NCBI GenBank assembly: GCA_028696515.1
Contig: JAQVGX010000003.1
Location: 1 to 43,433, forward strand
DNA from: Candidatus Dojkabacteria bacterium
GTDB lineage: Bacteria > Patescibacteriota > Dojkabacteria > JAHIVN01
Reading direction: 5' to 3'
DNA length: 43,433 bases
Numbering within the stretch: the first letter of the stretch is position 1; every line of letters begins with the position of its first letter. Shown here one piece after another: positions 1-43,433 of this stretch. The notes beneath the pieces were generated by a model. It had not been told where the DNA came from, made no database searches, and saw only the letters and a program-made list of their open reading frames with translations. Made by a program: the position numbers and the translations under genes.

Positions 1-70
1 GTTTATATATAATCAATATAACATAGCATTAACTACTATATATGTAAAGATGGAAAAAATAACAAAAAGT

Positions 71-1183
71 TTAGGAGAACCTGCTTATAGAGCCAGACAA
101 ACTATAGATAGGCATAATGATTGCAACAGCAACAAGTCCTACCATTAAACCCACAAATATAAGCAAAATAGGCTCAAGAATGGTTGCCATATTTTTGACT
201 ACCCCGTCCAGTTCTTTTTCGTAAAACTCACCAAGATAGAGAAGATTGCTTTCCAGGTTCCCGGTCTTTTCACCAAGGCTGATCATTCTAGACGCAAGCG
301 GTGGAATTAGCTTCGGGTATTCTTTAAGAATTGAATACAGGGTTTCTCCCGAGCCGACATGTCCAGATGTTTTCCTGATCAAATCTTTATAGATAAGGTT
401 GTTTGCAGTAGATTCAAGTGACTCCAAGGCTGCCTGAATTGGTACTCCGCTTTTGACAAGTGTCCCCAGAGTTCTACTGAGTCTTGATATCTGAGATACA
501 ACATACAAATTACCAAATACCGGAAGCCCTAGCTTCACTTTATCCAAGATCTTCCTTGCGACAGGAATCTTTCCCAGTATAGTGTAAAGACCCGAAACAC
601 CAATTAGCCCAGCTATAATGAGATACCAGTAATTTCTAAGAATCCTCATCGCTCCAAGCACAATCGAAGTCACAAGAGGAAGCTCATCTCCAAATGAATC
701 ATACAGATCGGTTATCTTTGGCAGAACAAATATTGATAAAGATAGGGTTACAATGATAGTAGCAAAAAAGATTATTCCCGGATACATCAAAGCTCCTTTT
801 ATCTTCTTTTTCAACTCATAATCCTTTTCTAGCTGAATTGACAGATACTCCAGATTTTCAGGCAAAGTCCCTCCTCTTTCTCCAGAGTAAATCATATCAA
901 CAAAGATGGATGGAAAGTCCTTGGGATATCTCATGAAACTCTCCGCAAGAGGCTGGCCACCTTCGACATTTTTCCTTATCTCCCCGAGGATATCCCTTAG
1001 TCTTTTTGATGTAGTCTGCATAGCTAAAGCATCCAGAGCCTCAACTATATCAAGACCCGCTTTCAATGCTATAGCAAGATGTTTTGCCAGAATGATCTTC
1101 TCAAGAGGCTTGATCCCTCCGAAACTAAGCAGCTTGCTTTTTCCTTCATTTTTTGTGAGCATACTTTTATATTTCTGAAACAC
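71..1183 (-). CDS. pilC: Type IV pilus assembly inner-membrane protein PilC / type II secretion GspF family
   Basis: 370-aa ORF with duplicated T2SSF-like architecture (KHLAIALKAGLDIVEAL...; ISRLSRTLGTLVKSGVPIQAALES) and hydrophobic segments; directly downstream of PilB. Confidence 0.93.
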   Translation of the reverse strand: MFQKYKSMLTKNEGKSKLLSFGGIKPLEKIILAKHLAIALKAGLDIVEALDALAMQTTSKRLRDILGEIRKNVEGGQPLAESFMRYPKDFPSIFVDMIYSGERGGTLPENLEYLSIQLEKDYELKKKIKGALMYPGIIFFATIIVTLSLSIFVLPKITDLYDSFGDELPLVTSIVLGAMRILRNYWYLIIAGLIGVSGLYTILGKIPVARKILDKVKLGLPVFGNLYVVSQISRLSRTLGTLVKSGVPIQAALESLESTANNLIYKDLIRKTSGHVGSGETLYSILKEYPKLIPPLASRMISLGEKTGNLESNLLYLGEFYEKELDGVVKNMATILEPILLIFVGLMVGLVAVAIIMPIYSLSGSISRFS

Positions 1184-2846
1184 GAACTACTTCCTCGATT
1201 GAGGTAACACCCATAAGAACCTTGCGTATACCATCCTCGAACATAGTTGTCATCCCTTTGGAAAGAGCTTCTTTTTGAATATCTCCTCTCGTAGCTTCTT
1301 TCTTTGTTATGACCTTTCGGATACCTTCATCAACAATCAGAACCTCATATATACCAGTTCTTCCAGAGTAACCGGTTTTATTACAAGAGTTGCATCCTTT
1401 CCCTTCATATACAAGAATTCTGCCGATATCTTCTTTCCCTGAGAATTTACTAAATATCTTTCCGTATAAATCTACCTCCTCCTTTGTGAGTGAACGGCTC
1501 TGGATACACTGCGGACATATTCTCCTGACCAGTCTTTGAGCTATTACCAAGTTTACTGTAGAAGCAATAAGATAGGCCTTTATCCCCATGTCAGTAAATC
1601 TTGGTAAGGTTGTAGCAGAATCATTTGTATGAAGTGTCGAAAGCACCAAATGACCAGTCATTGCAGCGTTTACAGCTATCCTTGCGGTTTCCTCATCTCG
1701 TATCTCTCCCACCATAAGAATATCAGGATCTTGTCTTAAAAGAGATTTCAATCCTTCAGCGAAAGTCAGATTTGTCTTTGGATTTACCTGAACTTGGTTG
1801 ACTCCTTGTACACTATATTCTATGGGATCTTCAATAGTAGAAATATTTACTTCCTTCTTATTCAAAAGTTTGAGGATAGCATAAAGAGTAGTCGTCTTCC
1901 CGCAACCCGTAGGCCCGGTTGCTAATACCATACCATGGGGACGAGTAATCGCTGTCCTGACCTTTACAAGATCCTCCTCAGCCAATCCAAGTTCACTCAA
2001 TGCGAAGAATTTATTTTTTGAAGATAGAAGCCTCATCACAACCTTCTCACCCCATGCTATCGGGAGAACAGAAACACGTATATCAACTTTTTCATCCTCA
2101 CTTTTGTACATAAATCTACCGTCCTGAGCACTATTATGCTCGTCTGTACGAAGTTTTGCCACAACTTTGACTCTGCTGACAATCCTATCCTCTATTTGCT
2201 TAGGCATTTTGATAATAGTATGTAGTATTCCGTCTATTCGAAATCTGATCAAAACCTCCTCTTCAGTTGGCTCAATGTGTATATCTGAGGCAGTATTCTC
2301 ATGTGCATAGTCCAGTATGAGGTTCAGCATCTCAACAATCGGAGTCTCTGAACTTTCCTCTCTGCTTGCTTTATTTATTGTCTGCTTTATCAGATCATCA
2401 AATTCTGCATAAAGCCCTTGTTTATATTTGTTCAATGAGTTCTTGAAATCTCTTTCAGTAATATAGTAAGGGACAACATCCTTTCCTGTTTTCTTCTGCA
2501 AAACGTGAAAAAACTGAATATTGAGGGGATTAGGCGAAGCAACTTTTAGTGTATATTTATCCTCCTCGAATGCAATAGCTTTTTGTTTCTGGGCCAGAAC
2601 TTTTGGAATAATGTTAAGAACTTTTTCGTCAACCGACTTCTTCTGGAGGGTCGCAAAAGGCACATCAAGTTTAGCAGCTATTAGCTGACCAATCTGCTCA
2701 TCGGTAAGAAGGTTCTTCTCTACAAGATAATCCTGAAGATCAATAGACTTTTTATCAGCTTCTTTTAAGAGAGACCTCAAAACACTGGTCTCCAACACAC
2801 CACCTTCTTCAATTAATTCTTTTAATTCCCTATTTGTAAATTTCAT
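1167..2846 (-). CDS. pilB: Type IV pilus assembly ATPase PilB (GspE family)
   Basis: Walker A GPTGCGKTTT, Asp box/Walker B region (LLRQDPDILMVGEIRDEETA), His box TGHLVLSTLHTNDS, and CPQC/CNSC zinc motif. Confidence 0.96.
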   Translation of the reverse strand: MKFTNRELKELIEEGGVLETSVLRSLLKEADKKSIDLQDYLVEKNLLTDEQIGQLIAAKLDVPFATLQKKSVDEKVLNIIPKVLAQKQKAIAFEEDKYTLKVASPNPLNIQFFHVLQKKTGKDVVPYYITERDFKNSLNKYKQGLYAEFDDLIKQTINKASREESSETPIVEMLNLILDYAHENTASDIHIEPTEEEVLIRFRIDGILHTIIKMPKQIEDRIVSRVKVVAKLRTDEHNSAQDGRFMYKSEDEKVDIRVSVLPIAWGEKVVMRLLSSKNKFFALSELGLAEEDLVKVRTAITRPHGMVLATGPTGCGKTTTLYAILKLLNKKEVNISTIEDPIEYSVQGVNQVQVNPKTNLTFAEGLKSLLRQDPDILMVGEIRDEETARIAVNAAMTGHLVLSTLHTNDSATTLPRFTDMGIKAYLIASTVNLVIAQRLVRRICPQCIQSRSLTKEEVDLYGKIFSKFSGKEDIGRILVYEGKGCNSCNKTGYSGRTGIYEVLIVDEGIRKVITKKEATRGDIQKEALSKGMTTMFEDGIRKVLMGVTSIEEVVRVSEI

Positions 2847-2849
2847 AGA

Positions 2850-3230
2850 TTAGCTACTACTATTAATAGTATCTTCAACTTTTTTTAGTACTTCATTTAT
2901 TGAAACATTGCTCTTAACTATATAATCAACTGCTCCCAACTCCTTACCTTTTTCTATATCACTGTCTTGTCCAAGATTAGACAGAACTATCACCGGAATA
3001 TTCGCAAGCTCCGGATCCTCTTTTATTTTTTTCAACACATCATAACCATTCATTTTCGGCATCATAAGATCCAACAAAACTAGATCCGGCTTATCATTCT
3101 GGATACTTCTCAAGGCTGCCTCGCCATCCTCAACTTCTATGACTTCATAGCCGGATTTCGCTAATTTCGATTTTATTATTGATCTAAGAAACGTTTCATC
3201 CTCTGCAATTAATATTTTTCTTACTGCCAT
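2850..3230 (-). CDS. CheY-like response regulator (receiver domain only)
   Basis: 126 aa; ILIAEDETFLRS, phosphoacceptor region PDLVLLDLMMPKMNG, conserved K in DYIVKS; no output domain. Confidence 0.92.
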   Translation of the reverse strand: MAVRKILIAEDETFLRSIIKSKLAKSGYEVIEVEDGEAALRSIQNDKPDLVLLDLMMPKMNGYDVLKKIKEDPELANIPVIVLSNLGQDSDIEKGKELGAVDYIVKSNVSINEVLKKVEDTINSSS

Positions 3231-3306
3231 CGGTAATTTACATTAAATATTAGTATCATTATATACTATTCAAGAACCTTTTCAATTTATTGTATTAATG
3301 CCCAGA

Positions 3307-5706
3307 TTATTCCTCCTTCCAAAAAATTGGCGAGATCTCTTTCGTTCCTTCTTTCTTTTCTATGCCCGCCAACGGGATTGTAAACCAAGCTTCTGTTCCC
3401 TTCCCCTCCTCGGACTTTATGCCTACCTCTCCTCCTAGCAGTTCAACCAAAGATTTTACTAAGTAGAGACCCAAGCCATTCCCTTCATTTTCTATCGCAG
3501 CTGCATTCTCTGCCCTAAAGAATTTCGTAAAAAGTTTCTTTTGTTCAGCTTCTGGTATTCCTATCCCAGAATCTTTTACAGTAAACTTCATATCTTTCTT
3601 GCCCCTCTCTATCCGAAATTCTATCTCACCTTCATCGGGAGTATACTTAACAGCATTGGAGATCAGGTTTGCAACCACTTCTCTCAAAAGTTTAGGATCA
3701 GTATTGATTTTGTCCATTTTCCCGGCATCAAAATCAAACTTCTGCTTCTTCTGCGCTATAAGCTTTGAAAACTCATAGACTACATCACTTGCAAGCTTTT
3801 TGATGTCAGTTGCCTTTGGATCAACTGAAAGCTGGCCTGACTCTATTCTTGAAACATTCAGTAAGCTGTTCACAAGATCGACCATCCTTTGAGTAGAAAC
3901 ATACGCTCTCCTTGCAAGCATGTCTTGCTCATTTTTCAGCTTCCCAGCATCTCCTCCGATGAGCATCTCTAATGTCCAACGAATAGCAGAAAGCGGAGTC
4001 CTCAGCTGATGTGAAGCAATAGAAACAAACTCTGTTTTCATTCGATCTACCTCTTTCTCCTTGGTAATATCTCTCTCTATTCCAACAAAAAACACGACTT
4101 CATCTGAATCGTCTACAACAGGACATATACTCGCGAGTGCAGTATATTTTTCTCCATTTTTTCTTTTATTCTGCACCTCCCCTTCGAATACTTTTTTCTT
4201 TTTCTTTATAGTATCCCACATCTTTTCATATACCTCTTTCTTCATAAGCCCTCCCCAGTTCTGTTTACTCCCTGCTTTCTGACCAATAATTTCCCTAATA
4301 TCAAAACCAGTAATTTTTTCAACTGCTTTGTTTGCATAATTGACCATCCCATCTGCATCCGTTATGACAATATGATCAGAAACATTCTCTACAGCTAACA
4401 TAAATTTATTTAGCTCTTCAGCACGTTTCTGTGAAATATCTTTCTCCTCCTTTACATCTTCAAGCAAACTTATCATCGCAACCCGAGTATCTTCAAGTTC
4501 TTTCACTTTATTGCCTAGATCTTTTGTTTTATCTTCAATTTTGATCTCCATATTCTTATAAAAATCACGTATACGTTCTCTCATATATTCAAAAGATTTT
4601 GATAAGCTCCCAATCTCATCATTTCTTCTCGTAAGAGATTCATCTACCTTGAAAGCAAAGTTACCGCTTGAAACCTCTTTCGAGTAGGACTCTATAATTC
4701 TCAATGGGTTTGATTGTTTCTTGATAACATAAAATAAGATCCCTGAATTTGCAAATATAGATGCAAAGATCATGATACTCAGGATTTCTGTTAGATGAAG
4801 AGAGGCATATGTTAGATCTCTTTTTTGTATACTTCTAAAAAGGTATATACTCCCGTCACCGGTTTTACCAAGTAATGATAATTTGTCCACTCCTTGCTCA
4901 TCAAGAAATTCTACTGCTGTGAAATCACCATCAACAAACCACCTATCCTTTGGGACATTTATCCCCAATGGATCCAGTGTTTCTCCAGGATACCTATTCT
5001 CCACTTTCAAGCTTTCTTTTTCCGCTTCGCTTAATGGCCATAAAGTTTTGTACTGGATACTTTCATCGGTAGAAAAAAAGATCACTCCCGAATTATCGAT
5101 CAACATTATTCTTCCAGAACCTCGGGAAAGTTCCTGAGAAATAGCTTCTATGATGGCAGTTGGATTTATTTTCACCACTACAACACCAAGCAGAGTACCA
5201 TCATCATCCATCACCCTTGAAGAAGCATAAAATCCTGCTTCATTGCTCGTCACCCCTTTAGCTATATAAAGAGATCTTTCTCCATTCACAGCTTTTTGGA
5301 AGTATGGCCTAAAACTATAGTCCTTCCCCACAAAATCAGGACTTGTAGACACATAGGTCATACCTGTATCATCCATAAGATACAAAGCTGAAAAAACTTC
5401 TCCACCAACATAATGGTGCTGAAGAATCATCAATACATCCTCTTGTTGGGGTACCTTATCGACCGTAAGATAATTCTTTATTTCTGACAGCGAAGCAATA
5501 TGTTCTGCTATTGATTGCGAGTATTGTGTGCGCAGTTCTATTTGTTTCGCCTGATATTCGGACTCCCTTACCAAATCCTCCTTATCCAGATCAAGAAGAA
5601 CTTTATTTACGTAGAGCGTTACTAGTCCAACTAATACAGAGCCAACCAGCATTGATACAAAAACAATTATTGATATGATTCTTGTAACAATTGATCGTTT
5701 TAACAT
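3307..5706 (-). CDS. Membrane sensor histidine kinase (extracellular Cache-like sensor, HAMP, PAS, HisKA, HATPase_c)
   Basis: N-terminal TM, about 270-aa extracellular region, second TM, PAS (ITDADGMVNYANKAVEKITGF), H-box FVSIASHQLRTPLSAIRW, N-box NLISNAVKYTP, G-boxes DSGIGIP and GNGLGLYLVK. Confidence 0.93.
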   Translation of the reverse strand: MLKRSIVTRIISIIVFVSMLVGSVLVGLVTLYVNKVLLDLDKEDLVRESEYQAKQIELRTQYSQSIAEHIASLSEIKNYLTVDKVPQQEDVLMILQHHYVGGEVFSALYLMDDTGMTYVSTSPDFVGKDYSFRPYFQKAVNGERSLYIAKGVTSNEAGFYASSRVMDDDGTLLGVVVVKINPTAIIEAISQELSRGSGRIMLIDNSGVIFFSTDESIQYKTLWPLSEAEKESLKVENRYPGETLDPLGINVPKDRWFVDGDFTAVEFLDEQGVDKLSLLGKTGDGSIYLFRSIQKRDLTYASLHLTEILSIMIFASIFANSGILFYVIKKQSNPLRIIESYSKEVSSGNFAFKVDESLTRRNDEIGSLSKSFEYMRERIRDFYKNMEIKIEDKTKDLGNKVKELEDTRVAMISLLEDVKEEKDISQKRAEELNKFMLAVENVSDHIVITDADGMVNYANKAVEKITGFDIREIIGQKAGSKQNWGGLMKKEVYEKMWDTIKKKKKVFEGEVQNKRKNGEKYTALASICPVVDDSDEVVFFVGIERDITKEKEVDRMKTEFVSIASHQLRTPLSAIRWTLEMLIGGDAGKLKNEQDMLARRAYVSTQRMVDLVNSLLNVSRIESGQLSVDPKATDIKKLASDVVYEFSKLIAQKKQKFDFDAGKMDKINTDPKLLREVVANLISNAVKYTPDEGEIEFRIERGKKDMKFTVKDSGIGIPEAEQKKLFTKFFRAENAAAIENEGNGLGLYLVKSLVELLGGEVGIKSEEGKGTEAWFTIPLAGIEKKEGTKEISPIFWKEE

Positions 5707-5750
5707 ATTCCCTTACTGTTAAACATATACTTTTTTTTTATATAATTATT

Positions 5751-7166
5751 TCACGGAGTAAATCGCTCCCCATTGATATCTTGTTTTAGTTCCTTTATCT
5801 TGTCTTTCAACTCCTTGATTCTTAGTTCTCTGCCAACCATAAGCCTATTCAACCTTTCGACTTCATTTTTCTCTTGGCTCATAGTCTGCTCCGTCTTCTT
5901 TAGATTTGTCACATCCGCAGAAACACCTATAAGACCAACCACTTCTCCCTTCTCATCTTTTATAGGAATCTTGTCAGTTTGTACCCAAATCTTTCCTTTA
6001 GGAGTAGATAACTGCTCAATTATTTCTCTTTTGGGTTTTCCGGCTTTAAAGACCTCATTGTCGTCCTCAATATACTTACTAGCCTCTTCCGGATAAAGTT
6101 CCTCCGTTCCTTTGCCCTCAATATCCTTTATCGCAAGACCCAAAGTATCAGCTCTGGCCTTATTTACTTTGAGAATCATATGCTCCCTATCCTTATAGAA
6201 CACCATGACTGGAATACTATCAAAGATCATCTGGAGCTCATCGTTTGTCTTTTGAACCTCCCTTTCCATCTTTCTCATATTCGTAACATCTGAAATCATA
6301 ACCAGGTCTGCGATAATGTCCCCTCTCTCATCCCTGATAGCTGTAGCTGTAATTCTTCCTATCATGGATTCCCTCTTTTTGGAAATAAATTCCAGCTCAT
6401 ATGGAGGAATTTTTTTTCCTAACATACGCTTTGCAAAATTTGCCATGACTATTGTTTTACTTTTCATAGTCAGAAAGGGTAATTTCAACAGTCCCCTACC
6501 AACCGTCTCTTCCTTTGTATAACCGAGCCAATCATTCAGTCTCTTGTTTACATCGAGAATTTCACCCTTTTTGTCTAGGATAACTATCGCCTCAGGAGAA
6601 AGGTCAAATATCTCTTCATACTTAGTCTGAGTCGCTCCAAGCTTCGAATATAAATTGTATTTCTCAAGTATGCTATCTATTTGACAGGATACTAATTCAA
6701 TTGTTCTTTTGATATAGATCGAAAACTCGTTGCATTTCCTTGATGCAATATTGAAAACAGCCCTGTACTGGTCGCCAATTTTGATAGGTATTATTCCGAC
6801 TGCTTTCAGACCTTCAGATTCTCTTATTTCATCCTTAATCCCCAGATGTGAATACACCATGAAGACAGCTTCACCCTTAACTATAAGGTCATACTGCCGA
6901 GTTCCCTTTTTGAACCGAGATACTTTTTTAGTAAATTCCTTAGATAGTCCTTTAGATACTTTTAAATCAAACGAATCTTCTTTCTCATCATAAAGATAAA
7001 TTCCCCCTCCATCTAACTCATCAAGCTCAAGTATCATTTCAAGTATTTGACTTAGAGTATATTTCACATCTTTGCTTGTATCCTTTAGATGACACAGATT
7101 TAGCTGCAGATCTAACAACTTTTTAAGATACAAATCATCGGCGTTCATTTTTTTGTCTTTTTCCAT
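5751..7166 (-). CDS. GAF/PAS-PAS sensor protein without kinase domain
   Basis: 471 aa; GAF-like N-terminus and two PAS-like segments (IFDLSPEAIVILDKKGEILDVNKRLNDWLGYT; IFDSIPVMVFYKDREHMILKVNKA); C-terminal coiled coil; no H-box or ATPase motifs. Confidence 0.8.
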   Translation of the reverse strand: MEKDKKMNADDLYLKKLLDLQLNLCHLKDTSKDVKYTLSQILEMILELDELDGGGIYLYDEKEDSFDLKVSKGLSKEFTKKVSRFKKGTRQYDLIVKGEAVFMVYSHLGIKDEIRESEGLKAVGIIPIKIGDQYRAVFNIASRKCNEFSIYIKRTIELVSCQIDSILEKYNLYSKLGATQTKYEEIFDLSPEAIVILDKKGEILDVNKRLNDWLGYTKEETVGRGLLKLPFLTMKSKTIVMANFAKRMLGKKIPPYELEFISKKRESMIGRITATAIRDERGDIIADLVMISDVTNMRKMEREVQKTNDELQMIFDSIPVMVFYKDREHMILKVNKARADTLGLAIKDIEGKGTEELYPEEASKYIEDDNEVFKAGKPKREIIEQLSTPKGKIWVQTDKIPIKDEKGEVVGLIGVSADVTNLKKTEQTMSQEKNEVERLNRLMVGRELRIKELKDKIKELKQDINGERFTP

Positions 7167-7195
7167 ATTTGCAGTCTTGGACTATAAAATGTTAA

Positions 7196-7657
7196 TTACC
7201 GTGAAACTTCAATAGTCTTGGTTTCTGCATTTGGGGCTTTGACTGTGATTGTCATATTCCCGCTATTCTTACAAATATCATAACAGGTATCGGTTTCGCT
7301 ACAATCTCTTGACGGGTCAATCGGAATCTCCTGCATATAGTCATCCACCAAAACCGCCGCGAGATTTATCCCTGATGTCCCGATGCTAGAATAACTAACC
7401 CCACACTCACCAATGATACCAACTGCCGTTTCCAGATCATCGATGCTGTTATCATCTGCAAGATACTGATATAGCTTGTTCAATATCGTAAGAGTTTCGC
7501 TCTCTCTTTCGATATCTCTCGACTCTAGAGCATACTTGGAAGGTTTCAAAGCAACAAAGGTTATCGTCCCAAGAATAGCTATTATTGATATTGCTATAAT
7601 AATTTCTATCAAGCTTAATCCCTTTTCTCTTGCATTTCCCAGATTTATCCTAATCAT
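7196..7657 (-). CDS. Type IV prepilin-like protein
   Basis: Prepilin N-terminus EKGLSLIEIIIAISIIAILGTITFVAL (G|LSLIE cleavage motif). Confidence 0.88.
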   Translation of the reverse strand: MIRINLGNAREKGLSLIEIIIAISIIAILGTITFVALKPSKYALESRDIERESETLTILNKLYQYLADDNSIDDLETAVGIIGECGVSYSSIGTSGINLAAVLVDDYMQEIPIDPSRDCSETDTCYDICKNSGNMTITVKAPNAETKTIEVSR

Positions 7658-9905
7658 TTTTAATTGCTATACATTTTATTGCGATATCCAGGACCTCCGT
7701 TTTCTCTTGAGACTCACTAACACCCAGGGAACATTTAGTTAGATAATAATCAGATACGGTCTCACTAGACTGTAAACTAGCTTTCAGTGCATCATCCATG
7801 AGAGCATTCAGATCATTATTCAAAATTCCAATTTTTGTGACAAGAATAGTTACTACCGCTTCGAAAGAATCAGTCTTATCTCCTTTTTTTACATTAAATT
7901 CTATGCCTTCGACCTTTGATTGATATACCTCATCCGAAATAACTGCCTCATCCTCCATTTCGAAAACAACCTTGCTGAAATCTATAGTTTCAAGGCTATT
8001 GTCTACCTCATCCTTCGCCTTCTCCAGATCTTCTTTGGTTACATACTTTCCGGAGGAAGTTGATTCGAAACCCGTGAATACTTCAGCATAAAACTGATCA
8101 TCGATATCTTGACTTGCAAGTCCGGGAAAGGTCATTTTCACTCCTTTATCAAGAGAATATTCTGCTCCTGCTTCGTCAGCTGTAACTTCTGAAATGATGT
8201 CTCCACCAGCCGGCACCAAAACAGCTTCGTCCAGACGATAGAGCTTTCCATCCTTAGTAATGACTCTAGTTGTTGCTACAAGATTGTACCCAGTCCCAGT
8301 TTCATTATAGATTTTTATCCTTCCTTTTATATACTCAGAAGGCTCTGCAACTCCAGTTGCCTTGAAAGAATAATTCTTTATGATAGTCTCTGTAAAGGAA
8401 ACAAATTTTGAATCCGTAGTATCTATTGATACTTCCCCGAGCTCAACTTCGTAGTCAACCGGAAAAGATGATCTTCCTGTATTCATAACCTCACCCTCCT
8501 CGCTACCTCTGAAGAAAAGCTCATATACAACTAGACTTAACGATCCTACAATCAGTATTATCGAAGGGATCAGGATCAACAATGATTTTACATTCAATTG
8601 ATTTCTTTTTTTCAGTGGTTTCGTACTAGCCGAGAGCACTTTTTTTAATATTTTTTCTCCTTCCGCATTCTTTGTTGTCCCGGTCAATTGAACTGGAATA
8701 TCCTGCTTAGCCTGTTTCGATAGACGCTTTTCAGAAAACTGCGACTCTCTCAGTCTATCTCTGTGAAATATTCCTTTTAGTCTGTCAAGAAGACCATCTT
8801 TTCTACCTTGACTATCATTACTCTCAGAAAGAGCATTCAGAAGGTTTCCACGCTCCAAACTGTTATTGTAGTTAAGACCTTTCAAGGCTAACCCTATCGC
8901 TGTCTGGAAGTAAGAAAAAACATCCTCCCCGCCTGCATCAACCCAGGTTTTTGCAAAAGCTATTCTGACTCCTTTTATCTCCGACTCTAAATATTCTCTC
9001 AAACCTTTCATTCTACCTGTTCCGCCTAAGATTCTTATCTCATCAATTCCTTTGCCCTGTGAGCTTTTATAGAAATTGATAGAATCATCCAATTCCTTGA
9101 CTATTTTTCCCAAAATTTCAAGAATAGCTTCGCGTACAGCAACATCACCACCAGAAGCGCTGAGGCCGAGTTCATGTTTCAACTTGTCAACCTCACCTAA
9201 GGGCTTTTTCAATTTCTCAGCTATATTCTCTGAAATAGCTCTCCCTGCGTAGGGAATCGTTGTACTCAAGCTGATTCCTCTGGAATCGAAAATTGAAACT
9301 GCTGTACTCATTGCACCAATATCAAGGATCAGAATATTCTTATCTTTTTCAGTATCTTTCACTATACTTCTGGCCTTTGCTTCAGATTCTGATTCGATAG
9401 CGACAACTTTGAACCCCGCCATTTCCATCTCTTTTTTTATCGCTAACAGATTATTCTTATTCGTTGCTCTTATTACAAGCCTTCCCTTATCAACTTCGGG
9501 AATCATTTCGTGCATTATAGCCATGCTCTCGATCGAGTCCGGAATAACTCCTTCCAGCCTACTTTTAACAACTCCCGAAATATCTACCTTCCTATCCAAA
9601 GGGATATCTTCACTTATCATATACATAGCATTTTCAGGCAGAGATATTACTACTTCTTTAGTCGCAAATTTAGCTACCTTTATCAGTTTCTGAAGAGCTA
9701 CTTGGAACTGTTTCGGCCGCTTTAGAAGACCTCTTTCAACGACCCCATTATCTAAATTCACCTTTCCCTTTGAAACTAACTTATATGTCTGGCCTTCCTT
9801 CAAAATAACACAGCCTTCGATACTTGCATCTGAGATATCAATTCCCAGTATTGCACCCTTCTGATTCTCTGAATTTTTGTCCATTTTTATCCTCCTTTTT
9901 TCCAA
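7650..9905 (-). CDS. pilM: PilM-like actin-fold protein fused through a TM segment to a long C-terminal, probably extracytoplasmic region
   Basis: 751 aa; N-terminal ILGIDISDASIEGCVI..., LILDIGAMSTAVSIFD, ILGGTGRMKGLREYLE typical of PilM/FtsA-like ATPases; single TM LLILIPSIILIVGSLSLVVYELFF near residue 450, then about 280 aa. Confidence 0.8.
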   Translation of the reverse strand: MEKRRIKMDKNSENQKGAILGIDISDASIEGCVILKEGQTYKLVSKGKVNLDNGVVERGLLKRPKQFQVALQKLIKVAKFATKEVVISLPENAMYMISEDIPLDRKVDISGVVKSRLEGVIPDSIESMAIMHEMIPEVDKGRLVIRATNKNNLLAIKKEMEMAGFKVVAIESESEAKARSIVKDTEKDKNILILDIGAMSTAVSIFDSRGISLSTTIPYAGRAISENIAEKLKKPLGEVDKLKHELGLSASGGDVAVREAILEILGKIVKELDDSINFYKSSQGKGIDEIRILGGTGRMKGLREYLESEIKGVRIAFAKTWVDAGGEDVFSYFQTAIGLALKGLNYNNSLERGNLLNALSESNDSQGRKDGLLDRLKGIFHRDRLRESQFSEKRLSKQAKQDIPVQLTGTTKNAEGEKILKKVLSASTKPLKKRNQLNVKSLLILIPSIILIVGSLSLVVYELFFRGSEEGEVMNTGRSSFPVDYEVELGEVSIDTTDSKFVSFTETIIKNYSFKATGVAEPSEYIKGRIKIYNETGTGYNLVATTRVITKDGKLYRLDEAVLVPAGGDIISEVTADEAGAEYSLDKGVKMTFPGLASQDIDDQFYAEVFTGFESTSSGKYVTKEDLEKAKDEVDNSLETIDFSKVVFEMEDEAVISDEVYQSKVEGIEFNVKKGDKTDSFEAVVTILVTKIGILNNDLNALMDDALKASLQSSETVSDYYLTKCSLGVSESQEKTEVLDIAIKCIAIKND

Positions 9906-10285
9906 GAATTAATAATTGGGACTGTTCCGGATAATTCTACTTCTACCGAAAGCTCTGTCACTGAAGTCTCTTCGCTAGCATAAATATTTACTGTCCTGAT
10001 TGTTCCTGCTTCCAAAATGGTAACATTACAAGTCCCATATTCAAAGTTGAGAGTCTCACCCATGTAGGAGCTGTTTCGTTTGAGACGAAGCATAGCTTCC
10101 TCCAGACAGCTGTCCGCTATTGTCCGGCTTCTTAGAGAGCTTCTGCCTTGAGAGCTTCTCAATACTTCATCAACTGCACTCAAATTTACCGCAATTGCCA
10201 GCACCAAAGCAAGCGCGGAAATAACAAGAAGTGAAACTAATAGTGCTGCGCCATTTTGTTTGTTTAGATATCTTACTTTGTTCAT
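9887..10285 (-). CDS. Minor pilin / PilX-like protein
   Basis: 132 aa; NGAALLVSLLVISALALVLAIAVNLSAVDEVLRSSQ N-terminal hydrophobic segment as in PilX/GspK-like proteins; inside pilus operon. Confidence 0.65.
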   Translation of the reverse strand: MNKVRYLNKQNGAALLVSLLVISALALVLAIAVNLSAVDEVLRSSQGRSSLRSRTIADSCLEEAMLRLKRNSSYMGETLNFEYGTCNVTILEAGTIRTVNIYASEETSVTELSVEVELSGTVPIINSWKKGG

Positions 10286-10806
10286 GTTGACCTTACACTT
10301 AAACTTGTTTTATAAGTTCTTGTGACATCAAGTGCCTTCTGACTTGCCGGATTTTTATGATTGATCGTAATATATATTTCAATATTACCGGATTCTCCTT
10401 CAAAGCTTCTATTTTCTATCCTAAACTGTGTGACATAAACTTTGCTTGAAGTAACATCGGCTATTGCTGCACTTTCAATTAACCTAGTCAGTACTCCATC
10501 TTGCACTTCATATGTAACTGTGCCCTCGGCTTTATTAATGACTATTTTCCCATTATCTGAATCTAATACTGAATTTACAAAATCGATAGATGAGGCTTCT
10601 TCGATATCAAGTTCTACCTTTGAAGACGTAAAGCTTATATTGTGTTGAACTTCCTGTATTGCATTTGACATTGAAGTCCCCTTTATAATATTTACTAAAA
10701 ATAAAACCACGGTAGTAAGAACTGTTGCTACTATACCAACATAAATCACTATTTCAATAAGGCTAAATGCCCTTTCGTTATCTATTTTTTTTAGACTAAG
10801 TATCAT
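10282..10806 (-). CDS. Type IV prepilin-like protein (PulJ/GspJ-like)
   Basis: ERAFSLIEIVIYVGIVATVLTTVVLFLV prepilin motif. Confidence 0.82.
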   Translation of the reverse strand: MILSLKKIDNERAFSLIEIVIYVGIVATVLTTVVLFLVNIIKGTSMSNAIQEVQHNISFTSSKVELDIEEASSIDFVNSVLDSDNGKIVINKAEGTVTYEVQDGVLTRLIESAAIADVTSSKVYVTQFRIENRSFEGESGNIEIYITINHKNPASQKALDVTRTYKTSLSVRST

Positions 10807-13800
10807 AATTAATATTTATAAAGTCAAAGACTGGGGTACTCACCCCATCACCAATCAAAGTTACTTTATACTGTATCCACTGATTTCCATTGAGTGCAGA
10901 ATTTATCGCTTGGCTTGATGTCTCTCCGCCATAATATGTTCCTATACCTTCTGGACCATACCACTCTGTCCAGGTACCAGGAATCCCTCCCAGATTGGGA
11001 GCTACCCGCAACTGCAACTTCATATCACACACTGGACTGCAAGATGGGACACTTCCGCTCCAGTTTATGATTTGAAAGTTAGTTGATTTACCGGTATCAA
11101 ACGCAGAAGATGTCAGTGTCCCTTCCAACTCATAGTCACCAGTACTGGATCCGCTGTACGAAAATGAGATTTCACTAAGTTCAGGGGTCAAAGATGGACT
11201 CTCCGTACTGAAAAAGGCCTTGTATTGAAAGTATCTATTCTCATTTAATCCGCTCAAATCGAAACTAGGGAGCCCCGCAAGATAATTATCTCTCTCTGAA
11301 TAGTATTCCGAAGAATCTCCTCCCGGACCGGCAAAAATCTCACTATCACATACAGGATCGTCGCAGGTTCTGACCTGAAACCTTATATTGAGAAATCCCC
11401 TTCGGAAAATATTTTGGAATTCTGTATCAGAAAGTATTCTATCCCAAACCCCCAACTCATCTAGAGACCCTCGATAATATTCCGGTGAACCACCGGTATC
11501 CTCAATCCTGCCTATACTTGTAAACGGTGTTGTTTTAACACCGATATCAGATACAACTTGACCATTCAGCTGTCCGTCAACGTACAGCTTGATGAATCCA
11601 GATGTATGATTTCTGGACATGCCTATGTGATGCCAGACATTGTTATTGATAGGATTTGTACTTTTTACTTCGCTCCCGTCACCAACACGAAAGCCTATCC
11701 TGCCAGTATCGTCTATATAACCCCAAAAGATATCGTTGCCGTTACCACTACTTTCTACACCCAAAACTCCCGGAGAAGACCAAAATATACTTCCTCCGAC
11801 CTGAGTTGTTTTGATCCAGTACGAAACTGACGCTGTTCCGCCAAGCCATTGATTAAGATTTGTAGAAACTGTTATATAGTCATCAGATCCGTCAAATGTA
11901 ATAGAGTCATAATATTTCCCCGCAACTCCGGAGGTAGGACAAAAACTGCCGGAACAGCTACCATTTAAACCATCCCCTGAGTCGTCAGCAAAAATCTCGG
12001 ACCCGCTTGATTCATTTAGATGTATCAGAACCCTGTTATCAGACATATCTACATTTGAACTGTTATATTCAGTTTCAACAGCACCATTAGATGGTAGTTG
12101 TTTACCATAAGGAGCGGATGGCTTCCAGTTAATAGTTCCCCAATCAACAGACTGCCCCGCATTAAAGATCCTTGAGGTGTAAGTTCCTGATCCGTTTGCG
12201 ATACCAGCCGGAGTTAATTGAACACTGTTCACACTGTAATGAGTATTTAGGTATGTGCCTTGGTCAAACTTTGACTGTGTATCATCCTTCTTTAGACCAG
12301 TGACTGCACCGACAAAACAGCCAACAGTGATATCATCCAATTTTACAAGTTGGCTCCCATCACTCTCAAGGAAAGCCTTGAAGCGTATTTTCTGTTCAGA
12401 CGCATCGAAAGAGGCTAAATTTGCATTTACTACACTAGCATTGTTATAGCTGCCTGCTGTAGCTGGAACCCAGTCGAACCCATTCCAATAATACCAAGTT
12501 GCCCCGTCATCATCAGAAACCTGATAATATATCTCTCCGCCATTTTTTTCCGCTGTCTCAACGAATGTTGTCCAAGTACCTATACTAGCAGGTTCATATG
12601 ATGATGCAGGAATAATATCTGGTTTATCAGTAGGATAAAGCAACCCTGATATTCCAAATGATGTTACAAACCCATCCCCTCCCGATCCCGTATATGCTAT
12701 GGCATAAACATCCCCGCTAATATTTATCAACTTTGAAAATGCACCATCACTCGTATCGTATTCAAGTGCATCTATCACACTATCTGCTATCTGTCCGTTA
12801 TTTGATATCCCTATTGTAGCTACAAACCCATTGTTCCCAGATCCTGTATATGCTACAGCATAAACTTCTCCGCCTACATGTACTATATTCGGATATCTCC
12901 CATCGCTTGTATCATACTCAAATACATCTATCACACTATCTGCTATCTGCCCGTTATTTGATATCCCTACTGTCGCCACAAACCCGTCGTTCCCAGATCC
13001 TGTATATGCTATGGCATAAACTTCTCCGCCTATATGCACTATACTTGGATATGTTCCGTTATTTGTATCATACTCAAGTGCATCTACCACACTATCTGCT
13101 ATCTGTCCGTTACTTGATATCCCTATTGTCGTCACAAACCCATCAGACCCTGGCCCCATATACGCTATAGCATAAATATCACCGCTTACATGTACTATAT
13201 TCGGATATCTCCCATCGCTTGTATCATACTCAAATACATCTATCACACTATCTGCTATCTGCCCGTCATTTGATATCCCTACTGTCGCCACAAACCCGTC
13301 GTTCCCAGATCCTGTATATGCTATGGCATAAACTTCTCCGCCTACATGCACTATACTTGGATATGTTCCGTTACTCGTATCGTATTCTAATAGATCAATA
13401 ATCGTATCAGTTATCAGCCCAGAGACTGTTCCTTTAAGCTGCCCGTATCCGCTTATGACTTCTATCTTTTCCGAATCATAGTTATAATTTGACGGTACGT
13501 TAAATGACCAGATATAGTCATCACAGGTACCAACTGTTTCTTTAAGCTTGATCTCGCCAGATTCAGAGACATCGACATTTCCTTCATCACTTTCATACTT
13601 TGTCGCATTAGACCAGATATTCTGCCCTGCCCCCCCCGACCAGTCAGTCTGTGTCCAGTCGAAACTGCTCCAGTTTGACATATACTCGAAAAGTTCCAGC
13701 GAATTTGTACGGGGCTTTTCCCAGCTTATATTTATTCCAATCCTCTTTGTATGAATATCCATCACTGCAGCCGGGTCGGACTGCGCCACAATGCTTCCTA

Positions 13801-14155
13801 TCCCTCCAGCATCTCTGTAAACATCAAAAAACCTTATTGTTCTGGTAAATTTACTATATGAGTTTTCAGTTCCGCTGATCATCCAATTGCCGGAAGAATC
13901 GTCTAGACCGTGCGTATCCCCGTCAACATTGCCCAGGATCTCAGACCAATTATCTTCTTTGATTGCTCGAACTGCTTCAAATCCTTCATTTGCAAAAGCC
14001 GTGGCTGTTTCAATATCACTGCTTTGCTGCTCGATGTTGTATGAATCGACAACCAGAAACGATATTGAAGATGATATAAGTGCAAACATAGACATCCCTA
14101 TCAGCACTTCTACCAAAGCTTGTCCTTCTTGTTTCTTGTATCTAGTTAGAGACAT
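10796..14155 (-). CDS. Very large prepilin-type protein with five tandem 52-aa repeats and a LamG/ConA-like domain (putative pilus-tip adhesin)
   Basis: 1119 aa; N-terminus EGQALVEVLIGMSMFALISSSISFLV; repeats of the type DSVIDVFEYDTSDGRYPNIVHVGGEVYAIAYTGSGNDGFVATVGISNNGQIA; LamG-like segment DSITFDGSDDYITVSTNLN...VWHHIGMSRNHTSGFIKLYVDG. Confidence 0.85.
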   Translation of the reverse strand: MSLTRYKKQEGQALVEVLIGMSMFALISSSISFLVVDSYNIEQQSSDIETATAFANEGFEAVRAIKEDNWSEILGNVDGDTHGLDDSSGNWMISGTENSYSKFTRTIRFFDVYRDAGGIGSIVAQSDPAAVMDIHTKRIGINISWEKPRTNSLELFEYMSNWSSFDWTQTDWSGGAGQNIWSNATKYESDEGNVDVSESGEIKLKETVGTCDDYIWSFNVPSNYNYDSEKIEVISGYGQLKGTVSGLITDTIIDLLEYDTSNGTYPSIVHVGGEVYAIAYTGSGNDGFVATVGISNDGQIADSVIDVFEYDTSDGRYPNIVHVSGDIYAIAYMGPGSDGFVTTIGISSNGQIADSVVDALEYDTNNGTYPSIVHIGGEVYAIAYTGSGNDGFVATVGISNNGQIADSVIDVFEYDTSDGRYPNIVHVGGEVYAVAYTGSGNNGFVATIGISNNGQIADSVIDALEYDTSDGAFSKLINISGDVYAIAYTGSGGDGFVTSFGISGLLYPTDKPDIIPASSYEPASIGTWTTFVETAEKNGGEIYYQVSDDDGATWYYWNGFDWVPATAGSYNNASVVNANLASFDASEQKIRFKAFLESDGSQLVKLDDITVGCFVGAVTGLKKDDTQSKFDQGTYLNTHYSVNSVQLTPAGIANGSGTYTSRIFNAGQSVDWGTINWKPSAPYGKQLPSNGAVETEYNSSNVDMSDNRVLIHLNESSGSEIFADDSGDGLNGSCSGSFCPTSGVAGKYYDSITFDGSDDYITVSTNLNQWLGGTASVSYWIKTTQVGGSIFWSSPGVLGVESSGNGNDIFWGYIDDTGRIGFRVGDGSEVKSTNPINNNVWHHIGMSRNHTSGFIKLYVDGQLNGQVVSDIGVKTTPFTSIGRIEDTGGSPEYYRGSLDELGVWDRILSDTEFQNIFRRGFLNIRFQVRTCDDPVCDSEIFAGPGGDSSEYYSERDNYLAGLPSFDLSGLNENRYFQYKAFFSTESPSLTPELSEISFSYSGSSTGDYELEGTLTSSAFDTGKSTNFQIINWSGSVPSCSPVCDMKLQLRVAPNLGGIPGTWTEWYGPEGIGTYYGGETSSQAINSALNGNQWIQYKVTLIGDGVSTPVFDFININYDT
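12650..13430 (-). repeat. Five tandem 156-bp (52-aa) coding repeats within the large prepilin, with a 312-bp higher-order duplication
   Basis: Near-identical segments GGATATCTCCCATCGCTTGTATCATACTCAAATACATCTATCACACTATCTGCTATCTGCCCGT at 12891 and 13203 (offset 312 = 2 x 156). Confidence 0.9.
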
Positions 14156-14648
14156 CAGTTTTCCCTATACTGTTAATTGTGATATAAATGAATTCTCCAG
14201 TTGTATTTTTAAAAGTTATTGTCCCATCATTAACTGTCTCCCCGCTATATTTCTCGAACACAAGATCAACCCCTCCACCACCTAAGCCTACAGAACTTAT
14301 TTCTATTTGCCTAGACAGATTATTCACCTGGTTATAGGTATCTGACGGATTGTAAGTATCTCCTTTGAAAAGTATATATTGATCGGGTGTCGTTGTCGTG
14401 TCGAAATGAATGCCGAATTTGCTGGCATCTTCCCCTCCCATAGCCTTGGACTGGGCCAATCGAATAGTAGAAAGAACTTGACTTGCACTTGTATCGAGGT
14501 CTCCTTTTGTAAAAGAGGTTCTGTAAATAGGAATTGAGACTCCAGCAAGAATGGCGAGCAACCCAATGACAATCACTATCTCAATGAGAGTGATTCCATC
14601 AGTACTCCTAAATAGCTTTTTTGAAATGAATTTTCGGGCAGTATTCAT
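14142..14648 (-). CDS. Type IV prepilin-like protein (GspH-like)
   Basis: TDGITLIEIVIVIGLLAILAGVSIPIYRTSF prepilin motif. Confidence 0.87.
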   Translation of the reverse strand: MNTARKFISKKLFRSTDGITLIEIVIVIGLLAILAGVSIPIYRTSFTKGDLDTSASQVLSTIRLAQSKAMGGEDASKFGIHFDTTTTPDQYILFKGDTYNPSDTYNQVNNLSRQIEISSVGLGGGGVDLVFEKYSGETVNDGTITFKNTTGEFIYITINSIGKTDVSN

Positions 14649-14779
14649 AAGGATTTATTATAGATAATATAGCATAAAAGGTACAGAAAAATAAGGTTTA
14701 TATTGTCAACATATTGGATTTGCTTCTCATCTAATCAATCATTATAATTCCGGCTGTTTAATCAAATCCGGCTAACTAA

Positions 14780-15316
14780 ATGGAAACAGCAGGGAAGGTA
14801 ACTCGCGAACAATTGCAGGCATTTACAGAATCATATAACGGAGTATTTTACCATAATGAAAACAAAGCCGAGCTTCCCGACGGTACGAGGTTGAAACTTT
14901 TAACCCGCGGAAGAGTCGGATATTTAAAACTGTAGGGAGAAAGAGGACGCTTAACTGGCTCCTTTCCCCCCGGAGCAATGTGTCCTATCGTTAGACTTCC
15001 GAATGGACAAGCTGTGGATTCTCGCAAACAATACCCCTTAGATACATCGGGCGATACTCTCATTTTTGTTGAAAGAGAAAGGGCTTTCCCCGGTCGGACT
15101 GAAGAGTTAGAAAATGCTCAATTAGAACTTATGAGAGTATGTTTAAAATGCCTGGGATGTAAATTATGTGTACCGACAATTGACAGAATATCAAAACAAC
15201 TAGGAGCCAGAAGATACTTCCCTGCGGTACGTGTAAGGCTCCCTCAGACACTTCCCCTTTTCAACAAGGAGCCTAAGACATTCCTCCCCCTCCACCACCA
15301 CCGCCGCCGCCACTAA
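14780..15316 (+). pseudogene. Hypothetical ORF interrupted by one in-frame TAG (METAGKVTRE...GYLKL*GERGRLTGSFPPGAMCPIVRLPNGQ...)
   Basis: ORF 14780-14935 (51 codons plus TAG) is in the same frame as ORF 14978-15316; the codons between are open. C-terminal part carries CLKCLGCKLC. Confidence 0.45.
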
Positions 15317-17309
15317 ATCCACCAGAAAATCCTCCTCCTCCACTCCAGCCACCTCCACTCCAGCCAGAACTGCTCCAGCCGCCTGATCTTGCCGGTGTTG
15401 AGGACAATGTTCTGCCTACATTTGTGTTCATTCCGCTTAGAGCATTTACAAGATAAATTGTATTGAAAGTATCCCAAGCATTTCTGCCTTCATACCAGCC
15501 CGGAGGTTGTTTATAAATATCTTTAAAATTCTTTGCCCATTCTTTTTCTACTCCAAAAACCATCGCATAAGGCAGAAAGCGCTCAAATTTTTCTGGGGTC
15601 AATTTCTGCAGTCTGAAACGTTCAGCTGTGTGCAGAAACATTCTAAACCCCTTTGCTTTCTCAAAAATCTCTGTGCCCTTTGCAGTTTTGGCCGGCATAA
15701 AGAATGAGAATATCAATTTTACTATTCCAGCAGCAATTATTGAGGGGCCACAAGTGAATATTAAGATAACCGGAAGTCCTGCAGTCAATATACCTCCAAG
15801 TACCAGCATAACGATCCCAAGACCCATGTGCTCCTTCCTGACCTTGTCAGGATTTTTGCTGAAATACTGTCTGGATGTCATTTCCTCATATACAGCCTTG
15901 TTAATTCCGGGAATTTTCAGATAGAACTTATTTTTCAAATCTTCTGTCTTGACTATATCTTTTGTTCCAAAAATATCCTTCAGGATCTTGACCTCAACCT
16001 TATCAATTGCCTGATAATCAACCTTACGACCAGCAATTGCTGGAGAATCAACAAAGTCCCTTAGTTTTATCAGTTCGTATTTTTTCTTCCCGATTTCCTT
16101 GATTTTTATATAACCCCGTACTGCAGCATTGATAATGGTTGATGTAACATCGGTAAGACTTACACGCTCATCTTTTATGGATCCTACTATGACTGGAGAA
16201 ACACCTGAAGGAGGTCGAAACCATGGAACAATTGTTTTCTTTCCTCCTATATCTTTTCCCTTTCTGGCATAGTTCAGAATTATCAAACCTATCAATACCA
16301 ATCCGCCTACACAAGAGCAGACATTGCCAAGAATAACTCCTACATACATCAACTTCTGCTCGAGAGTCATATTCAACTCAACGCTAAGATTACGAACTTC
16401 GCCGGGTTTTAAATACAAAGTAAATTCTTGAGGTTCATATCCCTTGCTCACAAATTTCAAAACCCTCGACCCTGGAGGAACTCCTTCAAACTTCTCTGAT
16501 ACATCCTCTATCTCTATGCCGTCAACCCACAAATTTTGCTTATTTGGATTCAACTCTAAATTTAAAGTAGCATACTTATCTACGATTCCTTTAGGAAACT
16601 TCAGCAGAGTTGTAACCTGTTCATAGCTTGGAAGGTTTTCTATCCACACTTCTAGCGTATTTGTTGAATCGTCGTAGTCATATTCATAGTTGTAGCTAAA
16701 TGTATTGTAGAAAAGTTTCAGATCTTCATCAGCAAAGTTTATGTCTTCAGTAAAATGAATTGCTAGACTTCCTTTTTTTACTTGGTAGTCTCTGTCAGGA
16801 TAAAAAACATCCCAGTAAAAGAGGTCATAGTCATCAAAGTATCCCAGACCTCCATAGACCTTATACTCAACTGTCCATGTAAAAAGTTCATTGTTGAAGG
16901 TTCGTCCCGAAGGAGCATATTCCCACAAAATCTTCAATCGATCCTCATAAGAAGAAGCTACCTTCTCTAGTGAGTAAGCACTGTCCGGCAGCCTATTTCC
17001 TTGGCCGTCATAGACTCCAGTAACAGCTATGTATGAGAATCCTCCGCACTGCAGATTGCTCTGTTCTTCACACCTTAGAGCGGCATCATAATCCTCGAGA
17101 GTAATCTCCCTCCATATCCTGTGGTATTCACCTGTTGCACGATACGTGATAGTTTCAGAAACATCAAAAGTGGAATCTTGATTGATGGTTACGTCTACAT
17201 CATAATTCTCAATCGAAAGACTCTCAGCATGAACTTCGCCTTTCAAAACAAATAGAGAAATAGCGGGAATCAATACACATACAGAACTGAGTAGTATTTT
17301 TCTAGTCAT
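15273..17309 (-). CDS. DUF2207-family membrane protein with Gly-rich C-terminus
   Basis: Signal peptide-like MTRKILLSSVCVLIPAISLFVLKGEVHAES; YDVDVTINQDSTFDVSETITYRATGEYHRIWREI; C-terminal GGGFSGGFSGGGGGGGGGGMS. The ORF track start (17414) is probably too far upstream because it overlaps lemA. Confidence 0.82.
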   Translation of the reverse strand: MTRKILLSSVCVLIPAISLFVLKGEVHAESLSIENYDVDVTINQDSTFDVSETITYRATGEYHRIWREITLEDYDAALRCEEQSNLQCGGFSYIAVTGVYDGQGNRLPDSAYSLEKVASSYEDRLKILWEYAPSGRTFNNELFTWTVEYKVYGGLGYFDDYDLFYWDVFYPDRDYQVKKGSLAIHFTEDINFADEDLKLFYNTFSYNYEYDYDDSTNTLEVWIENLPSYEQVTTLLKFPKGIVDKYATLNLELNPNKQNLWVDGIEIEDVSEKFEGVPPGSRVLKFVSKGYEPQEFTLYLKPGEVRNLSVELNMTLEQKLMYVGVILGNVCSCVGGLVLIGLIILNYARKGKDIGGKKTIVPWFRPPSGVSPVIVGSIKDERVSLTDVTSTIINAAVRGYIKIKEIGKKKYELIKLRDFVDSPAIAGRKVDYQAIDKVEVKILKDIFGTKDIVKTEDLKNKFYLKIPGINKAVYEEMTSRQYFSKNPDKVRKEHMGLGIVMLVLGGILTAGLPVILIFTCGPSIIAAGIVKLIFSFFMPAKTAKGTEIFEKAKGFRMFLHTAERFRLQKLTPEKFERFLPYAMVFGVEKEWAKNFKDIYKQPPGWYEGRNAWDTFNTIYLVNALSGMNTNVGRTLSSTPARSGGWSSSGWSGGGWSGGGGFSGGFSGGGGGGGGGGMS

Positions 17310-17337
17310 GTTTGGATTTTTCCTTATCAGGCAATAT

Positions 17338-17952
17338 TTACTTTTTCTCCTCTGTTTTATCTTCGTCAGAAAAATCAACCTTAACCGCTTTCTTAGCCTC
17401 TTCTTCTGCCTCAAAGAATTCTCTTGACTTGAAGCCTAGCATGCCAGCTATCAGGTTGTTTGGAAAAACCTGTATCTTGGTGTTGAAGTCCCTGACCGAT
17501 CCATTGTAGTATCTTCTCGAGCTTTGCACTTCTTCTTCGATCACACTCAACTCATCCTGAAGCTTCATAAAGTTTTCATTTGCTTTTAACTCTGGATAAT
17601 TCTCAGCTACTGCAAAAAGAGTTTTTAGTGTTCCAGTAAGTTCATTCTCAAGTTTGCCTTTTTCCTCTGGACTCTGAGCTTGCATAGCACTTGTTCTAAG
17701 CTCAGTCACCTTCTCGAATAATTTCTTTTCATGCTTAGCGTAACCTTTTACAGTTTCGACGAGATTTGGAATCAAATCATATCTTCTTTTAAGCTGAACA
17801 TCTATTCCGCTCCAAGCTTCATCAACTAATACCCTCAGCTTGACGAGTCCATTGTAAACGCTGATAAGGTAACCAACGATAGCAACAATAGCTATAAGAG
17901 GACAGCATATAACTAATATTCCCAACACACCAGATAGCCCAAGAACTTCCAT
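17338..17952 (-). CDS. lemA: LemA family protein
   Basis: N-terminal TM and VDEAWSGIDVQLKRRYDLIPNLVETVKGYAKHEKKLFEKVTELR, then NPELKAN-like and FPNNLIAGMLGFKSREFFEAEEEAKK. Confidence 0.92.
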   Translation of the reverse strand: MEVLGLSGVLGILVICCPLIAIVAIVGYLISVYNGLVKLRVLVDEAWSGIDVQLKRRYDLIPNLVETVKGYAKHEKKLFEKVTELRTSAMQAQSPEEKGKLENELTGTLKTLFAVAENYPELKANENFMKLQDELSVIEEEVQSSRRYYNGSVRDFNTKIQVFPNNLIAGMLGFKSREFFEAEEEAKKAVKVDFSDEDKTEEKK

Positions 17953-18104
17953 TTTTATGATTTAATAAATAATCTACTGACAATATACCTTTAAAGGGGT
18001 GTTGATGTCAATTAAGATCAGGAGAATTCGACTGAAAGATAGGTTTGTCAAATTCGAGAAATGCAATCTTAAGCAACAGACCGAATAAAACTGTAGAATG
18101 AACA

Positions 18105-18591
18105 CTAATTTTTAGATGTCTTATTAATTTTTTTAATAAAAAGTATAAATGCTATCCCAACAATAAAAGAAGGTAATATTAGCAACACTAATTGTATTAT
18201 TGTAGGCAAATCTGGGATCTTGGGAAAAACTACAAATAAAAAGTAGAAATAAGGAATAATAGTAATAAAATTAAAAAATGAAACAAAAATCCAATTTGAT
18301 TCCATATCAAAAAAGTAATCTACGAAATTGCTATTTATAACAATTTCACTATATGGATTAATTGTCCTTAAAACGTACTTTTCTTTCTTTCTGTATCTCA
18401 ATGATAGGAGTGCAATATAAATCGCAAAGAAAGCAATTGGGATAAAAACCAAAGACATACATCAGCAATTTATAAATAATTATGATTCTGCCTTTGGGAA
18501 GTATTTGTTCAAACAATGCTATTACTCCTACATATGTAGCAATATAAAATACCGATAAGGCTATCTTGTTTTGTATTTTTGCTTCCTCCAT
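18105..18591 (-). pseudogene. Small polytopic membrane protein split into two overlapping frames (77-aa and 117-aa ORFs); probable frameshift or phase-variable gene
   Basis: ORFs 18358-18591 and 18105-18458 overlap. Deleting one copy of the tandem ATGT/ATGT at 18455-18462 (acatacat on +) fuses ...IIIYKLL in frame to MSLVFIPIAFFAIYIALLSLRYRKKEKYVLRT.... Confidence 0.5.
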
Positions 18592-18598
18592 ATTCTAA

Positions 18599-18859
18599 TT
18601 ATATTTTAATCAGTCTCTTTTTCATAAACGCATTCCCAGAGCCTACTTTGAGATACTTTTCAAACTTAAGAGCTAAACTTCTATCAGAAAAAACAATGCA
18701 AGTTTTTATCCTCCAGGGTTTGAATTTGTGCGTGTGGTTTGATAATCCTTCGTTGTGTTCCCTTAATCTTCTTCTCAAGTTACCTGTAAAGCCAACATAG
18801 ATTCTGTTCGGATGATTTATGCTTTCAAGTATATAGACGCAGTACTTAGTATTAGTAAA
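18599..18859 (-). pseudogene. GIY-YIG endonuclease-like ORF without a recognizable start codon
   Basis: My translation of the minus strand: KYCVYILESINHPNRIYVGFTGNLRRRLREHNEGLSNHTHKFKPWRIKTCIVFSDRSLALKFEKYLKVGSGNAFMKKRLIKI*. GIY-YIG signature present, but no ATG/GTG/TTG between the upstream stop and the conserved core. Confidence 0.7.
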
Positions 18860-19032
18860 TTACAAAGCTATTGGGGGCCTCTGGGGTGTTATGTCCTACT
18901 TCGTCATACTACACTTACCTTCGTATGACTTCGTAGGGCACTCATATTCGCAATGATTTCTTTTGCTCATAAAAAATCTAACATGACTTGCCATACGAAG
19001 CAAGAGTGAGCAAAGCGAAATCTTGCGAAGTA

Positions 19033-19119
19033 TGGTGCCGAGGAAGGGATTTGAACCCATACTCCCGTGAAGGAACTACGTTCTGAACGTAGCGCGTCTA
19101 CCAGTTCCGCCACCTCGGC
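19033..19119 (-). tRNA. tRNA-Leu(CAG), CCA encoded
   Basis: Minus strand GCCGAGGTGGCGGAACTGGTAGACGCGCTACGTTCAGAACGTAGTTCCTTCACGGGAGTATGGGTTCAAATCCCTTCCTCGGCACCA: 7-bp acceptor GCCGAGG/CCTCGGC, anticodon loop TTCAGAA, long variable arm, GGTTCAAATCC T-loop. Confidence 0.95.
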
Positions 19120-19131
19120 TTTTTGTTAAAT

Positions 19132-20946
19132 TTACTCTATTCTCCAATTTACAACGTAGAGGTATCGGTCCTCAGGTGCAGTGATATCATAGAGATCGAC
19201 ACCTTTTACCCTTTTATGTACTACATATGTATATACTGGGTGATAAAGAAAGACTGCAGGAGTATCATCTATAAGAACCTCTTGGAATTTAGCGTAACCA
19301 ATATCAAGTCCCGTTGAACCAATACGAGTATTCTTATCAAGACTGCTCCTTCCGTTCTCCAGAGCAACATCAATAACGCTTACTCTTTGAAGTTTTTGAT
19401 CCGAAATAATCGCACCTTGCTGCTCAGAAACATACGAGGATATGTTCAATCCCGGATAATCAACTGCTTCACTGTGCCACAGACGAATACGATCAGGATC
19501 TACAGGAGTCTCAACTCCATATAGCACTGCTTCAAAGTTTCTAGTAGCAACCAGTGCTTCATTAAGGTCACTAGTATTTCGCGGATCCAAGTTTACGATT
19601 ATCCCAATCTGTTCAAGATCTTTCTTTATTTCATCAGCGACTATGTTTCTTTCGAACTTATCTAGAAAAGACAGTTCAAAGCGCAAGATTTTATCATCTT
19701 TGATTCGTACCTGCCTCCCTTCTATCTCCTTTTCTTCCCATCCACCTTTCTCAAGTATCTTTTTTGCTTTCTCAACATCATGATCGGGATAATTGATGTC
19801 TGAGTTATAAGCCCAGGAAGTTACTGGAATTGGGCCATTCGCTTTCTCTCCTGCAGTTTTTATACGGTCCACAATCTTCTGCTTATTAATACCATATGAA
19901 ATTGCCTGACGAACTGACAGGTCACTTAGCACATCAGATCCGCCGTTTTTTAAATTAAAGTACAGAGCAAAGTACCTTCTATGCAAAGTGGCACTCTTGA
20001 CAAGATCGAGATTGGGCCAGCCTTCTAGTTCATCTAGAATAGCCGTAGACGGGTCCGCAAGTATATGAATTTCACCAGATTTAAGGGCCTCAACAGCAGC
20101 ATCACCGTTCTCAAACATTACTATCTCTATCTTCTCTACATAAGGAACCCCCAAGAAGCTATCAGAATGTGCTGTAAGCGTTATGACATTCTCCTTGAGA
20201 GATTCGAGAATGAAAGGACCTGTTCCAATCGGCTTTAAATTGAATGATGACCAGCTGAAGGTCGACAGACTGACATCATCCAACACATGTTTGGGAAGTA
20301 TCCCAACATCTATATCTTCAAAGAATGTAGGTACAATTTTCTCTAGTTTAAACATGATCGTATAATTGTCCAACTTGACTACTTCACATGTTGTTGCCAG
20401 TTCTGCACTTTTGCTCTCGATCCCGTTCTCACCGCCAAGAGCCTTCAAAACCTCAAACGTAGCAATTACGTCATCTGCTGTAAACTTCTCCCCATCATGC
20501 CAATAGACATCTTCTCTTAAAGAAAATTTGTACTCCTTGCCATCTTCGTCTACCTGTTCCCAGGACAGAGCTAAAAGTCCTTTTGGTTCCCCGACTTGAT
20601 TCACACGAACCAGAGGAAGGTAGATCATGCGAGCAAGATCTGTCTCTATCTGTTTATTGGTTGGCAGCAAAGGATTGATTTTTGCTATTGTGCTATCCCC
20701 GGTAATAATACCTTCAACAATAACTCTATCCTGATACCCTATTAACTGAAATGACTCAGTATAATTAGCCAGCCCCAAAAAAAGAAAAATTATAAATAGA
20801 AGTAGAATATGGCTAAATGGGCGAAATAGCCTATACATAGTATACATAGCCGAAAAGAACCCCTCCCTTGCAAATAAATAGCTTGGATAATTCCACATAT
20901 TCTCACGTACATTTGTAAAGATGTTCTCTTTGTGCGGGATAATCAT
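19132..20946 (-). CDS. ABC transporter substrate-binding protein, oligopeptide/nickel type (SBP_bac_5), N-terminal membrane anchor
   Basis: SWEQVDEDGKEYKFSLREDVYWHDGEKFTADDVIATFEVLK; FNLKNGGSDVLSDLSVRQAISYGINKQKIVDRI. Confidence 0.9.
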   Translation of the reverse strand: MIIPHKENIFTNVRENMWNYPSYLFAREGFFSAMYTMYRLFRPFSHILLLFIIFLFLGLANYTESFQLIGYQDRVIVEGIITGDSTIAKINPLLPTNKQIETDLARMIYLPLVRVNQVGEPKGLLALSWEQVDEDGKEYKFSLREDVYWHDGEKFTADDVIATFEVLKALGGENGIESKSAELATTCEVVKLDNYTIMFKLEKIVPTFFEDIDVGILPKHVLDDVSLSTFSWSSFNLKPIGTGPFILESLKENVITLTAHSDSFLGVPYVEKIEIVMFENGDAAVEALKSGEIHILADPSTAILDELEGWPNLDLVKSATLHRRYFALYFNLKNGGSDVLSDLSVRQAISYGINKQKIVDRIKTAGEKANGPIPVTSWAYNSDINYPDHDVEKAKKILEKGGWEEKEIEGRQVRIKDDKILRFELSFLDKFERNIVADEIKKDLEQIGIIVNLDPRNTSDLNEALVATRNFEAVLYGVETPVDPDRIRLWHSEAVDYPGLNISSYVSEQQGAIISDQKLQRVSVIDVALENGRSSLDKNTRIGSTGLDIGYAKFQEVLIDDTPAVFLYHPVYTYVVHKRVKGVDLYDITAPEDRYLYVVNWRIE

Positions 20947-20951
20947 AATCC

Positions 20952-21185
20952 TTAACTGGAATATAGGTATGCAAGGGCAATGCAGTTTGCTACAAATAGT
21001 ATAGCAACAACAATTGTTCCTCTATACAAAAGTTTTTCTATGCCTCTTTTAGATCTGTACATTTCCCCGCCTATATTCCCGAACATTGTTCCCAAGCCCG
21101 ATCCACGGACCTGCAAAAGAATAGTAACCATTAGAAGTACACTCAGTATTGTCTGTATAATCAATAATATTCCTTTTGTATCCAC
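20952..21185 (-). CDS. secG: Preprotein translocase subunit SecG
   Basis: 77 aa, two TM segments, LLQVRGSGLGTMFGNIGGEMYRSKRGIEKLLYRGTIVVAILF. Confidence 0.88.
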   Translation of the reverse strand: MDTKGILLIIQTILSVLLMVTILLQVRGSGLGTMFGNIGGEMYRSKRGIEKLLYRGTIVVAILFVANCIALAYLYSS

Positions 21186-21202
21186 ATTCTTTATAATAAA
21201 AA

Positions 21203-21610
21203 TTAAATATCCTTCTCGAGCAGCCTCATAAGGGCCGAAAACAACCCGGATACCAATCCCCCGACAATAACATTTCCAATCATACTAAGCTCAATATCTG
21301 CGATAGAAATATATCTACTCGAAAAGCCTATTATCTCACCATCAGTAAAATCAATAAAGGGAATTCCAAAATTTAAGATAAAAAAGACAATGATCGATAA
21401 CATTAGCGATATCAAAAGAATGCTTATAAATTTTATAGGAAAAGTAAAGAACTTGATCAGTGGGACAACATTGACCATTACTATACCATATAGTCCTCCG
21501 CACACTAGATATCCAACAAAACCCTCCTTTATGACAATTCCGGAAAAAAGATCCGTAACTAACCAGAAGATCAGTAAATTTACTATTACAAAAAAAACTC
21601 TGTTTTTCAT
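21203..21610 (-). CDS. Four-TM membrane protein (phage holin family 4-like)
   Basis: 135 aa, four hydrophobic segments; VNLLIFWLVTDLFSGIVI...LIKFFTFPIKFISILLISL resembles the 4-TM holin-like family. Confidence 0.5.
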   Translation of the reverse strand: MKNRVFFVIVNLLIFWLVTDLFSGIVIKEGFVGYLVCGGLYGIVMVNVVPLIKFFTFPIKFISILLISLMLSIIVFFILNFGIPFIDFTDGEIIGFSSRYISIADIELSMIGNVIVGGLVSGLFSALMRLLEKDI

Positions 21611-21746
21611 AACACTAGTGACCTATCAAATTCCTTAATCGAGGGCTATTATAACATTTAAAAGTAAAAGTTAAAAACCTCAATTTAGCATTTCTATATC
21701 AAACACTTCCAGCTTTACAAAAGCATGCAAAAATGCAATCATTAGT

Positions 21747-22481
21747 TTGAAGTTTAAATCCTGTCCAATGGATAAATTAGTAGGTAAAGTAATCGCAGTA
21801 TCTGAACCGACCTTTCCATATGAGGGTCCGGTTACTCCACCTATACCAAACCCAGATCCATCAACAGATAAGGCAGATATCAAGCTTACGGCCGGAACTT
21901 CAACACTTCAAGTCGGGGCCACTACTACATGTGATATCAATATTCAAAGCTCAGAAAGAGAGGTGAAAAGTTACAGTATCAAAATCACTTTTGATCCGAA
22001 TACTCTTGAAGTAGTAGATTCTATTACTAGTCAGACAGGAACCCAGGTAAACTTTCTAGATCAATTCTCTGTCACTTCTGTAAACTCAGCCGATAATTTA
22101 AATGGTACCATCACGCTTACTGCTTCGATAAGTGGCTCTGCCCAAACTATCAATAGACGAATAGCTCAGATAAAATTCAGGGCAAAAAGAACAGGAACTA
22201 GTGTAGTAAGTATAACCAAATCCCAAAGCACAGTATTATCTGACGATGGAGAAAACGTTATCGGATCAACAACAAGTGCCAATTATACTATCACAGGGCA
22301 AACAAGCTCTTATCCGTCTACGCTTCCCACAACTACTACATCAAGTCCGGCAAATTTGCCACAGAGCGGAATCTTTGATTCCTTAGCAGCACTTGGAAGT
22401 ATTTTTGCAGGACTTTTGATGCTTTTCACTGGTATCAAAACTATTTCGGAGAAAAGAAAGCCCAAAGATTTTGACTCCTAA
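21747..22481 (+). CDS. Cohesin-domain-like protein with C-terminal LPxSG/TM/basic tail
   Basis: ADIKLTAGTSTLQVGATTTCDINIQSSEREVKSYSIKITFDPNTLEVVD... cohesin-like beta-sandwich; C-terminus LPQSGIFDSLAALGSIFAGLLMLFTGIKTISEKRKP. Listed start is TTG; ATG at 21768 is an alternative. Confidence 0.7.
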   Translation: MKFKSCPMDKLVGKVIAVSEPTFPYEGPVTPPIPNPDPSTDKADIKLTAGTSTLQVGATTTCDINIQSSEREVKSYSIKITFDPNTLEVVDSITSQTGTQVNFLDQFSVTSVNSADNLNGTITLTASISGSAQTINRRIAQIKFRAKRTGTSVVSITKSQSTVLSDDGENVIGSTTSANYTITGQTSSYPSTLPTTTTSSPANLPQSGIFDSLAALGSIFAGLLMLFTGIKTISEKRKPKDFDS

Positions 22482-22533
22482 TCCGATTTCTGAATAAAGA
22501 TTTATATATACTTTTAGGAGCTATTATGCAGAA

Positions 22534-23442
22534 TTGATGCACCAACTGATCCAAGATAAAAAGCTGTTTATGAATACCTTTGTAGAATTTTCTGCCTGGA
22601 CATCCTTGGATCGGTACGAGGTCTATAATCTTTTTGAAAAAGGGTACAGGAAATTTAAAGATGTCGTATCCAAATTTTCTAGATTTGATCCAGACAGCGA
22701 ACTATCGACCCTAAATTCATCCCAAGGGAAAAAGGTCAAGGTCACAAATGAACTTTTTGATTTAGTCGAGCTCGCTATTAGAGCAGCCCGTCAAACATCT
22801 GGAGCTTTTGATCCTACTGTCATAGACTTTCTCGAGACATATGGCTACGATGCTCGATACAATTTCCAAAAGCTTCAAAATAAGACAACCATTGAAAAAG
22901 AGATAAAAAAAATATTATTAAGAAGGCCGTCCTATAATGAGATAGAAATAGATAGGGAGAGATTACAAATTAGGTTGGCTCCAAATCAAAGATTGGATCT
23001 TGGCGGTATCGGTAAAGGCTATGCCATAGATTTAGCATACAAAGTGCTCAGGCCTGCAGAGAACTTTGTGATCAATGCCGGAGGTGATATAAGAACAAGA
23101 GGAAACTATCAAGATGCTCCTTGGAGGGTAGGATTAAAGGCTGCCCCGCATGAACAAACTGGTACTGTACTCATCAACAATAAAGCGATTTGCTGCTCCG
23201 GAAGCTGGGCAAGGAAGGTTAGATTCTTCCATCACTTGATAGATCCTACAAATGGGAAGCCTGCTGAAGAATCAAGAACTGTTTTCGTAATAGCAGATAA
23301 AGCAACAATAGCTGATGCCTGGGCCACTGCTATTTTTGCTTCCGAGAAAAAATGCTTACAAACTGCAACCGAGAACAAGCTTCAGATTTTGATTAGGAAA
23401 AAGAATAAGCAAATAAATATCAACAACTTTCCTATAAAATGA
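22534..23442 (+). CDS. apbE: FAD:protein FMN transferase (ApbE family)
   Basis: FSRFDPDSELSTLN, LDLGGIGKGYAIDLAYKVL, FVINAGGDIRTRG, HHLIDPTNGKPA motifs. Confidence 0.9.
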   Translation: MMHQLIQDKKLFMNTFVEFSAWTSLDRYEVYNLFEKGYRKFKDVVSKFSRFDPDSELSTLNSSQGKKVKVTNELFDLVELAIRAARQTSGAFDPTVIDFLETYGYDARYNFQKLQNKTTIEKEIKKILLRRPSYNEIEIDRERLQIRLAPNQRLDLGGIGKGYAIDLAYKVLRPAENFVINAGGDIRTRGNYQDAPWRVGLKAAPHEQTGTVLINNKAICCSGSWARKVRFFHHLIDPTNGKPAEESRTVFVIADKATIADAWATAIFASEKKCLQTATENKLQILIRKKNKQININNFPIK

Positions 23443-23587
23443 CCTTTTGAACCTATTGAGCCGTAAGCCTAAAGCATGTAAAATAGAAAAAGAAGTTTTA
23501 ATATAAAAAATAAAGAACTTCTATATATGATGAGTTCTCTATCAGTAAAGAGTTCTTCTTAGTATTTTAGACATTAATCAACTTGAA

Positions 23588-24670
23588 ATGAAAGTATTAA
23601 TTGTAGCCGGAGGAAGTGGTAAAAGATTCTGGCCAATAAGTCGCAAAAAACTTCCAAAGATGTTTATCCCACTTTTTGATAATACTTCTACTTTTCAGAT
23701 GCAGGTTAAAAGAGCAAAAAGATTTGTGAAGCCTGAAGATATATATGTTTCAACTAACGAGAAATATGTCGAAATAATTAAACGACAAACTCCAGAGATT
23801 CCGACTATAAATATTATCGCAGAACCTGAAAGAAAGGACCTCCTGGCAGCTCTCGGATTCGCATTGATAACACTAAGAAAGCATGATATCAGAGAACCCG
23901 TGATTTACCTAGCGAGCGATCATCTTATCAAAAAGCTTGATGTATTTGAAAAAGGAGTAGGGGTCGCAGAGAAACTGCTCTCCAAAAACGATAGACGTAT
24001 TATCTATTTCGGAGAGAAACCTCTATTCCCCACCAATAACCTCGGCTGGATCAACACGGGAGAGATAAAGGAAAAGGTGAATAATATTCCGGTTGCTGAA
24101 TTTAAAGGCTGGATCTACAGGCCTGACATCAAAAAGTGTAAGGAAATGTTCAATACCGGGAAGTGGGTATGGAACGTGAATTATGAAATGTTCAAAATCG
24201 ATTTCGTGCTTGAGCTTTACAAAAAACATTTCCCTAAAACCTATATGAAATTAATCAAAATCGAAAAGGCTCTTGATACCAAAGACGAGGCTAAAATCAT
24301 CAGAGAGGTATATCCCACACTTGAAGAAGCACACTCAGATGAATTATGGGAAAAGGCCACTCAGTCTCAAGCCGTAGTTCTCAAATTGAACATGGGCTGG
24401 TCTGACCCCGGAACTCTTTTCGCACTAAAGCAGGCTCTGGAAGAAAAAAAAGGGGGAAATGTTACGAAGGGGAGTACCTATAATTATCATACGAAGGACA
24501 GCCTTATCTACAATTATGAAACAGGAAAGCTCATAACAACTATGTATGTTAATAGTTTAGTTGTTGTAAATACTAAAGATGTCCTTTTAATTGTTGATAA
24601 AGACCATGTAAGGTACCTTGGAGATATGCTTAAAGAATTTGAGGGAACAGATTTGGAGAAGTATTTGTAG
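23588..24670 (+). CDS. manC: Mannose-1-phosphate guanylyltransferase-like nucleotidyltransferase
   Basis: VLIVAGGSGKRFWPISRKKLPKMFIPLF nucleotidyltransferase motif; GWSDPGTLFALKQAL late motif. Confidence 0.85.
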   Translation: MKVLIVAGGSGKRFWPISRKKLPKMFIPLFDNTSTFQMQVKRAKRFVKPEDIYVSTNEKYVEIIKRQTPEIPTINIIAEPERKDLLAALGFALITLRKHDIREPVIYLASDHLIKKLDVFEKGVGVAEKLLSKNDRRIIYFGEKPLFPTNNLGWINTGEIKEKVNNIPVAEFKGWIYRPDIKKCKEMFNTGKWVWNVNYEMFKIDFVLELYKKHFPKTYMKLIKIEKALDTKDEAKIIREVYPTLEEAHSDELWEKATQSQAVVLKLNMGWSDPGTLFALKQALEEKKGGNVTKGSTYNYHTKDSLIYNYETGKLITTMYVNSLVVVNTKDVLLIVDKDHVRYLGDMLKEFEGTDLEKYL

Positions 24671-24849
24671 GAATAAAATTATTAGTTTGAATGAATATCA
24701 ACCAGAAGGTCAATCTCTTTTGTATACAACTACATTCTGCATTACTGCAAAGCAGAGAAAAAAACAGTTATAGAACCAATAAATATTTACTTAGTCCACA
24801 GTTCACTGTATATTGTAACCCATACAAGAATACATAACCATTCATTCAT

Positions 24850-27168
24850 ATGAAAAAATCCAATGAATCAAACCAAGAAAGGACCGGACATCCTAAGGTC
24901 TCCCTGAAAAATATTCTAGTTTTGAAGATAATCATCTACATTGGTCTATCAATTGTATTCCTCACACTCCTAAACATAAGTAAAATAACCGATTTTTTAG
25001 AGAATTCCGATAGAAATGAATCTACGAACACCCCTTCTGAAGATTATGATTTTACCTATGGACGAGAGGTATACAAGGTAGCCCAGAAACTGCCACAATA
25101 TTATGACAGAATAGAAACTGTAAATTTGAAATATGATAGTCTGATTTACGGCTTAAAAATAAATGCAGATATCTTACTTCCCAATCCTGATAGTTACGCA
25201 AGAGTCGTACTAGTGGACAATCACGAAAAAGAACTGCTTGTTCATGAATCCTACTTACTCCTGGAAGGATCTTCTACAGTAGCAGTCAAAGATGCATGCG
25301 AAGAAACCTGTTTGCTGGATGGTACTGTCCCTGGTAAATTGCGCATAGAAACTGAAGGCGGAGCAAAGGTTAAATTAACCAATATCAACTACGTAAAGGA
25401 ACTTAACTCGACTGCCACTCCCGAGCAGATAACAGCTGAAAGAACTAAGACTCTGAACGCCAAAATCAAAAAACTAAACAATGAAATCAAAAACAATAAT
25501 CTCAACTGGGTGGCAGGAAAAACAGAGTTCGCAAAACTTACATACGGACAGAAGAAGGCAATGTATGACGGGAGGCTTCCAAATTTCCAAGGATTAGAAT
25601 TTTATAAAGGCGGAGTATTTGAAACTTTAGCCGAGAAAGAGATTGTTATGAGAAGACATCCAAGTTTTGTCCTGCAGTCAACAACTGAAGACTTCGTAAA
25701 TTCAGATCAGACTTCAAAAGCAATTGGAAATAAATTGGTAACTGGCAATAATCTTACTATTCCATCTCCTGCCACTTCGGTTCTGGGAATAGCAAAAAGC
25801 TCAAATTCTGCATCCGCATATGTAGATGCCTGGGACTGGAGAACACAGCACGGAGCAAATGACCCATCATCCACGTATTTTGACGGTAATAACGATCCTG
25901 ATGAAACTGGAAATGGCTGGATCACATCTGTTAAAAACCAGGGAGGCTGCGGATCCTGCTGGGCATTTGCAGCAACAGGAGCTACTGAAGCGCTGGCAAA
26001 TCTCTATTACAATAGACATGTTGATCTTGATCTATCTGAACAAGACGCCCTTTCATGCAGTGGAGCGGGTAGTTGCAGCGGGGGATGGCCGGGACTCACA
26101 CTAGACTACTATACAAGCAATGGAGTTGTAAATGAAGGATGTTTCCCCTACTCGGCTTCTGACTTGCCCTGTAACAACAAATGTTCGAATCCGACAGAGT
26201 TGGTCAAGATCGGTGGCCGAATCCCTTTCACTGATAAGACAGAAGACAATCTTAAGGAGATGATAGTCCAATACGGCCCTATAAGCGGAGGAGTATTCTC
26301 CTGGAGCCATGCTATGACTTTAGTCGGATGGTACACTGATGGATATGGTGATACTGTTTGGATATTTAAGAATAGCTGGGGTAGAACTTGGGGGGATCAT
26401 GGGTATCTTTATCTAAAAACTGAGATCACAAATATAGGCTGGACTCATGCACTATTACTTCCAATCTCAGATACAAGTAGCAGAACAATAAGATGTATAG
26501 ATGCCGATGGAGATGGTTACTATAACTGGGGTTTATCCGCAAACAAACCGGGAACTTGCCCGGAGGGGATCCCAGATCAAAAGGACTGCAACGATTTCGA
26601 TCCTGATAGAATAGCCTTAGACGATGAATTTAATTGTGTGGATCTACCCTCTGATATTTACTTTAACCATAGTGCTCATAATTTTTATGCCATTCCGGTT
26701 GGACAAAGCTCTGAGGTAACAGAAATCACAATTGGAAACCAGGGCACAGGAAACCTATATGTTTCCAGCATATCACTCTTAAACACAACAGATTTCAGCT
26801 TGGATCTCAATCCTGCAGGAAGTGATCAGCCTTGCGGTCAAATAAATCCAACAGTAGCACCGGGAGAAAACTGCAGTTTCACAGTTATTTTCAATCCTAG
26901 CCAGGAGGGAAGTATATCTTCAAGCGTTCGGATTTTATCAAGTGATTACAGGACTCCTGATGCGCAGATCAATATAAGCGGAATAGGTTCATACGAGCCT
27001 GAAGTCGTTTGTACCTACTTTGCAGGCGACTGGTTTAACAACGATAGATGTTTTGGAATAAGTGATAGTCAATGCACAGACTACAGAGGCACAGTAAATG
27101 AATGTGATTCAAATTGCCCCCCAGATTATCATTGCGCTCAACATTGCGTAAAAAGCTGTAGATTTTAG
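24850..27168 (+). CDS. Membrane-anchored/secreted papain-family (C1A) cysteine protease with Cys-rich and beta-sandwich C-terminal domains
   Basis: VKNQGGCGSCWAFAATGATEAL (catalytic Cys), SHAMTLVGWYTD (His), WIFKNSWGRTWGDHGYLYLK (Asn); N-terminal TM; DADGDGYYNWG...DCNDFDPD metal-binding-like segment; choice-of-anchor D/ASPM-SPD-2-Hydin-like domain; Cys-rich tail. Confidence 0.88.
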   Translation: MKKSNESNQERTGHPKVSLKNILVLKIIIYIGLSIVFLTLLNISKITDFLENSDRNESTNTPSEDYDFTYGREVYKVAQKLPQYYDRIETVNLKYDSLIYGLKINADILLPNPDSYARVVLVDNHEKELLVHESYLLLEGSSTVAVKDACEETCLLDGTVPGKLRIETEGGAKVKLTNINYVKELNSTATPEQITAERTKTLNAKIKKLNNEIKNNNLNWVAGKTEFAKLTYGQKKAMYDGRLPNFQGLEFYKGGVFETLAEKEIVMRRHPSFVLQSTTEDFVNSDQTSKAIGNKLVTGNNLTIPSPATSVLGIAKSSNSASAYVDAWDWRTQHGANDPSSTYFDGNNDPDETGNGWITSVKNQGGCGSCWAFAATGATEALANLYYNRHVDLDLSEQDALSCSGAGSCSGGWPGLTLDYYTSNGVVNEGCFPYSASDLPCNNKCSNPTELVKIGGRIPFTDKTEDNLKEMIVQYGPISGGVFSWSHAMTLVGWYTDGYGDTVWIFKNSWGRTWGDHGYLYLKTEITNIGWTHALLLPISDTSSRTIRCIDADGDGYYNWGLSANKPGTCPEGIPDQKDCNDFDPDRIALDDEFNCVDLPSDIYFNHSAHNFYAIPVGQSSEVTEITIGNQGTGNLYVSSISLLNTTDFSLDLNPAGSDQPCGQINPTVAPGENCSFTVIFNPSQEGSISSSVRILSSDYRTPDAQINISGIGSYEPEVVCTYFAGDWFNNDRCFGISDSQCTDYRGTVNECDSNCPPDYHCAQHCVKSCRF

Positions 27169-27218
27169 GTACAATGCTCGGATCTATAGCTCCCTGAACT
27201 TCCTTTAAAAGGTTATTC

Positions 27219-28739
27219 TTGTTAATATTGACTGCTATGAAAAATGACACTGGAACAAAAAACATACTGCTAGTATATCCACGACATAAAGAAACTTTCT
27301 GGAGTTTCAAGTATGCCTTAGAATTCATTTCGAAAAAATCAAGTCTGCCACCACTCGGACTCCTAACTATTGCAGCAATGTTACCTGATCATTGGAATGC
27401 GAGGTTAATCGACCTTACTGTAGAGCCTCTGAAAGCCCCGGACCTAGAATGGGCAGACTACGTTCTTGTAAGCGCTATGTCTATACAAAGAGATTCTACA
27501 AAGAGGGTAATCCAGAAAGCACATAAATACGGAAAGAAAATTATCGCAGGAGGACCGCTATTTACAACCGAACCAGAAGAATTCGCATCAGTTGATCATC
27601 TGATCTTAAATGAAGGTGAGATTACGCTCAATGAATTCTTACGGGATCTTGAGAAGGATAAACCAAAACACATTTACTCATCTCAAAGAAAACCTGACCT
27701 GAGCCGAACACCTATACCGAAATGGGAGCTTCTTACTTTAGATAATTACGCAACATTATGCGTTCAGTATTCTAGAGGATGTCCTTTCAACTGCGAATTC
27801 TGCAATGTGACATCTCTTTTTGGTAGAAAAATTAGGACAAAATCTACCGACCAGATATTGGCCGAGCTTCAAAGAATATATGACTTGGGTTGGCGTGGTG
27901 GGGTATTTTTCGTTGACGATAACTTTATAGGCAATAAAATCATTCTCAAACAAGATTTACTGCCAGAACTAATCAAGTGGATGGATAAAAGACATTACCC
28001 TTTTTCTTTTTTCACGCAAGCCTCAATCAACATGGCCGATGATGATAATTTACTAGAACTTATGGGAAAAGCAGGATTTAACAAAGTTTTTATAGGCATC
28101 GAAACCCCTGACAAGAACAGTCTCGTAGAATGCAACAAATATCACAATGTAAACCGCAATCTTCTTGCTTGTATTCGAAAGATACAAAGCTACGGTATGC
28201 AGGTTCAAGGAGGCTTTATAGTCGGCTTCGATCATGACAAGCCATCTATCTTTAATCGATTAACGAATTTCATTCAGAGATCAGGTATAGTATCTGCTAT
28301 GGTTGGACTGCTTAATGCTCCAAAAGGAACCAATCTTTATAAACGCTTAAAAAGAGAGAATCGATTACGTAATAAGTTTACCGGTGACAACACAGACTTC
28401 GAAACTAATATCAAACCTAAAATGAATTACGAAAAACTTGTTGCTGGTTACAAAAAAATATTGTGCAGGATCTATTCTCCAAAAGAATACTACTCACGAG
28501 TAAGAGAGTTTTTCAGGAACTTCAAGCCGATAATTTTAAAAAATAGATCCATATCTTTAAAATCATACCAAATCAAAGCTCTTTTCAGATCCATATGGAT
28601 ACTCGGAGTAAAGGAAAAGGGACGTATACAGTACTGGAGCTTTATACTATGGACTCTATTCTACAAACCTAAGCTTTTCCCGGAAGCAGTAACATTTTCA
28701 ATATATGGTTTTCACTACAGAAAAATGTTTCTTAAATAG
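27219..28739 (+). CDS. B12-binding domain radical SAM protein
   Basis: N-terminal cobalamin-binding-like fold (PLGLLTIAAMLPDHWNARLIDL), radical SAM motif CPFNCEFC, C-terminal DUF4070-like region. Confidence 0.88.
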   Translation: MLILTAMKNDTGTKNILLVYPRHKETFWSFKYALEFISKKSSLPPLGLLTIAAMLPDHWNARLIDLTVEPLKAPDLEWADYVLVSAMSIQRDSTKRVIQKAHKYGKKIIAGGPLFTTEPEEFASVDHLILNEGEITLNEFLRDLEKDKPKHIYSSQRKPDLSRTPIPKWELLTLDNYATLCVQYSRGCPFNCEFCNVTSLFGRKIRTKSTDQILAELQRIYDLGWRGGVFFVDDNFIGNKIILKQDLLPELIKWMDKRHYPFSFFTQASINMADDDNLLELMGKAGFNKVFIGIETPDKNSLVECNKYHNVNRNLLACIRKIQSYGMQVQGGFIVGFDHDKPSIFNRLTNFIQRSGIVSAMVGLLNAPKGTNLYKRLKRENRLRNKFTGDNTDFETNIKPKMNYEKLVAGYKKILCRIYSPKEYYSRVREFFRNFKPIILKNRSISLKSYQIKALFRSIWILGVKEKGRIQYWSFILWTLFYKPKLFPEAVTFSIYGFHYRKMFLK

Positions 28740-28793
28740 CAAATTCCACTTTCCTAAAGTTGTCTCATTAACCAGAAATGATATAATTGCATC

Positions 28794-29786
28794 ATGGAGC
28801 ATGATCAGCCCACTAGTCAATCCATCGACCAAGCAAAAGCTCTCATTATCGCCCCAGCCTTATCACGTATGATTATCGATTCAACCTCTCCAGGCAGAAA
28901 ATCCTTCTTGGATATTGGAACCGGCGATGCATCTTTCGTACAATTTCTCATTTCTCAGCTTGAAAAAGAAGGAATAAGAATATCAGATATTACTCTTGTT
29001 GATATAGATACGGCTGTATTGCCGGCGCAGATATTAAGAGTCGCTGCGTCCAAGGCAACTGTTCGTTTGCTTCAATTCCCACCAGAAAGACATTTCGGGG
29101 AAGGAACTTCTTCAAGCGAAAATTCTATTGATATAGCAAACATGCAAATGGTCGCTCATCAGATAGCGAACGATGCTGAACTATCCCTAATCTTTGGCCG
29201 TTTATTTCTAGCATTAAGATCTGAAGGAGTTTTTTTTCTTACAGGACTTGATCCAAAATATATTGAATATCTCTACCAATCACAAAGTCCAAAGTTCACC
29301 TATAGCAACACACTGCCTTCTGGAACATTGGTAGGAACTTATCACTTGGATGAAACTGAAACTCGCCCATTATATTGTAGACCATTAGCCAACCTTTTAG
29401 CTATGCTTATCGGATTAGGTTTTGATATCAAAGAAATTAGTCACCCATCACTTGCTCCTCTTGCTCAGATTAAACCAAGATATGGCGCTTTACAAGCAGC
29501 CGGAATTCCTATGTTTCAAATTATAAAAGTTGCTAAAGGCAATAGATTTATTTCTTTCTCTGAAGGAATAGTCGCTCGAACTACTCCTGAATCTTCAGGC
29601 TACATGTTCGTCGAATTTATGGATGGTGACTCAGTCATTGTCCCAGACATCTTTGTCGCCCCAAAAGAAAGATTGGTTCTACTTGAAGTAACTCTCCCAG
29701 ATAAAAGAACATGTTTAACCCAATGGGCAATACCAGAAACAGGAGCTGCCGAAACAAGATCAAGGGTTTTTATAAGCAAAAAATAA
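28794..29786 (+). CDS. Class I SAM-dependent methyltransferase
   Basis: FLDIGTGDASFVQFLISQL motif I and SDITLVDID acidic loop. Confidence 0.72.
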   Translation: MEHDQPTSQSIDQAKALIIAPALSRMIIDSTSPGRKSFLDIGTGDASFVQFLISQLEKEGIRISDITLVDIDTAVLPAQILRVAASKATVRLLQFPPERHFGEGTSSSENSIDIANMQMVAHQIANDAELSLIFGRLFLALRSEGVFFLTGLDPKYIEYLYQSQSPKFTYSNTLPSGTLVGTYHLDETETRPLYCRPLANLLAMLIGLGFDIKEISHPSLAPLAQIKPRYGALQAAGIPMFQIIKVAKGNRFISFSEGIVARTTPESSGYMFVEFMDGDSVIVPDIFVAPKERLVLLEVTLPDKRTCLTQWAIPETGAAETRSRVFISKK

Positions 29787-29820
29787 TCGATCCAAGATCT
29801 AAAATCTGAAAAGGTATCTA

Positions 29821-30723
29821 TCAATACCTTTTTATAAAATCACCTATCAACGATGCCATTGTTATGATCTTGAGTTTTGAAAATTTCCATTTTCTATCGA
29901 GCAAGATTGAATCCGTAATATACATCTTATCTATTTTACTCTTTTCGAGCTTTCTCGTTGTCTTTGGAACAATCAAATGAGTCACGCAGTCATAGTATTT
30001 CCTTGCACCTTCCCTCTTGAGAAACTCACTCCCCTTAATTCTCGTTCCTCCAGTACTCACAAAGTCATCAAACGAAATAACATTCCTGCCCCTTACACTG
30101 CCACTCAGACGATGAAAGGTAACTTCCCCACTCTTGCGATCCCTAGATTTATCAAACTTTACTAAAGGCAGTTTCAATGCGTTTGAGAACTCCTTTGCGC
30201 GAGCATCAGCTCCCTTATCTAGTGCGACAACAACCCAATCACCAGAAAGTTTATCTCTAAAGTAGTCAATAAAAACTGATGCTGCGCTCAAGTCATAGAC
30301 TCTTTTATTGAACATCTTCAACACGAGCGGAGAGTGAATATCCACAGTAACAAATTCGTCTATTTCAGTTGACTCCAATATCCTCACTACGACTTTCGAA
30401 GAAAGAGGTTCGCCGTCTCGAAAAACCTTGTCTTGAGCAGAGTAACCAAACCAGGGAATGATCGCCACAACCTTTTTTGCCCCACATCTTTTCACAGCAT
30501 CAGCGATAAGCCCCAGTTCGAGTATATGTCTTTCTGCCGGGAAATTCGCTGATTGAAGAATAAAGATTGTTTCCCCCTTCACTTTTTCAAGAACTCGGAC
30601 ACGAAGTTCGCCATTTGGGAATTCTTCTAATTCAATTTTTCCTAATTTTACACCTAGTCCTTTGGCTATCTTTCTAGCTAAAGGAAGATTTGATGAACCG
30701 GCTAATAAAACTTTGTTCTTCAT
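29821..30723 (-). CDS. prs: Ribose-phosphate pyrophosphokinase
   Basis: LEEFPNGELRVRVLEKVKGETIFILQS, WFGYSAQDKVFRDGEPLSSK, VTVDIHSP, PRPP-loop-like FDDFVSTGGTRI. Confidence 0.9.
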   Translation of the reverse strand: MKNKVLLAGSSNLPLARKIAKGLGVKLGKIELEEFPNGELRVRVLEKVKGETIFILQSANFPAERHILELGLIADAVKRCGAKKVVAIIPWFGYSAQDKVFRDGEPLSSKVVVRILESTEIDEFVTVDIHSPLVLKMFNKRVYDLSAASVFIDYFRDKLSGDWVVVALDKGADARAKEFSNALKLPLVKFDKSRDRKSGEVTFHRLSGSVRGRNVISFDDFVSTGGTRIKGSEFLKREGARKYYDCVTHLIVPKTTRKLEKSKIDKMYITDSILLDRKWKFSKLKIITMASLIGDFIKRY

Positions 30724-30759
30724 AAGAAGTTTATAAGCTAAATGTTAGTAACAAGAATT

Positions 30760-31203
30760 TTAAGTATCAGAATCATTTATTTTCCCCAGCCTACGAATGT
30801 GTCTTTCATCCTTACTAAAAGCTGTATTTAGCCAAGTAGAAAGAATGCCGATTGCAAGATCGTCTCCCTGGACCCTTCCTCCCAGACACAACACATTAGC
30901 ATCATTATGTTCGCGACTCATTCTCGCCATAAATTCATTTGTACACAGTGCAGCTCTCACACCTCTAAATCTATTTGCAGCTATCGCTGTACCTATACCT
31001 GTCCCGCAACTAAGAATACCTTTTGAGCTATCATTTAAAATACTTTTACATAACTTTCGGACATAATCGGGATTATCTCCTGAATCTAGGGAGTCGGTTC
31101 CCAAATCAACAACATCAAATCCAAACTCTTTCATCCATTCTACAAGCACTGATTTTAGTTCAAAGCCGCCATGATCGGAAGCTATAAATATTCTTCCTAC
31201 CAT
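30760..31203 (-). CDS. rpiB: Ribose-5-phosphate isomerase B
   Basis: IFIASDHGGFELK, VVDLGTDS, GILSCGTGIGTAIAANRFRGVRAALCTN, NDANVLCLGGR. Confidence 0.94.
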   Translation of the reverse strand: MVGRIFIASDHGGFELKSVLVEWMKEFGFDVVDLGTDSLDSGDNPDYVRKLCKSILNDSSKGILSCGTGIGTAIAANRFRGVRAALCTNEFMARMSREHNDANVLCLGGRVQGDDLAIGILSTWLNTAFSKDERHIRRLGKINDSDT

Positions 31204-31207
31204 AAAA

Positions 31208-31594
31208 TTATGAGTTGGTTTTCATATTAACAGCTACCAGTACGATGCCAATTATTACTAGGACTGATCCAAACATTTGCAATGCATTGAATTTCTCACT
31301 GAAAAGAAAAACTGAAGCAATAGATACCAACAGAAAGGAAGATGCTAACATGATAGGGTAAGCGATATTCAAATTGATTTTAGTATACACAAGCGTCGAT
31401 AACACAAAGCTGAAGCCATAAAAACAAACACCCAAAATAAGCTGCCAATTTGTTAGCATAGTTTTTATAGTTACTGTAATAGCTTGTCCATCACCGAAAG
31501 CGACTTTCCCGGAACCTGCCTTCATAAGAAGCCCTCCTGCAGTATTTGATAATGCAAAAAGCCCCAGCAAGATCCAATAAATAATATTCCCCAT
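31208..31594 (-). CDS. EamA/SMR-like small drug/metabolite transporter
   Basis: 128 aa, four TM; YTKINLNIAYPIMLASSFLLVSIASVFLFSEKFNALQMFGSVLVIIGIVL. Confidence 0.75.
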   Translation of the reverse strand: MGNIIYWILLGLFALSNTAGGLLMKAGSGKVAFGDGQAITVTIKTMLTNWQLILGVCFYGFSFVLSTLVYTKINLNIAYPIMLASSFLLVSIASVFLFSEKFNALQMFGSVLVIIGIVLVAVNMKTNS

Positions 31595-31650
31595 CTCGAA
31601 TAACTAATAGTTAAGATAAACATACTTTAAGAATTTGATTTATCAAATTC

Positions 31651-32757
31651 CTACTTGATATCATTCTTTGGTTCATACTCTGCAAACATTCCGCCCCATT
31701 TCGAATTTTTCATCCAATTTTTGAATATCCCCTTCTCTTTTACATTCCATCTATAGTAATCATGATAAACCTCTGACCACAGAATAGGAATATTTACAAT
31801 AGGTGTATGAAAAACAAGTTTCTGCAAGAATTTAGTAGGACCATACCAACCAAGCCAAGCTAGTTTCTTGTGCATAGTTGACCCCACCTCGAATTTCCAA
31901 TTTTCTTTTGCAACATCAGTATCACCTACTATATCTATCTCCGAAGGATTTCCTACCCCCAAACCCTGCTCATGAGCCATTTTAATGTACTTAATCTTCA
32001 TCGGATCGAAGCCCATCATCTTCGCAGATACCGCATCAATTGCGACCTGATCACGGCTGGCAATGATAACATCCTTTTCTTCCGGAATAAGAGTACGCGG
32101 ACCCGGTCCATTCCCGGACATTGTTCCGTCCATCACGGCAAAAACTCCTGAGTGAATTTCTTTCTGAATTGCCAAAAGATCTACAAGAGTTTCATGGATC
32201 CAAGTATGAGTATAGTGTCGTCTTTTAGTCAAGAGACCTCCAAAGGCATTTTTCATAGCCCCTGTTGTTGTAGTATAGATATGACACTTAACAGTGGGCA
32301 GATGAACGATGCTCTTGTCCTTGAAGTACTCAGGGATACTTATTCCCTCTGGAAATATCTTATCCAGAACATTCATCTTAGCTTTTGGTTTATAAACTTC
32401 CCATTTGATATCCTCTTTCTTAAAATTGAAAAGAACTGGAATATCATACTTTTTAAAAACTCCCTTATACTTATTCAAGTCCTCTCCTTTAAAGGCATTC
32501 GTTACTACTGTCTGATTCTGCACACACGTGACCTTGCTATAATTTGCATTCTTCAACGCCCTGGCAACTCCTTCCAGCTGCCAAGGAGTAGTATTTGCTG
32601 AGGGCATCGGATAGTGCCAGGAGATATTATCCTTAAGAATCACTTCTTTATCCTTTGGCATCTCTTGTTCGAAATCGGCCAACTGCATAAGCTTTTCATA
32701 ATCATCCAGCACTGTTTCCGGCTTAGTCCTTAGAACAGCTACTTTTGGTTTAGTCAT
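31651..32757 (-). CDS. DUF362 domain-containing protein
   Basis: LKDNISWHYPMPSANTTPWQLEGVARALK; STVKCHIYTTTTGAMKNAFGGLL-type motif; DGTMSGNGPGPRT; IIASRDQVAIDAVSAKMMGFDP. Confidence 0.82.
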   Translation of the reverse strand: MTKPKVAVLRTKPETVLDDYEKLMQLADFEQEMPKDKEVILKDNISWHYPMPSANTTPWQLEGVARALKNANYSKVTCVQNQTVVTNAFKGEDLNKYKGVFKKYDIPVLFNFKKEDIKWEVYKPKAKMNVLDKIFPEGISIPEYFKDKSIVHLPTVKCHIYTTTTGAMKNAFGGLLTKRRHYTHTWIHETLVDLLAIQKEIHSGVFAVMDGTMSGNGPGPRTLIPEEKDVIIASRDQVAIDAVSAKMMGFDPMKIKYIKMAHEQGLGVGNPSEIDIVGDTDVAKENWKFEVGSTMHKKLAWLGWYGPTKFLQKLVFHTPIVNIPILWSEVYHDYYRWNVKEKGIFKNWMKNSKWGGMFAEYEPKNDIK

Positions 32758-32783
32758 ATCGTCTGCTACTTAAAGTTATCTAG

Positions 32784-32847
32784 GTAGAAACAATTGTTAC
32801 ACTATTGTAATACAATTGTTAAACAATAGTGTAACAATTGTTTCTAC
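32784..32847. repeat. Array A: five 8-mers at 11-bp period inside perfect 25-bp inverted arms
   Basis: Units start at 32790, 32801, 32812, 32823 and 32834: ACAATTGT-tac-ACTATTGT-aat-ACAATTGT-taa-ACAATAGT-gta-ACAATTGT. Arms gtagaaacaattgttacactattgt / acaatagtgtaacaattgtttctac. Confidence 0.95.
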
Positions 32848-33710
32848 TCAAAAAAATATAAGAGTCCCATAGACACTAGCCCCCACATTATTACAACGAA
32901 GGCCAGAGGAAAATCTGTCAGCAAAGTTTCGGTCGGGCTTTCTCCCATATCCTTCTTATGGACTAAATACAGATATCTAAATATTCCATAAATCACTAGT
33001 GGGATAGTGAAAATAAAGTACTGGGTATGAAAAGTATTAAATGTGTAAAAGACATAGCTGACTAGCACAGCCGGAATAATGATATTTGACATTTGATCCA
33101 GCATTTCGACACTATAATGTTCCAATACTTTTCGTTTTTCTCCCCCATTCTTGTTAATCTCAACAAATTCTTGCCTTCTTTTCATAATAGCTAAGAACAA
33201 AGTCAGTAGAAAGGTAATTACTAGAAACCAAGAAGAAATGGTAACGTCTATAACTACTGCTCCCCCGACAGCTCGAAGAACAAAACCAATAGCAACTAAA
33301 ATAATATCAACAATCACAATATGTTTGAAAACGTATGAGTATAACAAATTGGTAATAACATATACTAAAAGGATCAAGGCAAACATGGGATGGATAACAA
33401 GTGCAGTCAGAATCGAAGAAGCCCCTAGAACTACACTTATCAAAAGTGCGACTCCCTTATTAAGCTCGCCAGAGGCAATCGGCCTGAATTTCTTCTTTGG
33501 ATGCTTTCGATCGTTTTCATAGTCGATTATGTCGTTTATGATATAAATACTGCTTGCTGTAAATGAGAAAAGGAAAAATGCGCAGATAGTTAATACAAGC
33601 GCACGAATATTTATAAATTCAGCCGCAAAAACAAGGGCCGGAAAAACGAAGATGTTTTTCACCCACTGCTTTGGACGAAGAGCTTTGATTATTGCTTTGA
33701 ATGTAGTCAT
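32844..33710 (-). CDS. UbiA-family prenyltransferase, decaprenyl-phosphate phosphoribosyltransferase-like
   Basis: LRPKQWVKNIFVFPAL and SSIYIINDIIDYENDRKHPKKKFRPIASGEL (DxxxD-type motif), polytopic. Confidence 0.86.
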   Translation of the reverse strand: MTTFKAIIKALRPKQWVKNIFVFPALVFAAEFINIRALVLTICAFFLFSFTASSIYIINDIIDYENDRKHPKKKFRPIASGELNKGVALLISVVLGASSILTALVIHPMFALILLVYVITNLLYSYVFKHIVIVDIILVAIGFVLRAVGGAVVIDVTISSWFLVITFLLTLFLAIMKRRQEFVEINKNGGEKRKVLEHYSVEMLDQMSNIIIPAVLVSYVFYTFNTFHTQYFIFTIPLVIYGIFRYLYLVHKKDMGESPTETLLTDFPLAFVVIMWGLVSMGLLYFFE

Positions 33711-33828
33711 ATGAAATAATATCTAGCGTTTAAAACACAAGTTCGATTCAACAATTTTAAGCTACGTGATTTTACAACAAAAAAAAGTTTTTGGAAATTT
33801 AAAATAAATCACCTTTTATGGAAACAAT

Positions 33829-35214
33829 ATGACCGTATCAATTGTAGGAACCGGATATGTAGGATTGACAACCGGAGCTGTTCTGGCTGCTGCAGGTAAT
33901 AAGGTATACTGTATCGATGTAGATGCCAAGAAAATTGAAACCATTCAGAGCGGGAAGTCCCATTTCTACGAACCCGGCCTAGACAAACTCATAGCAGAGG
34001 GTATCAAAAGCAAAAAGTTAATTCCCACAACAAGATACAGGAATGCTATCCCATACAGCGACATCGCCATTATATGCGTTGGAACCCCGTCCAAGGGGGA
34101 TGGAAGTGTCGACCTTTCTTATATTTACTCCGCAGGAATTTCTATTCACCAGTATATGAAAGATGAGCTTGTCATAGCCCAAAAAAGCACAGTCCCAGTC
34201 GGGACAGGAAGAAAATTGGAAAGAATTCTCAGAAATGGCAATAAAAGCAAAAAGTTTAATGTCGTAAGTTGTCCAGAATTCCTAGCGGAGGGATCTGCGG
34301 TTTTTGATACGCTGAATATGGATAGAATAGTCGTTGGAGGAGATTCAGAAAAAGCTAAGCAAAAAATGATAACACTGCTTGAATCTATTGATAAATTCTC
34401 AAGTAAAATAAATACAAAGGAACTCACAAAATATTCAACAGTCTACAAGAATAAGGTCATATATCACAACAAAACTCCTTTTAAAGATAGAGTCATCTCT
34501 GTTGGTCTTGAAAGCGCAGAGCTCATCAAGGTGACAGCAAACGCATTTCTCACTACCAAAATTTCATTTGCGAACTCCATAGCTAGAATATGTGATCAGA
34601 CAGGAGCAGATATCCTTGAGGTCATGGAAGGAGTCGGCAGAGATGAAAGAATCGGAAAAGCATTTCTTTACGCAGGACTGGGATGGGGCGGCGGCTGTTT
34701 TCCAAAAGATACCGCAGGACTTATATATCATGCAGATGAAGTCGGTTTTGATTTCAAGATTCTAAAAGCAGTAGTAGACCTCAACAATTCTCAAGTCCTT
34801 TATGTAATAAGAAAAGTTCACAAAATTCTAGGTGCAGATCTCGAAGGAAAAAAGATTAGCGTACTTGGCCTGTCATTTAAACCCGGAACTAGTGATGTAA
34901 GAATTTCTCCTTCAATCAGACTCGTCAATAACCTCATCAGAAAGGGAGCAAAGGTCACAGTATACGATCCGAAGGCACTTCAGGAAGCAAAAGCCGACAT
35001 TGATGGCAGCGTTCATTATGCAAATAATGTTGATGAAGCTGTCAAAGGCTCAGAACTAGCAATTCTAGCTACTGACTGGCCTGAGTTAGTAGACATTGAT
35101 TTTAAGAAGCTGAAAAAGATATTTAAAAGGCCAAATCTACTGGACGCAAGAAATAAGTGGGACAAGGAGCAAGCTATAAAATTTGGCTATAAATACTTTG
35201 GGATAGGCAGATGA
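33829..35214 (+). CDS. UDP-glucose/GDP-mannose dehydrogenase family protein
   Basis: VSIVGTGYVGLTTGAVLAAAGNKVYCIDVD, CPEFLAEGSA, AELIKVTANAFLTTKISFANS, GWGGGCFPKDT, VLGLSFKPGTSDVR. Confidence 0.95.
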   Translation: MTVSIVGTGYVGLTTGAVLAAAGNKVYCIDVDAKKIETIQSGKSHFYEPGLDKLIAEGIKSKKLIPTTRYRNAIPYSDIAIICVGTPSKGDGSVDLSYIYSAGISIHQYMKDELVIAQKSTVPVGTGRKLERILRNGNKSKKFNVVSCPEFLAEGSAVFDTLNMDRIVVGGDSEKAKQKMITLLESIDKFSSKINTKELTKYSTVYKNKVIYHNKTPFKDRVISVGLESAELIKVTANAFLTTKISFANSIARICDQTGADILEVMEGVGRDERIGKAFLYAGLGWGGGCFPKDTAGLIYHADEVGFDFKILKAVVDLNNSQVLYVIRKVHKILGADLEGKKISVLGLSFKPGTSDVRISPSIRLVNNLIRKGAKVTVYDPKALQEAKADIDGSVHYANNVDEAVKGSELAILATDWPELVDIDFKKLKKIFKRPNLLDARNKWDKEQAIKFGYKYFGIGR

Positions 35215-36272
35215 AAATATTAGTAACAGGTACTGCAGGATTCATAGGATCATTTTTGACTAGAGCACTTATAAGTCTAGATCATAGTGTCGTCGGAATA
35301 GATAACTTTCATCCGTATTATTCAAAAAAAGCTAAGAATTTCAACCTTGACCTTATAAGATTCCACTCTGGACAAGATCTAAAAGAATTCACTGGTAAAT
35401 CTATTTCCAAGATTTACAGCAAATTATCTGAGAAGACGGAGACCAAAAAGAGCAAGGGATATTTTAAGTTTATCGAATGTGATATTCGAAAATACAGATC
35501 TCTTGCAAAGATAATAAAACAAGAGAGAATAACTCACATTGTTCACCTTGCCGCAATGGCCGGAGTCCCCTACTCTATAGAGAAACCTAGAGAATATGTA
35601 GAGGTTAATATTGATGGGACTACAAATCTTTTGGACATAGCCGTAAAAAATAAAATTAGTAATTTTATTTTTGCTTCTTCTTCATCAGTCTATGGTGCCT
35701 CACAAAAAGTGCCTTTCATAGAAACACAGAATGTTGATAATCCTATATCTCCTTACGCTGCTACTAAGCGAATGGGAGAAATTCTTTGCTATACCTTCAG
35801 CTATCTCTATCTACTTCCTATCACATGTCTTCGGTTTTTCACAGTTTATGGTCCACTTCAAAGACCATACGGCATGGCTATTCAAAAATTTATCAGACAA
35901 ACGGACAAAGGCGAACCTATGACTGTTTACGGAGACGGGACGATGTCTCGCGATTATACATATATCGATGATACTGTTCGTGGAATAATATCTGCCCTGA
36001 ACAAACCCCAAAGATATCAAATCTACAATCTCGGTAATTCACATCCGGTCTCACTCAAAAGGCTGACAGCACTAATAACTAAATATATGCAGAAAGGTAA
36101 AACGGAATACCTCGATAAGCCCTCCACAGAAGTGCCTACTACCTACGCAAATATCAGCAAAGCTCAAAAAGAGCTCTCGTATAAACCTGAAGTAACAATT
36201 GAACCAGGACTGAAAAGACAAATCGAAATTTACAAATCAATGCCAAAGTGGTATAAGGAGCTTGAAGTATGA
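35211..36272 (+). CDS. NAD-dependent epimerase/dehydratase (UDP-glucuronate 4-epimerase-like)
   Basis: ILVTGTAGFIGSFLTRALI, HLAAMAGVPYSIEKPREYVEVNIDGTTNLLD, SSSSVYG, SPYAATKRMGE. Confidence 0.93.
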   Translation: MKILVTGTAGFIGSFLTRALISLDHSVVGIDNFHPYYSKKAKNFNLDLIRFHSGQDLKEFTGKSISKIYSKLSEKTETKKSKGYFKFIECDIRKYRSLAKIIKQERITHIVHLAAMAGVPYSIEKPREYVEVNIDGTTNLLDIAVKNKISNFIFASSSSVYGASQKVPFIETQNVDNPISPYAATKRMGEILCYTFSYLYLLPITCLRFFTVYGPLQRPYGMAIQKFIRQTDKGEPMTVYGDGTMSRDYTYIDDTVRGIISALNKPQRYQIYNLGNSHPVSLKRLTALITKYMQKGKTEYLDKPSTEVPTTYANISKAQKELSYKPEVTIEPGLKRQIEIYKSMPKWYKELEV

Positions 36273-36415
36273 AGACATTTATAAACATTACAATTTTATC
36301 CCTTACCCTGATATATCTTCTTGAGATCATGTTTTTCGACAAGAGAATCACTGCCAATCTAATTCTTGCATTATGCATAACAATTATTTACAAAATTTTC
36401 AAAAATGATAGATAA
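36269..36415 (+). CDS. Small two-TM membrane protein (48 aa)
   Basis: Translated by me: MKTFINITILSLTLIYLLEIMFFDKRITANLILALCITIIYKIFKNDR*; overlaps the end of the epimerase gene by 4 bp (ATGA) and the start of the next ORF. Confidence 0.55.
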   Translation: MKTFINITILSLTLIYLLEIMFFDKRITANLILALCITIIYKIFKNDR

Positions 36416-36689
36416 GCTCATACTATTCTCCTGCATTTTAGCCGCATTCACAATTTTATATATGAGCATCAGGGAAATTCTCACAGAGTCTAAATGGAAG
36501 CATATTTCAAAGGATCTAAGTTTAGCTCTTTCAGTATCTATTGTGTCCATATCTATTATTTATGCCGGCATTGACTCTATAGGACCTTTAGCTCTGCTTA
36601 TATCATCGTTGGCAGGACTAATATTATTTTTAACCTCTCTAACGATTCTAAAAGAAGATGGATCTTATAAATCTCTGGAAAAAAAGTAA
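36405..36689 (+). CDS. Small hydrophobic membrane protein
   Basis: 94 aa with about 3 TM segments; tightly packed with neighbouring plus-strand genes. Confidence 0.55.
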   Translation: MIDKLILFSCILAAFTILYMSIREILTESKWKHISKDLSLALSVSIVSISIIYAGIDSIGPLALLISSLAGLILFLTSLTILKEDGSYKSLEKK

Positions 36690-37080
36690 GGTACTAAACA
36701 TCATAATACTTGGGATATACTCAAAATATTATTTTTTACTAATTATTTGTCTTTCCATCCTGACGATCATACTGAGCTTCGGTTTTGGACTCATAACAGC
36801 TTTCAGGATAGTATTCGGAACAATATATAGCCTTTTCTTGCCTGGATTTATGATCAGCCATATTCTATTTAAGGTTGGGAAAATAGGATACGTAGAAAGA
36901 GGTGTTTTAAGCTTTGTACTATCAATCTCAATTATCCCGCTTGTCATTTTCTACTTCAATCTAGCTGGTGTAAGAATAACTTCATTTAGTACTTTTTTTA
37001 TCATTCTTTTGACCTGTGTTCTTTCCGGAGTGATAGTATATTTCAAAAATAAGAAACCCAAGAGACAACAAAAACAGTGA
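36658..37080 (+). CDS. DUF1616-like membrane protein
   Basis: 140 aa; ITAFRIVFGTIYSLFLPGFMISHILF...ERGVLSFVLSISIIPLVIFYFNLAGVRI pattern. Confidence 0.6.
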   Translation: MDLINLWKKSKVLNIIILGIYSKYYFLLIICLSILTIILSFGFGLITAFRIVFGTIYSLFLPGFMISHILFKVGKIGYVERGVLSFVLSISIIPLVIFYFNLAGVRITSFSTFFIILLTCVLSGVIVYFKNKKPKRQQKQ

Positions 37081-37683
37081 CGAGAATATCCCAACTAAAA
37101 TTGTTCCTCCAGCTTCTTTAGATTGATAATCCAACCTATCAAAAATCACTTTGATCAAACTCCTGGACTTATAAATTGGCACTAGATTCAGGTTTCCTGC
37201 TTGTTCTTTCCCATCAAAGAAAAGCTGCCCTCCCATCAAATCATGATGTTTCAAATACCGGAACAGAATTCTTTCATCTTGCGGAAATCGTATATAGTAA
37301 ATCCGACCTTGTGAATTCTCAATAGCCTCGAATCTGTAGTTTAACACGTCACATTTATTTACAAGAATCGATTGATCCAATTTGGCTACAGTTAACTCAT
37401 TATGGTCTTTATTTAGTATCTGAATCGGATTACTTGGGATCTGACAATCCTCACTCTGGAGATCAAACCCTGCAAAATTATCTCCTTCAGCGACGATCAT
37501 TTGCATTATCAAGTGCTCACTACTGTCTATGATTTCATATTTTTCTTCGTCAAATCTCTGGGGAACAAAAACTTGGCTCTTATCATATTCCTCCCGCACA
37601 AAGAGATATACGAAGGGAGAGCTAACTAAAAGGATAGTTAGAATTGATAAAGTTATTTTTTTCAAACTCTCTTTCTTCTTCAT
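36982..37683 (-). CDS. Two-TM protein of unknown function with extracytoplasmic domain
   Basis: 233 aa; N-terminal TM ITLSILTILLVSSPFVYLFV, C-terminal TM TILVGIFSSLFLLSLGFLIFEIYY; 4-bp overlap with upstream DUF2142 gene. Confidence 0.65.
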   Translation of the reverse strand: MKKKESLKKITLSILTILLVSSPFVYLFVREEYDKSQVFVPQRFDEEKYEIIDSSEHLIMQMIVAEGDNFAGFDLQSEDCQIPSNPIQILNKDHNELTVAKLDQSILVNKCDVLNYRFEAIENSQGRIYYIRFPQDERILFRYLKHHDLMGGQLFFDGKEQAGNLNLVPIYKSRSLIKVIFDRLDYQSKEAGGTILVGIFSSLFLLSLGFLIFEIYYHSGKNTGQKNDKKSTK

Positions 37684-39065
37684 AAATAGTAACGCTGTGT
37701 CAACATAGCTAAACAGAATACGTTAAAGAATACTGCAAACAGGATAATCAGTTTATAGAATACATCTTTGAATTTGACAGGGATTACACTTTTCAGACCA
37801 AGAAGTCCCATAAGTACAAATGACAAAAGCATCGGGAAATAATACCTGCCCTGAGTAGGGAAATTCTCGTAGCATCTACTTATGTAGCCGTTAAAATACA
37901 GATAGATATAGAATAATTCTAAAGGAATAACTGGAGTTAACAAAAGGAAATGAACTGTTCTTAAGGTTTTTCTTTTAAGTCCGAATACAAACCAATATAG
38001 GAAAAAAACAATAGACAATAGGAACACAAAAGATAAGAATAGGTAAACTGCCCGGGGAAGCTGAGTGTCAAGCCAGCCGAAATTGCCGGCAAAGCCTTTG
38101 AATATAAGCACATACCTAGGATACAGCAAAGCTTTTAAATAACTAAGTATGGAGAGTCCCCTGCATGTGGCTTCCGAGCTGAAATAATTATCTGTAATGA
38201 TACCTGTCTTCCCGGAAGGGTCTGGAAACAAAGATCCAAGTCCCAAAAGATTCCTGGCGAAATACAAGACAGGAATGATCAAAGGAGCGAAGAATGAACT
38301 CATCTTATCGATGCTGAAATTCTTACGAATCTTCCACAAAACCAGGACAAGGACAATAGGGAAAAAGGCTAGAAATTGGGCTTTCGTGAGAATTCCAACA
38401 ACTGACCACATCGATATCTTCAAAAGATCATCAGATTTCAACTCGTTGGATTTGTAAATTTTGAGCAAGTAATAAAGCGCAGCGAAGAATGAGGTAAAAA
38501 GAAATACATCACTGTTGATACCGGAGTTGCCAAACATAAATGCCGGCCAGAGCGAAACCAGTAGAGCTGCCGCTGCTCTAAACCATCGATTCTTACTAAA
38601 CAAAGATGCTGCTTTAAAAGCAAACAAATAATTAAAAATAATAAAAATGAGATTGGAAAAACGGACGATATACAATACTCTCAGAATTCCAAACGACCCA
38701 AAGGCCAAAAGAAATATTGCTCCCCAAAGATAATATAGCGGCGGATGATTATAAATATGAGCCGCATTGAAACCTTCTATCTGAGTCGGCTCCGGATTTT
38801 CAAAGTCGAAGTGATATGTTCGATTATGAAATACTCTATCAGCCTGTGTCTGTTCTATCAGATTTTCTATAGCATCAGAATTCTCAAGAATTTCATTATC
38901 CTGAATATCGTTTTTGTTCGGCAGCCTTTTGTTTTCGGCAATAAATTGCATATAACGCAAGTGAGCCTGTTCATCAGGAGTCTGCAGAGGAGGAATAACA
39001 AAGATCCAGAGAACGCTCAAGCTAACGAGCAATCCAAGCGATATAAATTTTAACCTCTTCTCCAT
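37680..39065 (-). CDS. DUF2142-like polytopic membrane protein
   Basis: FVIPPLQTPDEQAHLRYMQFIAEN...; HPPLYYLWGAIFLL; polytopic, with PTQGRYYFPMLLSFVLMGLLGL. Confidence 0.82.
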   Translation of the reverse strand: MEKRLKFISLGLLVSLSVLWIFVIPPLQTPDEQAHLRYMQFIAENKRLPNKNDIQDNEILENSDAIENLIEQTQADRVFHNRTYHFDFENPEPTQIEGFNAAHIYNHPPLYYLWGAIFLLAFGSFGILRVLYIVRFSNLIFIIFNYLFAFKAASLFSKNRWFRAAAALLVSLWPAFMFGNSGINSDVFLFTSFFAALYYLLKIYKSNELKSDDLLKISMWSVVGILTKAQFLAFFPIVLVLVLWKIRKNFSIDKMSSFFAPLIIPVLYFARNLLGLGSLFPDPSGKTGIITDNYFSSEATCRGLSILSYLKALLYPRYVLIFKGFAGNFGWLDTQLPRAVYLFLSFVFLLSIVFFLYWFVFGLKRKTLRTVHFLLLTPVIPLELFYIYLYFNGYISRCYENFPTQGRYYFPMLLSFVLMGLLGLKSVIPVKFKDVFYKLIILFAVFFNVFCLAMLTQRYYL

Positions 39066-39112
39066 TCTATAAATTGCTGATCTAAATGATTATACTCAAC
39101 AGGAACTTACAA

Positions 39113-39173
39113 GGGAAGGTACACGATTGTTAAACTATAGTAATACAATTGTAAAACAATCGTGTACCTTCCC
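39113..39173. repeat. Array B: four 8-mers at 11-bp period inside perfect 18-bp inverted arms
   Basis: Units at 39123, 39134, 39145 and 39156: ACGATTGT-taa-ACTATAGT-aat-ACAATTGT-aaa-ACAATCGT. Arms gggaaggtacacgattgt / acaatcgtgtaccttccc. Confidence 0.93.
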
Positions 39174-39229
39174 CGCTTGACATTCTACTCACGATCACCG
39201 ATAATACCGATCGACTTAGTCTATGATGT

Positions 39230-39640
39230 ATGAAACTAACAAACAGATGTCAGTACGCTCTTCTAGCCATGCTAACACTAACAAAGGCCTACAAATCAGA
39301 CAGGAATAAATTCTACACGACAAAAAGAATCGCACAAGCCAATGATATCCCAAAAGAATTTCTGGAAAAAATAGTTGCCCTGCTTTCCAACTGTGGGCTT
39401 GTTGAATCGCAAAAGGGTGTAGCTGGAGGCTTAAGACTTATAAAAAACCCTGCAAAAATATCAATCGCAGAAATAATCCGGGAATTCGACGGACCACTTG
39501 CTCCGGTAAGCTGTGTAAGTAAGTACAAGTATGAGACGTGCCCACTCGAAAGATCAAAAAGTTTAACATTTCTGTTCAAGAGAATAAGAAACATTCAGTT
39601 TAAAATTCTTTCAAAGACAACCCTGGCTGATTTGGTATAA
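39230..39640 (+). CDS. Rrf2-family transcriptional regulator
   Basis: MKLTNRCQYALLAMLTLTKAY...TTKRIAQANDIPKEFLEKIVALLSNCGLVESQKGVAGGLRLIKNPAKISIAEIIREFDGPLAPVSC. Confidence 0.92.
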   Translation: MKLTNRCQYALLAMLTLTKAYKSDRNKFYTTKRIAQANDIPKEFLEKIVALLSNCGLVESQKGVAGGLRLIKNPAKISIAEIIREFDGPLAPVSCVSKYKYETCPLERSKSLTFLFKRIRNIQFKILSKTTLADLV

Positions 39641-39662
39641 AAAGACATATTTTAATTTTTAA

Positions 39663-39896
39663 TTGTCTGTTATGAAAAAGCTAACAATAGAAATCGCGGA
39701 TAACGAATTCTCAACACTTGAGAAAAGAGTAAAAGATAAAAAAGAGTTTGATTCTGTAGAAGCCTACATGCAGGACATCATATCCCAAGTTGTTGCAAGA
39801 TTAAAAGATGAAGATGGTGGAGATGAGGAGAAATTCTCAAAAGAAGATGAAGAAAAAGTGAAAGAGAGACTTAGAAGCTTAGGATATTTGGACTAG
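39663..39896 (+). CDS. Small acidic protein, possibly RHH/CopG-like, ending LRSLGYLD
   Basis: 77 aa; KKLTIEIADNEFSTLEKRVKDKKEFDSVEAYMQDIISQVV; immediately follows the Rrf2 gene. Confidence 0.55.
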   Translation: MSVMKKLTIEIADNEFSTLEKRVKDKKEFDSVEAYMQDIISQVVARLKDEDGGDEEKFSKEDEEKVKERLRSLGYLD

Positions 39897-39905
39897 GGAG
39901 CACAA

Positions 39906-39946
39906 ACAACTGTTGAACAATAGTTTACCAATCGTTCAACAATTAC
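39906..39946. repeat. Array C: four 8-mers at 11-bp period
   Basis: Units at 39906, 39917, 39928 and 39939: ACAACTGT-tga-ACAATAGT-tta-CCAATCGT-tca-ACAATTAC; starts 10 bp after a TAG stop. Confidence 0.8.
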
Positions 39947-39974
39947 AGGACTTTACTTGTTAACACTACCGTCC

Positions 39975-41129
39975 ATGATCCAACCTCACGGGGGCAAACT
40001 CGTTCAGCAAATTATCAAAGACAAGGAAGAAAAAACTTATTGGCTGAAAAAATCAAAAGAGCTCATAAAACTAAAACTTGACGAAGAACAGATAAAAGAA
40101 ATCAAGAATGTTGCTAGAGGACTATATAGCCCTCTCAGTGGATATATGAAGAAGGAGGATTTTGAATCTGTAACCGAAAATCTCAAGCTGGCAAATGGGA
40201 CTGTATGGCCGATTCCGATCGCACTTGATATACCATCAACAATCGCAAAACAGGTCCATATCGGCAGAAGAATAGCGTTAATGGATTCTAAAAACAAACC
40301 TGTTGCAATTCTAATAGTAGAAGACAAGTATAAGTTTGACAAGAAGAAAACCGCTAGAAAGGTTTTTGGGACATCAGATCCAGAACACCCGGGAGTCGCA
40401 GAAATGTTGGCAAGGAAAGACACATTAATCGGAGGTGATATCCTGCTGATCGATAATTCTAAAAAGACCTTCAACAACTACAATCTTGATCCTGTTGAAA
40501 CACGTATTCTCTTTGCAGAAAAGAAATGGACAACAGTAGTAGGCTTCCAGACCAGAAATGCCCCGCACAGAGCTCATGAATATCTTCAGAAGTGCGCACT
40601 CGAGAATGTTGATGGTCTCTTCATAAACCCTGTAATAGGCAAAAAGAAGGATGGCGATTACACCGATAAAGCTATTATCAATTCTTATAATATTTTAATC
40701 GAGAATTATTTCAATAAAGATAAAGTTGTCCTGTCGATATTACCTCTCAAGATGAGATATGCAGGACCAAGAGAAGCTGTAATGCATGCTATCATCCGAA
40801 AAAACTTTGGCTGCACACACTTTGTTGTTGGAAGAGATCATGCAGGAGTCGGAGACTATTATGATCCATATGCAGCACAGAACATTTTCGACGAGCTTCC
40901 CGATCTCGGAATAAAGATCCTGAAATACGAGAATGCATTTTACTGTGAGATTTGTAATAATATGGCTACAGACAAGACCTGCTCTCATGATGACAAATTT
41001 AAAGTCAAGCCTAGCGGTACGATGATAAGGGAAAAAATACGAAACAAAGAAAGAATCCCTGAGGAAATTGTCAGGCCGGAGGTGATGAAGGTGCTGCAGG
41101 AGATGAAGGAGGTGTTTGTAAAGCAGTAG
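39975..41129 (+). CDS. sat: Sulfate adenylyltransferase (ATP sulfurylase)
   Basis: MIQPHGGKLVQQ, QTRNAPHRAHEYLQKCALE, MRYAGPREAVMHAIIRKNFGCTHFVVGRDHAGVG, SGTMIREKI. The ORF track start at 39957 (TTG) is an alternative. Confidence 0.95.
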   Translation: MIQPHGGKLVQQIIKDKEEKTYWLKKSKELIKLKLDEEQIKEIKNVARGLYSPLSGYMKKEDFESVTENLKLANGTVWPIPIALDIPSTIAKQVHIGRRIALMDSKNKPVAILIVEDKYKFDKKKTARKVFGTSDPEHPGVAEMLARKDTLIGGDILLIDNSKKTFNNYNLDPVETRILFAEKKWTTVVGFQTRNAPHRAHEYLQKCALENVDGLFINPVIGKKKDGDYTDKAIINSYNILIENYFNKDKVVLSILPLKMRYAGPREAVMHAIIRKNFGCTHFVVGRDHAGVGDYYDPYAAQNIFDELPDLGIKILKYENAFYCEICNNMATDKTCSHDDKFKVKPSGTMIREKIRNKERIPEEIVRPEVMKVLQEMKEVFVKQ

Positions 41130-41133
41130 TGGA

Positions 41134-41196
41134 ACAATTGTAATGCAATAGTAATACGATTGTATAACAATAGGTCAACAATGGTTCAACGCAAGT
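41134..41196. repeat. Array D: six 8-mers at 11-bp period, decaying toward the 3' end
   Basis: Units at 41134, 41145, 41156, 41167, 41178 and 41189: ACAATTGT, GCAATAGT, ACGATTGT, ACAATAGG, ACAATGGT, ACGCAAGT; starts 5 bp after the sat stop. Confidence 0.85.
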
Positions 41197-41220
41197 AATT
41201 CACTTATTAAATACAACTTA

Positions 41221-41784
41221 ATGCAAAACGCTACAATTTACATAGTCTCCGGCCTGCCAAGATCGGGAACATCCATGATGATGAAAATATTAACCGATGG
41301 CGGACTGGAAGCTTTGGTAGATAACCTTAGAAAGCCAGACGATGACAACCCAAAAGGCTACTTTGAGTACAAGCCTGCTATGAAACTGCACAAGGATAAT
41401 TCCTGGCTGGGTCTGGCTGTCGGCAAGGCGGTCAAGATCATGGTAAATTTTACAGAATTTCTTCCGGATGACTATCACTACAAGATAATACTCATAAGAC
41501 GGGATCTGGATGAGATTCTCGCTTCCCAGCAGATCATGCTCAAAGAAGAAGATAAAAGAGTTGATGATATAGTAAGAAAAATCTTTACTCGAGACGTCGA
41601 AAAAGCAAAAAGAATTGCAAAAGAGAGAGAGAATATCGAGATGCTCGAAGTGTGGTATCCAGATGTTGTGAGGAATCCAGGACACGAGATCGAGAGAATA
41701 TACAGTTTCCTTGAATTGGATCTAGATAAAGATAAAATGCTTGAGGCAGTAGACCCAAAGCTTTATAGGAATAAGAAGAAGTGA
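41221..41784 (+). CDS. Sulfotransferase-family protein (PAPS-binding P-loop)
   Basis: IYIVSGLPRSGTSMMMKILTDGG phosphosulfate-binding loop; YKIILIRRDLDEILASQQIM. Confidence 0.8.
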   Translation: MQNATIYIVSGLPRSGTSMMMKILTDGGLEALVDNLRKPDDDNPKGYFEYKPAMKLHKDNSWLGLAVGKAVKIMVNFTEFLPDDYHYKIILIRRDLDEILASQQIMLKEEDKRVDDIVRKIFTRDVEKAKRIAKERENIEMLEVWYPDVVRNPGHEIERIYSFLELDLDKDKMLEAVDPKLYRNKKK

Positions 41785-41792
41785 CAGTTCAT

Positions 41793-41855
41793 ACAATCGT
41801 CCTACGGTCGTAGAACAATAGTTAAACGATTGTATTACAATTGTAAAACTATAGT
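41793..41855. repeat. Array E: six 8-mers at 11-bp period
   Basis: Units at 41793, 41804, 41815, 41826, 41837 and 41848: ACAATCGT, ACGGTCGT, ACAATAGT, ACGATTGT, ACAATTGT, ACTATAGT; starts 9 bp after the sulfotransferase TGA and ends 12 bp before the cysC ATG. Confidence 0.92.
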
Positions 41856-41866
41856 TTGGAAATCGC

Positions 41867-42478
41867 ATGCTCCCTAAATCACAAAACATAACCAAAATAG
41901 AACAAAGAATCACAAAACAAGACAAGGAAAAACTGCTTGGGCAAAAAGGAGCCGTTTACTGGATGACAGGACTATCAGGTTCTGGTAAATCGACCATAGC
42001 TGTTGAAGTCGAAAGAATTCTGTATGAACAAGACAAGCTGGTCACAGTTCTTGATGGTGATAATGTAAGATACGGTCTGAATGCTGACCTCGGTTTTTCA
42101 GAAGAAGATAGGAGGGAGAACTTGAGGAGAATTGCTGAAGTAGCTAAGCTATTTGCCGAGAACGGAATCATAGTAATCACGTCATTCATTTCACCAACCA
42201 AGGCTTCGCGCAAAAAGGCAAGGCAAATAATTTCTCAATCTTCAGACTTTCATGAAATCTACGTCAAGTGCAGACTAACGGAATGTGAGAAACGAGATCC
42301 CAAAGGGTTATATAAAAAGGCTCGAACAGGAGAGATAAAAGAATTTACAGGTATAGACTCACCTTTCGAGGAACCGGAGAACGCAGAGTTGGTGATAGAG
42401 ACTGACAGCGAGAATATTGACAAAAGTGTACAAAAGCTGCTGGAATATATAAAAAGGACCAGCATAACAACCGTATAA
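41867..42478 (+). CDS. cysC: Adenylyl-sulfate kinase (APS kinase)
   Basis: VYWMTGLSGSGKSTIAVEVERIL, VLDGDNVRYGLNADLGFSEEDRRENLRRIAEVAKLFAENGIIVITSFISP. Confidence 0.96.
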   Translation: MLPKSQNITKIEQRITKQDKEKLLGQKGAVYWMTGLSGSGKSTIAVEVERILYEQDKLVTVLDGDNVRYGLNADLGFSEEDRRENLRRIAEVAKLFAENGIIVITSFISPTKASRKKARQIISQSSDFHEIYVKCRLTECEKRDPKGLYKKARTGEIKEFTGIDSPFEEPENAELVIETDSENIDKSVQKLLEYIKRTSITTV

Positions 42479-42496
42479 CTATTGTTCAACAATCGT
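42467..42496. repeat. Array F: three 8-mers at 11-bp period spanning two abutting convergent stop codons
   Basis: Units at 42467, 42478 and 42489: ACAACCGT-ata-ACTATTGT-tca-ACAATCGT. The cysC TAA (42476-42478) and the opposing TAG (42479-42481) lie inside. Confidence 0.85.
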
Positions 42497-42874
42497 TCGC
42501 CGGCCTCTCCTCCCCAGGTAGCCAATATAATTATTCAGCTTCACACTCAAGTTTCTTATTTCGCTGTTCACAGTTTCAAACTCACTCTCCGTGATATACC
42601 CAAGATCAGTAGCAGCTTGAACACAGAAGAATATTTCAGACAACGAACCCCGTGCGATAAAACAGAACCTCCTCTGATCGTTCGGAGTAAACTTCCCATT
42701 TCCTTCAGCGATATTTGCACCGACAGAAATGACTGCCCTGGTTAACTGACTGGACAAGTTAAATTTCTCTTTATCCGGAAACTTTTCGCTTAAATTGTAA
42801 ATCGTTTTTACGAGTCTTCTCGCTAACTGATAAACCTCCAGCTGGTCTAGCTTGTAGTGCTTTTGAGTAGGCAT
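42479..42874 (-). CDS. Four-helix bundle protein (23S rRNA intervening-sequence / S23 family)
   Basis: LDQLEVYQLARRLVKTIYNLSEKFPDKEKFNLSSQLTRAVISVGANIAEGNGKFTPNDQRRFCFIARGSLSE; the MPTQKHYKL start is preferred over the ORF track start at 42940, which would begin inside array G. Confidence 0.9.
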   Translation of the reverse strand: MPTQKHYKLDQLEVYQLARRLVKTIYNLSEKFPDKEKFNLSSQLTRAVISVGANIAEGNGKFTPNDQRRFCFIARGSLSEIFFCVQAATDLGYITESEFETVNSEIRNLSVKLNNYIGYLGRRGRRTIVEQ

Positions 42875-42925
42875 AGCTATTACAAAGAGCACAAATAAAT
42901 AAACTTCTGGGGGATATGGGGTTGA

Positions 42926-42977
42926 GCAATAGTATAACAATTGTAGAACGATTGTTCAACAATCGTATGACAATCGT
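42926..42977. repeat. Array G: five 8-mers at 11-bp period
   Basis: Units at 42926, 42937, 42948, 42959 and 42970: GCAATAGT, ACAATTGT, ACGATTGT, ACAATCGT, ACAATCGT; ends 3 bp before the stop codon of the next minus-strand gene. Confidence 0.92.
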
Positions 42978-42980
42978 GTC

Positions 42981-43433
42981 CTACCGCTCCTGGGTAAAAT
43001 AAGTCAGGTTCAGCCCTGCTGCCTTGACCTCACTTCTAAGCGAAAAAATCTTATACATGGTTCTAACCCTTTGTGTTGTATTCTGCACGTCCGGATCTAT
43101 GTCATAATCAACAAGCAGCCACGCAAGGTTGCCTTTCATTCCGTATCTAGTAATCCCGGTCCAGCTTACAGGCTGTTCATCGTAGAATGGGACCAAAGAC
43201 TTCAGATCATCAACCGTTGGCTCATCGTCAAACAGAAGAAGTATCATGCCGTCTTCATAAGCGGCGTTGTCGACGATATAGTTTACCTTCTCTACTCTCT
43301 CTTTTATACTTGAAAAATGATCTTCATAGTAAATCTCTGCATTTGCTGTTAGAGTTGTCAACTGATCATAAACAGCCTGTCCTGCACAAGTAGTACCTCC
43401 CCAGTATCTCTGAGCAAAAACTGTTCTATCCCA
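42981..43433 (-). CDS. Hypothetical protein, 5' end outside window
   Basis: Reading frame stays open to the window edge (...WDRTVFAQRYWGGTTCAGQAVYDQLTTLTANAEIYYEDHF...), so the listed ATG at 43361 is probably internal. Confidence 0.6.
   Translation of the reverse strand, partial: WDRTVFAQRYWGGTTCAGQAVYDQLTTLTANAEIYYEDHFSSIKERVEKVNYIVDNAAYEDGMILLLFDDEPTVDDLKSLVPFYDEQPVSWTGITRYGMKGNLAWLLVDYDIDPDVQNTTQRVRTMYKIFSLRSEVKAAGLNLTYFTQER

Follow-up and report, generated by a model that had tools for sequence, protein, structure and literature searches.

The window, a 43,433-nt stretch of contig JAQVGX010000003.1 from a Candidatus Dojkabacteria bacterium, contains a sulfate-activation cluster that includes the gene of a CymR-like regulator of the Rrf2 family (39230–39640, + strand). 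On the same strand, this gene is followed by a 77-aa orphan ORF (39663–39896), ATP sulfurylase (sat; 39957–41129), a sulfotransferase-family protein (41221–41784), and APS kinase (cysC; 41867–42478), with a four-helix-bundle gene of the 23S rRNA IVP family next to them on the − strand (42479–42940). The regulator matched the Rrf2 family (4.6e-30) and the CymR structure 2y75 (1.1e-13), and scored under the CymR equivalog cut-off (75 vs 195 bits). The orphan ORF, located between Rrf2 and sat, was found in this genus only, among 58 relatives, and no fold family was detectable for it. Rrf2 is preceded by a sigma-70-like promoter, TTGACA-N17-GATAAT (39177–39205, + strand), and the sister species has identical hexamers at an identical distance from each other. 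The two hosts are related, never-cultured, tiny bacteria of one patescibacterial genus. To our knowledge, little is known about gene regulation or operon marking in Patescibacteria.

Seven arrays of short repeated units were found within a 10-kb stretch of the window, where the original prediction had placed them, each with a period of exactly 11 bp and zero phase slip. By the boundaries set in this analysis, they comprise 31 units rather than the 33 counted earlier, with 24 exact matches to AC[AGT]ATNGT and seven copies of the palindrome ACAATTGT, as originally reported. Array 1 (32790–32841; five units) occupies the gap between the UbiA gene (− strand, stop at 32844) and the DUF362 gene (start at 32757). 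Array 2 (39123–39163; four units) lies between the divergent promoters of the DUF2142 (−) and Rrf2 (+) genes, and is bordered by a 10-bp inverted repeat, GGGAAGGTAC/GTACCTTCCC. Array 3 (39906–39935) consists of three units, two of them with one mismatch, in the gap between the 77-aa ORF and ATP sulfurylase. The stop codon of ATP sulfurylase is found 4 nt before array 4 (41134–41185; five units), and the sulfotransferase gene 35 nt beyond it; array 5 (41793–41855; six units) is similarly placed, 8 nt after the sulfotransferase stop and 11 nt before APS kinase. The four-helix-bundle gene has an array on either side: array 6 (42467–42496; three units) spans the 3′ ends at which this gene and APS kinase converge, and array 7 (42926–42977; five units) lies upstream of it, 3 nt past the stop of an ORF on the − strand (42981–43361). 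The description of all seven arrays as intergenic holds in general, except that array 6 is not strictly so, as it extends over the final codons of both convergent genes.

Scanning of the whole genome (1.37 Mb) against shuffled sequence, as had been proposed, revealed 14 arrays, compared to none in three Markov shuffles, and 7 of the 14 fall within 10 kb around a single regulator, Rrf2. Exact three-unit matches numbered 12 genome-wide, versus 0 for a reversed control pattern, and 46 versus 1 when up to three mismatches were allowed. Pairs of exact units were spaced by 11, 22, 33, and 44 bp (23, 18, 8, and 3 pairs, respectively), with no other preferred spacing in the 1.37 Mb, and the reversed control motif showed no such preferred spacings genome-wide. 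Isolated units outside arrays were not enriched in the genome. A logo of 130 units (A117 C126 n A124 T120 n G129 T125) showed free choice of base at positions 3 and 6 and throughout the spacer, in agreement with the pattern of variation described initially. The logo was strand-symmetric; with units oriented by the upstream gene, position 3 mirrored the complement of position 6 (p = 0.06), and the first spacer base mirrored the complement of the third (p = 0.10).

Both the locations and the cores of the arrays were found to be conserved. All strong arrays of the sister species (11/11) fall in gaps where this genome has an array too, although the flanking proteins of the two species are often only 65–90% identical. 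In the best register, identity between species was 93% for the core (228 positions) and 52% for the free positions (157). Unit number varied, with three units in the array 2 gap of the sister species, and eight, compared to five here, in the UbiA gap of array 1. Differences such as that in the UbiA gap might be expected of a neutral intergenic minisatellite, created by slippage and retained by chance, and comparable arrays in Clostridia do resemble expanding minisatellites. In a simple minisatellite, however, neighbouring units are more alike than distant ones, whereas neighbours in this genus share free letters at the level of chance (position 3, 0.36 vs 0.37 expected), indicating that the arrays are not recent duplications. 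In addition, mutations avoid six of the eleven positions, symmetrically, and the array positions are kept across species. The neutral explanation is already disfavoured, and we regard it as very unlikely. The original judgement that the repeat is not a simple satellite was upheld by the unlike neighbours and the core held between species, whereas the suggested mobile or expanding intergenic repeat found no support in this genus, where positions are orthologous and neighbours differ, and fits the arrays of Clostridia.

The core-only conservation, the strand symmetry, the fixed 11-bp phase, and the lack of enrichment of isolated units together best support the idea, also raised originally, of a dimeric protein bound cooperatively to phased sites. 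On balance, we infer that the arrays are probably rows of selected, dyad-symmetric double-stranded DNA sites for such a protein, approximately one per helical turn. One dimer of a sequence-specific protein would occupy one 8-bp unit, AC(A/t/g)AT(T/a/c)GT, as its two-fold symmetric site. With a pitch of 11 bp, consecutive dimers would sit on almost the same side of the helix and could bind cooperatively, a row requiring at least three sites. The arrays of this genus would form a small set, found mostly at the 3′ ends of genes and within operons; there, a row with bound protein might serve as a transcription block or punctuation, or mark a local domain. Array 2, between its divergent promoters, might control the sulfate-activation cluster and the Rrf2 regulator itself. 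As a cis-element, the array would then be under selection for its position and core across species, with drift in everything else, and a 41-bp array bait should pull out its own protein.

Several known DNA-binding systems resemble the arrays in part. Ribbon-helix-helix dimers such as MetJ, Arc, and ParR bind cooperatively to short (pseudo-)palindromic tandem sites, which vary from site to site and keep a fixed pitch; MetJ boxes abut at 8 bp, and ParR iterons form part of a plasmid centromere. The arrays share the short symmetric tandem sites and the fixed pitch, but they fill many chromosomal gaps, at stop codons, and no ribbon-helix-helix protein was found. The nearest candidate of this kind would be the 77-aa orphan protein, binding as one dimer per palindrome at sites about one turn apart. 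It is encoded in the same operon as Rrf2, and is present in the same two genomes only. It starts with MKKLTIEI, after which two helices are predicted, an arrangement resembling the topology of a fold whose dimers read short tandem palindromes. However, Pfam and PDB sequence searches gave no ribbon-helix-helix match, and the low-confidence structural model (pLDDT 64) contained no strand and had no meaningful structural match. This assignment was set aside for want of sequence or structure support, and the 77-aa protein, the second candidate, appears highly improbable as the binder. PHO-box direct-repeat operators (PhoB, cyanobacterial SphR) combine 7–8 bp boxes with an 11-bp pitch; these boxes are asymmetric and located at promoters, unlike the arrays, whose units are palindromes and which lie mainly at 3′ ends. 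A literature search for ACAATTGT, or for such arrays, returned nothing relevant.

If a protein does bind, the most likely one, tentatively, is the CymR-like Rrf2 regulator, the leading but unproven candidate. An Rrf2-family regulator is encoded in the array locus, adjoining array 2 in the sulfur cluster, and a site at its own promoter is kept in both species: array 2 lies between two divergent promoters in each, 13 nt (here) and 18 nt upstream of the same TTGACA-N17-GATAAT. Rrf2 and the arrays co-occur in the two genomes of this genus (G000 and G001), and both are absent from a genome of the same family (G002). Described Rrf2-family operators (CymR, HypR/SifR, NsrR) are single 19-bp TGTAA-N9-TTACA or 23-bp dyads, which have dyad symmetry in common with the arrays, but none of those described is an 11-bp array (PMC9218516, PMC9338935). 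The array logo did not match the known single dyad of 19–23 bp, and TGT..ACA across one array unit spans 20 bp, not 19. Rrf2 was rejected as a universal binder, as it was not found in three array-rich genomes (G058, G060, and G062). Binding by the CymR-like regulator would mean an Rrf2 protein that works through phased multi-site arrays, undescribed for the family in PMC9218516 and PMC9338935; otherwise, a new DNA-binding protein is to be found.

The placement of the arrays at stop codons and between convergent genes is not the usual one for operators. Among 19 codirectional arrays, 17 lie within −12 to +13 nt of the upstream gene's stop codon, and three further arrays lie between convergent genes. 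Several leave merely 6–35 nt before the next start, too little room for a promoter behind the array. The flanking genes are mixed (gyrB, FemAB, ClpC, KsgA, and cysS), and thus do not make up a tidy regulon, and no orientation bias fitting terminators or operators was seen across all loci collected. The position at stop codons and the use of every gap orientation would suit a lineage-specific REP/BIME-like extragenic palindrome without a dedicated regulator, which would act in the transcript (3′ hairpin, attenuation, or mRNA protection) or dock some general protein, for instance gyrase or a nucleoid protein; sites and proteins of this sort are described for BIMEs (PMC2817692). Like REPs and BIMEs, the arrays consist of extragenic palindromic units that follow genes, next to their 3′ ends, and are not confined to promoters. 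A subset are also true hairpins, one with compensatory changes; the holB|gyrB stem is a 20-bp helix kept between species, with six doubly compensated pairs. Arrays 1 and 2 each form a whole-array inverted repeat with perfect arms that extend into the flanks, a feature absent from the original description. In the UbiA, gyrB, DegT|FemAB, ClpC, FakA, and SerHydrolase|TrmB gaps, the array either lies within an inverted repeat or itself forms one.

REPs, however, are imperfect palindromes that form a stem-loop in each copy, and are defined by more than 100 copies per genome (PMC2817692), whereas the arrays number only ~14 per 1.37 Mb, with an 11-bp pitch and an 8-bp core, and form hairpins in a subset only. 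Flanking inverted repeats were likewise limited to a subset (permutation p = 0.02, driven by few gaps), and complementarity of the free positions, in arrays of at least five units, was not above chance (combined p = 0.43), so that a general RNA or DNA hairpin was rejected. An RNA stem requires neither core-only conservation in unpaired arrays nor strand symmetry, and array 2 is in neither leader, being upstream of both promoters. We consider the REP/BIME-like explanation fairly unlikely. The RNA-processing or termination element offered originally may apply to some arrays, in view of their 3′-end position and the few true hairpins, but cannot account for the arrays as a whole.

The arrays might also mark the termini or target sites of a mobile element that carries the four-helix-bundle gene, since IVP genes flanked on each side by an array occur in the window, in the sister species, and in two Clostridia (four genes). 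This explanation, promising at first, was mostly refuted by the 26 of 30 IVP loci that had no array in the flanks covered; two more had one at a distance only. Most arrays, moreover, have no IVP gene, and the array positions are old, making such an element extremely unlikely.

The wider distribution of the arrays was found to be patchy. A shared patescibacterial trait was rejected, as only 1 of 380 genomes of the phylum, the window's own, carries arrays. A Bacteroidota-wide trait was also rejected (arrays in the seed genome only, of 396; control motif in two), as was phage origin (6 matches in viral contigs, versus 7 for the reversed control). Similar AC-N-AT-N-GT arrays with an 11-bp pitch occur sporadically in metagenome-assembled genomes of Clostridia and Bacteroidota, and are not conserved across the latter phylum. 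It seems quite unlikely that a single unrecognised family of dimeric, filament-forming DNA-binding proteins reads AC-N-AT-N-GT per 11 bp, with positions 3 and 6 free, across distant phyla; the arrays would in that case be chromosomal docking rows of a new kind rather than separate local repeats. The Clostridia arrays have the same core and pitch, and also vary at positions 3 and 6 and mid-spacer, but they look like expanding minisatellites, with a fixed T-N-A spacer and neighbours more alike than distant units (sharing of 0.50–0.60 vs 0.26–0.29 expected), as in recent duplication. The Bacteroidales arrays, unlike those described here, form two-armed hairpins.

All seven of the originally described 11-bp-periodic arrays, composed of an 8-bp AC-N-AT-N-GT core and a 3-bp spacer, were found to be present and in phase (arrays 1-7: 32790-32841, 39123-39163, 39906-39935, 41134-41185, 41793-41855, 42467-42496 and 42926-42977). 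The 24 exact AC[AGT]ATNGT units and seven copies of ACAATTGT counted earlier were recovered, and the boundaries used in this analysis give a total of 31 units. The window is one of 128 contigs in a 1.64-Mb patescibacterial MAG (G000). Across this genome, the exact three-unit pattern matched 12 times, compared to 0 for the reversed control pattern, and 46 times versus once when up to three mismatches were allowed. An excess over shuffled sequence was likewise observed, with 14 arrays in 1.37 Mb of G000 and none in three Markov-shuffled copies; seven G000 arrays lie in the window, six above the score cut-off and the three-unit array 3 just under it. Pairs of exact units in G000 were separated by 11, 22, 33 or 44 bp with no further preferred spacing, and isolated units outside arrays were no more frequent than a control motif, indicating that the array, rather than the single word, is the element.

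Among 58 relatives, the exact pattern was found only in G001, a sister species of the same genus, in which the 11-bp phase was conserved and arrays occupied corresponding gaps. All 11 G001 arrays scoring at least 6 were located in gaps that also bear arrays in G000, as were two weaker ones (cysS/lysS and SerHydrolase/TrmB); two weak arrays, in the mnmA and ksgA gaps, had no counterpart in G000. The flanking orthologues mostly share 65-90% identity. In this comparison of two species, both MAG assemblies, units in the best register agreed at 93% of core positions (212/228) and at 52% of 157 free positions (3, 6 and the spacer), a large contrast, although both figures are upper estimates because the register giving the highest agreement was used. 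The logo of 130 units (A 90%, C 97%, n, A 95%, T 92%, n, G 99%, T 96%) revealed mirrored preferences at positions 3 and 6, which vary independently within a unit (47 complementary versus 48.5 expected). No significant strand bias was detected when units were oriented by the upstream gene, and adjacent units in this genus shared free letters at chance level. We read these patterns as probable purifying selection acting on double-stranded DNA at six symmetrically placed base pairs, the free positions of each site being randomised with time. The reading we favour from sequence is that each array would be a row of sites bound cooperatively by a dimeric protein.

The main rival is that the arrays play a REP-like role at gene ends. 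The array start, as computed, lay -12 to +13 nt from the upstream stop codon in 17 of 19 codirectional cases; one outlier involves a 77-aa gene below the ORF cut-off (true distance 7 nt), and the other is the PCMT/ClpC gap, ~46 nt from the upstream stop by PCMT alignment. Stop distances are firm, and start distances are approximate because ORFs were called by length. Arrays beyond the window include those in the holB/gyrB, DegT/FemAB, FemAB/FemAB, PCMT/ClpC and SerHydrolase/TrmB gaps. The window cluster runs DUF2142 (minus strand), array 2, Rrf2, 77-aa ORF, array 3, ATP sulfurylase, array 4, sulfotransferase, array 5, APS kinase, array 6, four-helix-bundle gene (minus strand) and array 7, with array 1 ~6 kb away in the UbiA/DUF362 gap. 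Array 2 is an exception in kind, being flanked by two divergent promoters: it lies upstream of the Rrf2 promoter TTGACA-N17-GATAAT, by 13 nt in G000 and 18 nt in G001, and of a weaker leftward TATAAT. The presence of sulfate-activation genes and a sulfotransferase (39957-42478) in a patescibacterium suggests sulfation of a surface polymer.

If the arrays are cooperative protein sites, the best candidate binder, on neighbourhood alone, is the CymR-like Rrf2 regulator, because of its location, its co-occurrence with arrays (G000 and G001 encode it; G002, a genome of the same family, lacks it) and the position of array 2 at the Rrf2 promoter. However, the operators described for Rrf2 proteins are single dyads (PMC9218516, PMC9338935) rather than multi-unit arrays, and the stop-codon bias of the arrays other than array 2 also speaks against Rrf2. 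By the same neighbourhood reasoning, the 77-aa protein is a weaker candidate. Its orphan ORF (39663-39896; starting MKKLTIEI and ending KERLRSLGYLD) is restricted to this genus among the 58 relatives compared.

Several arrays are inverted repeats over their whole length, and in the holB/gyrB stem six pairs were altered on both sides between species with pairing intact. Over all arrays, free-position pairing was not above chance, and flanking stems were limited to a few gaps. Template-switch correction of near-palindromes would also yield such stems, and they are thus weak evidence of an RNA role. The PCMT/ClpC array (locus L295, 8265-8365) is enclosed by a perfect 16-bp inverted repeat, GCTAGGCGGGAGTGAG.

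Scanning GTDB genomes for the four-unit pattern gave at least 116 stretches, many of them from a few MAGs in a scan steered by the motif, with Clostridia, Bacteroidota, Synergistaceae, Omnitrophota and others among the matches listed. Among 396 evenly sampled Bacteroidota genomes, the pattern was found in the seed genome only and the reversed control in two, indicating that the pattern is sporadic outside the genus of G000 and G001. Clostridia units share this core and vary at positions 3, 6 and 10, the spacer being fixed as T-N-A. Adjacent units in the Clostridia arrays resemble each other, the pattern seen in an expanding minisatellite. Two-armed hairpins with four units in each arm were carried by two Bacteroidales MAGs. 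The likeness across lineages may reflect common ancestry, binders of a similar kind, or chance. Dispersed ~90-bp two-armed hairpins, with ~four 11-bp units per arm and genome-specific spacers, were observed in RUG12409 (L057, L120, L113) and UBA3724 (L076, L093, L147). In the Clostridia MAG JAQUGH (L061, L074, L100, L103), arrays adjoin a period-8 tandem repeat, (GTTGGTCA)n, forming mosaic intergenic repeats. Twelve genes of the 23S rRNA IVP family were counted in the 1.6-Mb G000 and 0 in 14 control genomes. Most IVP genes lack flanking arrays; the four-helix-bundle genes of this family with arrays on both sides belong to two Patescibacteria and two Clostridia (window 42479-42940, L024 230-619, L105 111-509 and L159 2207-2581).
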